DNA from: Thozetella sp. PMI_491
Lineage: Eukaryota > Ascomycota > Sordariomycetes > Chaetosphaeriales > Chaetosphaeriaceae
Assembly (NCBI GenBank): GCA_021432635.1
Contig: MU270127.1
Span: 62,001 to 126,000 of the forward strand
DNA: 64,000 nt
Direction of reading: 5' to 3'
The position numbers and the translations under genes were made by a program. The notes under the pieces are model-generated. The model had not been told where the DNA came from. It ran no database searches and worked only from the letters and a program-made list of their open reading frames with translations. Shown in pieces: positions 1 to 64,000 of the stretch. Each line of letters begins with the position of its first letter. The first letter of the stretch is position 1.

Positions 1-2647
1 CACCGAACAGCTGCTAAGGGCCCACGTCGCTGCGACCGTCCCTCGCCGCCGTCACAGGGATGCCGGGCTCCGAGGTCTACTGCTTAGCTAAAGAGAAGAC
101 TAGCCGAACGAGTTGGGCGGGCCCGGTCGTTTGTTCGGCGCTGTGGGGGAAACTAGACGTCGGACGATGGCAAGAGGCCAAGTTGCGACTGGATAGAGGA
201 GAAATTAAAAGTGGGAGACTGGATGAAAAGGAAATCAACCTCCATCTACGGCGCGGCGGACGGTTCCGATAAGGTTGGCGATGCGCACGCCAGGCCGGTG
301 AGTGGAGGCCGAGCACGGCCAAATTGGCGAGTATGCAGCCTCGGCCGATGGAAGGTGCCGCAAGAGGGGGGGTGGGAAGTGCTCATAGGCAGGAGGTATA
401 TTCCGTTTGGCGATAAATGAGCTCGCAAGTCGTCCAGTGCGAAAGCGAGAATTGGCAAGTTTCCTATCGCAAGTTCCTATGGCCAGTGCCTAGCGCTGGA
501 GCGAGCCTTTGCTCGTTCAGGCTACCCTAGGTGCTAGCTACTGGCTGGTCTCGACGGCGTATCGGTCCTCGCACTTGCAGACACCCTTGCGTATGTTTCC
601 ACCCTCGCAAGCTCCAGTCCTTGGTGATCGTGTGAAAGAGTCTTGACGATGCAGATCGGGGGGTCCCATGGCGGGGCATTCGAAGCATGCACGGTGGCAC
701 GGTGGGGGGGATTGGGGTCTTATTTTTCTTTGCTGCAGGAGGTGGGGCCTACGGCCAAACCAAGCACGCGCGTGCGGCAGCGGGGAATGGCACTTGCCTA
801 GAAGGACCTCTATGGTGGTATTGTAGTAGGGAGCTACTGAAGTGGAACGGGGGGGGGGGAGGAGGCTTATCCTGCTAACGGCTATTGCTGCACGGGCTCT
901 CGTAAACGTGCTTCCTATCCCACTACACTGCCTGCCCGACCATAGCGCCGACGATAACTGACCGCTCGGTTTGGCGGCGGCAGTGTTGGTGTCCAACTCG
1001 ATCAGAAGCAGAAAATAACACGACAGATGAGAAACATCAAGCGAGACCGACGACCAGAAAGCGTCATCATCCCGAGAGGACCGCGGACATGCGCAGTCTG
1101 GCTGCATCGTCCATTGCATGCCGAGAAGAGGAGAAGAAGACGAAAGAAAGACGAAGAAAGAGATGATATAAAATTGGCGCACGTGTACATACATGGCGCA
1201 TGCGTGAGGGTCAGGTCGTTGGGCCATACGACGCACAAGTGCGCCACGGCGAGCGGGATCGTGTGGGTGAAGCCGTCGTCCTCGTCCCGAGCGTGTGTCG
1301 AGGGGGGGGGGAGGGGCTAGGGAGGGGGGCACTAAACTGGGGGATCCCGAGGCAGTGGGTGACGCCGTAATTGCATGGACGGGTGCCCAGAAAGCCACCA
1401 AGCAGACTTCGGTTCCACGAAGGGCGGGCCCGGCGGGAGTAGCGGCAGCCTCCAAAGCCGCCCTCCAGCGCCCGCTCGCCAGGCTAGAGCGAGGTAGTGT
1501 GGACCTTGGGGGTACTTTCCTTCCAATCTCTCTTGCCTCTGGACGGTGGAGGAAAGATAAGGTAAGGTCGAGAGAGGTAAAGAAAAAGGTAAGGAAGGAG
1601 GGAGAGAAGGAAGGGGGTTGCCCGAGACAAAAAAAAAAAAGAGGAGCTCGAGCTTGGAGTCCGTGGCGCCTGGGGGGGGAACGAAGGGGGGGGGCGAAGG
1701 CATGGCCCGATGGGGTGACAGATCTAAGGCGAAGGGGACTGGCGATCGGAGAGCGTCTAGAACCGGTGCCTGGCACGCCCTGGTGCCTCCCTGGTGCCTC
1801 CCTGGTGCGCCGTACGGGGCGGGCGATCTACCACCTTTTGCCTGGGGGACACTCTCTTCCGGGCCGTTGGCGAGAGAGTAGCAAAGAGGTAAGCGCCGCC
1901 TGGCGCCCTGGCCTATCACAGACCGTGTGGAGCATTTGCTCCGGAAAACGTCCCTCGAAAGTACCCCATTTGGGCCGTTGCGCTCGTAGACGGACTGAGC
2001 TGGCGCAGGGAAAAAAGAGAAAAGAAAGTGTGGGCTGCCAGGTGCACCGATTATTATACCGCTCTTCAATCAAAACTTCCCCTTTGGAGCCTTGTTTCTC
2101 CCTAACGCGTCACAATGGTGGTTGGAGTTCGCCACAGAGCGTTGCGGGTGCAGAGCTGTCGCCGGAGCCCTTGATACTCGCTAAAAAAGCACAGCTACTT
2201 GACGACCCAGCGGTGGCAAAGGCCAGCAGCCCACTGTCAGCCAAGGCACCCCTCATTGGCCTGGTCCCTGGGAGACAAAACAAGGCCCTCGTCCGCCCAT
2301 CCGGCTGCTGTGTTGCTGCACTCCCACCGCCTCGGGCCTCTCTTACAGAGCGCAGCCCATCAGTCATAACTAAGACGAGAAAGCCACCTGCTGGCGGCCC
2401 CCCCCCCTCCCCCCCCCCCCCCCTCCACTGGATTTATCAGGCCCTTTCAGGAGCAACCCACGCCCACGCACGTCCGCCCAATCCACCGCACAACTTATAT
2501 ACACGCATCACCACCACCACTCCCACAACCCACCATCTCAGGAATACCCATGTCTCCCGAGGGCCTCCAGGACAACACCAGCTTTGTCCTCCCTTCTCCC
2601 CGCTCCTCTTCAGGCTTACCCAGGACACCACCCAGACGTCGACATTA
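1..2647. other. GC-rich spacer with no convincing gene
   Basis: Open frames here are long only because the DNA is GC-rich and low in complexity. Their translations are biased strings of Arg, Pro, Ser and Gly with no recognisable domain. Visible structure includes a short tandem repeat of CTGGTGCCTCC near 1785-1810, several runs of G between 840 and 1690, and a C-run around 2400-2425. The stretch just before 2648 could be promoter or 5' leader for the small protein that follows. I see nothing else. Confidence 0.5.
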
Positions 2648-2845
2648 ATGTGCACGGAGCACCAGGCTGACTGCCCAGTCTGTGGGAAAACCTACCTGGT
2701 CTATGTCGAATTCTGCCGTGCCTATCACCCTCCATGGCTGGTCTGTCCGAGCGGCACCATAGTTGACACGGTTGAGATGGACGAGGGCTACTGTCCCAGT
2801 CCCGTCTGTCCCAACAGTCACACAGGGGGCTGCGTTGTGAGCTAG
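2648..2845 (+). CDS. small cysteine-rich hypothetical protein (65 aa)
   Basis: The 65-residue frame starts at the ATG at 2648 and is unlike the low-complexity frame it sits in. It has eight Cys residues and two His, beginning with MC followed by a CPVCG pair and ending with CPSPVCPNS and GGCVVS. Short fungal proteins with this spacing, a possible zinc-binding arrangement, are common as hypothetical proteins. No signal peptide is visible. The upstream sequence also reads open, so a longer protein or an upstream exon cannot be excluded. It converges with the hydrate epimerase gene, whose stop lies only 66 bases away. Function unknown; coding status is an inference from composition. Confidence 0.45.
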   Translation: MCTEHQADCPVCGKTYLVYVEFCRAYHPPWLVCPSGTIVDTVEMDEGYCPSPVCPNSHTGGCVVS

Positions 2846-2910
2846 CCACCGCCCCAGGGGGGTCTCGAGACGAGAGTATGGACAGATCGCACCGAACAGT
2901 TTAGATCTTC

Positions 2911-4349
2911 TCAAAGCTTCTGCCCGCCCGGGCCAATTTCGACCACCTGATCGATTCCCTCGTACGCGGGCAGCTCGAGATCGTACTTCTTGGCGATCGA
3001 AGGCGTGACGAAGCTGAGCACCTGGATCAGAGACCCCCGAACAAGCACATGACACACGAACAAGGTACCACCTACCGTCCCCCAACGAAGTGACGCCCTT
3101 GGAAGTGCTTGACAAGCGGCTTCGGCGCCGTCAGGCTGACCAGCACGGCAGGGTGGAAGGCGGACCCTACTCCCGACTTCGGCGGCCCCTCCTCGATGTC
3201 CCACGAGGACGGGGCATCGACTGAGGTGACGGGGAGGCTCGTCCTTTCCAGAGCCTGGATGACCCCTGGGAAGGGCTCCCGAACCTCGCCCGAGAAGCTG
3301 AAGCCTGGACTGCGTCAGCACACACCTGCGAGAGAGAGGCGAGCCGGACGCTCGAGACACGTACCGAAAATGGCATCCACGACGTGGTCAGTCGACGCGA
3401 TCGCGGCGGGGAAGTCATCCACGAATGGGACCTCGAGATCTTCTAGTTGCTTCGACAGCCGCTACACACGCCATCAGTCACCTTGTCGACTTCTTGCCAG
3501 CAGGGCTAGGCAGCAATTTTCATAGCATCCACCAAAATTAGATGACCGGGGGCTGTGCTCTTGGGTAGGTCAGGTCATGAAGGGAAAAGGAGGTTAATGC
3601 CCAAGCCGCATGCGCATGGACGCGGGCGGCGCCTGTGCCTATAGAACTAATACGGCAGCATCGTTCCCGAAATTCAACGTTTCCACTCCATGCTTCTTTT
3701 TCGAGACTCAAAATAGTCGTATCATGCACATGAATTACAAGAAACTGCTACTTCCGGCCTGATGTGACCCCAAAAGGAGAAGAAACGTACTTGGTAGAGC
3801 TCATTTTTACTACGTTTTGGGTAGTAGACGGTTGGCTGAAATCCGTAGTGGCGGAGATGACGAGCAGCAACCAGCCCGTCGCCCCCTAGGTTCTTTGATA
3901 AGCAGCGACACGGGGGCACAAAAATATTGTTGTTAGGGTGCTAACCATTGTTACCGGGGCCACATGCAACTAGGACCCGTCGGCCCTGGCTGGGAGGGTG
4001 GACACGGTACACTGGATCGGGCGAGGTCAGCATCCATCCGGCAGAGTGCCGAGCATGGGGCGTGACGGGAACGAGAACGAACCGGCTTGGGAGACGGACA
4101 AGCCGGCAAGCTCCATGAGCTGGTCGATCGAGAAAGCGCCAGTGCTCATGAGCTCGGCGTCCAGCGCAGCGGCGGCTTTAGCAGAAAGCGTCTACGATGT
4201 CCAGGTTAGTTAGAAAATATACTAGGGTGATAAGCATGACGACGCTCGGTGAGCATGAATTCTGTAGCGCGGCCGCGATGCGCGATAGGTCGAAGCCTTT
4301 GGCTTCGACGGGAGCCGGAAAGAGCGCTTGGTCATACCTTGAGCACCAT
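2911..4349 (-). CDS. NNR1: NAD(P)H-hydrate epimerase (YjeF N-terminal family)
   Basis: The enzyme interconverts R and S forms of damaged hydrated NAD(P)H so that the dehydratase can repair them. Seven exons (4349-4338, 4191-4083, 4011-3946, 3885-3791, 3461-3365, 3304-3076, 3013-2911) join in frame to 236 aa, the usual size for this family. Recognisable blocks in order are MVLK then TLSAKAAAALD, FSIDQLMELAGLSVSQA, the nucleotide-site CGPGNNGGDGLVAARHL, YYPKR, DDFPAAI then VVDAIFG, VDAPSSWD, SLTAPK, GGRFV and a C-terminus reading AYEGIDQVVEIG. The first exon is only 12 nt. Intron 4 (3462-3790) is about 330 nt, much longer than the others. It is divergent from the bS16m gene with a shared spacer of about 420 bp. 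Identity is confident from the ordered family motifs; splice sites are inferred. Confidence 0.93.
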
Positions 4350-4771
4350 TGTGGGCGGTGGAAAAAGAGGGGGGAAATTGTAGGGAGATAGAAGGCAACG
4401 ATATTGGGTATTATGAAGAGTTGTGCTCTATGAATACAGAGGTAGGACTACTAGGCCTAGGGAATACACAGGTTGTCGTCGTTGTGGTTGCTATAGCCAA
4501 CTGACATGACTTCAAATAATGGTTGACGCAAAGACCATACCTACCTTACCTACCCCCGAATAGGCAAGGAAGGGGGGGCGATGACTAAGCCGATCGCTCA
4601 TAGCGTTCCGATTGGCCGGCGCGGAAAAGCTTCGCGACCCGTCCTAAAATTTCGAGCTCGGCTTCAAAGCTGACCTCGCGACCATAACGCAGGGGACCGA
4701 TCGGACCCAACGCTTTCAACACCTCAGCCCCGTACTCGAGAATCCGCCGGTCGTGCCATGCGATAAGCGCC
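4350..4771. promoter_or_regulatory. shared divergent promoter of NNR1 and the bS16m gene
   Basis: This 422-bp spacer separates the outward-facing start codons of the epimerase and the mitochondrial ribosomal protein. It includes a GA-rich stretch at about 4360-4395 and CCTACCTTACCTACCCCC near 4539. No defined regulatory site was recognised. Confidence 0.4.
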
Positions 4772-5317
4772 ATGGTGGTCAAGATCCGACTCGCGCGCTT
4801 CGGGCGCCGCAATAGCCCCTTCTACAACATCGTCGTTGCTCACGCGAGGTAACCACGCCAGTTTCCTAGCTCGGCGATTGCGATCAGCCCACCTCGCGCC
4901 GCCCCGTATCGCTGCTCCAGACGGACGGCCAATGTGCTAACTACGGGCTGCTGCAGGACTGCGCGGAACAGCAGGCCGCTCGAGGTGATTGGCACCTATG
5001 ACCCGATCCCGAAGAAGGACCTTTACGACGACACGGCGACCAAGCTGCATAAGGAGATCAAGCTCGACATGGTGAGAGCAAAGTACTGGATCGGCGTGGG
5101 AGCGCAGCCGACAGACACCGCCTGGAGGTTATTGTCCATGGTAGGGAGCCCCCAATGCCCTGTCCTGCGGCAGCGAGCTGCTAGAGTAAAGCAGAGCTGA
5201 TGCGCTTCGAATTAGGTCGGAATTCTGCATCCCAAGTATCAGCCAGACCAGCCGCCCGCTCATAAGCCCAAATTTGCGACGCCAGCACCTACCGAATCCG
5301 GAGAGGCCGTGCAATAA
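4772..5317 (+). CDS. MRPS16: mitochondrial small-subunit ribosomal protein bS16m
   Basis: This is the bacterial-type S16 protein of the mitochondrial ribosome. Exons 4772-4848, 4957-5140 and 5216-5317 join in frame to 120 aa. The N-terminus MVVKIRLARFGRRNSPFYNI is the classic S16 start. It is followed by the VIGTYDPIPK block, a lysine-rich stretch, the YWIGVGAQPTDTAWRLLSMVG core and a proline-rich fungal tail ending GEAVQ. Both introns have GT-AG ends (GTAACC...CTGCAG and GTAGGG...ATTAG). It diverges from NNR1. Confidence 0.95.
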
Positions 5318-6034
5318 GCTTGCTATCCATTGTTGCCCCCCCGGCGCATGTCCAGCCGTGTTGTGCAATACCCTGTTCCACTACCATTAGCATATGGGAG
5401 GCGTTAGGACATTTATCTCCTTCCCCCTTGGGGACGAGCGTTGAACCCGGTCCGCTTTGGCTATATCTTTGGAGCCTGAACCGTCTCTTGCTGGGCCAGA
5501 AAAACCTGGCCCTGGTGTATCGTATAAAGGAGCTGTCGAGAAGCTCTTTTACGTGCATCGAATCGAGCACCATATCAATTGGAATTCCTAATTCGTTCCA
5601 GTTCGTGCTTTTGCGTGCCTCTCCGTGTTGCGTCATTCCCGCCAGTTCTACGCAGTTGACATAGTCGAGGGCTATCACGTCTTTGCTCACGACTGCCGGG
5701 AGGGACGCGGTCTACCTTGTCGGTGTTAACAAGAAGCGAGCTGAGAGTTTGGACAGGTAGATGTTGTGTTTCATGAAAATCTAATTCGAGATAAGAGATA
5801 CATGTATAGACAGGAAATAAAACAACAAAATTCAACGCCGCCGGCTCCCCCAAGACGTACCCCGCCACATCGGCTGGGTGGTGATGCTGTCCAGGCTAAA
5901 CAATGATAAACTCCTGGAAATGCCGTGGATGGGGTCAATCCCAACAGCCGGTTGCTCCCGTGTGTCTAATCATGCCACGTACCATTTGTATCCTGACGCA
6001 AGCCCGGCCCCCCTTGCCCTTAGTCCGAGTATAT
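5318..6034. other. convergent intergenic region
   Basis: This lies between the 3' ends of the bS16m gene and the vacuolar transporter gene. The part around 5760-5830 is AT-richer than its surroundings. Short open frames on both strands show no recognisable domain, so I read this as 3' UTR and spacer. Confidence 0.5.
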
Positions 6035-7974
6035 CTACTCTTTCGGAGTCATAAACATGTTCATGAACAAGCACACCGCCATGACGAGGAAGCCGTAGAT
6101 AGCCAGGCATAGAGAGAGACGGCGTAGCAGGCCAGTTTCAATATGCTCCAGATCCCATCTCCATTTCCTCCTCCAGCGCCAGACCGGCCTCGGTGTTGGC
6201 CCCGCGACGCCACCCGCGGCCGCCGAGTGGAGGCTAGCCGTGCTGTCCAGCAAGGCGGACCCCGCTGGTTCGATAGCGTCTTCATCGTCCTCCAGCACTT
6301 CGGCATCGTCATCTTCCTTCAAGAGACGCTGGTGGTGAATGCTGTTAGGGTCGCTAATCTTGTAGTAGAAGAGTCCAGGCAAGATGAAGGAGATGGAAGT
6401 GGAGCCGGTGCTGCCGACATAAGCGAGCACCCGGTCGAGGCTGGACACGTTTAGAGCCGTGATGTAGCTCAAGACGAGGATAGCAGTGGTGAGGAGCGCA
6501 AAGCGGAGGTCCGACATGGGCGCGCTGGGTGCCCCATGGCTGTCTAGGGCACCGGGAGCGTTGGAAGAGGGTAAGAGCGGCTGGTTGCCCGTGGAGGGGC
6601 GCGCGCCCTTGTTCGGCCGCCATCGTAGGACGGCGTCGAGAGACGCGCGGCATGGATGAACCTGCAGAGGAATGCTGAAGGTCACGAGAATGACGATTGC
6701 AGCCTTACCAATCGTTGAAGCAACCGACGGAGGGTCTGTAGGGCACGAGTGAGCAACTTGGCTTACGCGGGGACGTCTGGTTGGTACCTACACATCATTA
6801 CGATGTTGCCCTTGACATCATTGCCAAAGGTCAGATACCCGGTAATAGCTGTCAGGATGTAGATCGAGGCGGCTGAACCGATGCTGGAACCGATGACCCC
6901 CACAATGCTTCCTGGAGAGCTGTCCTTGATCTCATTGAGGATGGAAAACATCTGTAGAGTCGGTTAGCCGAGAACTGCGTGTGCTAGAAGAGCGCCCATT
7001 CTTACATTTTGGTGGCAAGTGTACGCAAAAATAACAACCGGCAAGCTGCTCAGGGCAGCCACAGGACCGCTCCATCCGATGATGTTGACCACTCCGCGGT
7101 CCGAGATCGAGTCCGCTGCGAAGTGATATACAACCAAGATGATAAGATACCCGATGGACACCAGCGCGATGACGCTCGTGTACTTGAGCGAGTCCAACCT
7201 TCGCAGGAAGCTCAGCGGAATGATCATGAGCATAAAGACGGTGACCCAGAAGTGGCGGTCGACCAAGAAGGCCACCTCGTCCACGCGGCTGTCGAACCCA
7301 CGCATGACGCCCGGCATCAGGTCTCCAATGATAATCAGATACGAGACGCCGACGCCGAAGCACTTTATGGCGATGGCGGCATCGAATACCACGGCCGCAT
7401 TGGGGTACGTGATCTGGGACAAGGCGAAGAAAGATGACGACCCCCTGTCAAGATAGCGAGCACATCGCGCTTGGAGATACAAGCCGAAGGCCGACGTTAA
7501 GCCGCACCAGAGAATGAGAATGACTCCCAGCATGATGCCAAAGTGCGACATGGCCAATGGCATAGCGAGTGTACCTGCACCGACAACTGCGGTAGTGCGT
7601 CAGCAGAGGTGGGCGACTCCATGGGTTAGGTTATTATGCCTACTTGTGTTTAGGAGGTTGACATTGCTGCTCATCATGGAGGCCGAGCCGCCCCCCTTCT
7701 TTAAGTTGTGCCTACTACGCTGTCTGTCCCGGGCACGCATCTCGATCAGTACTCCAAGCTCCCAAGACGTATTCCAGGCACAGAAGCATCCTTACCGAGC
7801 CATGTTGTCGGCACCAGACGGTTCGGAGTCGTGCCCATCCGCGATGGTCGAATAATTCGGCATAGTATGGGCAGCTACGAACACGCCGCGTTCGTGATCG
7901 AGCTCCTGGGGCAGGGAGAGACGGCGAGGCTTCGAAGAAAAGCTCCGTCTCGAACCTATGAACGTGCGCGACAC
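6035..7974 (-). CDS. vacuolar amino-acid transporter (AVT5/AVT6-like, AAAP/SLC38 family)
   Basis: This is a multi-pass permease expected in the vacuolar membrane, moving amino acids between vacuole lumen and cytosol. Exons 7974-7796, 7711-7644, 7586-7006, 6951-6792 and 6735-6035 join in frame to 562 aa. Family landmarks are NVNLLNTIVGAGTLAMPLA at the first membrane segment, SYLIIIGDLMP, PLSFLRRLDSLKYTS, a membrane segment ending FAYTCHQN, ITGYLTFGNDVKGNIV, PPSVASTIGK and PLQVHPCRAS. A cytosolic loop follows, rich in Pro and Ser then in acidic residues (residues about 410-500), with two final membrane segments. The 37 residues before an alternative Met at 7863 are Arg/Ser-rich and may not be translated. 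The splice into the second exon is the least certain. The branch (AVT5 versus AVT6) is inference. Confidence 0.9.
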
Positions 7975-8761
7975 TAGAACTTCGGCGTACAGGTAGGAGT
8001 GGCTGTCTGAAGCCCGTGGTCTTTCAAGGCAGCGGAGCCGACTAGGAGGGCGAAGTTTCGATCACAGGCAAATTTCACCGACAGCCTGTTGGGCCGAGGC
8101 CCTTTCGTGAGAGTCGCAATCGCTCGATCCGTCGATCCCCTTAGCTCTTGTTGTGAGCGCGAGCTGTTTAAAACCAAAGACCGCAGGCCCCGCGCCTGGA
8201 CTGGTTAAGGATGCCTGTCGGTGATGCAATGTCAAAGTGGAAAGATGTCAATTGCTGGCCGCCGCAAGACGTCTCGTGTGACGTTGTGGCCGGTCAGCAC
8301 GGCGCTAGGCGGCAGGAGCCCAGTCCCTGGTCGCTCGGGCCAATGAGAGGCACGGCCAATCCCGCCAACCCTGCGCCACCCTCGGCGACCAGGTAAGCTA
8401 GCCGTCCTGATTGACGTGGAATCTGTCCCCCGTATTGCGTCCCTTATCCTGGGAATCCGGCAGAGGCAGAGCTGACATATCTCGTGCTTCGGCGACCCGT
8501 AACGCGACAAAGAACAAGCGCGCCACAACTTACGCGCAACAAAGAGATAACGACCACGAGGGCTGTTGGATCGCGCTTGAGGGACGACGGCCTCTAACGC
8601 CATCCTAAGCTAAACTCTTCTTTTTTTCTTCTCGCCCGCATAGACAAGAAAGAACGGCTTTCAACCAGCCCACATTCCCCGGATTCTGAGCAAAAGCTGG
8701 AACTTGAGACGAGCAGGTGGAGCGATTCGTACGGCCGCATTCGCCTTTCAAACGCCAAGTC
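7975..8761. other. intergenic / promoter region
   Basis: This spacer separates the divergent transporter and dynactin-like genes. It probably holds both promoters. No convincing reading frame or regulatory motif was seen. Confidence 0.4.
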
Positions 8762-9442
8762 ATGGAGGACACGCTCGACAAGACGACCACGGCCACCATT
8801 TCTCTCCTCGAAGCTCGCTTGCTGCGGATCGAGCATATCCTCTATGGATCATCACTCGTGACAGCTCGCTCGCCTAGCGGCTCTGCACTAGACTCGCTGG
8901 CCGACCTCGAGCGGCGTCTATCCTCCCTCCTCGGACGCATCCGAGTGTATGCCGAGCTAGCCAAGATCTGTTCGTTATCTCCCGGGGGTCTAGAACCCAT
9001 ATTGTCAAGCTGGGCTAACAATGTTTCTGCAGACAAAGCAAACCCAGGCCTCTTTCAACCCGCCGCCCCGGATCAGGTCCCCACGCAGCTCTCTGAAGAT
9101 GCGCTCCGGGCCACGGTGCTTTCCCTTGCCACGTCCTTCCCTTCAACCGTCTCGGCGCTCACGGCCGTCACCTCGGACACGCCCGTGCCGGAGCCGGCAC
9201 TGAGCGCGAGCCTGGCGGCCCTTCTCCCGCGGATGACGGGCATCGAGGCGACGCAGCTTGCCCAGGAAGCCGAGATCGCCGAGCTCCGTACTCGCAGCGA
9301 GCAGGTCCTGCGGTCGTGGTACGAGGGTCGTGTCCTCGGCTACAGCCAATTTGTGGCGAACGTGGAAGGGCGCGTCGAGAAGATCGAGCGAAGCGTCAAG
9401 AGGGCCGAGTGGGTGAAGGAGATGGATGCTGAAGCCACCTGA
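8762..9442 (+). CDS. dynactin p24 / subunit 3-like protein
   Basis: Dynactin p24 is a coiled-coil subunit of the shoulder of the dynactin complex, the dynein activator needed for nuclear distribution. A 63-nt intron (8970-9032, GTTCGT...CTGCAG) interrupts a frame that would otherwise read straight through; removing it gives 205 aa and joins LAKI to YKANPGLFQ. The N-terminal block DKTTTATISLLEARLLRIEHILYG and the block GIEATQLAQEAEIAELR, followed by a C-terminal helix rich in Glu, Arg and Val, match fungal p24 as I remember it. Length is normal for the family. I chose the ATG at 8762 because the conserved part starts there; an in-frame ATG at 8717 would add 15 residues. Confidence 0.8.
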   Translation: MEDTLDKTTTATISLLEARLLRIEHILYGSSLVTARSPSGSALDSLADLERRLSSLLGRIRVYAELAKICSLSPGGLEPILSSWANNVSADKANPGLFQPAAPDQVPTQLSEDALRATVLSLATSFPSTVSALTAVTSDTPVPEPALSASLAALLPRMTGIEATQLAQEAEIAELRTRSEQVLRSWYEGRVLGYSQFVANVEGRVEKIERSVKRAEWVKEMDAEAT

Positions 9443-12400
9443 GGCTCTTCGGCCGGCCGAGTCGGCAGTCTAGGCATGCCGCGCCGTCTCTTTGTTCATG
9501 GCTGATGCTGCCGCTACCAATGTTAGTTGGACGGTTCCTACCTCCCCGCCTGCCGGACGAACAAAAGGACCTGGTTGCCGCCTCCTGAGCCAGAGGGAAT
9601 GCTTTCTCATCCGCTGGCACAGTGCACGAGCGGACCAGACGAAGAGCTTCGGGTGATCCACTGGAGTGAACCCAAGGGGCTTCGACCCCAGGTATCTAAC
9701 AGTCGTATGTTTTGTTTTTCAACACCTAGGCTATATCCCTCGCCCTATAGCCTCTTTGAAACGAAACAGCCGAGGCCCCGCGAACGTTACGGTTACAGCA
9801 ATCGAGTCGCAGTACTGGATGTAGGTCAGGTGCTCGCGGCAGTCCCTGGTTACTGGCGAGTTCTATGACGAGATCTGGTCCCGAGCTCCGCGGGGAGTCC
9901 GCTCCGGCTGAGCAAGGCCTCCAGGGCTGACCCATGAGGCATGGGATGGATGACGCGCTCTCGATACAATGACCTACTACTAGCTGCGTTGCGGGGAGTC
10001 CATAGTAACAACCGACCCAGGGCGCCGCTTCCCGGTTGCTGCCGCGGGGCTTGGAAATGGGCTGCAACTTAGATGCATGTTCGCTCTGAAGTAGTCATAT
10101 CTTCATCATTTGCCACCTCTGTACCCCGTGCCAAGATACGGTTGGCTTGCAAAGGACCAAGTTTGTGCTTGGTGGTGCCGCCCGCTCTACTGTCGGTCGG
10201 GGGCGTTCCAAGCTTGCTCGAAAGGGGCCCGCTCGTGCAGGGACGGGCGGGAGTTGCGTCTCCGTGTTTCATGGCATTTTATCCCACATCATGCAATGCA
10301 GCGACGATCTCGCTTGCCTGGCTAAAGTGCATCGGACACAGTCCAACTGCGTAGAGTTGGGATGAAAAAGCTTCTTCGCGCTCTTGAGCGGCTCCGAACA
10401 GGGCGTCATGTGCTTTCCGCAGGCAATTGCCCTGCTTGGGCTGTCTCCCTGTGCCGATTCGAGCAAGGGAGGAAGGCTCACGATGAACAGGTTGGGCAAC
10501 GCTCTGGGACGGAGGAGCCGTCCTAGGCGCCGTTCTAATGAGCCGAGGACTGCAGCTAGAGTGAAGAGCGCCGATCGATTCCCAGGCCCTCAGTCGAACG
10601 AGGCCAGGACAGCTCTGGCCGTTTCGACGGCCGCCATGTCTTGTTTCAGCAGCATTGGCTCCAATGTCTCTCGCCTCGCCCTCCTCCCTCTGAACCTGTG
10701 CAGAGCAGAAATGGCATTGACAAATGCAGAATTGAGATCATGGCCTTGAGGTTGGGCAATCTCAAGACCAGCCCCAGGGAGCATTGCGAGCTTGATGGAC
10801 GGTCTCGGCATCCAAGCTCCCCAGCTTCCGCTGAGAAGATCTGACGAGGCTGACGTGCTGGCCAGGAGCCTCCTTTGTTGGATCGCTACCAACGCGTCGG
10901 ATCTACGCACACTGTGGCCCCGACGCAGATCTTCTCTCGGCGGACGGTTTGCAGCTGCGCATGACATGCCCCCACGTGTTTCGCCGCCCGGAGGTAGCTA
11001 GGCCTATGACCACCAAGTTAGATGCTTGCCTACGTAAGTATGTACCTCAGAGCAGACGCAAGTACGGCACCAACTGTGGGCCAATGCTCTCTAGTGAATC
11101 TCCCAATGGGAAGCGTAGCGGCCACCGGCCTCCGGGGCTCATGACGATGTCGAGTCTCAGGCAAAACCGGGGGCCTAGAGCTTGGGTCGTGGGCCATTCG
11201 GGTTCTACGGAGGGAGATGATTACTCATGGATTAGCTGGCCTGGACCGGCAGTACCCGTTCCGGTATTATTACAATGACTTTTGGGCCGCCGAGATGTGC
11301 TCGGTCACGAACGAGCCTGTTTGTCCTGCCATCCGGAGTATACGATTTGGTCTGAGCAGCCCGCCAAGCTTTGGTGTGTCAAAGAAGAAAAGTCGCTGAA
11401 CCTCTCCCTCTGATGAGGGGTCGAGCACAGGCTTCCGCCCTCCCTACGTGATGGGCGACCCGCGCGAGCAGGACCAGGTCTCGGATGCAACCGATCTATT
11501 GTCTCGCCCCTCCGCCTTATGGGCGGGGACAATGTCTGCCCGGAGGAGGTGCTTTCTTTGTCGAGGCATGCCGAGCGCACAGTCTTTGGCCGCAAACGAA
11601 CGTTGCCAGAGACAGGTGCTGACGAGTCCCTTGGAGAAGAGTGCCCACCCACGAGGTGCGCCTCGTGGATCCTGCTAAGGTCCGTGGTCCCCTGGGCTAA
11701 GCTGACGAACTAACGCAGGTACTGAGGAAGCTTACTACCCCAACGTACTTTTGTATACAGTATGAGCGGTTTTGCGCGCAACGAGAAGCGGAGCGTTGGG
11801 CCCAGCGAAGCGGTGGCGTGTACCTTTGGAAGTCAATTTCGCTGCGGCACACAGGCAGGATGGGGCAACTGTGATGCTAGCGAACGTCGGCAACGCCCTG
11901 GAGTGCTTCAGGTGAAGTCGATCTTCGGCTAACAGCATGCCGGACGTCGGTTGGGAAAGCCACGAATCTGCACAGCCCTCCTGGAGCATTTGCAGGGGTA
12001 AAAGGGGGTCGGGAACCATGACGAAAATCAGTTTCCACAATTCGATCATTTGTCTCTTTTTTTTAGAGTACACCATAGAAGAATTATATAAAAAAAAGGG
12101 AAAATAAGGGGGAAAAAAAAAAGAAGATTTCTTGGCACCTGTCCCTTCCGCTCTGTCGTTCCCCGTGCGCTACAGGAGACAGCGGGAAGAACTTGTGGGG
12201 AGGCCAATCAGGAAACCATATCGCCCTTGGCGGTGGTATTTTGTAGACGACGCGGCTGCGAGCACAGAGTGCTTGCATGCCACCCGTCCGCTCAGCTCGA
12301 GCGCCAGCGGCTGTGTGGGGGAGACGAGGCATCCAGAGCGTTCCGCAAGGGCCCTCGCGCCGCAAGACAGTCACGGATTGTGGTCTGTGTGCGTAACCGT

Positions 12401-15062
12401 CAGCCAGTGCTGCAGGTGTCAGCCGGGCTGGAGGTTTATTCTGTGCACGCACACACGAGAATGGCACCCAAGTGCGGAGGAGCGTCGTATAATACGAGCC
12501 CCGTTTCACGTGCGCCCCGTCGCCTATGAAACCATGATAGCCATCCCCTGCATAGGCGGGCTGGGTAGGTCTATCTTTGCGTGATTTGCGTCGTGGGCTA
12601 TCTACAGTTCAGACAGATGAACCCCCCCCCCCCCCCCCTTCTCCCGTGGTGGGGGACCCGGCCGTGGCCTCATGGCCTTGAGGCCGCTGCAGTTGGGTCA
12701 GCCCGTGAACTCTAGGTCCGAAGTCCCGCCAGCCCTCGGCGGTGAGGAACGGTGATAGGCGCAGAGCAGGCTTCCCCATTCGGTCGGCCCAGGGGCTGAC
12801 CAATGCAGCCTGACTGCGTTAGCCCTATCAGCCTATCAATCCGGCTGCCTGCGACGCCAGCACCTTGGACGCCAGCACCTTGGACCAGCCTGACCGACCG
12901 CGTTGTCTCACAGCGAATCAGGTCCCAAGCACATCTCAAACGTTACTCTGGCGGCGGGAGCGAGGGGCGCTGCCCGGGGGTCACAGGGTAGCGAATTTTC
13001 CAGTGGCTATCACTATCTCGAAGGGTGCAGTAGCAAAAAGCCCTCGGAGGGCTTTAGCTCCTGCTGGGCCGTCGAGATGGAGGGCGGGCGCAGCCCTCTC
13101 GTTCACGCGGAGCCAGGGAGCAAGCAGTACTGTCGTAGCCAAGGAGCGCGGAAGTGCGTGCGACGTAGAAAGGCGCCAAGATGCGCCGTGGCCGCCCCTG
13201 GTCGCGTCCCATAAGCATGCCATCTCCCACTCATTAGCTACTCCTCCACCCCGGCTCGCTCGGCGGTTCCAGGGGCTTCGCCGCCCGGCGAGCTCGTAGG
13301 CTACAGTTCGCTGTCCCCTCGCCAGGCGGTTCTCGATCGATCCTCACCCCAGGAACCTCCCCCCCAGGGCCGCGCGACGGAAGAAGCTACGGTCAGCAAT
13401 TAGCCCCATGGTAGGCTGGAAATTGCCGGATTGAAAATTGAAAGCGGAACGCGTGCGTAGAGAGCTGCACTACTCGTACGAATGATGGGCTCCACGAGAG
13501 CCCCAAAAGGAGCTGAATGCCTGGGCATTGCTTCCTCGAGAAGGAGACGGCAGCCCACTGCACGAGTCGACAGGTGATCGGCTTACGGGGCGGGCGGGTC
13601 TGGGGCCTCTCTGCAGGGGCGGCAAGCAAACGCAGGTCCAGCAGCAGAGCGAGCGAGCCAGAGCCAGAGCCCGGAGGTGGAGTGAGAGAAAGAGAAAGAG
13701 CGCGTCACGTCCCCACGTCCTTGGTTGGGCTGCGCTGGGCCGATGCCAATGCCAATCCAATCAGGCGGGGCTTCGCTCTCCGTAGTGGCGAGCGTGTCAA
13801 AGAGAAGGACTGCGAAGCCTTAGAGTCGGGATTCCTCCGGGGGGCTGCATGCGACAGGGCTAGAGAAAACAAGAATGGCCGGCTAGCGGGCGGCCCCCTT
13901 CGAGCACAAAATGGGCACAAAAAGGGCTCCATCGGGCTAACACTGTGGAGGGAGACGTTAAATCGAGTTCGGGTTTCGGCGGCCAGACAAGCCAGACAAG
14001 CCCGACAGAGAGCAGCCAAGGAAGCAGGCACAGCGCACGTACCACCAAAGGGAGTTCCATTTTATCCTGTGGCAGCCCCATCCACTCACCTCCTCCCAAA
14101 CCACCCCCCCTGGACCATCATTACCCTAGTCCCGCCCCGGCCCTCGACCACTCACGTCCCTCAGTGCCCCCTCCGCGCCAGCCCACCCAGTCCCGCTTCT
14201 GCACGCTTGCACGGTGCAGTGCCCCCTTCCCTCCACCTCTGCAATTCAACTCACCCTTCCTCTTCAATCTTCCCTGCCCGGGCCCCCCTTCTCAGCCGCT
14301 CCCCCCCGACTCTTTCGATTCTCTCTTTACTCCTTGTTCCCCTTCCCCCCTCATCGCCCTTCAACCTCCATCATCGCCGACGCCCAGCTTCGACGAGCCG
14401 ATCCGCGAGCGATTCCACCGCCCGGCACCTTTTTTCGATCGTGCGAATTGCGAATTGACATTTGGCCGAGCCTTTGTTGGGACAGGCTCAGGTTCGGGAT
14501 CCCGCCTATTTGAGAGGGGGAGACGGTGCGAGCGTTGCGAGGACTGCCACGAGCGTCGTGCGTGCTACTCCGCCGCCGCTGATCTTTCCTCGACGACCAC
14601 GAACAAAGACCTCGCCGGACAGGACCGGTTCGACACCGTCGACACGAGGGCTCAATTCTCTCCCACTCTTCGAACTTTTTTCTTTTCACACCTTCTGTTC
14701 TTTCGGGCTTGCCTGTTCTTCCCCTTATTTTCTCGCCAACCTCGCTTCGATTGGATTGGACGACACCAAAGACACAGCCAACCACCAATTTCTCGGTCAA
14801 TTCTGGACCAGTCGCTCATTTGAATCACACCACCAACCACCACCACGTCACCACAGCGATCAGCCTCCCTTTTCCGCTCTCCCTCGTTCGAGACAATTGT
14901 GCTTTGTACTCGACGCTAAACGACGCCTAATTGCATCGTCATCTCGGGTTGGCTACGGGCTCTTTTACTCTCAACCCACCGCAACCACCCACTTAATCCA
15001 CCCCGTAACTTCTAGTCCTTATGCCCTCTTACGGATCTCTGCACTCCCCATCGCTTAGGAAA
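9443..15062. other. 5.6-kb spacer upstream of SHO1, no convincing gene
   Basis: Many overlapping open frames exist but none shows a domain, sensible amino-acid balance or splice pattern. Visible structure includes a perfect tandem duplication of the 15-mer GACGCCAGCACCTTG at 12853-12882, a C-run of about 17 at 12622-12638, a T/A-rich patch at about 12055-12125, and a strongly pyrimidine-rich zone at about 14050-14900. The last probably serves as SHO1 promoter and long 5' leader. Confidence 0.45.
14050..15062 (+). promoter_or_regulatory. pyrimidine-rich SHO1 promoter / 5' leader
   Basis: The plus strand is dominated by C and T runs (for example around 14100-14360 and 14640-14730), a composition usual for promoters and leaders of highly expressed filamentous-fungal genes. 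An in-frame ATG at 15021 precedes the chosen SHO1 start. No TATA box was identified. Confidence 0.4.
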
Positions 15063-16202
15063 ATGGAGAATTCGAGGGTACAGTACGGTCGCAGGGGCGG
15101 CATCAACATTGGGAACATCGTTGGCGACCCGTTCGCTCTGGCCACCATCTCCATCTCGGCGGTAAGTAGCCTAGCCTACCCGACCTACCCGAGCCACCTC
15201 ATCCCACACAACCACCGTCCTTTGGGAGCGATTTGTGCTTGCCCATCAATTCACTCACCTCTGAGCTCTCCCCCAATGTTCGGACTCCTCCCTGGCATTC
15301 GATTGCTAATTGTTGCGGACAGCTCGCGTGGATCATTTCGTTCTTCGCTTCCATCTTTGCTCAGATCCAGACCAAGTCGGGATTCCCGACCTACACCTGG
15401 TGGACCGTCGTCTTCTACTTCTTCCTGATCGCTGGCATCTTCGTTGTTGTCGCTGCCGACGCCACCCAGACCTACCATGTGGCCCTCGTCGCGTACCTTG
15501 CCTGCGGCCTGGTCCTCACCACATCATCAGTCAATGCTCTCGTCTACTCGAACAACGGCGCTAAGGAAGCCGCTGCGGCAGGCTTCATTCTCTTGTCCAT
15601 GGTGACGGTACGTGTTTCTGGGCATCTTGCAAGGCGGTGGATAGGGGACCCACTGGGTGTGAAACGCTGGCGAGCTTGGCTGACCAAATCATCCCTAGAT
15701 CTTCTGGATCTTCTACTTCGGCTCGGCACCCTCGGCCACCCCGCGTGCTTACATTGACTCGTTCGCCCTCGCCAAGGAGTCGAGCATGAACCGACAGACC
15801 ATGACTGGTGGCTACGGAATCGGCCGTCCCGAGACCTCTACCTCGGTCCAGCCGCCCCAGATGTACACTTCCGCTCAGCTCAACGGCTTTGAGAACCCTT
15901 CGCCGGTCGGCGGCATGGCCGCTGCTAACCGCAACTCGGCTGCCCCTGGCTTCAACTCCACTTCGGCTCCGAAGCCGGCGGTACCAGCCACCGCTGAGAC
16001 CGAGATCGTGCCTCCGACCGAGTATCCCTACCGGGCGAAGGCCATCTACAGCTACGAGGCGAACCCCGACGATGCCAACGAGATTTCCTTCTCCAAGCAC
16101 GAGATTCTCGAGGTTAGCGACGTCAGCGGGCGGTGGTGGCAGGCGAGGAAGGAGAACGGCGAGACGGGCATCGCCCCCAGCAACTACCTCATCCTCTTAT
16201 AG
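15063..16202 (+). CDS. SHO1: high-osmolarity signalling protein SHO1
   Basis: SHO1 is the plasma-membrane adaptor of the SHO1 branch of the HOG MAP-kinase pathway. It recruits Pbs2 through its SH3 domain. Exons 15063-15161, 15323-15607 and 15699-16202 join in frame to 295 aa, the expected length. The start contains [20 protein letters not shown], the signature of fungal SHO1. Four membrane segments follow within about residues 34-145 ([13 protein letters not shown], a [10 protein letters not shown] block, a [11 protein letters not shown] block and [18 protein letters not shown] at its end). A Pro/Ser/Thr linker leads to a C-terminal SH3 domain (about residues 234-295) with ALYDY-type YSYE, GRWWQA and the terminal PSNYLILL. 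I chose the ATG at 15063 because the conserved region starts there; one at 15021 would add 14 residues. Confidence 0.96.
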
Positions 16203-17506
16203 GCAACCAGTCGAGAGGTCGGATGAAACGATATTTATTTTTTGGGTCTGTTGCACCCGTGCACATCAACGGAGCAACTTAAAAAGGCGTATGGATACGT
16301 GGTTGATTTGATGACCCTCGCCCGGATGACGTTCTCTATACCCTATACGAATCGACACATCCGGAGTGCATAGAGAGGGGGCGTTTTGCCGAGGGGAATG
16401 CCCGCATCAGACAGACACATCGAGCCGCTCCGGTACTCGCCCGCCACCCCCGGGGACATCCGAGGGAATGCCCGGACGAGGCCGCGCAGTCTTGCGTCAG
16501 TGGGCCGAGCCGACGACCCCCGGCCCAGCTGGGGAAACTCGGCGTCTTGTATGCGTTGGATCGACCGAACACACAAAGGGTCGTTTGGGGGGTGGAATTG
16601 TTGACTTGTTCATGCTCTGTCTTGGCCCTTTCCTTTTCCCTTTCTCTTCGGACTTTATTATTGCTTACTTCTTACTATTTCTCCCTGGCGATGTACTATT
16701 GTGTAGGCCGGTGTCAACCCGCGGCGATATCAGAGCCACCCTATTACCTCTTCTCATAACCCTCCCCTTACCTATCTTTTGTCTCAGGTGCATCACCCGA
16801 AATCTCCCTCTTTACTATGTTTTGGTACCTTCACCGGCCATTGGCGGCAGGTTATGAGTCACGGCAACTAGGGCAATGCTTTGGGTTCGGCGGCAGAGTT
16901 GGGATTTGGTTCAACTACCATACAGATAACCCTCCGGATGCTGAATCGAAATATAAAGGCTGAAAAAACAAAACCAGTCTGAATTACCTCTTGCGTGCCT
17001 TCTCCGTAACCGTTGTATGCGCGGGATATTGGATGCGGGGTGGGGTCTCACCAATACGTTCACTGAAGTGTACGGGCTATTCATGAGTGAGGCTAATGAG
17101 ATGACGGTAACTCGATGTGTGTATTTCCCTTGTGGGCTGTGTTGGTTCTATCTCGATGTCGACGAGTCCCGGTTATCTGAAGCTACTTGCCACCAGACCT
17201 TGCGACGAGACAGCACTCCAGATGATGATACTGGGTGATCTAACAGTAACCTCGGCTGGGATGACGTGGAGCCCAGACCTGATCCGGTGCAACCAAAAAG
17301 GCCTCGACGAGCCCAGAATAGCCCCTGCTTCTGGAAAACCTAGCAGGCTGCGGGCGGGCCGTCACGTTGGGCATCACCCCGCACCGGCCGCAAGCATCGA
17401 TCGGGAGAACACGGCGCCACCGGGCGGATGGGTCTGGATCCTGGAGGACGGTTCTTGCCTCGAACCGCCGTGAACCTGACTATTCGCATCCCACTGACTC
17501 CTCTCT
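16203..17506. other. convergent intergenic region
   Basis: This separates the 3' ends of SHO1 and SPC19. T-rich sequence at about 16600-16800 is consistent with 3' UTR. No gene or clear repeat was seen. Confidence 0.45.
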
Positions 17507-18146
17507 TCATGACGCCGTCTCTAGACGCATCCGCAGCTCCTGCTCCTTCTGCAGCACCTCCATCTCGAGCCTCTCCACACTGTACTTGAGCGCCTCCTTG
17601 CGCTGGCGAACGGCCTTGGCGCGGAGCCCGGCTTCTCCGTCGAGGGCCCTGGTGCTGCCGCTCTTGCTCCTCTCGAGCCCCCCGCGCCGCGCCCCAGAGA
17701 GCCCCCGCGCCCGCGGCGCGTCCTCGTCGCGGGGTGCCTGCGACAGGCGACCGGCGTAGAGCTCCGACCGCGCCTTGAGCGTCTCGATGCGGCGCGCCTG
17801 CCGCTCCAGCTGCTTCTCGGCGCGGTCGAGCAAGAGCGTGATGAATGGGCCGATCTCGTCGCGGAGCGATGCCTCGGCGGCGGCGAGCGTGGGCTGGGGG
17901 ATCAGTTCGTAGTGCTGCGCGCGGGGCCGAACCGGACTCCGTCAGCCATCCTTCCCGCATGCGATCGGCCAAAGGGGCGGTGTGGGGGAGGAGGGAGGGA
18001 CTTACGCGGACAGTCTTGAGCACAGACATGAGACGAGGATAGTCCTCCACGCCGTTTCCCAGCGTGTTGACGGATGACTCGAGGAACGACAGCGAGGTGC
18101 GCAGCGAGGCGACGCACTCGGCGTAGCTGGGGGCGGGCGCTGACAT
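17507..18146 (-). CDS. SPC19: DASH complex subunit Spc19
   Basis: Spc19 is part of the ten-subunit DASH/Dam1 ring that couples kinetochores to spindle microtubules. Exons 18146-18006 and 17914-17507 join in frame to 182 aa. The N-terminal block YAECVASLRTSLSFLESSV, followed by LGNGVEDYPRLMSVLKTVRHYELIPQ across the splice junction and PTLAAAEASL, is characteristic of the family. The rest is predicted coiled coil (about residues 70-115 and 135-180) split by a basic, low-complexity linker. The intron is about 90 nt with GTAAGT and GCGCAG ends. Confidence 0.92.
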
Positions 18147-19323
18147 GGTGCCGGGGTGTCTAGGGGCGCCTCGCGACTCGGAATCCCGCTACTCTTTGCC
18201 AATCGGTACCGACGGGAGGGGTCGGGGAAGGCCGCGAGTGTGTTGTTCTCGAAATTCACTGGGGCGGAGGGAACCGACGTTGTCGAAGGGCGGGCGTGTG
18301 GGGTGGTGGTAGTTATGGTTTGGTGTTGATGCGGGCGCTCGCGTCGTGTGCGTCGCCAAGTTTTGATCGTCCGTAAATAGAGCAGGTTGCCCCGCCCGAT
18401 CTCGACCCCCCCCCCCCCCCCCCCCGGCCGAAAACAGGCGAGCGGCGGCCATCGGCACCCTACCGCATTCGGATCATTCCAATTTCGCTATAGTCCTATA
18501 GATGGCCAAAAGAGGATTGCTCTAGTGCACCGTAGTCGATGTCATTTCTTTGTCTTGTACATAGACCCTCACCTCCCCCCGGCGTGGAACGCCCTTTCGT
18601 CCCTCGTTCATGGGGCACGACGCGTCTTTCTTGAGTTTACTCTTTGCTTGTTAAACCTAACCCTATAATCTCTTCTGGCCTTGCACTGCTTTTAGGACGC
18701 GCGCGTAATACCAACAGGGGTGTTTCTATAACCAACCCGCCCTGCTAGGTGTTCAGGACTTCTTAATTACGAGGGCCTAGGCCTCCGTCTTGGAAACAAA
18801 CACTGCCAGCGCAAGTCATGCGCGAGATATTGGTCGTTGCTATGCCACAGCAGATTCGACACCTCTTGAACTTGCCATAGATCATATGCGGGATTGCTGC
18901 GAGCCACTCTGCCTCTTCACTTCGCTGCGCGTTGGTTCGACACTCACTCTAGGGTTGTACGCTCGACTGCCGGAGTATCTGCGCCTGCGACTTCGACATG
19001 GGTGCCCCCATACCCCAGCTCGGCCTCGCTCCGCCCAGAATGCGGGTATGGTGTTTGTCAAGGTTGGTGTATTCTCATATCTTCTCATATCTGATACATG
19101 TCGCCGCGTCTATCGATGCGTGCAAGCATGGCGGACGCGGCACGCCGGGGGTGTATTTCTATTCCGAGCCCCGCCTGATCCCGTCGCCGTGCCATGGTAG
19201 CCCTGTATCCGTGTCCCGGTGTCCGCCCCGTGCTGGAAGAGCCAGCTTCCCAAACGCCATGCCAATGCCGCCGTGTTAGAAAGGAAAACAAAAGTCACAG
19301 ATCAAAGCAGAGGATATGGTATC
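18147..19323. other. intergenic region with a C-run
   Basis: The SPC19 promoter lies at the left. A C-run of about 20 occupies 18406-18425. The remainder shows no domain-bearing frame. The glycosyltransferase 3' end lies at the right. Confidence 0.4.
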
Positions 19324-20559
19324 CTAGCCTGGCAAATCCCTCCCGGGCTTCAGACACCTGCCTTTTCTCCCTACTTCCTCCCGGAGCCAGGCCAGGCGGT
19401 TAACGTCGTCGTCCTTGAAGTTGAAGGCACCGCTCCAGTACCCACAGCCGATGTTGGTGGTCTCGTTCCGCAGCAGAACCTGGTTGTAGCCTTTGGCGTC
19501 GACGGGTGGCAAGTTGTCGTTCTTCTCGACCCCCGCGATCATGCTCTTGCCCATGATGTGGTGGAACAGCTCCGGGTTGACGCTCAGACAACGCAGGCCG
19601 TCCGAGATGCAGGCTCGTAGGATCATGACGTCGTAGGCGTGCGAGCCTTCACGGTTCGGCTCGGTCGCCGCAAGCTCCGTGAGCAGTCGGTGCGCCGACG
19701 CCCGTGTCACGGCGTAGGCGAAGGTGCAGAGCGGGAACCGCGACCGGTGCACCAGGCGCGTCTTCTCCGGCACCCCCAAGTTCTGGAGCAGCGATGTCGT
19801 CCAAGGGTGCAGGTTGTCCCAGCCGAGCATCGTGCTGTCGCGGAACGAAGCGTGCGGCAGCTCTGCTAGGTCCTTTGGCTTGACGTGGCCGCGGTTGAAG
19901 CCGATGTCCATGCCGTGGAAGTAGTCACCGCAGTGGCCTAGGTAGAGAAGGTCCCAGCGCGATGGGTTCCCGTAGGGATAGCGGTGGGCGGCATCGCCGT
20001 CGGAGTCGGTGTCGCCGCCGGGCGGGGTGGTCAGGTAGCGGACGGCGCGCTGCACCAGAGGGATCTGGCGGGTCCGCAGGCGTATGTCCCAGTCGACGTC
20101 GTCCTCCAGCAGCAGGGCCGTCTCGGCGCCCGAGGCCATGAACTCACGGAGCGCATGCAGGTGTCCCAGCCAGGCCAGGAGCGAGCCGCGCCCCAGGGTC
20201 GAGTTCTCCTTTAGCCGGAACTTACGCTGGTCCTCCTCGGTCCACTCAGGCTGGAGGGGGATGGTGAGGTCGAGCTCGGTGATGTTGGCGGCGTGGAGGA
20301 GGGGTTCCCTCCGAGCTGACGTCGGGGTCGAGACGACATAGATGTTGCCGAACCCCAGGGTCGAGTTTGCCGGGCCGAGGGACTCTGAGCCTGAGGGGAG
20401 CTCATGGGGCGCCGCAGCAGCAGAGGTCCAGCCGGGGAAGGTCGCTGGGAGCACGACGGAGGGGCTGAAGAAGAAGAGCAAGCCGACGAACACGATGATA
20501 GCGAGAGAACTATAGCGCAGGCGCAGAGCGCGCCGGGGCCGGGCGAGATGTATCGACAT
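19324..20559 (-). CDS. glycosyltransferase family 25 protein, type II membrane
   Basis: This is a single-exon 411-aa protein. Residues about 15-36 form one N-terminal membrane anchor (SLAIIVFVGLLFFFSPSVV) after a short basic tail, the layout of a Golgi-resident type II enzyme. The catalytic part has the family order: IYVVSTPTSARRE near residue 73, GSLLAWLGHLHALREF, the acidic LLLEDDVDWD that would bind the metal and nucleotide sugar, LLYLGHCGDYF, a TFAYAVTRASA block and a YDVMILRACISDG block before the end. Fungal members resemble LPS galactosyltransferases and collagen glucosyl/galactosyltransferases. The acceptor in fungi is not known and I do not infer one. Confidence 0.88.
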   Translation of the reverse strand: MSIHLARPRRALRLRYSSLAIIVFVGLLFFFSPSVVLPATFPGWTSAAAAPHELPSGSESLGPANSTLGFGNIYVVSTPTSARREPLLHAANITELDLTIPLQPEWTEEDQRKFRLKENSTLGRGSLLAWLGHLHALREFMASGAETALLLEDDVDWDIRLRTRQIPLVQRAVRYLTTPPGGDTDSDGDAAHRYPYGNPSRWDLLYLGHCGDYFHGMDIGFNRGHVKPKDLAELPHASFRDSTMLGWDNLHPWTTSLLQNLGVPEKTRLVHRSRFPLCTFAYAVTRASAHRLLTELAATEPNREGSHAYDVMILRACISDGLRCLSVNPELFHHIMGKSMIAGVEKNDNLPPVDAKGYNQVLLRNETTNIGCGYWSGAFNFKDDDVNRLAWLREEVGRKGRCLKPGRDLPG

Positions 20560-23500
20560 AATGTCAGCCGGTCGAGGGCGAAGGGTATGTGGGGAAGGTT
20601 ATGTCGACATCGCCGTGCGCACGTCGAAGCCCGGCACCACAGTCCAGATGGGAGGGGAACGGGTAAGCCGGGGAGCGAGTGTGGTGGTCTTTGTCACGCA
20701 GCCGCAGTGGTACAGCAGCCAGCGATGACAACACCAAGCCAAGATCCGGGGATGGGTTTGGAGCAGTGGAATAATAGTAGCAAGCTCAGGCGAGCATGGC
20801 ATGGGTTGGAGAGATGGAAGAGAGGGCGGCGGGGGGGCGGCGGCCCCATTTTGAGAGATCCGGCTGGTGTTTGATCTTCTGGGTGTTGGCTTCTATGGGG
20901 GTGGGGTGTGCGTTCCGCGGCCGGGATTGCCTGTGTTGAAACTTGGAACTTGGCTTTTGCAGATTCGAACGCCCTGTGCCAGCCAGTCGAGACGAGCCAC
21001 CCGCCTCGTCCACCCAACGGAGGGGCTGTTTGTCGATCGGACCCCACCCCACGGCCGCGCGAGCGGTGCGACGAAACGGGGGGGAGACCGCCCTTTGCTA
21101 CCAATTACCAGGTAGGTACCAGCTAGGAATCACCAACTACCAACTACCAACAGCCCTTTGTTGGAGGCTTGGGGCCAATCCAGAAGGCCTCAGGACCAAC
21201 TTGCTACCAACTGCTAACTACCAACTACCAACAACCATTTATTGGGCGCTTGGGGCCAATCCAGAGGTCGGTCCCCCAAGATCGCCCAACGGCGGCGCAG
21301 GGCTGCCTACACTTTGGGGAATGTGACGGGCGCTAACATAGACCGTCCCTGCAAATACGTGTATGCAGGCGAAAATAGGCCCTGCACCAACCGCTGGGGC
21401 AAGGCCCCCCGACGAGATAGAGTACAGACCCTAGTAGAATTAAAACCCCCCCCCCCCCCCCCAAAAAAACCGGCGGCTTTGCGACAGAGCCACGCTCGGC
21501 TCCCTGCCCTCCCGAGACCTTTCCCCCCGCCCCAAAGGGACAAAGGGAGCGAGCCTCTGCATTATTACCCAAGCGCCCGAGAATGCAGATAACCGACCGA
21601 CGTCGCAGCTAGCCACCGCTGACCGTCATCGATTTCCCTGTCCTTTCTGTCCTTTAGACGAGACGCCCTTTCCCCCCCCCTCCTCATCCCCACTTGGACG
21701 CAGGAGCAAAAGACATTGATTACTGTTGACTCAGTTCCTGGAAGGGGGCCCATTATTGAGACGCGGTCCAGATGGGAATAGATCCTTATGGAGTGATTTG
21801 CTTGTTTCCCGGCTGCTTCCCGGCTGCTTCCCGGCTGCTTCCCTCCCGTCATTCATTATTCATTTATTGGGGGTGCAATCGCAGCCAACCGTCGTATCCA
21901 TCACAGCCACCTCTATATAGCTACCAACATCATTTTTCCCGCGCCCCTGCCGTGCTTTGCCGGACTGATTGGTCTCTCGTCATGCATGCAGCCTCGTATC
22001 GCCATAAAGACTGCGAGAGTACGGTAGGTTGCACATAATTACATGCCAACAGCGGCCCCGAATACCGGCCTTTGACGCTTCGTCCACCGAGGGCCGGCGG
22101 CCCCCAACCTAGCCGCCAAGGGAGGATCGACGTCGTGATCTTCATTCTACACCACCCGCGCCTGCCTATTCATGGGCCTGGTGTGCTCCCTGCTGACCGT
22201 GCCCAAATGCCATCGCGTCCTCCCAGGGAGAAGAAGGCTCCGCCCGCGCATTGCGAACCGCGCACGTCATTCTGCATTCCAGGTGGAAGGGAAGGGGGGG
22301 CTCGCTCGCGCGTTTCTCCCGCCTAGATATGCACCCTTTGGGACTTGGCAGGACAGCCCTTGGTGTGTGCACGCGCAATGTGTATGCACGTTCGCGCCCC
22401 AGGGGGGAAGGCATCCGTGTTGGTGTGGGTTGGTTTAGTTGGTTTGGCCGGACTTCCGTGGTGACAGCTGGGCGTTTCGTTCTTCCCGCCTCCACCTCTC
22501 TTGGCTTCCTTGCCCAATTCGGTGCTTCATCCCAATCTTGAAGGGCGGCACCGTCCCCAGGGCGCCCTCCCTCTCCAATCTTTGACACCTGTGCCTCTCA
22601 GCCGGGGAACAAGCATTTTTGTTGCTGCGTGTCATTTCCCTTTCCCCCCCCCCCTCTGGGCTGGAGCCTTGGTGGAGATGGCTCCACGTCAATCAATCTG
22701 AGATACATCAGTTGAACTCAACGAGCCCCAGCCTTGCTTCTTATACAAGGCACACCTCCACAAGCACTTGGCTGTCTGTACCTTGTCCTCTCAGGCGGCG
22801 ATGCAGCCTATTCCTGAGGAAATAATTTATGCCACTGCGCCCAGGGGCACTGTGCCGGCTCCATCGCTCCCGGTATATGTTTCCTTTTAAGATCCGGGTG
22901 CAACAAGCTCACTACACCCTTAAGATATCTAGTGTGCGCAAGAACCTGTTCAGCAGTGCTTCCGCTGGGCTGCTAGAATGCAAACTTGGTAGGTGCTTTG
23001 TCAAAGTACCCAAGACATCTTACACAGAGAGGATATCATAGTTTTCTCCGGTACAAACTGCTTACCTACCCACATCTCCCGCTTCAGACCTCATGGTCCA
23101 GCGTCTGAGGTAGACACATGCCATAGTAGAAACTACTCTTCTTCCCTGCACCTCTGCCATATTCGTATTTACAAACCCGCAAGCAGCATTTGCATTGCGG
23201 AAGGCGCTGAGACTATGTGGTGCGGTGGACGTGGGTCGGCCCCAGTCACCGCTGCGTCGTTCGGGGCGAATTGCGCCGTACGCTCGCTTCGAGTGTCCAG
23301 TGTGTTGGTTGCCTTGTCGAGAAGCAAGATGTGCGGGTTACATGGCAAAGTTCATGCAATGGCGATGCATTGCCCCTGGCCATCTGATGGCTGAAACACC
23401 TCACGAGCCACGCGACATCCTGAGTATTACGCAGCGTGTATGTGACAGCCGCAATGAGCGCTCCTAGTCGCTATACAACTAAACGTTCAGGTACTAGCAT

Positions 23501-23568
23501 AACCTAGACACATTGGCTTGGAATAAAGACTTGGATTTATTTGATTTTGATGCCTGATATCAGCCCGT
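20560..23568. other. 3-kb spacer with minor repeats
   Basis: No recognisable gene was found. Visible structures are the diverged tandem repeat at about 21130-21265, a C-run followed by an A-run at 21446-21469, and three copies of an 11-mer (CCCGGCTGCTT) at 21808-21840. Small frames near 22830-23470 show no domain. Confidence 0.45.
21140..21270 (+). repeat. diverged tandem duplication, unit about 80 bp
   Basis: Two copies of a segment run in tandem: ACCAACTACCAACA, then a CC(C/A)TTTGTTGG-like part, then GCTTGGGGCCAATCCAGA. The first copy ends near 21185 and the second near 21268. Between and before them ACCAACTACCA itself is reiterated. Differences between copies look like point changes. Confidence 0.7.
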
Positions 23569-25076
23569 CTAAGTGCTACCGACTTTCTCTTTAATCTCTT
23601 CTTCTGTAAATTTACGAAGAAGTCGTTTCAAGAGATTTACTCTCTCATCCAGACTCATGTTAACCTGCTCGCCCATGGGCACCATGCACTTGGCCAAGTG
23701 AACATGGTCCTTGAGCAAAAGTCTAATAGTTATCGCAGTGTAGTCAATGTTATGAAATATCTGTATAAATTTAATCAGCGACCTGCCTCGGTTGAAACCG
23801 GCAGCGTCGATATTTTGGAGAGGTTTTTTTGCCTAAGCCTTAGAATATACTTACGAGAGCTTGTTGGGATGCATATATTTCTTTGCTCTTGACAAACGAA
23901 GTAGGATTGTCTCTCCAGTGGCGTCGTGGGTTGAGGTGATGAGAAGTGTGATAGCCATCGTTATAACCGTAACGGTTCCCCTGTCCAACAAGTCAGCCAT
24001 GATACTAGGCTTCTTGATGATTACTTACCGTTGCATCTAGTGTCGTTATGCTAGACCGATAGTCCGACCCGGGTTCGGCCTCATCAACGAAGGCGTGCTG
24101 GGCCCAGTTCGAAGTAACCAGACCCACTTGGAGCAAAACATGTGGAAGAATAAAGACGAACAGGGTCGAATGGGGATTGCGTTGGAAGAATTGATAGATC
24201 GCGACATAATATGCAGCCCTCCAGAATGTGTTCTTGAATGCATACTTGTACTGGCGCTTCCGGATGAAGTAGAGTGGCAATTCAATAGGGGTCAATAAAA
24301 CGAATCTCGCCAAATAAATGAAGAAGTGGGCGGCGCTGTCGCGCTGATATCGAATTGTTGAGGATAAATCGTTCGGCCCGTTCCCTTCGACGTGGTGATG
24401 TTTTACGTGGTGATAGTAAAACGAATTCCAGGACTGGCCCATGAGTGGCCTAAGAATGTAAGGGAAAATTTTTATCAAATAAGGCGAAGGGCTGCTCCTT
24501 CCGCAGAACACCACCTTGATGAATATGGTTGTGGATTAACTGACTGAAACCTCCCATGTACGATACTTGCATGATGAAGTGAAGTACACCGTGGGTCCAC
24601 GAGAATCCAAATACGAAGAGGACCAGAGCACTGGGAACAGATGTGAAGAGGTAAAGCAGAATATCCGTCAGCATTACCACCTCAGTTTCTACGCGTACGA
24701 TCGCCTTTGCGACGCGAATATATGGCTGGAGTAGCCTTGCATTAAAGGCTTTGCCGATTGATATCAGATAGTCGTAGTCAACGCTTTGGGCGATTGTTGG
24801 GCGAAATTCCTCCTGATCGGGGTTGTTCCAGCTTTGGAGAAGAGATAGTGTGGACGAGTCTACAATCTCATCAGCTTATTTTCCGGGGAAAAGTGGGGGC
24901 AAATGAAGCCAAATAACGGCCATCATACCACGCTCACGACAAGTGTCTATCGTTTCTGTGGCTGTATCATCGCCTTGACTTTGGGCCGCATGGATACTGA
25001 TGTCTTGCCTGAGATCTTCTAGGATTAAGCGATCCTGCTCCGTCAGGGTTGGGTCGAGGACGATAAGCTTTTCCAT
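23569..25076 (-). pseudogene. membrane fatty-acid desaturase, disrupted by a one-base frameshift
   Basis: Four exons (25076-24929, 24859-24029, 23980-23855, 23760-23569) describe a desaturase of about 431 aa with the three histidine boxes of the integral-membrane di-iron family: HNHIH, HHVKHHHVEGNGP, and YHTSHHLNP with HWRDNP downstream. Hydrophobic segments flank the boxes. The frame slips by one base inside the run AAAAATTTTCCC (plus-strand 24464-24473): upstream reads FALFDKNF, downstream reads PYILRPLMGQSWNSFYYHH, and removing one base restores a continuous protein with all splice phases correct. The cause is either a real inactivating insertion or a homopolymer sequencing error. Substrate and regiospecificity cannot be told. 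Confidence 0.8.
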
Positions 25077-27057
25077 GCCGGACGGCTATTGAGCTCTAAG
25101 CAAAATGGCTTCAGATTTGAGAAGTCACAGACACTGAGCATGTGCCGCCGGAAATGGTGAATTGAGAGCTGATACTCATTTATTATTCGAGGAGGTTCTC
25201 CATGCACAGATCAAGTTTGGTTCAGTTGTGTGACACGGAGTGCCGGCTCAGTTGTGACACACCATGCCGCCGCCTCAATTGTGACAGCTGAACCCAACAA
25301 ACAGGGCGGAGCGTGGAGGATTGCGCGGCCAATAAAAGATACAAACGCTCAATATAGTTGATTGATGTTCTGTTACATCGGAGAATGGGCCAATCAATGC
25401 CCTTAGATTGCTGTTATCTCCTGCAAATTATGGAGAAAGGCTTTTAGGGCATATACAATCATACTAGGGGAAGAAGGCATCCAGTTGTTCGCGCGAATCT
25501 GAACTAGCGAATTGGTGACAAGTGAGATCTCACTCAAAAACAAGGGAGCCTGGCGAGTTCAAACCTAACAAAGTTTGAACCAAGAGGTACGTCCGAGGAT
25601 AGAGCTGAAAGTATCTTGGATGAACAACTAGTAGAAGAACTTTATTCGCGGCGACAAGAAACAGAGCCCTAGGTGTCGCGCAAATTAGAAGTCAGCCCGA
25701 ACCTTGACCCACGCTAGGGCATCTTGACGCCAAACGCCGGGCATAGATCTATGGGGAGATAAGGTGAAATGGGCGGATTTGACTTGAAAACTGTAAATTT
25801 AATTTATTTAAGAAGCTCTTTCTCGGTCTAGGCTTCCATGCACCCAGCTCGTAACAGCGGGACGGGCAAACCAGCAGTAACGCCTCAAGTTGGCCTTGGA
25901 AGATCTGAGCAAAGGCACTCCTAAGAAACCCTTTCTACAATACCTATCCAGGGAACCCGCGGCACTGCAAGTAGTGACTTGTAACCACCAAATCCGTAGC
26001 CGACACGCCTGCTTCAAGGAGATACTGCGGTGACGACCTCGACGCGAGATACCAACACATAGTAGAGAATTTATAGTAACTAACGGCCAACAGCGTAGGC
26101 ACTAGCTGAGGATCCTCATGTTTAAGGGTTACTTCCGATAAAGAGAACTGCTTTAGCAAACAGCATTATGAATGATCGTTCTTGAAATGAGTCAATAATA
26201 TGGATAAAGGCTGATCGATGTTATCTTGTCACCAAGAGCTGGAGCTTTTACATCCTAGAGCTATTCGGGATATAAGAGAGCTTTCAACAAGGAGCCTCAA
26301 TACTGGCACCCTTTATATCCCGCTCTGTCATCGCCAGTCGCCTTGGTAGTTAGTGCGATAATCGCTGAGGTAGCGTTGTTTGTGAGATAGAATTTGAGGC
26401 GGAGGCAGTTGGTAAGATATGAGCTGAGCTCTAGGGAAATAGTGTACCCCCTGGCGACATAATACGATGGTTTCTTACTAGTTGTTTATGTTGTCGGCAT
26501 CTGAATGTTTACTTCTTCTACCAAATGCAATGGGCCTCCGCTGCATTCGATCTGACTACTCTAAACTAGAGGAAGTTAATAGAGAAAGATTCTTGACCGG
26601 TATATAGCGGTATCGTTTATGGAAATGCAACCGCGTGGCACATGATCCGGGTGGCTATGGTGAGTTGTGTTGGTTTCGTCGATATTAAATATGATTCTAG
26701 GTCTTTTGCTCCCTCTTTTGCTTCACTCATTGGTGGTCACTGTTGGTAGTTCGTTTTGGTAGTTGGCTATTCAGTAATATCTAACAATATCGAAGGAGGA
26801 TCAGGATCCCTCGCGTTGGTTTGCCAACACTGGGGTCTCGGGATGAAAGTCAGGGCTGATCACATGATGGTTGGCCAAAGGGCTAGCTACCCCCCTTTTC
26901 TCCCTCATCAAACCTTCCCGCAACACGGCGGGGCTTTGTCTCCTTACTCCCGTTCCCATCTAACACTCAATGTTGCTGTTCAGTCCCATTGATTTAACTT
27001 CTCTCTCTCCCTCTCTCATTTTTTTCATACATGCGCAATATTTCTCCATAGCCAGAG
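25077..27057. other. accessory spacer, no gene recognised
   Basis: This 2-kb stretch has lower GC than the left part of the window. A degenerate short repeat of CTCAGTTGTGACA type occurs three times at about 25215-25290. No coding region is supported. Confidence 0.4.
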
Positions 27058-28414
27058 ATGCACTCGTATACCCTTAAAATGCACACAGCTATCACGCTTA
27101 CAATTGTGATTCGCATCACGCTAGCTCTCACAACATACCCTCCGCTACAAGTAGATCCACTAGTAAACAACGAGCGCCCATTTATATACCCACTGCCCCG
27201 GTGCCAAAAATGTCCGACCATAGAATCAATCACTGAGCCAGCCGTGGCTTTCGCTCTAGAGATGGGATACGCGTCAGTGAATTTATCATATCCTCAAGCA
27301 ACACTTGCTCGTTGACGATCGTTGACCGATTTCCCCGCGTAGAACCGTCTCGGTGAGATACGATAATGGCTCATTCGAACCCATTGCTAAAATCGATGCC
27401 TCTCTCGAGTACAAGGCCCTCATGAAGCACCTGGCAATAAGCCCTGTTGAACGAGTAGGACCAGGCTACCGCCTTCCTCCCGGACTCGACCAATCGAGTC
27501 TATGGGCGTACCCAATTTTCTACTTTGAACGACTCAAGCGTGCAACCAACAAACTCCTACTGCGGCCGGCGACGCTGGAAGTACGGATTATGGCCGGCAT
27601 GGTATCTCAGTTACGAGCAGCAGCTGAGGATCGGCTGAGGCATCAAGTCAAGCGTGCTGCGCTGAGCAGCCCATATCGTGTGGCACTGACCTGGGAAGAG
27701 ATTGACGATGTCTTTGACTTCCTCTGGATGACGAATCTCTTCCGTAAAGAGAAATCGTCCGCTCCAGAACCGCAATACACAACGAGGGCGGCTTACGCGG
27801 CTTACGGTTATGGTCTGTGTGAGAACTATACAAACACCTATGCTTGTGCGAAGGAAGAAGAGAGCTATCAATGGCAGCAAACCTTGCATATCGATTTTGG
27901 CGTGGAGAGCTTGAGCGGTACTCTAGGCCGGTTCAGAACAGCCAGGAAGCAATACCCAGACCGCGCGTTTGTCAGCCCGTCTCTCGGATTTCGGCGGGTG
28001 CAAACCACACAGGACTTCAGGGAAACCGAAGCTTTCGCCACTGCAATAGAGTGGGAACACGAGTACTGGGAGGAAGTGAGGGTCCGCATTCGGGAATTTA
28101 TCGCGGAATGCACGCCCCATAGACCTCTAGATGTACTGCTGCTTAGCGGCGAGCACGCATCCAATCCGAGGTTCAAAGCGGCCCTTCGACATGCCCTGGA
28201 AGAATCAGAGCGGGCGACACCATCTGTGATAGCAGCCCTCGAGAACAGGGAAAGGCAGATTGGCGAGGACGAGTATTTTCTATATGCAACCTCGCTTGGT
28301 ATGGCGGAACTTGCGAAGCGGAGACAAGAAGGCTCCGCCGAATGCCTGTTGCCAATAGAATGCCGAGACGGAAGGCAGCAAGGCGAGACCAGAAGACGCT
28401 CAGAGGAGCTATGA
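27058..28414 (+). pseudogene. unrecognised gene with two frame breaks
   Basis: Two long frames appear to be parts of one gene. The first (27058-27315) begins with a hydrophobic leader and contains RPFIYPLPRCQKC and AFALEMGYASVNLSYPQATLAR. The second (about 27344-28414) continues VRYDNGSFEPIAKIDASLEY, with DVLLLSGEHASNP and a helical C-terminus. Between them, positions 27316-27342 read IVDRFPRV in the third frame. The three frames follow one another within about 50 nt, and no GT-AG pair of plausible size joins them in phase. I read this as two small deletions in a once-intact gene of about 440 residues. LLLSGEHASNPRF weakly recalls fungal Hsp70-like ATPases but I do not assign it. Confidence 0.5.
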
Positions 28415-28799
28415 GCCAAAAATTCATCAAGTCTAGTAGCTTTATATTCTCATAAAGAATCAATTTATCCAGTCTTTATTTGCCAATGTTTAGTAGTGAA
28501 GGGGAGTCAGACCGGTACCCGCGAACACCATCGGTCTAATCTTGACGGCCAGAGAACAGTGGCAACTAGACTATAGCAATTTGAGCACGCGTATTTACGT
28601 GCGAGATTCCAACGCAGAGTAGCAAGGATATAGGGCAATTAACGCCTCTGGCGTTAAAAATAACGTAGAGGATAAGTATTATGTAACCCCCCCTGGACCT
28701 CGTTGCAGGCTTATGACGCGCTCCCATACGTTTGGGGGTCAAAGTCTAAGAATTACTATGTAATCCTCCACGCAAATAGATTGCGCGCATGGCTGGGTA
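28415..28799. other. short intergenic region with a small inverted repeat
   Basis: A perfect inverted repeat TTAACGCC-TCT-GGCGTTAA lies at 28639-28657. Nothing else was recognised. The gene to the left is plus-strand and the frame to the right minus-strand, so both may end here and the hairpin could lie in 3' UTR. Confidence 0.45.
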
Positions 28800-29139
28800 C
28801 TACAGCAACTTTCGATGCCGCGCTTCAATCGCATCCCAATCCGACATAGGCCGCGACTCTGTTCTGTGCGGCCAGATACGCTCCAATAAGCTTAAAAAAG
28901 AAATGCTGAACCTTGCCATCCCGATGCTCAAATCTCGAATCCCTAGCAAATACTTGTGAATTGAGCTGTGGCTTACGCCCGAGAAAATCAACAATCATCT
29001 GCATCTCATCTCGGCTCCCGCCGTTCTCCAGTATACACTGTCGATAGACCTGTCCCACTTCACCATCCTGGAGCTTATACCGGAACTCGGTGTAAAAGAA
29101 ATCCGCCGCATAAACCTGGGGGCTGTAGAATTTCGCCAT
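28800..29139 (-). pseudogene. short unidentified protein with a probable C-terminal frameshift
   Basis: A 104-residue frame starts at 29139 (MAKFYSPQ) and includes VYRQCILENGG, IVDFLGRKPQLN, FARDSRFEHRDGKVQ and FFFKLIGAYL. After that its tail (AAQNRVAAYVGLGCD) looks unlike a normal C-terminus, whereas the alternative frame over the same bases reads ERIWPHRTESRPMSDWDAIEARHRKLL and stops at 28800. The second reading looks more protein-like, so I suspect a one-base shift near 28880. Function unknown. It could instead be a chance frame. Confidence 0.4.
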
Positions 29140-29788
29140 AAACCCGCTGGTCTAGACCGATATATCGTCAATATAATGAACAAACAGGTTATAAGAACTT
29201 TGTTCCCGGCGACAATGAGCTTCCACAAGACGATTACGGACACGGCACTCACACGAAGGGCAGCCTTAGTGCATGGGAGGCAGGTGCATATTTAGAATAT
29301 CACAAGTCTCAGAAGTTCTATGAGTAGATCACTGGCACTGGTATACAGACGGTTGATAGGGGATAGACTGCTGTATATTATTATTAGTCTATGGGCTTGT
29401 TACTAGACCGGTTCTTGTAGGAGAAAGGGGTTATTCGAGGAGGATCTAGTGGATGGCCCCCTGGATCTGAAGCGTCGCTTGCCAGCATTGGCTGCAGAAT
29501 CTCCTGTAAGCCATGGGCGCTCTACGTACCCGTTCATGCAGCATATAACGTACTGCATCATTAGCATTGTGGGGGGGGACTATTAGGACCCCTGTCGAGA
29601 TGCCTAAGGAGATTCGCTTGTACGTGTTAGGAAGTGCACTATTTTATGAGAGCTTTTAAGAACAAACATTTTATGTGAGAGGCACACCTCAACTGGGAAT
29701 GTGTCACACTTACGGATGTGGGATACCTCAAGTCTATGATTGTCTATGGGCCGTCTACGGGGTTTCCACCTCTGCTAAGAGGCAAAGA
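29140..29788. other. intergenic region, nothing recognised
   Basis: No domain-bearing frame or clear repeat is seen between the small minus-strand frame and the tRNA. Confidence 0.4.
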
Positions 29789-29869
29789 GGCCGGTTGGCG
29801 CAATGGTAGCGCGTCAGATTCCAGAATGGAAGCTCCTGAAGGTTATCCGTTCGATCCGGGTACTGGTCA
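29789..29869 (+). tRNA. tRNA-Trp (anticodon CCA) with a short intron
   Basis: The acceptor arm pairs GGCCGGT (29789-29795) with ACTGGTC (29862-29868), including two G-U pairs. The D-arm is GCGC/GCGC (29798-29801 with 29809-29812). The T-arm is ATCCG/CGGGT around TTCGATC (29845-29861). The anticodon loop TTCCAG carries CCA at 29821-29823. About 9 nt after base 37 (29825-29833) include TGG, which can pair with the anticodon as in eukaryotic pre-tRNA introns. A run of T follows at 29873, a Pol III terminator. The base pair at the bottom of the anticodon stem is A-C in this folding, so a degenerate copy is possible. Confidence 0.72.
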
Positions 29870-30549
29870 AGCTTTTTTTTTCTTCCTTTCCAGCTGGGGC
29901 CTTATACATATTAAACATGTGTGCTTATTCACTTGTGCCGTATATACTTTACTACATATATTTTAAGTAAATCGATTAACGATGGTCTCAAATTCAATTT
30001 TTAGACCATTTTTGATGCAGTGGGACTGTTAGGGTTAGTAGTCTTACTCCCCAGTAGCCGAGGTAATGCTAGCCGTCCTTGGCAAGGCTGTTAAGGTACA
30101 CTTGACATCCTAGAAACAATCAATAAATCGAGTAATCATATAGTATACCCCAGTCACCTTGTAACTAGCTTTCACTCAAAAGAGCCTGCAGACTTAGGTA
30201 CTTGCCTTAGAGTAGGGTAATCTGCGCGCTTACTTTCGAGAAGGTTGGCCTGTGCACCTGCCTTCCCTTGCCAAAGGACTTGGAACGATATAATGTAACA
30301 ACGAATCAAACTGAATGCGCAGTCTTTAGATTGAACTGGAATTGCTTCCAACCTCCTCTCCTGTATACATTCCAAGGTGAGCCGGTACACTGGCAGTTCT
30401 CGAGAAACGCCGCGGCGGAGACGACAGGGACGATACTGCTGCCCTGCATCTGTTTGTAGCCTTTGTGTCGAGCGTAATGTATAGCGGAAATACGCTACCA
30501 AGGGTATACAGCCAGGGTCCCAGGAAGACTAAGGCGCAAGTCTAAAACG
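29870..30549. other. intergenic region
   Basis: The tRNA terminator T-run is at the start. The remainder shows only short frames without domains. The missing N-terminal part of the transporter remnant is not found here. Confidence 0.4.
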
Positions 30550-31320
30550 CCATCTTGATCTCGTCGGCAATCACCGGAGTTGGAATCGTGTTGCAGACCG
30601 CCGCCCAGAACATCGTCATGTTCGTCGTGGCCCGCATTATCATCGGCTTCGGTATACAAATTAGTAATACCGCGGTGCCGACTCTGCTCGCCGAGCTCCT
30701 CCCTCTGTGCCAGCGCTCGCGTGTCCTGGGAATATTCTTCTCGTACTACTACGTAGGCAGCCTACTGTCGAGCATCATCAATTTCGATAGCCAGGACATC
30801 CCGACCACATGGGCCTGGCGCCTGCCAAGCCTGCTGCAATTCATCCCGAGTTTATTGGCCGTCGCCCTGCTACCTTATGTGCCTGAGTCGCCACTCTGGT
30901 TTCTCCATGTTGGCCGCGAAGATGAGGCGCGCGAACTAAGGGCGGTAGGTGCTGCCGTATTCCGTTTTTTGGGACTCGGCCTTTGGCTTGATGCTCTCGT
31001 TCGCCATGTCATACGCCATGGCGGACCTGGATTGGAATTTTTATCTAATCAACGCCTCGTGGGACGTTGTTTTCTGCGTTATCATCTACATCACTTTTGT
31101 CGAGACCAAGGGTCTCAAGCTGGAGGAGATCGCGTTGAAGGTTGAAGGCAATGCGCTTGTGGAAGCGGTGGACGGCGAGGGGAACTACGACGCGTCCCAG
31201 AGACGCTCGTCAGCCGGGGACAAAGGTGCAGGAGGTGCCGTGGTGGATTCCACGCCGAAACCCGAGAACTGGACCTGGATTTTCAGGCTGTGTCATTCAT
31301 TCATCGCTCCTCATAGCTAG
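30550..31320 (+). pseudogene. MFS sugar-transporter remnant lacking its start and middle
   Basis: The recognisable sequence opens mid-protein with AILISSAITGVGIVLQTAAQN, preceded by an in-frame stop at about 30543 instead of the usual N-terminal two membrane segments. It continues through ARIIIGFGIQ, TLLAEL, FSYYYVGSL, WAWRLPSLLQ and the family mark PESPLWFL. At about 30945 the sequence jumps to the C-terminal part in another frame: AMADLDWNFYLINASWDVVFCVIIYITFVETKGLKLEEI, the end of a fungal lactose/hexose-type transporter. Membrane segments about 7-10 are absent. A normal relative is about 520 residues; here about 250 remain. This is a deleted, frameshifted relic. Confidence 0.85.
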
Positions 31321-31919
31321 CATAGATGTATATGATGGTACATAGGTAGACAACTCTCAAGAGTGCCTGCAGAACGTACACCTCTAACCAGCGACATTTA
31401 CTCTCCCACACCACCTGATGCCTGGCTTGGCATGAAGCTGACGTGCAGGCATTTTATCTCAACTCAATGCGACCCCATGAGCGGTTTCGGTGTGAAGACG
31501 AGTACCGCGCAGCAATTGAGGCAGAGTTCATACTTCAACCTCGGGCACTCCGTCGAATGATACTCACATGCCTTTTGTAGGGTGGCGAGATGGGGAGATG
31601 ATGGAGCTATTCAGCCCCCAACCCTAGCCACCTCAAACGTCGGTTATGGCGCGGCGCCCCACGCGGCCTTCCCAGTTGGGAACCCATCCCCTGGCTCTTC
31701 GTTCAGCCCGTGCGGCGCAGGCGAATCGACGCTAGTAATCCGACGAAACCGACCAAGACGTGCATGATAAGACTATAGGCGAGTATACGGCCGCTTGTTA
31801 GCTTCCGTCGTATTAAATCGGCAGCTTCTGCGCTCCCCGCGCTCCTTCGTCTCCATCCTCGCAATACAACAACGTCGAAGGACAGTTCGTGCTGCGAAAC
31901 ACAAAACGCGAACTCAACC
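31321..31919. other. intergenic / promoter region
   Basis: This is the likely promoter of the alpha/beta hydrolase that starts at 31920. No regulatory motif was recognised. Confidence 0.4.
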
Positions 31920-33295
31920 ATGTCAGCTGCTCCACAGCAATCACAGACACCCGTGCCGGAGACAACAGGGCCTGTTGTAGCGCCGGATTCTATCCTTCCT
32001 ACTAATCCCGACCCCACCACTGCGTCTCCCTCAGCAACGCAGAAGGAGCTCCAATCCCGCGCGGAAGAGTACGTCAAGCAAGAGAAATTCACGCGAACAT
32101 TCAAGCTACCGGCGACGGCCCAGCATGCCGAACTCACCGTGAGCTACGCTATCGGCGGAGTAGACTCACCGTCCGCTCCGACCGTATTGTTCATCAGCGG
32201 CATGTATGGGGGCAGATTTCTGGCCTCGTTTGCAGACTACCCCGCAGAGAAGATGGGGATGCGGGCAGTCGTCGTTGATAGGTTAGTGCGCTGTCCGGGA
32301 TCGAGCTTCAACCAGAGTCGGCGCAGGGAGTCTTGCAAGTTTCGCTAACTTCACATAGACCCGGGTTAGGATTGTCAACTCCTGTCGACGCGTCGCTACG
32401 CCTCTCAGTCTGGCTTGAGACCGTACCCGAGCTAATGCGAGTCCTTGGGGCGAAGCACTTGTTTCTCATGTCGCATAGCTGCGGTGTAATCTACGCCCTC
32501 AATACCGTGCACGCGATGCCCTGGATCCTGCCGCCTACCCACCGAAAGCTGTACCTCTTCTCTCCCTGGGTAAGCCCCGACCACTCGGGCGTGACCATGC
32601 TGTCAATTTCGTCCCACCTACCCTCCCCCTTGATAAACAGCTTCGACGGAATCATGCGCTTCGTCAGAGGGGCAGTCGTGCCAACGTGGCAGTTCTCAGG
32701 CATGATATCCGGCATGATATCTACCCCGTTTGCCGCACTCGGGAAAGACGACAAGGAAAAGGACAAAAAGATACCGAAAGGCCAGCAGGACGAGCTGTGT
32801 CGCAAATATCTCGGCATCTCGGCCGCAGAGTCAAACGCCCGCGGGACCGTGCTCACAGAAGCTATTTTTGCTGAGAGCACGAGCGGTGCGAACCACGAAG
32901 CCCTCCTGTCGCTTCGGAAGGAGGTCGCTGGAAGCTGGGGAGCCTGCGACAACTACGAAACCTATCCCGACACCCTGATCGAGAAGCTGAGAGACTATAA
33001 TCGACAGCAGAGTGAGCGGGATGCCGCCGACAGCCCGCCGGTACAGACACCGTTTGTTATCAAGGCGATCTGGGCGGAGACAGACATCATGATTGAGAAG
33101 AAGGGCGAACAGTACTTTGACTCGTGCTTCCAGCGATATATGCAAAGCGAGAGTTCGACCGAGCAGGATGCGGACCGTGTCCTGCTCTATGAGAATGAAA
33201 CCATTCCCGAGACAAACCACGAATCATTGTGTCTACCGCAATACGGATCGCTGCCGCAGGTGCTCTCGGAGATGATGGGCAAGCCGGTTTGGTAA
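31920..33295 (+). CDS. alpha/beta-hydrolase fold protein
   Basis: Exons 31920-32281 and 32359-33295 join in frame (AG|A completing Arg at VVDRPGLGLS) to 432 aa. The first 45 residues are a Pro/Thr/Ser-rich tail. The fold core shows VLFISGMYGG, the R-P-G-LGLS turn, and a nucleophile elbow FLMSHSCGV in which the first Gly of GxSxG is Ser, a variant seen in fungal members. A helical cap follows (about residues 250-340). The likely acid is in AIWAETDIMI and the catalytic His in ETNHESL near the C-terminus. No signal peptide, so cytosolic. The substrate is unknown. It is the first intact gene to the right of the decayed stretch. Confidence 0.85.
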
Positions 33296-33819
33296 GACTA
33301 ACGGTCTGCGGAGATGGATGGATGCCGGTCATCTGCTTGAGTCAGCTAGGCTTCTAGGTACAAATAACGTATTTGGACTGAGTATGCAAATAGAAATAGT
33401 CTTGTAGCCTCATCCACGAAGTGGTGGTCAACCATGTTGCTCGCGTCCCCGAAGACGCCGAAGCCAGGAACATTCTAAGTGAACAGTCGAGCGATTCTAA
33501 ACTACCGCCCGACTCTTCCAGAAAGTAATATGGTTTGTGCGCGTCTCGGCACGCGCTACTATTTGCTGTTGCTTCTGTTCGGCCGCCGGCTGTCCGCCGA
33601 CATCCCGGATAAATGATTGGCGATGCGAATTAGACGAGGTGCCAAACCCCTCCAATATAGATGGACACGCGACTTCCGCCGCCGCATTCTCTTGGCGATT
33701 ATAGACTTCTGGTAATAGAGCAAGGCAACCTCACTTCATTGCTAATTTGCTTTCCCTTCTTACGTCCCTGACCAACTAACCATTCTACCGCCTCCTTGAA
33801 AGCTGCTTGAGCCGATATA
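33296..33819. other. intergenic / promoter region
   Basis: This lies between two genes on the same strand. No coding frame or motif was recognised. Confidence 0.4.
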
Positions 33820-34879
33820 ATGGGAGTTAGGTTACTGACATGTGTTGCAGCACTCTGGCTGCTGCTAAGTTCCTGGCATGGAGTGAGCGCGGCCCGGAGC
33901 TGTGGGAGCGCTACCGGCACAGGGACCACCTTCAAGTGGACCGTTCTCGACTGGCGTTACGACGGACCCGACCCGAAGAGCAAAGACACTACGGCCGTGA
34001 TGCGCGCCACGCTCTCCCCAGGCTCAACCCGAACGTTCTTCACGTGCTTCGCTCAATGGCCAGAGGCGTGGGGAGGGCGAATTGACGGCAACGGCAGTCT
34101 GGTCTGGAACGACTGCACCTGGACGGGCCCAAGCGACACCAATGACCTGATTGTCTCGTTTGCTATGGACTGGAAGAGCCGCACCGTTGCCGCAGCACAT
34201 ACATATGCGTGTTCTGAAACCGCACGACAGGGGTAGGCACTCGAGATTGCGCTCTCTGAAGCTCCGGAAGCTAACCATAGCCTTGCAGCACGAACATGGT
34301 CGCGACAGGATCAGTCGTCGTAGACCTAGATTGCTCTGGAACCACGTGCTTTACGAAGCAGGACCGCTACGATTTCAACACTAAGCAGGAGCCCAATCCT
34401 CTCGCGGCGGGTGCATCTTGCGGCGACAATGGGCGGAGGAACCAGTCCTGGGTTGTTGAGAATTACACGCGAAAGTACGACAAGGCCGACACGGCAACAA
34501 CGACGACAGAAAAGAGCATCTCTTTCACGCTGCGAAACCAAGCAAACCATGACTCATTTGACTGCGCCGTTTCAGGGGCAGCGAGCCCTGGAAAAGCTGA
34601 AGGAAGCTGCAAGGCGGCCGCAACAAGCGACTCCACGGCTAAGTTTCAGTTCAACTCTGCCTCAAGCGTGTTGGTTGTCACTCAGAGTTGGAATTGTACC
34701 GAGGCAGCTGCGTAAGTATCCCTATTTAGCTGATCCTGAAGGTGCACATGTTCTGACAGCCGCTTAGGAAACCCCTTAATGCTGTAGGCGTGGCGTACGT
34801 CGAGGACCGATGCGACCGCAAGGGGGATTCATTTGACTGTGCCTCGACATCCTTCTGGATTGGCGGACAGCTGGCTTGA
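33820..34879 (+). CDS. secreted cysteine-containing hypothetical protein
   Basis: Exons 33820-34232, 34289-34711 and 34768-34879 join in frame to 315 aa. The first 24 residues are a clear signal peptide (LLTCVAALWLLLSSWHGVSA, cleavage before ARSC). The mature protein has about a dozen cysteines spread along it, N-glycosylation sequons such as NGS, NQS, NYT and NCT, and two similar halves: FKWTVLDWRYDG with YACSE in the first, FNSASSVLVVTQSWNC in the second. No known catalytic motif is seen. The third exon ends CASTSFWIGGQLA. It is probably an extracellular or wall-associated protein; effector or enzyme function would be speculation. Confidence 0.75.
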
Positions 34880-35045
34880 GCTCTTTAGGGAAGTACACTG
34901 CGCCAACTTACTGTAAATTCCCATTTACTGGAGATCCCCGCGGATGTCTAGGTTCTCAGGCTAGTCATCCAAGGCTCTGGTAATGTCCTCCTAGGAACCA
35001 TAAAATATTGCAATTTAGCAGAAATAAACCCTCAATTATGAAGTA

Positions 35046-38000
35046 TCAGTTATTCATAAGACCCGAGAACCTGCTGTCCATTCCCATAAGCTCTTGCGGT
35101 GTCCTCATCTCTACCACTTGCCCGTCTTCTATCACTAGCACCACATCGGACTCTAGAATAGTATCTATACGATGGGCAATAGTTAGGATGGTGCAACTCG
35201 CACACTTTTCTTTCAAAATACGCCGGATCGTATTATCAGTACCGGAGTCGATGTTGCTAGTGGGCTCATCGAGAAGGATGATCTGGCCTTTCTGTAAGAT
35301 GGCTCGAGAAAGGGCAAATAGCTTTTGCTGGCCGACGGACAGAGACGAGGCTGTAATTTCCGCATCCAGGCCACCACGCTCCTTGAGTGTATCCCAAAGA
35401 CCAACGACGGATAGAGCATTGGTTATGTCCTCGTCGCTTGCTCGGCTGTGAGGATCAGCGTTGAAACGCACGGTACCAACCAATATGAGCGGGTCTTGGG
35501 GCACAGCGACCAGCCGCTCGCGGATAACGTCTCTAGGAATTCTAGCCAGATCAACACCATCGATGATGACTGTGCCTTCATTCAACTCAAGCAACCGCAA
35601 GAGCGTTCCGACCAACGAGCTCTTTCCACTGATTCGTCGATGGTTAGTTTGAGTGTCAACCTCGAAGCGGAGTTAGCCCAAGGGGATAACTTGCCTTCCT
35701 GTCCGGCCGCATATTCCTACTTTCTGGCCTGGTTTGATAACTAGCGATAAATCGCGTAGCGCTACAGCAGTAGGGCTAATAAGCTATTAGTGGTGGAACC
35801 CAGTGGCTAGAAGGCCAGTATATGCCTACCTATGAGAGGCAGTGACGCCGCGAAACTCAATGCCTCCATGCTCTGGCCATTTGGGAGGAGGCTGAAAGTC
35901 TTCGCATTGCTTATGTTCCGGCTTCACTTCTTTCTCGAAGTCCCTTGTTCTCGCAACCGCACCTAGAGAGGTTTCCAATTCTGTCCAGCTTCTGACAAGA
36001 AAACTCAGATTTGTTTCAAGTGCTGAGACAACAACATTAGTATAAGCCATCATAAAAATAGGTTCTGTCCTACACACCGAAAACATTGACGAGTGAGACA
36101 CCTAGCAAACCAGGACTTGTCAAGTGTCGGAGGCCAACGGCTAGGCCTACAACCAGAGTAGCCTCAGCAGCTATGATCAGCTGAAGAACGAGATTAAGCC
36201 ATTGCTGACAGCTTTGAAGTAGATACTGCGGACGTTGCGATAAATCGAGGAGTTTGATGTTCTCCACCTGGTTGTCCTTCTGCCAGCCCAAAGCTCGAAC
36301 AGTGGCCAAACCTCCCAGAGTTTCAAGAAAGTGAGAATAAAGCGGGCTTTTCGATTCGAGGTCTAGGTACCGAAGTTGACGCGATGTGCGAAGATATATG
36401 TGCTGAAGGCAGAAGATGGCAAGGAACACGACTGGTATTGTAGCAGTCAGGTAGACGGAACCGGTGGCCACGAGGCCTATCCCTGCTGCAACTCGCATAC
36501 CGCCTATCACATGTAAGGAGCCATTTCAAGTCGTAGTATAGATGGTACATACTTAAGAATAGCATTGCGGCGCTAATTGCCAGCGCGGACTCTATCAATG
36601 TCATATCTTGGCTGAAGCGGTTCAGAAGAGACCCTATATCTGTGGCCGTGAAGAACATTTGTGGCGCTCTGTGCCTAGGTAAGTAAAAGAACAGTCGATT
36701 TCAAGCGACTACATACCGCATAACGGTCTTGAGAAGGATGAAATGTAGTTTGTTAGAGCTTGCGGGGGCGATGAGAATGAAAAATGCCCTAGGAAGGTAG
36801 ATTAGAGAGCTTGCCACACAAATCCGAGCTTCTGGTGTGTTATTAACTTACCAGACAAAGCCTCCAATCCCGGCAGCGGTAATAAATGGAAGAATCATGT
36901 AAACAGAAGCATAGAGGGCAAACTGTCCACCTCCTGCTTCCGACCACATCTTAAACCAGATCTCTGTCTTGGGTCAGCTTTTTCGTTTCAACAATTGAGT
37001 GCACAACATACGGCTAAAGGTGGCGCTAGACACCTCTAGGGTGATGAAGAAAGCTAGAGTCAAAGCGTGCCCTAATTTGATGGAGCCAAAGTAGTAGCGG
37101 TATAAGCTAAAGTCTCCGGTTTTGCGGTTCAGATCTTCAAGATCGATGGCTGTGGGCGTTGGATAAGGCAGCTTCTTTGACGTTGAAAGCTTCGTAACTC
37201 GCTCATTTGAACCTTTTTCTTTGCCCTCCGCTAATGAAATATTTTCCATGGTGCCTAATTCCACTGCTTCCGCGTAGGTGCCATTGTATTTTAGCCCTCC
37301 GTCGGATAGGATGATAAGTTGGTCGGCGTATCGAAGGTACTCCCCTGTAATATTGACGACATCAGTATTCTTCATGCTTCAAAAGGAAAAGCGATACTAA
37401 CTCTCTTGTGTAACAAGAAAGACGGTGGAACAAGTCTGCTTGAACAAACCATTGGCCCCGAATAGAGATTCCACAACGGTCGTCTTGGTTACACCATCCA
37501 AGGCGCCTAGGACACTGTCAAGGACCGCAATCTGCGCGCGTGAATATACAGCTCGTGCCAGGGCAACCCGATGCTTCTGCCCTCCGCTTAGCGTAGTCGA
37601 TCCACCTCCAATGCTAGTCTGGTCACCGTCAGGCAAACTATCAAAGTCTCGGTCTAGGGCACAAGCTCGGATGCAAGAGTGATACCACTCCCAGTCAATT
37701 TCTTCATTACTGATATGACCGCATATTGCTTTCTGGATGGTGGTATTAGGTAGCCAAGGGGTCTGACCGCAGTAAGCAATGCGTCGGTCTGCGACGCTGA
37801 CGGTGCCTCTCTCGTATGACCCCTCGCCTAGGATCGCTTTGACGAGAGTGGACTTGCCAGAAGCGACAGGTCCAGTGATCATCGTGAGTGACCCTTTTGG
37901 AGTATTGAAACTGACTTCGTGGAGGACTACGTCGGCGGTTGGTGTGGGACGCAGATATATACCGTTGATCGAGACCGCTAGTTTCGGCGGCTCAGCCTCC

Positions 38001-39882
38001 GCGTGAATAGCAGCGTTATGGCCTGGAGAAGTGGTATCGGAGAGGTCTCGCTTTTCATCGCCTGATTGTTGGGGAGCCTGAGGGATGGATTGCCGAGAAT
38101 CACTTCTAGAGGTTTCAGTGAGAAACTTTTGTACCCGGTCGAACGACCCGATGCCAGCTGCTACCAATGGAACGGTCTGGATAAGCGAGGAGAAGGGCCC
38201 TGTCAACAGCGAAATAATTGAGAGACTTGAGAAAGATTGAGTGAGATCGAGAGTCGACGTATGTCTCACTGCTGCTTGAATGCCGTAGGCAGCAAAAGTT
38301 ACTGGTGGCGACATGTAGGCGCAGAGGGTGGAAATAACGTTCTTCCAAACGATATTCCATCGGAAGTGAGCCATATGCTCAGTCTCCTGAATTCTTAGCT
38401 TTTGCAAAGCATCCGTCATCAAGTTACTGAGGCCCAGCATCTTGATACTTCGCATCTCCGAGAGCACGATCGCTGTAGTCCCGACTCGCTTCTGGACCGC
38501 TTCGACCCACAACTTTTGATGGCCTGCAACACGGAGCGTGATCTTCGAAGCTAGTAGCGTAGCGACTGAAAGAAACTAGGTTAGCGGACCACTGAGTGGA
38601 CAAGGCTATCGGGGAGTTTACCAGCGACCACCGCTAGGGGCATAATGCAAACCCAGCCCATCTGGCGGGCCAGGAGGAATAATCCAACACCGACTTGGAC
38701 CAGATACGCCCAGATGTTGTGCACATTCTCTAGAGAGCCAGTAATCAGAGCTGTATCGGAACTCATCAATGTAACGGCCGTTGCCTCGTCGTATAAGCCA
38801 TCGGGAATGGTGAGTGCCCGATCGTAGATCAAAGCGACCAGCGCGCCACGGGCCATGGTAAGACAACGAGTCAATGACTGGCGGTAGTGTAGGTCGAAAA
38901 CCGCCATACTAATGTATATGACCCCTGTGGCGGCTGTCAAGCCGTACGCCTCGCTGGCAGTGAGCTCGCCATCCGGTCCGGTCACAAGTTGTAAAACACT
39001 GGCGATCAAGAAAGGCTGTGTGAACGTCAAGGCGACCACGCAAAGCCGCGGAAGAACAGCCCGCAACAGTGGCCTCCAGAGCGCGCGACTGAGGATCCAG
39101 ATCAGCTCAAACCGCCGCTCTGGCTGCTGTCGCTTGTTCCAGGCGTCTTGAAGCCGAGCCTTGAGCTTCTCTGAGCTGAGGTCCTCATCCAGGGGAAACA
39201 GGTCTTCCGAGGAGATTGATGTGCGGAAACCCCTTTGGAACAGAACATTAATCCAGAAAAGAAATGATCGGCTAATGATGCCACTCGTCGACTCAGGCGA
39301 GAGATTCTGATATGGTTGCTTGAGATAGTCTCGCTTCTGCTGAGCTTCTAATATAAGAAGGGCTAGTTTGACAGCCAGATTGGCGGAGAATAGCCCAGCT
39401 AGCGTATTATCGTTACCCAGTAGCCATAGAGATCTCGCCTGTGCGAGATCGAGAATAATGGTAGAAAAGAGGTAGAGAGTGAGCAAAGTGGACGGACGGA
39501 CGGATCGAGAGTCTTCGAGCCAGGAGAGAGCCGCGAGTTGGATTGCCACTAAAAGGTTGACAGTGGCCACCGCGACAGATACAGCGGACCTATTAGACGC
39601 ATCCCGTTGATATAGAACTAGCAATGCGATTTGCACTCCGATGAATGAGGTGACGGCGGCAAGTTTAACGATACGGAGTGGTGTAGCAACAGTTTTGACA
39701 TCGGTCCGGGCTAACTGAACAGTGCGGGCGATGAATGCGAGGAGAAATGCAGTGGCCGGGAGCAGGGTAAGAATGGTGCGTTCGAAGAGAACCGTGAAAT
39801 CGAAGCCACCGCGGCATTCAATCTGCACGAGAGGACCAAAGGTGTCATCAGCACCTGAGGTACAGTTGGCTGCACGCTCCAT
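35046..39882 (-). CDS. ABC transporter, ABCC (MRP) type, full length
   Basis: Ten exons (39882-38622, 38565-37402, 37344-37012, 36963-36852, 36788-36717, 36668-36553, 36503-36078, 36022-35830, 35775-35695, 35628-35046) join in frame to 1446 aa. The layout is TMD0-like N-terminal segments (about residues 25-180), TMD1, NBD1, TMD2, NBD2, as in fungal ABCC pumps. NBD1 has Walker A GPVASGKSTL, signature LSGGQKHRVALARA and a deviant Walker B AVLDSVLGALD. NBD2 has Walker A GRTGSGKSSL, signature LSVGQQKLFALSRA and Walker B IILLDEPTSNID. The NBD2 Walker A serine codon is split by a GC-AG intron (35629-35694). Such pumps export metabolites or drugs from the cytosol across plasma or vacuolar membrane. 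The cargo is unknown. Confidence 0.92.
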
Positions 39883-41076
39883 CTTCGCTTGACCGATGCC
39901 TGGAGCAAGATGGAACGCAGCTCTCTGCCAGCGGGCTTCGACAAGAAGGGATATGCATCCTTTGGAGAAAACTCACATTAAATAATAATTCGGAGAGTTG
40001 AAGGGTTGGACAGCCTCAAATTACGTCGACACAAATGCAGCATACCGACCTCGTAATATCCGGCGAGACGGAATAGGAAAAGTGTCCCCCACCGGCCCCA
40101 TCTTATCTGACACTCCGAGTGGTGGGTAATTGTGTAGGAGGGACTTTTGAGCCCTCGCTTTACCTTGCTGTCGTCTATTGGAAAAACGAGTGCGCTTTTC
40201 TATAGTACGGAAAGGCTGGCAAGTGGAAGCTCAAATAACTAACTACGCTAAAAGGTTCAGCCTCACTCAGTCAACCACATACACTCTCCCCCCCCCCTTA
40301 TCACCCCCCCCCCTTTTTTTTTTTTCCTTTCTATTTCTCCCCAAGAGAAAAATAAATAAACAAAACTACAGATCCAGAGAAATGATGAATAATAGATGAC
40401 GAGTACAAACCGTAGTCAAAGTCGTTGCTTGCTTTGCCATGCCATTCAAAGGGATCTGGGGTGTTTACATAGCCCCTATTACTATGAGCACGAGGTCACA
40501 TGATCATTTTTTTCTGAATCAATTGCCCTCAAGTGGTTATATGGAACATAAGGCCGGCAACCAGCAGGCTGAAGGATGCTATTTATCGCGATTAGACAAC
40601 CTTGTGGGGGCTGCTTGGTCAGCTCTAAGGGGTTACATCAAAGATATGAGCTGAGATGTACATTCAGGGATTTGATGGCGATCCGAGCGTTTACCCCCGC
40701 TTATTTGCCAGATATCTTGTTGCCGCTCCAGTCCCGGAGTGATACAATGCACACCGAGCCGCGCACCGGCTTGGACGTTGTGGCCCGCGATTGCGTTGGC
40801 ATCACATATAAAGCTAACTCCAATTGGAGCAACGCGGCTGTGCCAGCCGTGTCGTGCTTCCCCCGCTCCCCCGGGCAGGCCTGGGCATTCTTGAGTGGCT
40901 CGCCGACGGCATCTGGACACCAAAGCAGGCATATGATGGGGCTCTGTGCCACTGATGTACGGGAATAAAGGTAGTGCCCTTGCACATTTATCCAGATTTT
41001 GTGGCTATCGAACCTCCTCTTCCCATGGAATTTCGATCCCAACGCGTCAAGGCCCGAGCCTTACTGCATCTAGACG
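39883..41076. promoter_or_regulatory. divergent promoter of the ABC transporter and the membrane protein
   Basis: This 1.2-kb spacer lies between outward-facing start codons. A pyrimidine tract of C-runs and a T-run sits at about 40285-40335, followed by A-rich sequence. No gene is supported inside. The shared promoter makes co-expression of the two membrane proteins possible. Confidence 0.45.
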
Positions 41077-43758
41077 ATGTACGTTTTTTTCTGGCCGAGA
41101 AGCCGCTCATCAGAGAGTGCTCTTAAACCAGCCTCCCTCATAATTCTTGTTTTACTTCGAGGCTGGCCTGTTTCTGCGGACTCCAAATCCGAGCCTGCTC
41201 CCGCCTCTACGTCCGGATATTTCGCGGCGCTCAACGATTTGGCCACAGCCACCCCGTACCAGCCCGTTGGTGGGCAGAACTTCACGCGATGCTGCCTTCA
41301 GGCAGTCCAAGATTGGGTGAATGGAGACAGCGATGTCTCCATCCAGTGGGGTGATTTCACCCCGAATCCGAATTATGTCTTCTCAGGCCCCGATAGCCTT
41401 AGTTCTAGCGGGGCTCAGTTTCCGTGTGGAGCTTCGTTTGAGGGCAATATTACCGGGGCACCTGAGGTCGTTGTCAAGTATTCGTGGTGCACGTCTAACT
41501 GTGGCGGATGGCAAATTTCTAACAATGGGGATCTGGCTCAATGGGTGATCCCACTGGTCGGTTTCATTCTTCCCGCTGCGGTATTCTGTCTTAACGTAAG
41601 CTAAACGCGAGCGAACTCTTCCTACTACCTGCCTAGCTGCTCCCCTCTGGTACGTTGTAAGAAATAGGGCTGAGTTTGTTAGGTTCCGCGAAAGATGATA
41701 TTCAACATCGGCGACAGCCTCTTCCCGGACGTCATCAACGAGTTTCGAAATAACTGGCAGAATCTGTGGCTCTACATCCTGGGGAAAGGGGGAGACCGAT
41801 CGGCATTGGGCTTTACCTCTAGGTGCCTCCGGACCCTGCTGAATACAATCAGCGGCATAGCGCAACTAGTTTTCAGGGCCGTGGTTGCTTTGTCACTCGG
41901 CCTGATCAACGTCATTGTCTGGGTGATTGTTGTTTTCTCCACTGCCTCTCCAATGATTCTCAGCGGGCTATACGAGGCGGCCATCGATAGACAAGTGCTA
42001 TCCGCGATCGAAAGAGAGATTCGCCATTACCAGTCTCTAAGGAAGCGTACTGGCGGCTCGTATGCTACGAATGAACTGTACCGCATCCGATACCAGGTGC
42101 ATCTTCTCTATGCCATTCTTGTCGGCAACCTGGAGCTGTGGGAGAAGCCAGGTGACACTATTTCCGATACAACTACTCCTTCGTCGCCTGTTGATATCTC
42201 CGAAAATGGATCCGGAGCCCATCCTCCGCCTCCCAACTTCAAGGATGAGTCGACGATTGATCAACCAAGAGTACCACAGCCCACCAGTGAAGCCTGGAAG
42301 CATATTAGCGAAATATTAGACAAGATGGATACGGGAAGTCCGACTCATCGGTTCAACGCTCAGACACGGCTGAATACCATGCTAGAATGCCAGGCAAGTT
42401 TTGGGGCCACGATTGGCGCCCCCATCGCGTTCTTTCTCGGCGCTTTCCTGCTCTCGGTCGAGAGCAATGTGAACCAGTACGGCGACAACGACGATTCTCA
42501 CGCCCTTGCGTTTGGTGAATGGTGGATGACTATTCCACACGTTGCTATCGTCAGCGGCTGTTTGCTCGCCGGCAACAACCCCAACACGCTCGAGGCCATA
42601 TACTCAGGAGTCAGAGATACCTTTGACGCTCTCAGAGGTCATCACGACAACGAGAAAACCTTTAGATCCACTGGTGCGGTAGAGGGTGATTCTAGCGATC
42701 ATCTTGCCGGAGATGTTCACAGTAGCGGACCACGGCGCATACCCCCTGCGCTCGAGAGGCTCTGGGACAATATATACAAACCTTTTTATAACTCCCACTA
42801 CCAACCCGTGTGGATGTGGGAGAGAGGTCGGAGCAAGAGGAATTGGATTCAAGCCGTCCAAGAAATTAAGGCCTACGAATCGGCCAAATTTGGAACAGGC
42901 GGTGAGCCCAGTCGACTACGACGCGCGTCCACACTCAGTCGACAGAGTTCGAGGGCTCAGAAGATCTTGGCCAAGCTTCGGGAACTCTGGTATATTTCAC
43001 GGATCCAGCATAGACTACAAGATGTTCCCAGCTTAGGCTTGATCGGGTGGGCCTTCTTGGTATTTGAGGCCATCATTATTATCATCATTCCATGCGTCCT
43101 TGCCTTCATCACGTCATACTTCACCCCTGCAGTTGGCCTCTCGTGTCGAACCCTCACCTTTGTCATCTACTTTGCTTTTCAGTTCTGGCTTACCTGTTTA
43201 TGGGCCATCGACTTTGAGAACATTGTCCACTCTAGGCTATACGCGGGTAAATCGGGTTGTCCGTCGGTCTTCTCTATCGCTATTGTCTTCGGCTTTTGTG
43301 GCTCAGCCTTTTGTGCCGTCGCTGGAACAATTATGCAGATCATGGGGGTTTATCGTAACTGCAAGTGCAACATTCCATTGTCGGCGTGGGCGTCTGGCGA
43401 CTTTAGCTTTGCCATTTCCAGCAACTCGGCCGCTATGATATACTACGCGAAACGGTATTGGCTGGCTACAGGCGTCGCGTCTATCGCCCAACTGCTTGTC
43501 TTCTGTTACTCGGGCTGGTGGTACCAGCGGCACTGGAGACAACGATTCAACAAGGTGGTAAAAGATGTGCTAGATGTGAGGGATGTGTTGGCGAACGGAG
43601 ATAGACACGATCGAGGCAAGATCGTCAATGGGCATAAGAAGGAGCTCGCCGGTGGGAACGCGGTGGATAAAGCACTTGAAAACAAAGAAGCTATGACACC
43701 TGTCACTACAGGCAGGGAGAGGAACGTGGTCGATGACATGAGTATCGAGCCCGCGTAG
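41077..43758 (+). CDS. large multi-pass membrane protein of unknown function
   Basis: Exons 41077-41595 and 41683-43758 join in frame to 864 aa. The N-terminus has a hydrophobic leader (ALKPASLIILVLLRGWPVSA) followed by an extracellular domain with several cysteines (FTRCCLQAV, FPCGASFEGN, SWCTSNCGGW). Membrane segments follow at about residues 160-175, 215-270, 410-425, 460-475 and several between 625 and 800 (for example LVFEAIIIIIIPCVLAFITSYF). Long hydrophilic loops rich in Ser, Asp and Pro separate them. Similar proteins are widespread but uncharacterised in filamentous fungi; I know no function. It is divergent from the ABC transporter. Confidence 0.8.
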
Positions 43759-44491
43759 ATTGAACCTAGGTTAATGCCCCAAACTTAGTTCCAAATAGAA
43801 TAGATATGCTGCAACCCAGCCGCTGAACTACAACACGACCCCTTTGGCTTGTTTGTTAGTGTGAAAATCGAAATAGGCTACAAGGGAGGTAATTGACTCA
43901 GATATCAGGAGCTTAAAGACCAACAAGGAGCCAAAATGGCCGTTTACTAGCTTTCAAGCCCTAATATAGGGCCAGTCTCTGTCCCATACCAAGCTAACCA
44001 ACATAGAGGGGGTCAGATTGCAGTTTTATATCCCTACTACTCTCGGCTCAGGTCATAAGAAATTATACTAACAAAGTTATAAACGAGAAGTCGACAGGTA
44101 CTCTCTTCTTGCCATGCATCGAGAGCCTGGTAGTATAAAGATACCAATACAGCGTTACTAGCCACGATTTTCTTCGATGTGTGGCTGGAACAAGCCGCAT
44201 AATCACACCTGTTTTGCGGCAAAGCACCATGTGCCTCCCTTATCGAACTCTTTGCATGGCTTGCAGAGATTGGTTGGGCCCGCCGCCGTTTCGCGCAATT
44301 GCGCAAACCTAGCTGCTTTAATTCCCGACGTCGTCCAATTTTCTATGCTGTCCAGCCTCAAAAGTTGACGCGCGAGCGCTTGAAGCCAAAGCCATTTGCT
44401 TGACAAACCGCCGGTCAAATAAAATTCATTGCAAGTTCCTTTGAGCACGACATAGCTTCCGCGTCGTGCCAAGGGCCTGGTCGGATAAGCA
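43759..44491. other. intergenic region
   Basis: A minus-strand open frame of 117 codons overlaps the right part, but it has no recognised domain and lies opposite the start of the retropepsin-like gene. I see no supported gene here. Confidence 0.4.
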
Positions 44492-45581
44492 ATGACAAAA
44501 GAGAAGTCGTCAGGCCGCGCTTCCGACCAACCAACTTGGAAGTCCGATCCTGGCACTATTGCAGACGATTCTGCGGTGCAAACTCACTATCATTTTACTA
44601 TTCGGTAAGCGCATTTCATCAAGGCTGTATCTACACGCATAATACCAACCGATCTATAGATCGTCTACGACCTCCCAAAGATTACTCACGCGGCCCCGAG
44701 GTGATTTAGGACCTTCAACGAGTGCAGATCCGATTGATTCACTCACAAGGAGCTCAGAGCTTAGCGTTGGGGATAACATCTCGGCGCCTGGCCCTCAAGG
44801 GACATATGATAATGTGCCGAGCTCAGCCAGCTCGGAGACACTCGTGAGTCGTAATATTGAAGTCTTAGTGGACAGCGCTACAAAAGAAACAGTGTCGGAT
44901 GATCAATCTGCTGTATATCATACGAACAGTACACAGAGCCACGGATCACGAGGATCGGGTTTCAGCGAACCGGCCGACACACCCGTGCCTTCTTTCAACT
45001 ACCCAGCCAGCCTTCCAGGGAACGTTATCCCCCCCGTGGCACCCTTTGCCCCATTGAGGAATGACGTGGCCATAGACATCGTGAACTACGGGCCTCTCTC
45101 AGTGTGTATCCGGAAAGATTGCGAACTCTCATTTATCAACTCGAAGGTCTCCGCACAGCTAGGCCTAGAGACCTATCCGCTTCCCAGGGCGAAACGAAAC
45201 ACTATTTTTACCCCGTTGGGCACCTATGAGGAGCTTGAGGCCTACTCGGTCTTTTTTGCCGACATCAACGCGCTCGGCGTCAAGAACCGCGAGTTTAAAA
45301 TGCTGAACCTCGCGTGGGAGGACAACTCCCTCGCCCAGGTTATCCTTGGACGGAAGCTGCTCCGGAAAATACGGCAAGATATTATGGGTGCTAGCCGTTA
45401 CGGGAGTGAACTTAGCAGTGCTATAGGTCCGTCAATCTGTCTAGTGTCCTGTATCGACTTGCTAGCTACTAACATGCACATGATCTGCAGCCCACGGCGC
45501 CAGTCACAACGCTCTGATACCGCGACAGCATGGCAGCTCGCATCGCAGAACTGCCATGTGGGCGCCGCCGCAGCCCTATGA
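44492..45581 (+). CDS. retropepsin-like (aspartyl protease fold) protein, 3' end unresolved
   Basis: Exons 44492-44604 and 44660-45581 join in frame (GTAAGC...CTATAG; CG|A gives Arg) to 344 aa. The first 180 residues are low-complexity Ser/Thr/Asp. Residues about 195-285 resemble a retropepsin fold: a beta strand, then CELSFINSKVSAQLGLE (the position where active enzymes have a D-S/T-G triad, here not intact), then VILGRKLLRKI, typical of the flap-distal end. The missing Asp triad argues against protease activity. After RKLLRKI the frame enters the repeated segment and may not be genuine protein. The gene may really continue by splicing into the C2H2 gene downstream. Confidence 0.55.
45348..45570 (+). 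repeat. direct repeat, copy 1 (about 220 bp)
   Basis: Runs from GGACGGAAGCTGCTCCGG to CATGTGGGCGCCGCC and is about 88-90% identical by eye to copy 2, about 406 bp downstream. Confidence 0.85.
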
Positions 45582-45753
45582 AATGTCGGAAGGCCAGAGC
45601 AGCCAGCTGCAGAGCCCGACTCAGCTCTCCTCCTCCCGTGTAGAATCCGGCCTCTTCACGGCTGCCTCGGTCCCGTCCACCCTCGGCAGCGACTTTGGCG
45701 AATCCGCGGCCTTCACAAACCCCCCATTTATGTTTGATGAAACTTATATCATC

Positions 45754-45975
45754 GGACGGAAGCTGCTCCGGAATATCCAGCGAGACATTACGGGTGCTAG
45801 CCGTTCCGGGAGTGAACTTAGCAGTGCTATAGGTCTGTCAATCTGTCTACTGTCCTGTATCGACTTGCTAGCTACTAACATGCACATAATCTGTAGCCCA
45901 CGGCGCCAGTCACGACGCTCGAATACTGCGACAGCATGGCAGTTTGCAGCGCAGAACTTCCATGTGGGGGCAGCC
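45754..45975 (+). repeat. direct repeat, copy 2 (about 220 bp)
   Basis: Shares with copy 1 long identical stretches such as GGGAGTGAACTTAGCAGTGC and GTATCGACTTGCTAGCTACT. The unit between the copies is not itself repeated. Confidence 0.85.
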
Positions 45976-47461
45976 ACAAGAGATTCTCTCTTCAGCAGAT
46001 AGACAAACGGAACGCGAATATTCTCCAATCACTTCTCTAATGGAAGAAGCTCCAGATCCAGCGAATGATGATGGAATTTGCAGCCATGGCACGCCTGCTC
46101 CTCCGACGGATGAATCTTTAACAGCAGACGATGATGGGGACGAGAATGACTTTGCTCATATTCAGAACTCAAACCAGATACTAGTTAATACCATTCTGAA
46201 GAGTTTATGCAGGTGGCTGGATTCGAGGCTATATGCTAGTTCCGGCGGTATCATTACTTGCAGTCCTGGCTCAAACGCAACTGCGCCATCTTCATTACGA
46301 CCTGAATTAACAAATGAAGGGCTGCGAAATCTGGAAAATTGCTCTACAAAACGAGCCCGGGGTAGTTCAAGAGATGAAGAAGATGACGATAACTCCTTAA
46401 AGAGGCGCCGGTGGGGTGGCCCGTCTATCGACACAGATGGTGACGCACCGCGACTTGCCTGTCCTTTCTTTAAGAGAAACCCACAGAAGTACGGCACGGT
46501 TCCTACCTGTCTGGGACCCGGATGGACCGAGATACGAAGAGTAAAGTAAGTGTCGGTCCTTCCATCCCAATCATCTGTTCATAGAGTGTTTTTCTCATGC
46601 CGATGGTTACAGAGAGCACCTTTACCGACGACACGCTCTCCCACCCCAATGTCCTCGTTGCTGGTTAGATTTTCGGACAGAGGCCATGCGTGACCGACAT
46701 ATCCAGACCAATCCGCCTTGCGACGTACGAGAAAATAATAGGCTTCTTGACGGGTTCACAAAGATCCAAGAGAAGCGCCTTCGGAGTAGAAAGAAGCTAG
46801 ACACAACCCAGAGCGAAGAGGACAGGTGGAGAGAGATGTACATCATTCTATTTCCAGATGATGACCCTGAAACCATCCCAAGCCCATGTAAGTTCTAACA
46901 CGCAATTCAGGACGTGTACAAAAGAACCGACATCTAATAAGAGACTTAGATTTGGAGGTTATTGACCTTACAAGCCTTCCAATACCGGGAAGCTATGCGG
47001 ATTTTGCAGAATTTAGCCGCAGGGAGTTTCCAGTCTTTGTTCGTCGAGATCTTGAGCTGTCGCTGCAATCCAACGATATCAGTACCGAGAGGGAATTACG
47101 TCAACAGCTGGAAGAGGTGCTTGTAGGCATACAGGCAGGGTTCTTGAGATCTTACGAGCACTTCGTTTCTGAGAGAACGGTAGAGAATCGCGGGGTTCGA
47201 AACATAAGCGGTATATCTTCGAGGCGATCTATGGCTGAACGGGCTCCTATGCAAACACCTGAGACCACGCAAACGGTCGCCCGCGCCCCGGGACAGCCAT
47301 CCCTCGGCTCAAACAATGACGCTCACCAAGCACATCCACTTGTTGACACTGAAAGCGATCTCTTGGAGTTTAATTTCGACTGGGATTCTCCTCTTGGGGG
47401 AACATTTGGTCCACTGTCCGATTTCGATGGCTTCTTCCCTGGACCCGCGAACAAGCTTTAA
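45944..47461 (+). CDS. C2H2 zinc-finger domain protein (fungal family)
   Basis: Exons 45944-46545, 46613-46887 and 46950-47461 join in frame to 462 aa. A Ser/Asp/Glu-rich N-terminus with a basic patch (SLKRRRW, possible nuclear localisation) precedes LACPFFKRNPQKY and PGWTEIRRVKEHLYRRH, then CPRCWLDFRTEAMRDRH and NPPCDVRE. This double-finger arrangement is a well-known fungal family of unknown target. It is followed by a helix (KIQEKRLRSRKK), RWREMYIILFPDD, IPSPY and an acidic tail. The ATG at 45944 sits inside repeat copy 2; the next in-frame ATG at 46040 gives 430 aa. It may be the 3' part of a larger gene with the retropepsin-like region. Confidence 0.75.
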
Positions 47462-47702
47462 TGTTAGTTTCCAAACGTCATGAATCCTCTAAACAGACGG
47501 TGGAAGGGACAAAAAAGCCCAAGTTACTTAACTGCACATGCAATCCTCACATTAAATCTCCCCTTTCTCATCATGTAGTGACTCCAGGCTGTGTAGAACT
47601 GCCCCTTATCCCTCGGTCCTGATATATTTGCGAATGCTCAAAGTATATACACTTGAGTATAGACTGGGAACCATCAAATAATAGCTGGTAGAGAGCCAAA
47701 CA

Positions 47703-48779
47703 TCAGCTTTTGCTAGATGGCAGCAGCACACTTGAGATTTTCTCGTATATGGTGAACACGATTCCTCCGCTCAGGATGAGCCGGCCTAGTCGCATGGTGC
47801 TTCCTTTCCAAAACCCACGCACGCTGCCATCAGCCCATATGCTAGTAGCGGACTCCCACGTGGTTGCGCCCTTGGCACTTTGCGTCCTGCTCTTGATGGT
47901 GTCAAACGGCTGGCTGGCATAGACCGTGACGGTCCCAGCTATGGCACCCAGCCCGAACGTAGTTACGCTGCTCTGCGGAAGATCGTAGCTCTGCCACGTT
48001 TGCTTTAGGATATTGTAAGAGCCCATGCGCACAGCCGACGTTGAACATTGCTTTAGTGTTGTGGAAGCTAGTCCCTTGTAGAGCGTGGCGATACCTTGCT
48101 CCTTAATTAGCATGGCAGCGGCATGCACGCTGGATCGATATTGCTTCGCGCCCCTTGCATCGTCGATCCTGTTGCCATGTTAGCTATGAGGACAGAGGGG
48201 CGGGCTCAATTTTCTCACAGCGCAGTTTTTATTCTTTCTGTTGGTGTTACAGCTGCGACGCTCTCGACAGCGCCGGCTACCATACCAGCGAAGATAGACT
48301 GAAATGCGGTAAGGCGACCTGAATCGTCTGCTAATACATTCTTGATGCTATCAAACGAAGCAAAGCGTACCCCGGCCTTGAGAGCCGTGCCCTGGTGGTG
48401 TATTAGGATGCCTGTGGTTGAGAGTTCTATAGGGGCTAACGGACCACTACTAGGGTTGAGCACCCCACATACAGGCCGCCAATGCCCACATCGGCGATGG
48501 CATTTCTGATAAGAATGAAGGGGTTTGATACGGGCGCAGCAGCAGCAGCCCTAAGTTGGAGTCTAGTTTTGGCGAACTCGAAGGGGTACTGCTTTGGTAA
48601 GCCGTACATCCAGTTCTACTTCTAGGGGAGGTTTGAACACTACACACAGTAATGACGGCTTCGGAAGCGCCAGCAATGGCACCAGAAGCCACGGATATAA
48701 GCGGGGGAACTTTTTGGGCGGCACGAGGCTGGGTCTGGCCTGCGGTCCTAGGCGGAGGAGCTGCGAGTGCTTGTGCCAT
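47703..48779 (-). CDS. mitochondrial tricarboxylate (citrate) carrier, SLC25 family
   Basis: Exons 48779-48648, 48588-48445, 48391-48219 and 48168-47703 join in frame to 304 aa, normal for a six-helix carrier. Each of the three repeats carries the P-x-[DE]-x-x-[KR] mark: YPFEFAKTRLQ, TPTERIKTALIDD and QPFDTIKSRTQS. GAIAGASEAVITYP, VGCSTLVVGTALKAGVRF and MLIKEQGIATLYKGLASTTLKQ are diagnostic of the citrate transport protein subfamily, which exchanges citrate or isocitrate for malate or other tricarboxylates across the inner membrane. Donor 2 is a weak GTCCGT. It is divergent from the Zn2Cys6 gene with a 464-bp spacer holding two TTCCGCGG-type sites. It could be the housekeeping carrier or a cluster paralogue. 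Confidence 0.9.
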
Positions 48780-48959
48780 TGGATGTGCTACTTTGGCAAT
48801 GGGTCTCAGTATCTGGATGTCGACTGCATCGTGCGATACGAGGCATTATTAAGACTAAGAGCGGCTTTAGAGGTCAGCTTTGAAAGCAGGGACGCATATG
48901 CTATCCGCCGACGGCAATTCTGTGGAGATGTCTCGGAGGTGAGAGTTGGAGCTGGCTGC

Positions 48960-48967
48960 TTCCGCGG
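48960..48967 (+). promoter_or_regulatory. candidate regulator site TTCCGCGG
   Basis: Lies in the carrier/regulator divergent spacer as CTTCCGCGGCAA. It contains CCG/CGG half-sites as used by Zn2Cys6 factors. Confidence 0.45.
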
Positions 48968-49098
48968 CAACTTGGCACCTGACTCGAGGCCCCTGCGGGT
49001 CAAACATGGGTTTTAGCGCTGACCTACTTACTACCTTAGGCAACGTTAGGCTGGGAGACAGGGCCAATTGCGGCTTTAACGGCTAGCCGAGCGAGATG

Positions 49099-49106
49099 CC
49101 GCGGAA
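49099..49106 (-). promoter_or_regulatory. candidate regulator site (CCGCGGAA)
   Basis: Second occurrence in the same divergent spacer, inverted orientation, 145 bp before the regulator ATG. Confidence 0.45.
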
Positions 49107-49243
49107 CGGAAGTTCATCTACCCATTCGCCGTAATTCCGCCACCTCCACTTCTGTCCACGAAGGCAACGACACGACCATCTCCCCTCGACAAAATCTTGA
49201 AAGTCCAAACTAGAAAGAAAGCCCGCGGAAGGTTGCGAGCGAT

Positions 49244-51599
49244 ATGGATCCCGGAGCCGATGGCGTAACAACGCACGGTGTCAAGCGGCGCCGAGCGCCC
49301 GCAGCCTGCAGCTTCTGCAAACTGCGTAAAGTCAGTACCGGTTGCTTCCGTCCCGTTGTAATGACAAAGTTTGACCCGGTGGCAGATCAAGTGCAACAAC
49401 GAACAACCAAAGTGTGCCAACTGCAAAACCTACGACAAGGAGTGCGTTTACCTGCCGGCCAAGACGAGAGCGCGTTCTCGATTGCATGCTGTCTCAGCGC
49501 TGGAAGAGTCCTCGGTGCCGGAAATCACAGTCTCCGGAAGCAGTCCTGGGGGTGGTGCCTCGATCCACGCGTATCCTGATGACCATGCCGTGGACATTAC
49601 GCACACACCTGCCACCCCTTCCTCCGCGGAAAGTGCCGGCCAGCTGAGCCGCTTGGATTCTCGGGCCGGCTTTGCAAGTGGCAGTGCCACGACTCCTGAG
49701 ACAACCACGTCCAGTACTAGGGTCGCCGCAACCACTAATTACTATGGTCGGACCAGTGCTCACTTTGAAGAACCCACACCACGCGGTAACCGAGAAATTC
49801 GGAATCCGCCCGAGCGTGTACTGCCTCCGGAGCTAGTAGAGAAGGTCTTGATGGCCGAGGCGGCGCACCAGAGGCAGATGGAGAGCATCAACTTCGCGGC
49901 AGGAAAGCTCGATTTTGACGGGGTTGACCCGGAGCTAGGACTTCATCTGCTTTCTTTGCATTGGAACCGCCAGCACCATTCCTTCCTGCTCACATACCGG
50001 CCGGCATTTATGCGCGATATGGCGTGCGGCGGCAAGTATTTCTCAAAGCTGCTACTCAATGCCATCTACTTCGGTGCCGCAAAATTCAGCCCTCGGCTGG
50101 AGCTCCGGCGAGACCCCGATGACGTGCGCACCGCGGGATGGACGTTTCGGCAGCGGGTTAAGGACCTCCTTGGCGGGGCGCTTGATAGGAGCGAGATTAC
50201 CACCATCCAGGCACTTCTCGTCATGACCAACTCCCTCTTTGCTCTCGGCGATGAGCGCAGCGCCGCATGGCTGTACGCTGGCCTGGCCTTCCGCATGGTG
50301 ATTGATCTCGGCATACATGTCGACCGGCCCTACATCTCAGGATCCAGTGGGCCTTCCGAAGAGGACGTAGAGATCCACAGGCGTGTCTTTTGGGGAGCAT
50401 TTGTTGTCGACAAGATTCAGAGTCTGTATCAAGGCCGCCCACCTAGTCTCCAGGATATCGACACCCAGGTCCCTCTGGTATTCCAGGACCGGTACGAGGA
50501 GCTCGAGTCCTGGACCCCGTTCGCCTTCAACGACTCTGGCAATTACCCCGGCTCGCCCGCATACAGCGTTTCGACCTTCACGGAGCTCTGCAAGCTATGC
50601 GTAATCATGAATCAGATCATCAATAAGCTATATGCGGAGAAGAGCGCGCGGAAACACCCATCACAGCTTCGCGGCGATCTCGAGGTCTTCAAGAAGCAGC
50701 TTGAGGCCTGGAACCGCGACTTGCCTGCACACCTGGTATATCCTTCCGCTGACAGAAACAGAGCTACGCCGGCGCCCCACGTGCTCTCCTTGCAGGCGAT
50801 GTTCAATGTGCTGTTAATTCTCCTGAACCGACCATTCGTATCTGAGGGTCGACCCGAGTCGCAGACGGTGGCTGCCGAGGCTTTTGCATCCTGCGCTGCA
50901 GCTGCCTCGCGCATTGTCCATCTCTTGATGGCCTACGAGCGGGCATTTTCCGTCGCGCGCGCACCATATCTCATATCATATGCCACATACGTTAGTGCCA
51001 CTATCCAGGTCCGGATTGCAGCTCAGCGCCAGCCTGGTTCAGATGCGCATCTGTGTCTGCAGACATGCCTTGCGGTCCTAGAGACAAACCAGGAGACGAA
51101 CTGGGCGGTGAGGAAGGCAACCAAGGTCATTAGAGACCTTGCCGATCGCATGAACGTGGCCGTGCAGCCGGGAAGCTTAATCGCGACGGACAGTCGAGCA
51201 GGAGAACTAGTGGGCTTTCGAGACCGACTTCCGAGGACCGGAGCCGTGGCAGGCTCTCTTTGGCGTGGACGGCCCGACGCGTTACTCGCAACCCCCAGCT
51301 CACAAGAGGATCCATCGGTCACGTCCCGCGAGTTTGACATGAATGCCATCATTCAAAGTTTTATGCAAGAGCAGAGCGACCTGGCAAGTCGAAATAATCC
51401 AACGGGCCAATACGTGGGGGCCTTCCCTACAAGCTTTTCTCCTGGCATTGCTTCCGTTCCGCGGCAAGTGGACCCTTGGCAATCAGCCTCAGACCCACTG
51501 CTCACCGGGGATTTCTTGCCTGATGACGCCTTGTTTGGATTTCATCGTGTGGCTGCGGACCCAAACTGGTGGGGTGACCATCCATGGCCAGGCAGTTGA
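49244..51599 (+). CDS. Zn2Cys6 transcription factor with fungal-specific regulatory domain
   Basis: Exons 49244-49330 and 49386-51599 join in frame to 766 aa. The intron falls inside the DNA-binding cluster, after CSFCKLRK. Joined, the cluster is C-x2-C-x6-C-x6-C-x2-C-x6-C (residues about 22-49), the Gal4-type binuclear zinc motif. A Ser/Thr/Pro linker follows, then the fungal_trans middle homology region (about residues 200-450) with LLLNAIYFGAAKFS, WLYAGLAFRMVIDLGIHVDR and RRVFWGAFVVDKIQSLYQGRPP, which is the diagnostic block. Overall it is reminiscent of NirA-type nitrate regulators and of pathway-specific activators. It sits inside a metabolic gene group and is the natural candidate for its local regulator. 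Confidence 0.92.
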
Positions 51600-51603
51600 G
51601 CTG

Positions 51604-51611
51604 CCGCGGAA
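51604..51611 (-). promoter_or_regulatory. candidate regulator site (CCGCGGAA)
   Basis: Reads TGCCGCGGAAG just after the regulator stop codon, 189 bp upstream of the PrpF start. Confidence 0.45.
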
Positions 51612-51649
51612 GCACGGCCAGCGCGCAGTTGCAGAAGCTGTGCAACCGG

Positions 51650-51657
51650 CCGCGGAA
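51650..51657 (-). promoter_or_regulatory. candidate regulator site (CCGCGGAA)
   Basis: Second site upstream of the PrpF gene (GGCCGCGGAAT), 46 bp from the first and in the same orientation. Confidence 0.45.
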
Positions 51658-51792
51658 TCAGAGGCACGTTCCCCCGGAAGGGGAAGCGGCACCATGAGAC
51701 GCACATATAGGTATATTGATTTACCGATCAGTGCCAAGTGACAATGTGGCCACCAATTCCATTGCTTGCTTTATCCTCTCCTCTGTTAGAGC

Positions 51793-53166
51793 ATGCCTTT
51801 AGCCTCACCGGCTGCCGCATACACTCAAGCTATCCAACCTTGGCGCTTGGTTCCGCAGCTCGCGATGACGGCAGCCATCCAGAGAAGTCGAAGACATAGA
51901 CGGTATGCGGTGCCATCCGTGATGATGCGCGCCGGAACGTCCAAGGGTCTCTTTTTTCGGAGACAAGACCTTCCCGCCGACATGAAGGACTGGTCACCCA
52001 TCATCCTTGGTGCCATGGGCTCCCTAGATAGTGACAAGCGGCAGCTAAATGGCGTTGGAGGTGGCTCCTCAACGACATCCAAGGTCGCCGTGGTCACCCC
52101 GTCGGACCGTCCCGATGTGGATGTCGATTACACGTTCATCCAAGTCCCTGTTGGTGGTGGCAGCCTAGACTTCTCGGGCAATTGCGGAAACATGGTATCC
52201 GGTGTCGGCCCATTTGCCGTCGACGAGGGAATGGTGAAGATAGCGGAAGGAGCTGCCAAGGTAAGGTGAGAATCCGCGTCATTTTAACAGTGTCTAACGA
52301 GAATATAGGCCGACGTGCGCATATTTAATACAAACACTGGGCGCCTCATCGTGGATACGGTAGATTTAGACGAATCCGGAGTTTTTGAGCCAAACGGCGA
52401 CTGCCGTATTGGTGGGTTCAACGGGTTTGGAAGCCGCATCGACGTTAGCTTCGTCGAGCCCGCCGGTAGTATGACGGGGAAGCTCCTCCCTACAGGGCAG
52501 ACAGAGGAAACGATACGGGTTGACTTTGGAGAGCCAGGGACGCATGACATCCGGGTAACGCTTCTCGACGCGGCAAATCCATTCATCTTCGTGGATCAAG
52601 GCAGTCTGCCGGATAACTTGAGTTCGCCTGGTTCAGCCGAGGCACAGGACTGGGTAGAGAAAATCCGACGAGAAGGGGCGGTACGCTACGGACTTGCAAC
52701 AACAACAGAAAATGCCGCTAAGGTTCGCGGCACCCCAAAGATTGCGTTCATACGTCCCCCGGCAGCAGGAAGCAATTGCGACATCCAGGTGCTATCGTAC
52801 AGCATGGGAAAGCCTCACCCAAGCCTACAATTGACTGGCGCGGTCTGTCTCGCGGCAGCCCTCTGTGTACCAGGCACAGTACCTCGGCGGCTCTCTCAGA
52901 AACCCGCGGCTGCTGAGAAATCGCCACCAACACCACCAATGAGCGAGGACGGTATAGAAAACCAGTCAAGCTTGAATACTGATGATATTTTTAACCCTGA
53001 AGCGACAAGGGAGCGAAAGGTTATGATCGTTCATCCTACAGGGGATATTGAGGCAGTAGTCGGCTGGCAGCTCACTACTGATGGCGAGATAACTGTAAAA
53101 TATGTGAAAGTTTTCCGGACGGCCCGAAGGCTGTTTGCCGGCGAAGTGCTTATAGATTTGCCGTAG
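51793..53166 (+). CDS. PrpF/GalD-family isomerase (aconitate-type double-bond isomerase)
   Basis: Exons 51793-52260 and 52309-53166 join in frame to 441 aa. PrpF-family proteins (two-domain diaminopimelate-epimerase fold) move double bonds in unsaturated di- and tricarboxylates: 2-methylaconitate in propionate breakdown, 4-oxalomesaconate in gallate breakdown, aconitate in some fungi. Family marks are PSVMMRAGTSKGLFF near residue 41, the VGGGSSTTSKVAVV block, GGGSLDFSGNCGNM (the catalytic Cys region), RIFNTNTGRLI, IGGFNGFGSRIDVSFVEPAG, LLPTG, DAANPFIFVD, PKIAFIRP and SMGKPHPSLQLTGAVCLA. The first 40 residues are Arg-rich and nearly free of acids, a possible mitochondrial targeting peptide. 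An internal Met at 51865 would remove most of it. Confidence 0.9.
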
Positions 53167-53660
53167 CATGTTGGCGATTAGTTCTAGTTGCATTTTTTAA
53201 AGGAAAAGAAGGAGAGGAATATTGAATTCTGTCACAATATAACGTATGTACAACTAATCGTAGAAAAGAGGGCAAAATCTTACTTGTTCCCTTATATTAC
53301 TAAGGAACTTGTATTTATTAACCGAATAACTGGGAAGTTGTAGTTTAGATCCAGTTCGCACTCTTATTGTTGTGGTTGTCCAGCTGTCGTATACCTCTTC
53401 ACTTAATCGTTGGTCGGAGATCCCCCTTTAGCTCCATTCTTGGTGACCATGGCCCTTCACTGGGGATTCAAGAAGTACACGGCGACTCCAAGAAGGAATA
53501 TTAAGTAGTACTTATCTCTCTTGTATTCGAAGAGGTTCATAATTATTAAATATATAATTTCCTTGCTCGTTTAACCGCGGTTCTTCTATGATAGGGTGCT
53601 GTGTAACCCTTAGAACTGGCTCGCTACCTTACCCAGCTTAAGTAGTGCAAATGGTTCTCA

Positions 53661-53733
53661 AGCTTGGCAGCTTGCCAAGCTAACCGTACTCGTATCTGGC
53701 AGAGCTGGCGCTCAGCTGGGAGCTTCCCCAGCT
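53661..53733. repeat. two short perfect inverted repeats
   Basis: AGCTTGGCA-GCT-TGCCAAGCT at 53661-53681 is a 9-bp stem with a 3-nt loop. AGCTGGG-AGCTTC-CCCAGCT at 53714-53733 is a 7-bp stem. Both share AGCT(T/G)GG arms, so they may derive from one small element such as a MITE fragment. Confidence 0.6.
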
Positions 53734-54020
53734 TCTTTGTGACAAATCTCATGTCACCTTCGTATTCATCTTAGTATTCACGGGCCAATCCTATTGGTCG
53801 ATAGTTGTAGACAAAAGGCCGTTAATGCCATAACGTCGTAGTGAGGTCGTAGTGAGTATCTATCGCCAACACGGCCATTACTCGTCCATCAGCGCAAGCG
53901 AAAGCGAAAACTAAACGCTAAACGAATTTGAACCTACTTCTCTGGTCAAGAGCCATATCGCCGGACTAGGGACGGTGCTTGCCGTCAACGCGTCTCACCC
54001 ACCCTATCCCGACTAATGCC

Positions 54021-54060
54021 GCTCTACTTCCGCGGGAGCTGCTCTACTTCCGCGGAAGCT
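54021..54060 (+). promoter_or_regulatory. tandem 20-bp element with a CTTCCGCGG core
   Basis: Two head-to-tail copies (54021-54040 and 54041-54060) differ at a single base (CGCGGGAGCT versus CGCGGAAGCT). The second contains the perfect 12-bp palindrome CTTCCGCGGAAG at 54047-54058. They lie about 215-250 bp upstream of the permease ATG. Confidence 0.6.
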
Positions 54061-54272
54061 TGACACTGACTCGTATGGAAACGGCAGACCACTTCCCAGT
54101 AGTCTGGTTCCTCCTCACCCCGCAGTCCCCCACAACCCCAGACTTCTGGCGCTTAGAACCTTTCGGAGAAGAGGCTGGGGAGGGAAGAATCCAGTGTCCA
54201 GCAGCGTGAACATAAAAGCAGGCCCTGCACCCATACCCTAGCAACCTTCTATCAATCAACCAACTGCCCGAT

Positions 54273-55938
54273 ATGCGAGCCTCCCAACACAACGAGCTTC
54301 TCGCCGTCCCGGCGCCCAAGGAGGTGTACAACTATCGCGTGTACCTCCTAGCCCTAGTCTCTAGCATGGGCGCCTTGATGTTTGGCTATGACTTAGGCTT
54401 CATTGGTACCGCTATGGTACTCCCGTCCTTCGTGAGGTTTGTTTTGGCTTCCTTGCCTCCGAGCATATACAGTGTCTGGGGCTATGTCTAACTCTGTCCT
54501 TTAGGGACTTTGACCTAACTCATGCGTCAAGTGAGGAGACGGATGCTATTCACGCCAATGTGGTCTCCCTCCTCGTTGCGGGTTGTATCCTCGGCTCGTT
54601 GATTGCTGGCCCGTTCAGCGACCGCTTCGGCCGCATCAAGAACCTCTTGCTCCTCTCAATCCTCTTCGTGGTAGGCTCTGCTATCCAGACCGGCTCTCGT
54701 GGTTCATACGTAGCTATGCTGGTTGGACGGGCCATAGGCGGCATCGGAGTCGGCATGGCATCCATGGTGGTGCCTATCTACGTTGCTGAGCTGTCACCGC
54801 CGGCGATCCGGGGCCGGCTGATCGGGATATACGAGATCTTCGTCTCTGGCGGCACGCTTATAGGCTTCTGGATCAACTACGGGCTTGCCCAGAACGTCCC
54901 CAACACAAGCTCGGCACAGTGGGAGGTTAGCTTTGGCGTGCAACTAATACCGGGTGGATTGCTAGTGCTCGGCTTGGTTTGGATGCCCGAATCACCTCGC
55001 TGGCTCGCCCGCCATGCAGATCGCGAAGCGTGCCTCTCTGTTCTTTCCAAGTTGCGAAAGCTTCCTGCGGACCACCCTTACATCATCGAGGAATCTACCG
55101 CCATCTTCAACCAGATTGCGTACGAGGAGTCCTTGGTCGGCCCCACCGGTTTCGTGCCAACACTGAGAGAGATGGCCGAGCCTAGCAACCGCAGACGCTT
55201 GGTCATTGGCGTTTTCTTATTCGTCTTCATGCAGATGGCGGGTTCTAACGCCATCAACTACTACAGCCCTACCATCTTTAAGTCGATAGGCGTGACCGGC
55301 ACCTCGACCGGTTTGTTTGCAACAGGTATCTATGGCTTAGTGCGGTTTATCGCCACTATGATCTCGATGTTGTGGGTCGTTGATCGCTTCGGACGCACGC
55401 GCATGTTGATGGGCGGAGGCGCCATAATGGTAAGTATCCGTCGGCATGTTATCAATGCTACCCGGCTGACGCTTGACAGGCTTTCGCACTTTGGTTTATT
55501 GGAGTATACGTCAAGGTCGCCAGCCCCGGAGCGGGTTCTGTTGACGCCGGCGGCTATGCTTCCATCGTCATGATATATGTGTACGCCGTTGGCTGGTGTT
55601 TCTCGTTCGGTGGTGTGCCATGGATTATTGCGGCCGAGATCTTCCCGCTTCGCATCCGTGGCGCCTGCATTTCGGTATGCGTTGCTACCCACTGGATCAT
55701 GAACTTCATGATCGCACGAGCCTCGCCGTATATGCTGGCGAATATAACGTACGGAACTTATTTCCTATTTGCCGCATGTACTACTCTGTCTGTGCCTTGG
55801 GTATACTTTTTCGTGCCAGAGACCAAGAACGTTAGCCTGGAAGATATGGACCGCCTCTTCGGGGTCGAGGTGTTCGCAGAGGAAACGGATGTGGAAAAAG
55901 CGGCCGTTACGCAGTTGGAGGAAGTACCGCATGTATAA
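54273..55938 (+). CDS. MFS sugar/quinate-type permease
   Basis: Exons 54273-54436, 54505-55429 and 55480-55938 join in frame to 515 aa with twelve membrane segments. Sugar-porter marks are present: GALMFGYDLGFIG in segment 1, the loop-2 motif GPFSDRFGR, GRAIGGIGVGMASMVVPIYVAEL, RGRLIGIYE, PESPRWLARH before the central loop, QMAGSNAINYYSP in segment 7, DRFGR after segment 8, and PWIIAAEIFPLRIRG then PETKNVSLEDMD at the C-terminus. Opening with YNYRVYLLALVSSMGALMFGYD it most resembles the quinate permease (QutD/Qa-y) branch. It is expected in the plasma membrane, importing the cluster substrate or exporting an acid. Substrate is inference. Confidence 0.9.
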
Positions 55939-56660
55939 TACCAAGGGAACTGGCAGCCGGGGAGGGCCACGGCTTGGGGGCCGAGTCCCGCAAACCTCCG
56001 TAGAAACCCATCTGGTATTTGCACTATATTCATCTTGCTGAGGAATCTATCATGATATAGTTATACACTTCCTGCCTGTTTCGAGTGATACCGCTCCTAT
56101 TGCGTGGCTTGACCGCGAGCAACGGCTACAAACCAGCCATAGCATCGTAAACGCACGTATTCTGCATGTACAATTATATACCCCTTTATTTTTCATTATT
56201 AAATACATTAACCGTAACCTTTCTTTTTAAGAGGTGTTGGAGCACACGGGGGCAATACGACCAAGCAGGTTTGGCTTGACGAGGCTTCTCACTTAGAACA
56301 GGTAGACCGGTGCGTGGCACGAGTCAACAGCCCGGCCGACGTCTGCTTTATTACCCTAGCTAGCACTTTCGATTCAAATAGGTAGCAATATTGAGCGCAA
56401 GTGGGTCAATCATTTTGGAGCCGACGATCCGTAGAATTACTTTCAATAACTACGTGGAAAAGAAATGGCTCAGTGTTCGAACAAGTCCATTTGTTGGCCC
56501 GGTTCTGTCATAATCTTACTCAAACTCTGTCGTTGCCCTATTTGGTGGTTTGTTGCTATGTATTGGTATTTCGTTCCGCACCCTGGTTTAGTTAATGGGA
56601 ATACGTCCTCCGCAGGATGTCGCCCGCCTCTGATCCTCAGCAATACCACCCGTCAATGAT
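55939..56660. other. convergent intergenic region
   Basis: This separates the ends of the permease and the dioxygenase-like gene. An AT-rich patch is at about 56160-56230. No coding region was recognised. Confidence 0.45.
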
Positions 56661-58431
56661 CTAAACAGGTTTGTTGCCAAGTCCAGGCAGCCCAGCAGCG
56701 GCGAGCTTGGTATTTACAGTGTCAAGGTGATCCATAAAGTGTCCCTGAAGATCGTCCCAAAATTCGCCCTCGTATCCAGGTATACCTGCGAGGGACAGTT
56801 AGTAATAGAATAGTGGCTAGAAGACAAGGCTATCCTCACTTTTAATGTTAGGGTTCCTTTCCAGTGCAAACTTCGTGAGGCTAAAGTGGTTGTTTATATG
56901 GAGCATGAAGCCTGAGAAGAAATATGGTGTTAGTCAGCGAAGATTTTAGCTTGCCGTTCAGTACTTACTCAAGGCGCCCTCGCCCTGTATCTCCGTCTCC
57001 AAGGGCCGAGTAGTAGCTTCCTTCCACGCACTATACGCGTCTCCATGAGGCATGTACGAGTTCTCGCAGCTCAGGCAACCTGATTGAACATCGCGTACGG
57101 AACCGTGATATTCGCCGTATATCATACCCAGCATCTCAGTGGATATGTTCCTGTGGTAGTATGGCGGTCGGTACGTGTCAAGAGCTGAGATATACTTTGG
57201 TGTGTACACCGCGAACTCTGACAGAGAGACTTTTGGTGTCTTGGACTTGGCCAGCAGGACGGTGTAGATGGTCGGATCGCACTGCTCCTTCATACCGCAA
57301 GAAAGGGGAGTGAACTTTTCCATGGCGTACTTGAAGGGGGCATAGCTTCCATGCCAGGCCACCACGTCAAAGGGAGTGTGGCGCTGTGTATATGCAAACA
57401 TTTTCCCTGTAAGTTTGTATACGACTGAGGCCAGGTTAGCACTGCCCATATGCCCCGCGGAAGTTACAACAGCCTACCTTGCCACGTGGACTGGTCCATA
57501 TCGAAGGAAGCTACCGGATACTCAAAGTCTCGACGATGGGCCAGGCCGTTGGAGCCAATAACGCCAAGGTCCGGAAGTTCGAAATGCGAACCAAACACTT
57601 CATGCACGTAACCGCGAGCTGGCCCATCCGGCAGGCTGATTCTCCATCGAAGGCCGGCTTGGATGACACAGAGCTCTCCCGGCCGCACCATCAGTCTCCC
57701 CAGCTCGGTTTGAATGTCCAGTCGGCCAATCTGGGGAAGGATCAGGAAGTCGCCGTCGTTGTTGCAGAATGCTTGGCGCTCCATCGACGCATTGCATGCA
57801 TATAAATGCATGGCAACGCCCTCCTTCGCAACCGGGTCGCCGTAGCCGCCGATGGTTTTCAAACCTTGGATGAATGTGACTTGCTCGCTCTCCTTGGGCC
57901 ACTCGAGGGGGCCCCACTCATATGTTAAAGGGGTGAACGTAACGTTCTCGTTGAAAGGTGTGAAGCATGCCTCGATCTTTTTCTCTTGTTAGAACCCAAT
58001 TTTCAGCATATTATAGGATTCATATTTTGGCAGACTTACGTCAGGGTTTGGTGGTAGTGCATACGGTCGAGAATGGGCAACAGCAGGACGAATGCGGTAC
58101 ATCCACACATGCTGCAGCGTATCTCTGTACGACACAAAAGGCGTCCCATTCAACTGTTCCGAAAACAAATCGTATGGGCATCGCTGCGGTACGTTTCTCC
58201 CGGGCTCGGGCAAAGCATCGGGCCTGGCATGATTGCGTTGTTAAAATCGCGGCTGTACGACAATAGACTCAATACATACACAGCCTCCGACGAGAAGTGG
58301 TTACCGAAGCCGAGCTGGTACCGGTATGGATCGCGCTCTCTCGGAGGCGTCGTCCGTGAGCCGGCAGCCATGGCTCCGAATGTGTTCTCCTCCACCACCA
58401 CTGGCGAGGACAGCGTCGAGGCGTCGCCCAT
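56661..58431 (-). CDS. homogentisate 1,2-dioxygenase-like ring-cleaving enzyme
   Basis: Exons 58431-58280, 58223-58040, 57976-57478, 57406-56969, 56911-56840 and 56785-56661 join in frame to 489 aa, longer than the usual 440-450. Homogentisate dioxygenase is a cupin Fe(II) enzyme that opens its ring to maleylacetoacetate. Family blocks seen are YRYQLGFGNHFSSEA at the start, PEPGRNVPQRCPYDLFSEQLNGT, WMYRIRPAV, GLKTIGGYGDP, a cupin core with FCNNDGDFLILPQIG and ARGYVHEVFGSHFELPDLG, and GKMFAYTQRHTPFDVVAWHG. Both ligand positions are kept: His and Glu in YYHRNISTE, His in MPHGD. The C-terminal GYEGEFWDDLQGHF segment and SGCLSCENSYMPHGDAY differ from true HGO as I know it, so a paralogue with another aromatic substrate is likely. 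Confidence 0.88.
57455..57462 (-). promoter_or_regulatory. CCGCGGAA site in an intron of the dioxygenase-like gene
   Basis: The eight-base motif lies inside intron 3 (57407-57477), reading CCCCGCGGAAG. It may be coincidental. Confidence 0.25.
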
Positions 58432-59074
58432 CTTGCTCAATTGGGACTTAGAACCGTGCCAAGGCTGTCTGCGGGATGGCGTGAGGTAGGGAGAAGGACA
58501 AGCACAACACTCCACAATCAAGGTCCAATGTGCTTTTTCTTGGAGATCACTCTCGGTATCTCGAATTGAGGCGGGCGTCGGCTTTACTCCTATATTCCAT
58601 CTAACGGGAGTTTCCTACCGAACATGGTGTGTGGATCCTCGTACGCAGAGGATAGTGTTGTTATCAGGAGTGGATACTGAAGTAGTTGGGCCAGCCGGCC
58701 GGCCGGCCGGTAGCTCCCTGGCTCATCCCCTGTAGATGTGGGCCGCCCCCCTCCTCCTTATCAGATAGAAATGCACACTTGGCTTGCGCTATCGTCGAAT
58801 CGTGGACCCGGTTCCGCCAAGCTGGTAGTGTCACGGAGGCAGTTTAGCGGCTCCCCAGTTTCCGACTGCTCAATATCATCGTTGGATTGATAATCGTCTC
58901 ATTGTCAGTGGTGCCTCTCTGCGAAGGCTGTCCTATTCAACTTCGACGTCCAGCAGCACTGACAGATCGCCTCCAAGGCGCTCCGCTGCAATGTTAGCGA
59001 ACAACACTCTGCCGGGCAGCCTCGAGAGCTGGCAGTCCCATAATCTCTGGACCTCGCAGACTGTTGCCAGCATC
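58432..59074. promoter_or_regulatory. divergent promoter of the dioxygenase-like gene and the P450
   Basis: Outward-facing starts lie 643 bp apart, so the two enzymes are probably co-regulated. A GGCC-reiterated run (CCGGCCGGCCGGCCGG) lies at about 58695-58710. The TTCCGCGG motif found in the other cluster promoters was not seen here. Confidence 0.5.
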
Positions 59075-61100
59075 ATGGAGCCATACACCTCCCTGTCCCC
59101 ATCTACGAAAAGGGTTGCGACGCTAGCAATCGGACTGTTTGGGTTATTGATCTTCAATCTCTTAAAGAGAAGCGTAGGAAAGAAATATCCTTGTCCACTC
59201 CCACCGTCGCCCCCGTCAGAGTTGTTTCTCGGCCATCTTCGCAGCCTCCCATTAGAAAATGTCCATCTCAAGCATCTGGAACATGCCAAACAATTCGGTA
59301 AGCAGCTGCTGCACCGGAAATAGAGGTTTTGCTCCCTTCGGCTGACACGCGGGCTCACAATGTTCAAGGCTCCGATATTGTGTCTTATAACGTACTTGGG
59401 AACCACATGGTAGTGCTCAATAGCCAGAAAGTAGCGAACGAGATCCTCGACAAACGAGGTGCCAACTACCAAGATCGGCCTAGATTCGTTCTATTCGACG
59501 TCATGGGCTGGGGCTTGACGCTCACATTCTTGCCGTACGGTCCACGGTTCAAGCTGCATCGTTCGGCGCTGCAGACCGGCTTCACGAAGACTGCCATCGT
59601 CAACTACAGAGCCATCCAAGAGGATGAAGCCAGGCAGGCCGTGGCGAGAATTCTAAAGAAGCCCGACAATTGGGATTTCTCTCTCAGGAGGTAGGCAATA
59701 GTACCCTCGCGGCCGGGTAGAAGCGTAACTTTTTGCCTTGGTACACAGAACTAATGGGTGGCGGCCTAGGTTTGCCTCGGCGATCGTTCTTCGTATCGGA
59801 TTTGGCGTTGTTGTCAAGTCGGATGACGATAAGTATATCAAAATTGCAACCGATGCGAACATGGCGACAGCCCAGGGAGGGAACCCTGGGACTGCCTTGG
59901 TCGACTACTTCCCTTTGCGTAAGCACTTCTCAAAGCCCACAAGCGGGGAATTGTCCTCTTCCTCTAACCGGCGCAGTCCGTTTTATCCCGGATATTATCA
60001 ACTTTTCGGGCACTCTGAAACACGCCCGCAACTGGCGATGGGCCATCAAGAACTTGCACGACATCCCATTCTCTGCAATCAAAGCCGAATTCGTGAGCAT
60101 TTCGTTCCGTAATTTTTGATGTCTTACAGACTGGCTAAACTACAATTCGATCTAGGACCAAGGCACCGCCAACCCGTCGTTTGCTTATTCGCTTCTAAGC
60201 AAGTTCACCCACAATGAAGAGAACGGCATCCCAAACCACTTCACAATGAAAGACATCCAGGGGGCATCAGGTTCCGTCTTCATTGCTGGGTCCAACACAG
60301 TGAGCTAGTTCAGAAGTGGTCATTGGGAAATCAGCTACTGACGTGATATCACAAATCTAGACACTCGCGACAACCACGGTGGCGCTCCTGAACCTAATGC
60401 AGAATCCAGACGTATTCCAGAAAACGCGGAGCGAGATTGACAGAGTTGTTGGGTTAGAACGGCTGCCATCGCTTGCCGATAGGCCCAATTTGCGATATAT
60501 CGACTACTTAGTCGAAGAGACGACGCGATGGCGGCCCCTGTCGCCGATTGGTATCCCGCACAAATCTATCAAAGACGATATATACAACGGCATGTTCATT
60601 CCCGCAGGGTAAGTTTCGTCATTTTCTTGCTCTGCTGCTTGTCTCCTGACCATCTGTTAGAACATTTGTTTACTACAATAACTGGGCTATGAGTCGGGAC
60701 ACCCAGATCTACAAAGACCCAGAGCTCTTCAATCCCGATCGGTATACACCGAAGGAGGAAGGAGGCGCCGGGGAGCCCTTCTTGGTAGGACCGTTCGGAT
60801 TTGGTCGCAGGTATGTTTCCACGACATTTATTCGTCGTCTGACCCAGAAACTAAGGCATGGTCATCAGAATTTGTGTCGGACGCCATCTAGCACAAGCGT
60901 CTGTATGGATTGCGGTCGCCACCATGGTAGCTACCATGGATATCACCAAGCCCCTTGGGCCGGATGGAAAGCCGATTGACCAGAAGATTGTGTTTAGCAC
61001 GGGGCTGTCCAGTCATCCGGGCAAATTCAATGTGGCGTTCCGTGCGAGAACACCAGAGGCTTTATCCTTGCTCTCGGAAGCTGTGGGGGATGCACAATGA
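59075..61100 (+). CDS. cytochrome P450 monooxygenase
   Basis: Eight exons (59075-59297, 59369-59690, 59770-59918, 59977-60092, 60156-60299, 60361-60608, 60661-60810, 60869-61100) join in frame to 527 aa. An N-terminal anchor (residues about 13-29, VATLAIGLFGLLIFNLL) precedes a proline hinge (CPLPPSPP). The I-helix reads AGSNTT where most family members have AGxDTT. ExxR is in VEETTRWRP, and the haem-binding loop is FGFGRRICVGRHLA with the axial Cys. The overall type resembles fungal O-methylsterigmatocystin oxidoreductase-like P450s. It diverges from the dioxygenase-like gene, suggesting hydroxylation of the same aromatic or acid substrate. An ATG at 58991 would add 28 residues; I preferred 59075 for its usual P450 N-terminus. 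Confidence 0.92.
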
Positions 61101-61560
61101 GGATCTCAACATGACATCACGTCTTATCATGAAAGGTTGGGGAAGGTTCGAGGGGATGTATGATCCAGGTACCTTTAACAATATACTAGAAGTCGTGTGA
61201 AGTTAGGCTAGAGAGGAAGACGGGCCCAATTGGAAAGATGCATCTTGCAACATGTCTCGTGGCATTATGTCCCGTGTACATACATTTCTTCCCCATAGTC
61301 CTCAGCTGATTACAGATGTTTTAGATGGGAGGGAAAGAGATGAGGTGTCTGATTATGAAAAGCCAAGTTTTGAGCGGCTGGGGGGGCTCTAGTCGTAAAA
61401 TTGGAAAAAATGTGTCGTGGTCAGGGCTGCCGATTCTTGATTGCTCAGATTATGTGGAGCGGCCTACTATTTTTATTTAACCTGATTTACTGACCTAGCA
61501 CAACTTTGTTCCTGTTTCGGCAAGCCTATGTAACTATTCAACTACGGCCCATATACCTGT
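61101..61560. other. P450 3' flank, transition to AT-rich DNA
   Basis: The GC content falls progressively. No coding region was recognised beyond the P450 stop. Confidence 0.5.
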
Positions 61561-64000
61561 TTAAAGATAAATATATTAGCCCCTTCCCTCTGCTCTAGTA
61601 TTTCCTTGTCTTTCTCCTTCTTCCTCCTATTTTTAAGCATGTTATACTGTCTAATTATTATTCTTTACTACTTCTTCCTAGTTTATTCTTCCTCTCTTCC
61701 TCTTACTCTTACTTACTCCTCTACTAACCTTCTACTACCTCTGTCTGCCTAAATTAATCTTTTTATCTCTATTCCTTCTTTTATTCCTAGGAGTTTTTAC
61801 TTCTTAGCTCTAGCCTTAATACTACTTTTATTATACTATTAGGTGCTTAAATTTTTAATTTTTATATTTATTATATCTTTATTAGTATATTAAGGCTAGT
61901 GTTATAACTTATTTATTTTTTTATAGCCTATTTAAAACACTCTTTTTAACTAAGGCTTTAAAATACTTAGTATATAATAAGGCTGCTTAATAATTATTAA
62001 GATAGTTTAATTATTATAATACCCTAAGTAAGTCTTAGGGGGTAAAAGCTCAGCTATAAGAAGAGGAATATATTTAGTGCTAGCACTAAGGCTGTAACAG
62101 AGACTAATCCTTAAGGTCCTCAAGTTTAAGGCTTTTAAGGTTCCTACTTATATAAGGGAAGGGTTCTCTTTTTAGATTTAGTCTTAACTTAGCTTTAAAT
62201 CCTTTATATTTCCTGCTTAACTCTTAAGCTGCTTATAGTTTATACTAGAGTTATACTAGCTATTCTTTCTTACTTAAGAACCTTTTAAGTTTTACTTATA
62301 GCTATATACTTTATTATAAAGCTATATACTTTAGGGCGTTATAATTATCTCTTTTTTTAATATAACTATCTTTAATTATAATAAGGTTTAGCTAGGTAAT
62401 TATAAGGACTTCTTTAGGTTTTAGGTGTAAATATAATATAATTTAAGTTAGGTTACCTTAGTAAATTATAACATTATAATTATTTTATTTTATTAGCCCC
62501 TTAACTTTTTAGCTTTATTTTACCCTAGGTGTAAAAACTCTTTCTTTTCTTTTTAAAATCCCTTAATAATCACTTCCTTTTTGCCTTTAGTTTACTATTT
62601 TTATACTAATTGCCTTAGTTCTTTTTATTATTATTACTATATTTTCCTATAATTTCCTTTTAATTTACTATTAAAATAAAGCTAGTTACTCTTACTCTTA
62701 AGGATATCCTACTTTATAGTAAGGCTATTATTTTTTAACTAGATATAACTAAAAAAAATAAGGTAAAGCCTTTAACTTTACTTTTTAAAAATATTAACTC
62801 CTTATATTATACTTCTTATAAGAAGAGTAAGGAGTTATATAAATTAGTAGAGTTTTTTATCTAGATCAAAGGTTTTTTAAGATAGTTTTACTAATAAAAC
62901 CCTTAATAAGTTCTTATTATTATCTTAGATAATACCTTGTTTTTATTTAAGTCTTTTAAAGAGACTTTTAATATTATTAAATACTATTTAATTAAAGAGC
63001 TAAGGCTTTTTATATATATTTCTAATAAAAATAAGGTAATTATAGTTTAATATAAGGTTATTAAGCTATTTATAATATATATTGCCTTAGCTTTTTATAC
63101 TTTTATAACTACTTATAAAAAAGAGTATAAACTTTTAAGTATTAAGAAGCTTAAAGTATAGTTTATAAATAGTAAGGCTTTCCTAGAGAAACTCTTTTAA
63201 TTAACTTTAATTTCTAAGGTACCTCTTAAGAGTATTATTAGTTTATATATAAGTAATATATTCTTTTTATTTTATTATAGTCTTTAAACTAATACCTTTA
63301 TTAATTTTATTATAAGTCTCTCTTATTTTAATATTATTTTAATAGTACCTTATTAATATATTTTTATAAGATAATAGCTATATAATTATATTTAACTAAG
63401 AGTTAAATATTTTATCTTATAATATAATTAAGAATAAGAGTATAATAGTTTAACTATAGGCTTATAAGTACTTTAATAAGTATATAGATAAGATATTTAT
63501 AATATATCTAAAGGATAATAAGGCTATTTTTATATAGATTTATAATAAAATTATTATAATTTCTTTAGTCTTTAGTTATTATAATCTTATTACTCTTAGT
63601 AATACTTATTATTAAACTATCTTTTTTAATAATAAGTAGATTTTTAGCTTTATAGCTTAGCTTTATAATAATATTTTTAACACTTAATACTTAAATATTT
63701 ATATAGTTTTAAGTAGTTTTTACTATTATTAGTCTTTTTTAATTACTTAGATAAGTATAGATTAACTATATAGTTAATAATTATAATCTTACTTTTTAAT
63801 ACTAAGATCTTTAGGTAATACTTTTTTATAACTATTAAGTATTATCTATAATTTACTAGTATTTTAACCCTCTTCTCTTTTTCTAATATACCTTAATAAC
63901 CCCTTAAATATTTTATATATTCTTAATAAAAACTTATTAATTATATTTTATAGGTTAGTTTATTTATTTAACTAAGTAGAAGACTTTATTATCTTTAATC
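61560..64000. repeat. AT-rich, RIP-like block reaching the window end
   Basis: The sequence is dominated by A and T, with TTA/TAA/TAT trinucleotides throughout, almost no CpG, and no open frame of useful length on either strand. This is the pattern of RIP-mutated transposon DNA in Pezizomycotina. Scattered phrases such as AAGGCTATTA recur but no terminal repeat or transposase can be recognised. The block starts abruptly about 460 bp after the P450 stop and continues past the window. The original element is not identifiable by eye. Confidence 0.8.

Follow-up and report, generated by a model that had tools for sequence, protein, structure and literature searches.

Six consecutive genes occupy positions 47703..61100 of the 64,000-nucleotide stretch of contig MU270127.1 (C113 below) of the ascomycete Thozetella sp. 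PMI_491 that was analysed in this work (the window), and they raise the question of whether they serve a single metabolic pathway or belong to more than one unit. A preliminary description had treated them as one coherent set, working either in aromatic catabolism or in organic-acid production. Its six gene calls and their positions are all borne out: no further recognisable gene lies between them, each spliced model is intact with a terminal stop only, and all the Pfam matches are above the cut-offs. The 19 introns across the six genes were placed by hand, and all are GT..AG, with the weaker acceptor AAG in two. The genes encode a mitochondrial carrier of the citrate (tricarboxylate) carrier family (47703..48779, reverse strand; 4 exons, 304 aa, three PF00153 repeats, Mito_carr 176 bits), a Zn2Cys6 transcription factor (49244..51599, forward strand; 766 aa, PF00172 and PF04082, Zn_clus 37 and Fungal_trans 102 bits), a PrpF-family isomerase (51793..53166, forward; 441 aa, with an alternative start possible at Met25, PrpF 281 bits), an MFS transporter of the sugar porter family (54273..55938, forward; 515 aa, Sugar_tr 413 bits), a homogentisate-dioxygenase (HGD)-like enzyme (56661..58431, reverse; 495 aa, HgmA_N 337 and HgmA_C 93 bits) and a cytochrome P450 (58991..61100, forward; 8 exons, 555 aa, p450 239 bits). 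No other gene follows before a RIP-like AT-rich block, which extends to the contig end.

The locus looks like two neighbouring units, although a gap of only 722 bp between them counts against the division: unit A (47.7-55.9 kb), with the carrier, the Zn2Cys6 regulator, the PrpF isomerase and the sugar-porter MFS, and unit B (56.7-61.1 kb), with the dioxygenase and the P450. Our best explanation, to which we assign as a whole a probability of roughly 0.4, is that unit A is a small regulon for the utilisation of trans-aconitate or a similar acid, and that unit B, next to it, is an aromatic cassette for ring cleavage of the hydroquinone type, which the genome holds three times.

The genes of unit A share a promoter motif. 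With both strands counted, the 64-kb window has 12 distinct CCGCGGAA sites, and 10 of these lie between 47461 and 61300. Seven stand in unit A promoters, with three (48960, 49099 and 49223) in the divergent promoter between the carrier and the regulator (48780..49243), two (51604 and 51650) in the PrpF promoter (51600..51792) and two (54028 and 54048, the latter a palindrome) in the MFS promoter region (53167..54272); an extra site, at 51457, falls within the end of the regulator gene. The motif was picked post hoc, after inspection of the sequence; an unbiased scan and a genome-wide count still hold. In the scan of four promoter regions, CCGCGGAA was the top 8-mer with 7 sites, where the highest count reached by an 8-mer in 500 shuffles is 4. 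Across the 72.3 Mb of the genome, TKCCGCGGAA gives 116 + 124 = 240 strand hits (palindromes being counted on both strands) and its backwards-read control 201 + 206, and six strand hits (5 sites) fall in a 5.1-kb span of the locus itself (48960-54057), against 0.36 expected in the window. The bare core CCGCGG is unspecific for the cluster, with 18 sites in positions 1-47460 and 13 in 47461-61300, and in 32 of the 500 shuffles a 6-mer reaches the 8 promoter sites that it has. The density of the motif at unit A is far above chance. CCGCGGAA is an everted CCG-CGG site and a putative target of the Zn2Cys6 regulator, which is likely to be the local activator.

When the 559-bp divergent promoter of the dioxygenase and the P450 (58432..58990) was scanned for CCGCGGAA with up to one mismatch, no site was found. 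Furthermore, divergent dioxygenase/P450 pairs are present at three loci of the genome (C113, C107 and C20), and the nearest own-genome relatives of the window P450 include those that face the dioxygenases at C107 and C20. In the examined flanks of these two other pairs, nothing matched the carrier, the regulator, PrpF or the MFS (at C107 on one side only, as the contig ends 178 bp beyond the dioxygenase match). Because the motif is missing from this promoter, and because the pair recurs elsewhere with no unit A genes found, we divide the locus in two, and infer that the units are independent. The idea of one coherent six-gene set is supported in part only. There is, on the other hand, a CCGCGGAA site in an intron of the dioxygenase gene, at 57455, and unit B may therefore lie partly inside the regulon. 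No 8-mer is common to all three dioxygenase/P450 promoters.

The window isomerase has conserved the catalytic Lys and Cys that align with K73 and C107 of Shewanella PrpF, the catalytic roles of which are described in the available part of PMC5690661. Among PDB chains it fits 3-methylitaconate isomerase best (192 bits), and it scores below both NCBIfam cut-offs for named isomerases (262.4 vs 440 for the OMA tautomerase NF033377, and 200 vs 441 for PrpF). In a phylogeny it falls outside the GalD-context clade, with weak support for its position (89/79 and 81/84); neither this placement nor the NF033377 score supports an identity as the GalD 4-oxalomesaconate tautomerase. The genome holds one other PrpF match, at C13. 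Among the bacterial relatives, a TctC-type solute receptor was found near PrpF in 13 of 28 (flanks of up to 5 kb; a count without a control set), and one annotated plasmid relative shows the gene order LysR - PrpF - TctC. The nearest bacterial row, that of Sagittula (42% identity), stands in an operon with a cupin (by annotation), an FAH-family gene and prpB, a context that would suit an aromatic route for PrpF. The MFS protein matches the sugar porter family TIGR00879 at 413.7 bits (cut-off 237.8). Sugar porters are not known as tricarboxylate transporters, which counts against the import of trans-aconitate. The carrier has relatives with 37-47% identity in its own genome, at C11, C32 and C6, so the earlier concern that it might be the only citrate carrier of the genome does not apply.

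In the reading that we prefer, the regulator would bind CCGCGGAA in the promoter of its own gene and in those of the carrier, PrpF and MFS genes; the acid imported by the MFS protein would be an unsaturated tricarboxylic one, with trans-aconitate as the likeliest candidate; PrpF would shift the double bond to give cis-aconitate, its conserved Lys and Cys carrying out an allylic isomerisation; and the citrate-carrier-family protein would hand the product to the mitochondria for the TCA cycle. In unit B, oxidation of an aromatic compound by the P450 would yield a diol of the hydroquinone type, the ring of which would be opened by the diverged HGD-like enzyme. The substrates of both units and the direction of transport in unit A are predictions.

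Unit A has a bacterial parallel in TarR/TarA/TarB of Bacillus velezensis, which serve trans-aconitate assimilation, where TarA belongs to the PrpF superfamily and import is the task of the MFS protein TarB (PMC11495376, in the text available). As in tar, a regulator, a PrpF-superfamily isomerase and an MFS transporter stand side by side; in unit A, control of isomerase and transporter by the regulator is putative, the observation behind it being the common promoter motif. Unlike tar, which has a LysR-type regulator, unit A is fungal and its regulator is of the Zn2Cys6 type; its MFS is a sugar porter, its aconitate activity is predicted only, and a mitochondrial citrate-family carrier is added, which would serve the organelle step required in a eukaryote. 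A word search of the available text of PMC11495376 found no mention of fungi or eukaryotes, and in the open-licence literature, mostly judged by title, no fungal cluster of such make-up was found. A bolder and more doubtful proposal is that unit A is a eukaryotic counterpart of tar, i.e. a self-regulated unit combining trans-aconitate import, PrpF isomerisation and its own citrate-family carrier, and that unit B is a duplicated cassette in which the HGD-like dioxygenase, having lost both outer-shell histidines, cleaves a hydroquinone other than homogentisate.

The unit B dioxygenase resembles HmgA in its two HgmA domains and its three iron ligands, H335, E341 and H371 (human numbering), which are all conserved. 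It scores 441.9 bits against the HmgA equivalog TIGR01015, below the cut-off of 510.75, where the proteins at C45, C15 and C26 score 605.9 to 641.4, and a phylogeny places it in a clade that separates from the HmgA rows at 100/100. The outer-shell residues H292 and H365 are proposed helpers in substrate deprotonation (PMC4019311). Both are His in the human enzyme and in four of the five own-genome members of the HmgA clade; in all four members of the window clade His292 is replaced by Gln and His365 by Glu. These four paralogues have the same iron site along with the replaced acid/base residues, and three of them face a P450. The member at C92 has two notable neighbours, a monooxygenase of the Baeyer-Villiger type and an Fe-dependent dehydrogenase; for one piece of the dehydrogenase, the best PDB chain is 'MAR1'. 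At three other loci of the genome a homogentisate-dioxygenase-type gene lies beside a fumarylacetoacetase (recognised by eye), and none lies beside the window dioxygenase. By score, clade, replaced residues and this absent neighbour, an ordinary HGD (HmgA) of tyrosine/phenylacetate breakdown is ruled out. The PDB chain 9pz4 ('homogentisate 1,2-dioxygenase'; 452.9 bits) is nearer to the window dioxygenase than the human enzyme is. Aspergillus niger MhdA, which carries out the HGD-family cleavage of methoxyhydroquinone (available part of PMC8336404), is likewise a ring-cleaving dioxygenase of this family that is a paralogue of HmgA and not HmgA itself; unlike MhdA, which has the carboxylesterase omeA as a neighbour, the window enzyme faces a divergent P450, and the two are likened by description, not orthology. 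For the P450, the best PDB chain is of the CYP17 type (140 bits); such matches were uninformative, and a family name drawn from PDB relatives was dropped.

The locus had also been likened to the itaconate/2-hydroxyparaconate cluster of Ustilago maydis. At the family level only, this is right for mtt1 and adi1, as a tricarboxylate-family carrier and a PrpF-family isomerase are present, and an MFS and a P450 are found at the locus as well, the Ustilago P450, Cyp3, being of family CYP504. The likeness fails for rdo1, ria1 and itp1: according to the sections of PMC4720413 available, Rdo1 is 180 aa long and its closest homologue is a Salmonella colonisation factor (Table 1), Ria1 is a bHLH regulator and Itp1 is closest to EmrD, whereas the window encodes a 495-aa dioxygenase with HgmA domains, a Zn_clus + Fungal_trans (Zn2Cys6) regulator and a sugar porter. 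Going by that length and that closest homologue, Rdo1 is unrelated to the HGD family, which settles the doubt voiced in the preliminary description. The decarboxylase gene tad1 had been reported as missing, and its family TIGR02426 indeed has no match on C113, so that a six-gene match to the Ustilago cluster fails on tad1 too. Five TIGR02426 matches exist in the genome, the strongest at C46, where the protein (Tad1/CMLE family) scores up to 363.5 bits with Tad1 chains, 322 with CMLE and 495 with 3c8t ('fumarate lyase'); the examined stretch around its gene contains no CCGCGGAA. The A. terreus cadA-mttA-mfsA itaconate cluster includes a mitochondrial tricarboxylate carrier and an MFS (PMC4235043, in part), and unit A similarly has a carrier and an MFS around a single small-acid enzyme, with PrpF replacing the cis-aconitate decarboxylase CadA. 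The family PF03972 is found at six loci elsewhere in the genome and has no match on C113. A CadA-type cluster is accordingly ruled out, CadA being a protein that we take to be a member of PF03972. Arthrobotrys gene 275 proved unrelated.

The contiguity of the six genes would also suit one aromatic pathway. In it, an aromatic acid would enter through the MFS and have its ring opened by the P450 together with the HGD-like dioxygenase; the carboxylated, ring-opened product would then be isomerised by PrpF, and a tricarboxylic product would reach the mitochondria through the carrier. The operon of the Sagittula relative and the motif inside the dioxygenase intron agree with this, as does the induction of mitochondrial carrier genes by hydroxybenzoates in Candida parapsilosis (PMC5144973, from the part available). 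We nevertheless hold it to be unlikely, given the motif-free promoter of the dioxygenase/P450 pair, the recurrence of this pair apart from unit A genes in the flanks examined, and the position of PrpF outside the gallate-context GalD clade. Moreover, the classical products of hydroquinone cleavage are dicarboxylates, for which no tricarboxylate carrier is needed. Aromatic catabolism, as first suggested, fits the dioxygenase and the P450, and we found no support for PrpF or the carrier acting on their product.

If transport ran in the opposite direction, the carrier would export mitochondrial cis-aconitate, PrpF would turn it into trans-aconitate and the MFS would secrete it, making the locus a relative of the Ustilago cluster that lacks Tad1; further conversion of trans-aconitate to itaconate could even fall to an enzyme of the Tad1 family encoded at an unlinked locus. 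Such organic-acid production would draw on the gene pair of the mtt1/adi1 type, on the better match of the C46 protein to Tad1 chains than to CMLE, on the A. terreus pairing of carrier and MFS (PMC4235043) and on tbr of B. thuringiensis, which produces and exports trans-aconitate (PMC11495376), both as far as the available texts go. It appears improbable to us, as the C46 protein is closer still to 3c8t and the stretch examined around its gene is free of the motif, as both decarboxylase families are absent from C113, and as the MFS is not EmrD-like in the way described for Itp1. Sugar porters are, besides, mainly importers. That the genes came together by chance, in a region that is dynamic and flanked by AT-rich DNA, and share the motif only because the regulator controls three of them for unrelated reasons, seems to us very improbable. 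The AT-rich block at their border and the unit B copies elsewhere speak for it; the motif density speaks against it, as does the complete three-step route that the unit A genes would make up.

Should unit A be the trans-aconitate regulon that we favour, fungi would own a dedicated route for consuming this acid, which is present in maize, sugarcane and sorghum (PMC13188880) and is an inhibitor of TCA-cycle enzymes (PMC4720413, in the portion available). The motif CCGCGGAA offers a handle for locating the regulon in other fungi, and unit B provides a clean case for learning which residues set the substrate choice of the HGD family.

Introns were modelled for the six genes, each of which gave a single frame with a stop at its terminus only, and each predicted protein exceeded the curated Pfam cut-off of its own family; the spliced models bear out the gene coordinates of the preliminary description. 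We treat the genes as two units. Unit A comprises the mitochondrial tricarboxylate carrier (47703-48779, minus strand), the Zn2Cys6 regulator (49244-51599, plus), the PrpF isomerase (51793-53166, plus) and the MFS transporter (54273-55938, plus), and unit B is a divergent pair of an HGD-like dioxygenase (56661-58431, minus) and a P450 (58991-61100, plus). The host genome amounts to 72.3 Mb in 157 contigs, and the window corresponds to C113:62001-126000, on a contig of 138,766 bases (other C-numbers denote other contigs of this genome). Six unspliced ORFs left of the cluster (41.7-47.5 kb) yielded no Pfam hits at E 0.01; in this gene-poor flank, a stretch of ~80 codons is present twice in overlapping ORFs at 45340-46000 (GRKLLR..I.QDI/QRDI..GASR.GSELSSAIG), a direct duplication. 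Close to the P450 gene, an AT-rich block (14-24% G+C) runs from about 61500 to the contig end, and its dinucleotide ratios beyond 62 kb (TpA/ApT 1.5-1.6; (CpA+TpG)/(ApC+GpT) near 0.1) are a RIP-like signature, which suggests a filamentous ascomycete host; tandem TTAGGG was not found in the final 12.8 kb of the contig.

The promoters of unit A share CCGCGGAA, an 8-mer with a CCGCGG core, which occurs at 12 distinct sites in the window, counting either strand, 10 inside the cluster and two outside (20913 and 39046). Seven of the cluster sites lie in promoter regions (three carrier/regulator, two before PrpF and two before MFS), and the remaining three lie in the regulator coding region (two) and a dioxygenase intron (one). 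Of 1,000 dinucleotide shuffles made for each of these three unit A promoters, 0, 1 and 0 attained the hit count observed there, the MFS count of 3 including one palindrome read twice. Furthermore, CCGCGGAA topped an unbiased scan of all 8-mers over the four promoter regions, with 7 sites vs at most 4 in 500 shuffles. Only the flanked form of the motif is rare; the unflanked CCGCGG is common, with 18 copies in window positions 1-47460 and 13 in 47461-61300, and 32 of 500 shuffles contained a 6-mer that equalled its count of 8 promoter sites. TKCCGCGGAA, expected 0.36 times in the window, has 6 strand hits there (5 sites), all within 48960-54057, a number reached by 0 of 100 shuffles. Genome-wide it gives 240 strand hits (palindromes counted twice) vs 407 for the backwards control, and the 8-mer has 7 hits across 38 loci of this genome off C113 (163,303 bases, overlaps left in). 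The core is an everted CCG-CGG repeat with zero spacer, an arrangement associated with certain Zn2Cys6 proteins, e.g. Pdr1. The dioxygenase/P450 promoter contains no CCGCGGAA, exact or at one mismatch; a short CCGGCC palindrome run at 58691-58710 is possibly a site for a different regulator.

The preliminary description had raised the case of the carrier being the only citrate carrier of the genome, but it is not the sole member of its family, since its best relatives in the genome are at C32 (37%), C11 (42 and 47%, two pieces) and C6 (39%). The C11 relative terminates in RLARLIMSGGIVFTMYEK...RLDPERKYL, and from this C-terminus we take it to resemble the housekeeping fungal citrate carrier. 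The MFS protein exceeds the cut-off of the sugar porter family, whose members are mainly importers, and import is therefore favoured over export. PrpF has a single other match in the genome (C13, 39% identity over 360 aligned columns), and tblastn of the six window proteins against 10 kb around it matched nothing but PrpF. The Lys of its TSK and the Cys of its SGNCGN align with residues K73 and C107 of Shewanella PrpF; among NCBIfam models it scores highest against OMA tautomerase (262.4), followed by PrpF (200.2), in each case well below the cut-off of ~440, and its nearest PDB match is 3-methylitaconate isomerase. The first 44 residues of the long model (51793-51924) include 0 acidic and 6 basic ones; the N-terminus may direct mitochondrial targeting, or the true start may be Met25. 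In a 26-row tree, the window copy belongs to neither the gallate-context nor the AcnD-context clade, and its grouping with the C13 copy and a Sagittula protein is weakly supported.

Among bacterial PrpF loci found by sequence, the fetched flanks held a TctC-type receptor in 13 of 28 and a PrpB-like lyase in 7 of 28 (no control set). Three of the first four plasmid relatives are annotated; two of these have tripartite tricarboxylate transporter parts and an MmgE/PrpD gene, and the third, from a Sagittula stellata plasmid, lies in an operon of LysR, TRAP receptor, CoA transferase, cupin, FAH-family, prpB and PrpF genes, coupling a possible ring-cleaving cupin to a PrpF isomerase. Seven further plasmid relatives were added for the tree, of which two have a gallate/protocatechuate context, two adjoin AcnD, one adjoins LysR and TctC, another aconitase-family genes, and the last unrelated genes.

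As for unit B, the genome holds nine HGD-family loci, which is many given the 2 or 3 homologues in most of the fungi covered by PMC8336404, and 4 in two of them. Their tree splits at 100/100 into a clade with C45, C15, C27, C26, C49 and the human enzyme, and another with the window copy, C107, C20 and C92 beside PDB 9pz4. At C45, C15 and C27 (three of the nine loci), the HmgA-clade gene is divergent to a fumarylacetoacetase-like gene, recognised by eye. The HmgA cut-off is passed by C45, C15 and C26 and failed by C49; the window copy (441.9) and C107 (470.5), scored near full length, are below it, for C27 a single exon was scored, and for C20 and C92 partial frames. Iron ligands are present in all 11 aligned rows. 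His292 and His365 are proposed to assist substrate deprotonation (PMC4019311); these positions are His and His in C45, C15, C27, C26 and human, Gln and Glu in 4/4 of the window clade, Glu and Asn in C49, and His and Gln in 9pz4. Since an HGD-family enzyme other than HmgA is known to open methoxyhydroquinone (PMC8336404), unit B would most naturally be read as a hydroquinone-type ring-cleavage cassette.

The dioxygenase faces a P450 in the window, C107 and C20, with gaps of 559, 800 and 475 bp (starts by eye), the latter two P450s sharing 47-49% identity with the window P450. The C107 pair consists of intronless open frames, and the window dioxygenase and P450 have five and seven introns. The I-helix of the window P450 (60156-60299, exon 5 and the start of exon 6) reads AGSNTT vs AGQDTT in these paralogues, Asn replacing the usual acid residue. 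The 12 kb surrounding the C92 dioxygenase gave no match to the window P450. Neighbours of this dioxygenase (C92:159970-168004) are a Baeyer-Villiger-type, FMO-like gene and an Fe-dependent dehydrogenase; the best PDB chain for one piece of the latter is named MAR1, with two chains named maleylacetate reductase lower, and the locus is possibly a hydroquinone pathway cluster. Another relative of the P450, at C91 (54% over the best piece), has no dioxygenase seen in its 3.6-kb locus.

Independence of the two units is our first choice, because the motif distinguishes A from B and because other copies of B have no A in the flanks covered, which were both sides at C20 and one side at C107 (contig ends). 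A single pathway of all six genes, as in one reading of the preliminary description, is nevertheless a live alternative, for which speak the A-B gap of just 722 bp, the CCGCGGAA site within the dioxygenase intron, and the joining of cupin, FAH-family gene and PrpF in the Sagittula operon.

The closest parallel of unit A may be tar, the trans-aconitate uptake system of Bacillus velezensis, which combines a regulator with a PrpF-superfamily aconitate isomerase and with an importer of the MFS type, and whose mirror image, tbr, makes and exports trans-aconitate (PMC11495376). Adi1 of the Ustilago maydis itaconate cluster is likewise of the PrpF family, with an equilibrium reported as 88% trans (PMC4720413). 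The genome also contains, at C46:94783-95857, one gene of the CMLE/Tad1 (trans-aconitate decarboxylase) family, with scores of 495 vs 3c8t, at most 363.5 vs Tad1 and 322 vs CMLE, its main piece reaching 276 bits against the PcaB model (cut-off 356); a candidate for a further step thus exists, which is not proof of Tad1 identity. An apparent P450 start, by eye, lies downstream of this gene. Compared with bacterial tar, unit A adds a mitochondrial tricarboxylate carrier, and the tar-like set together with this carrier would form a complete eukaryotic trans-aconitate route, although the substrate may just as well be a different unsaturated di- or tricarboxylate.
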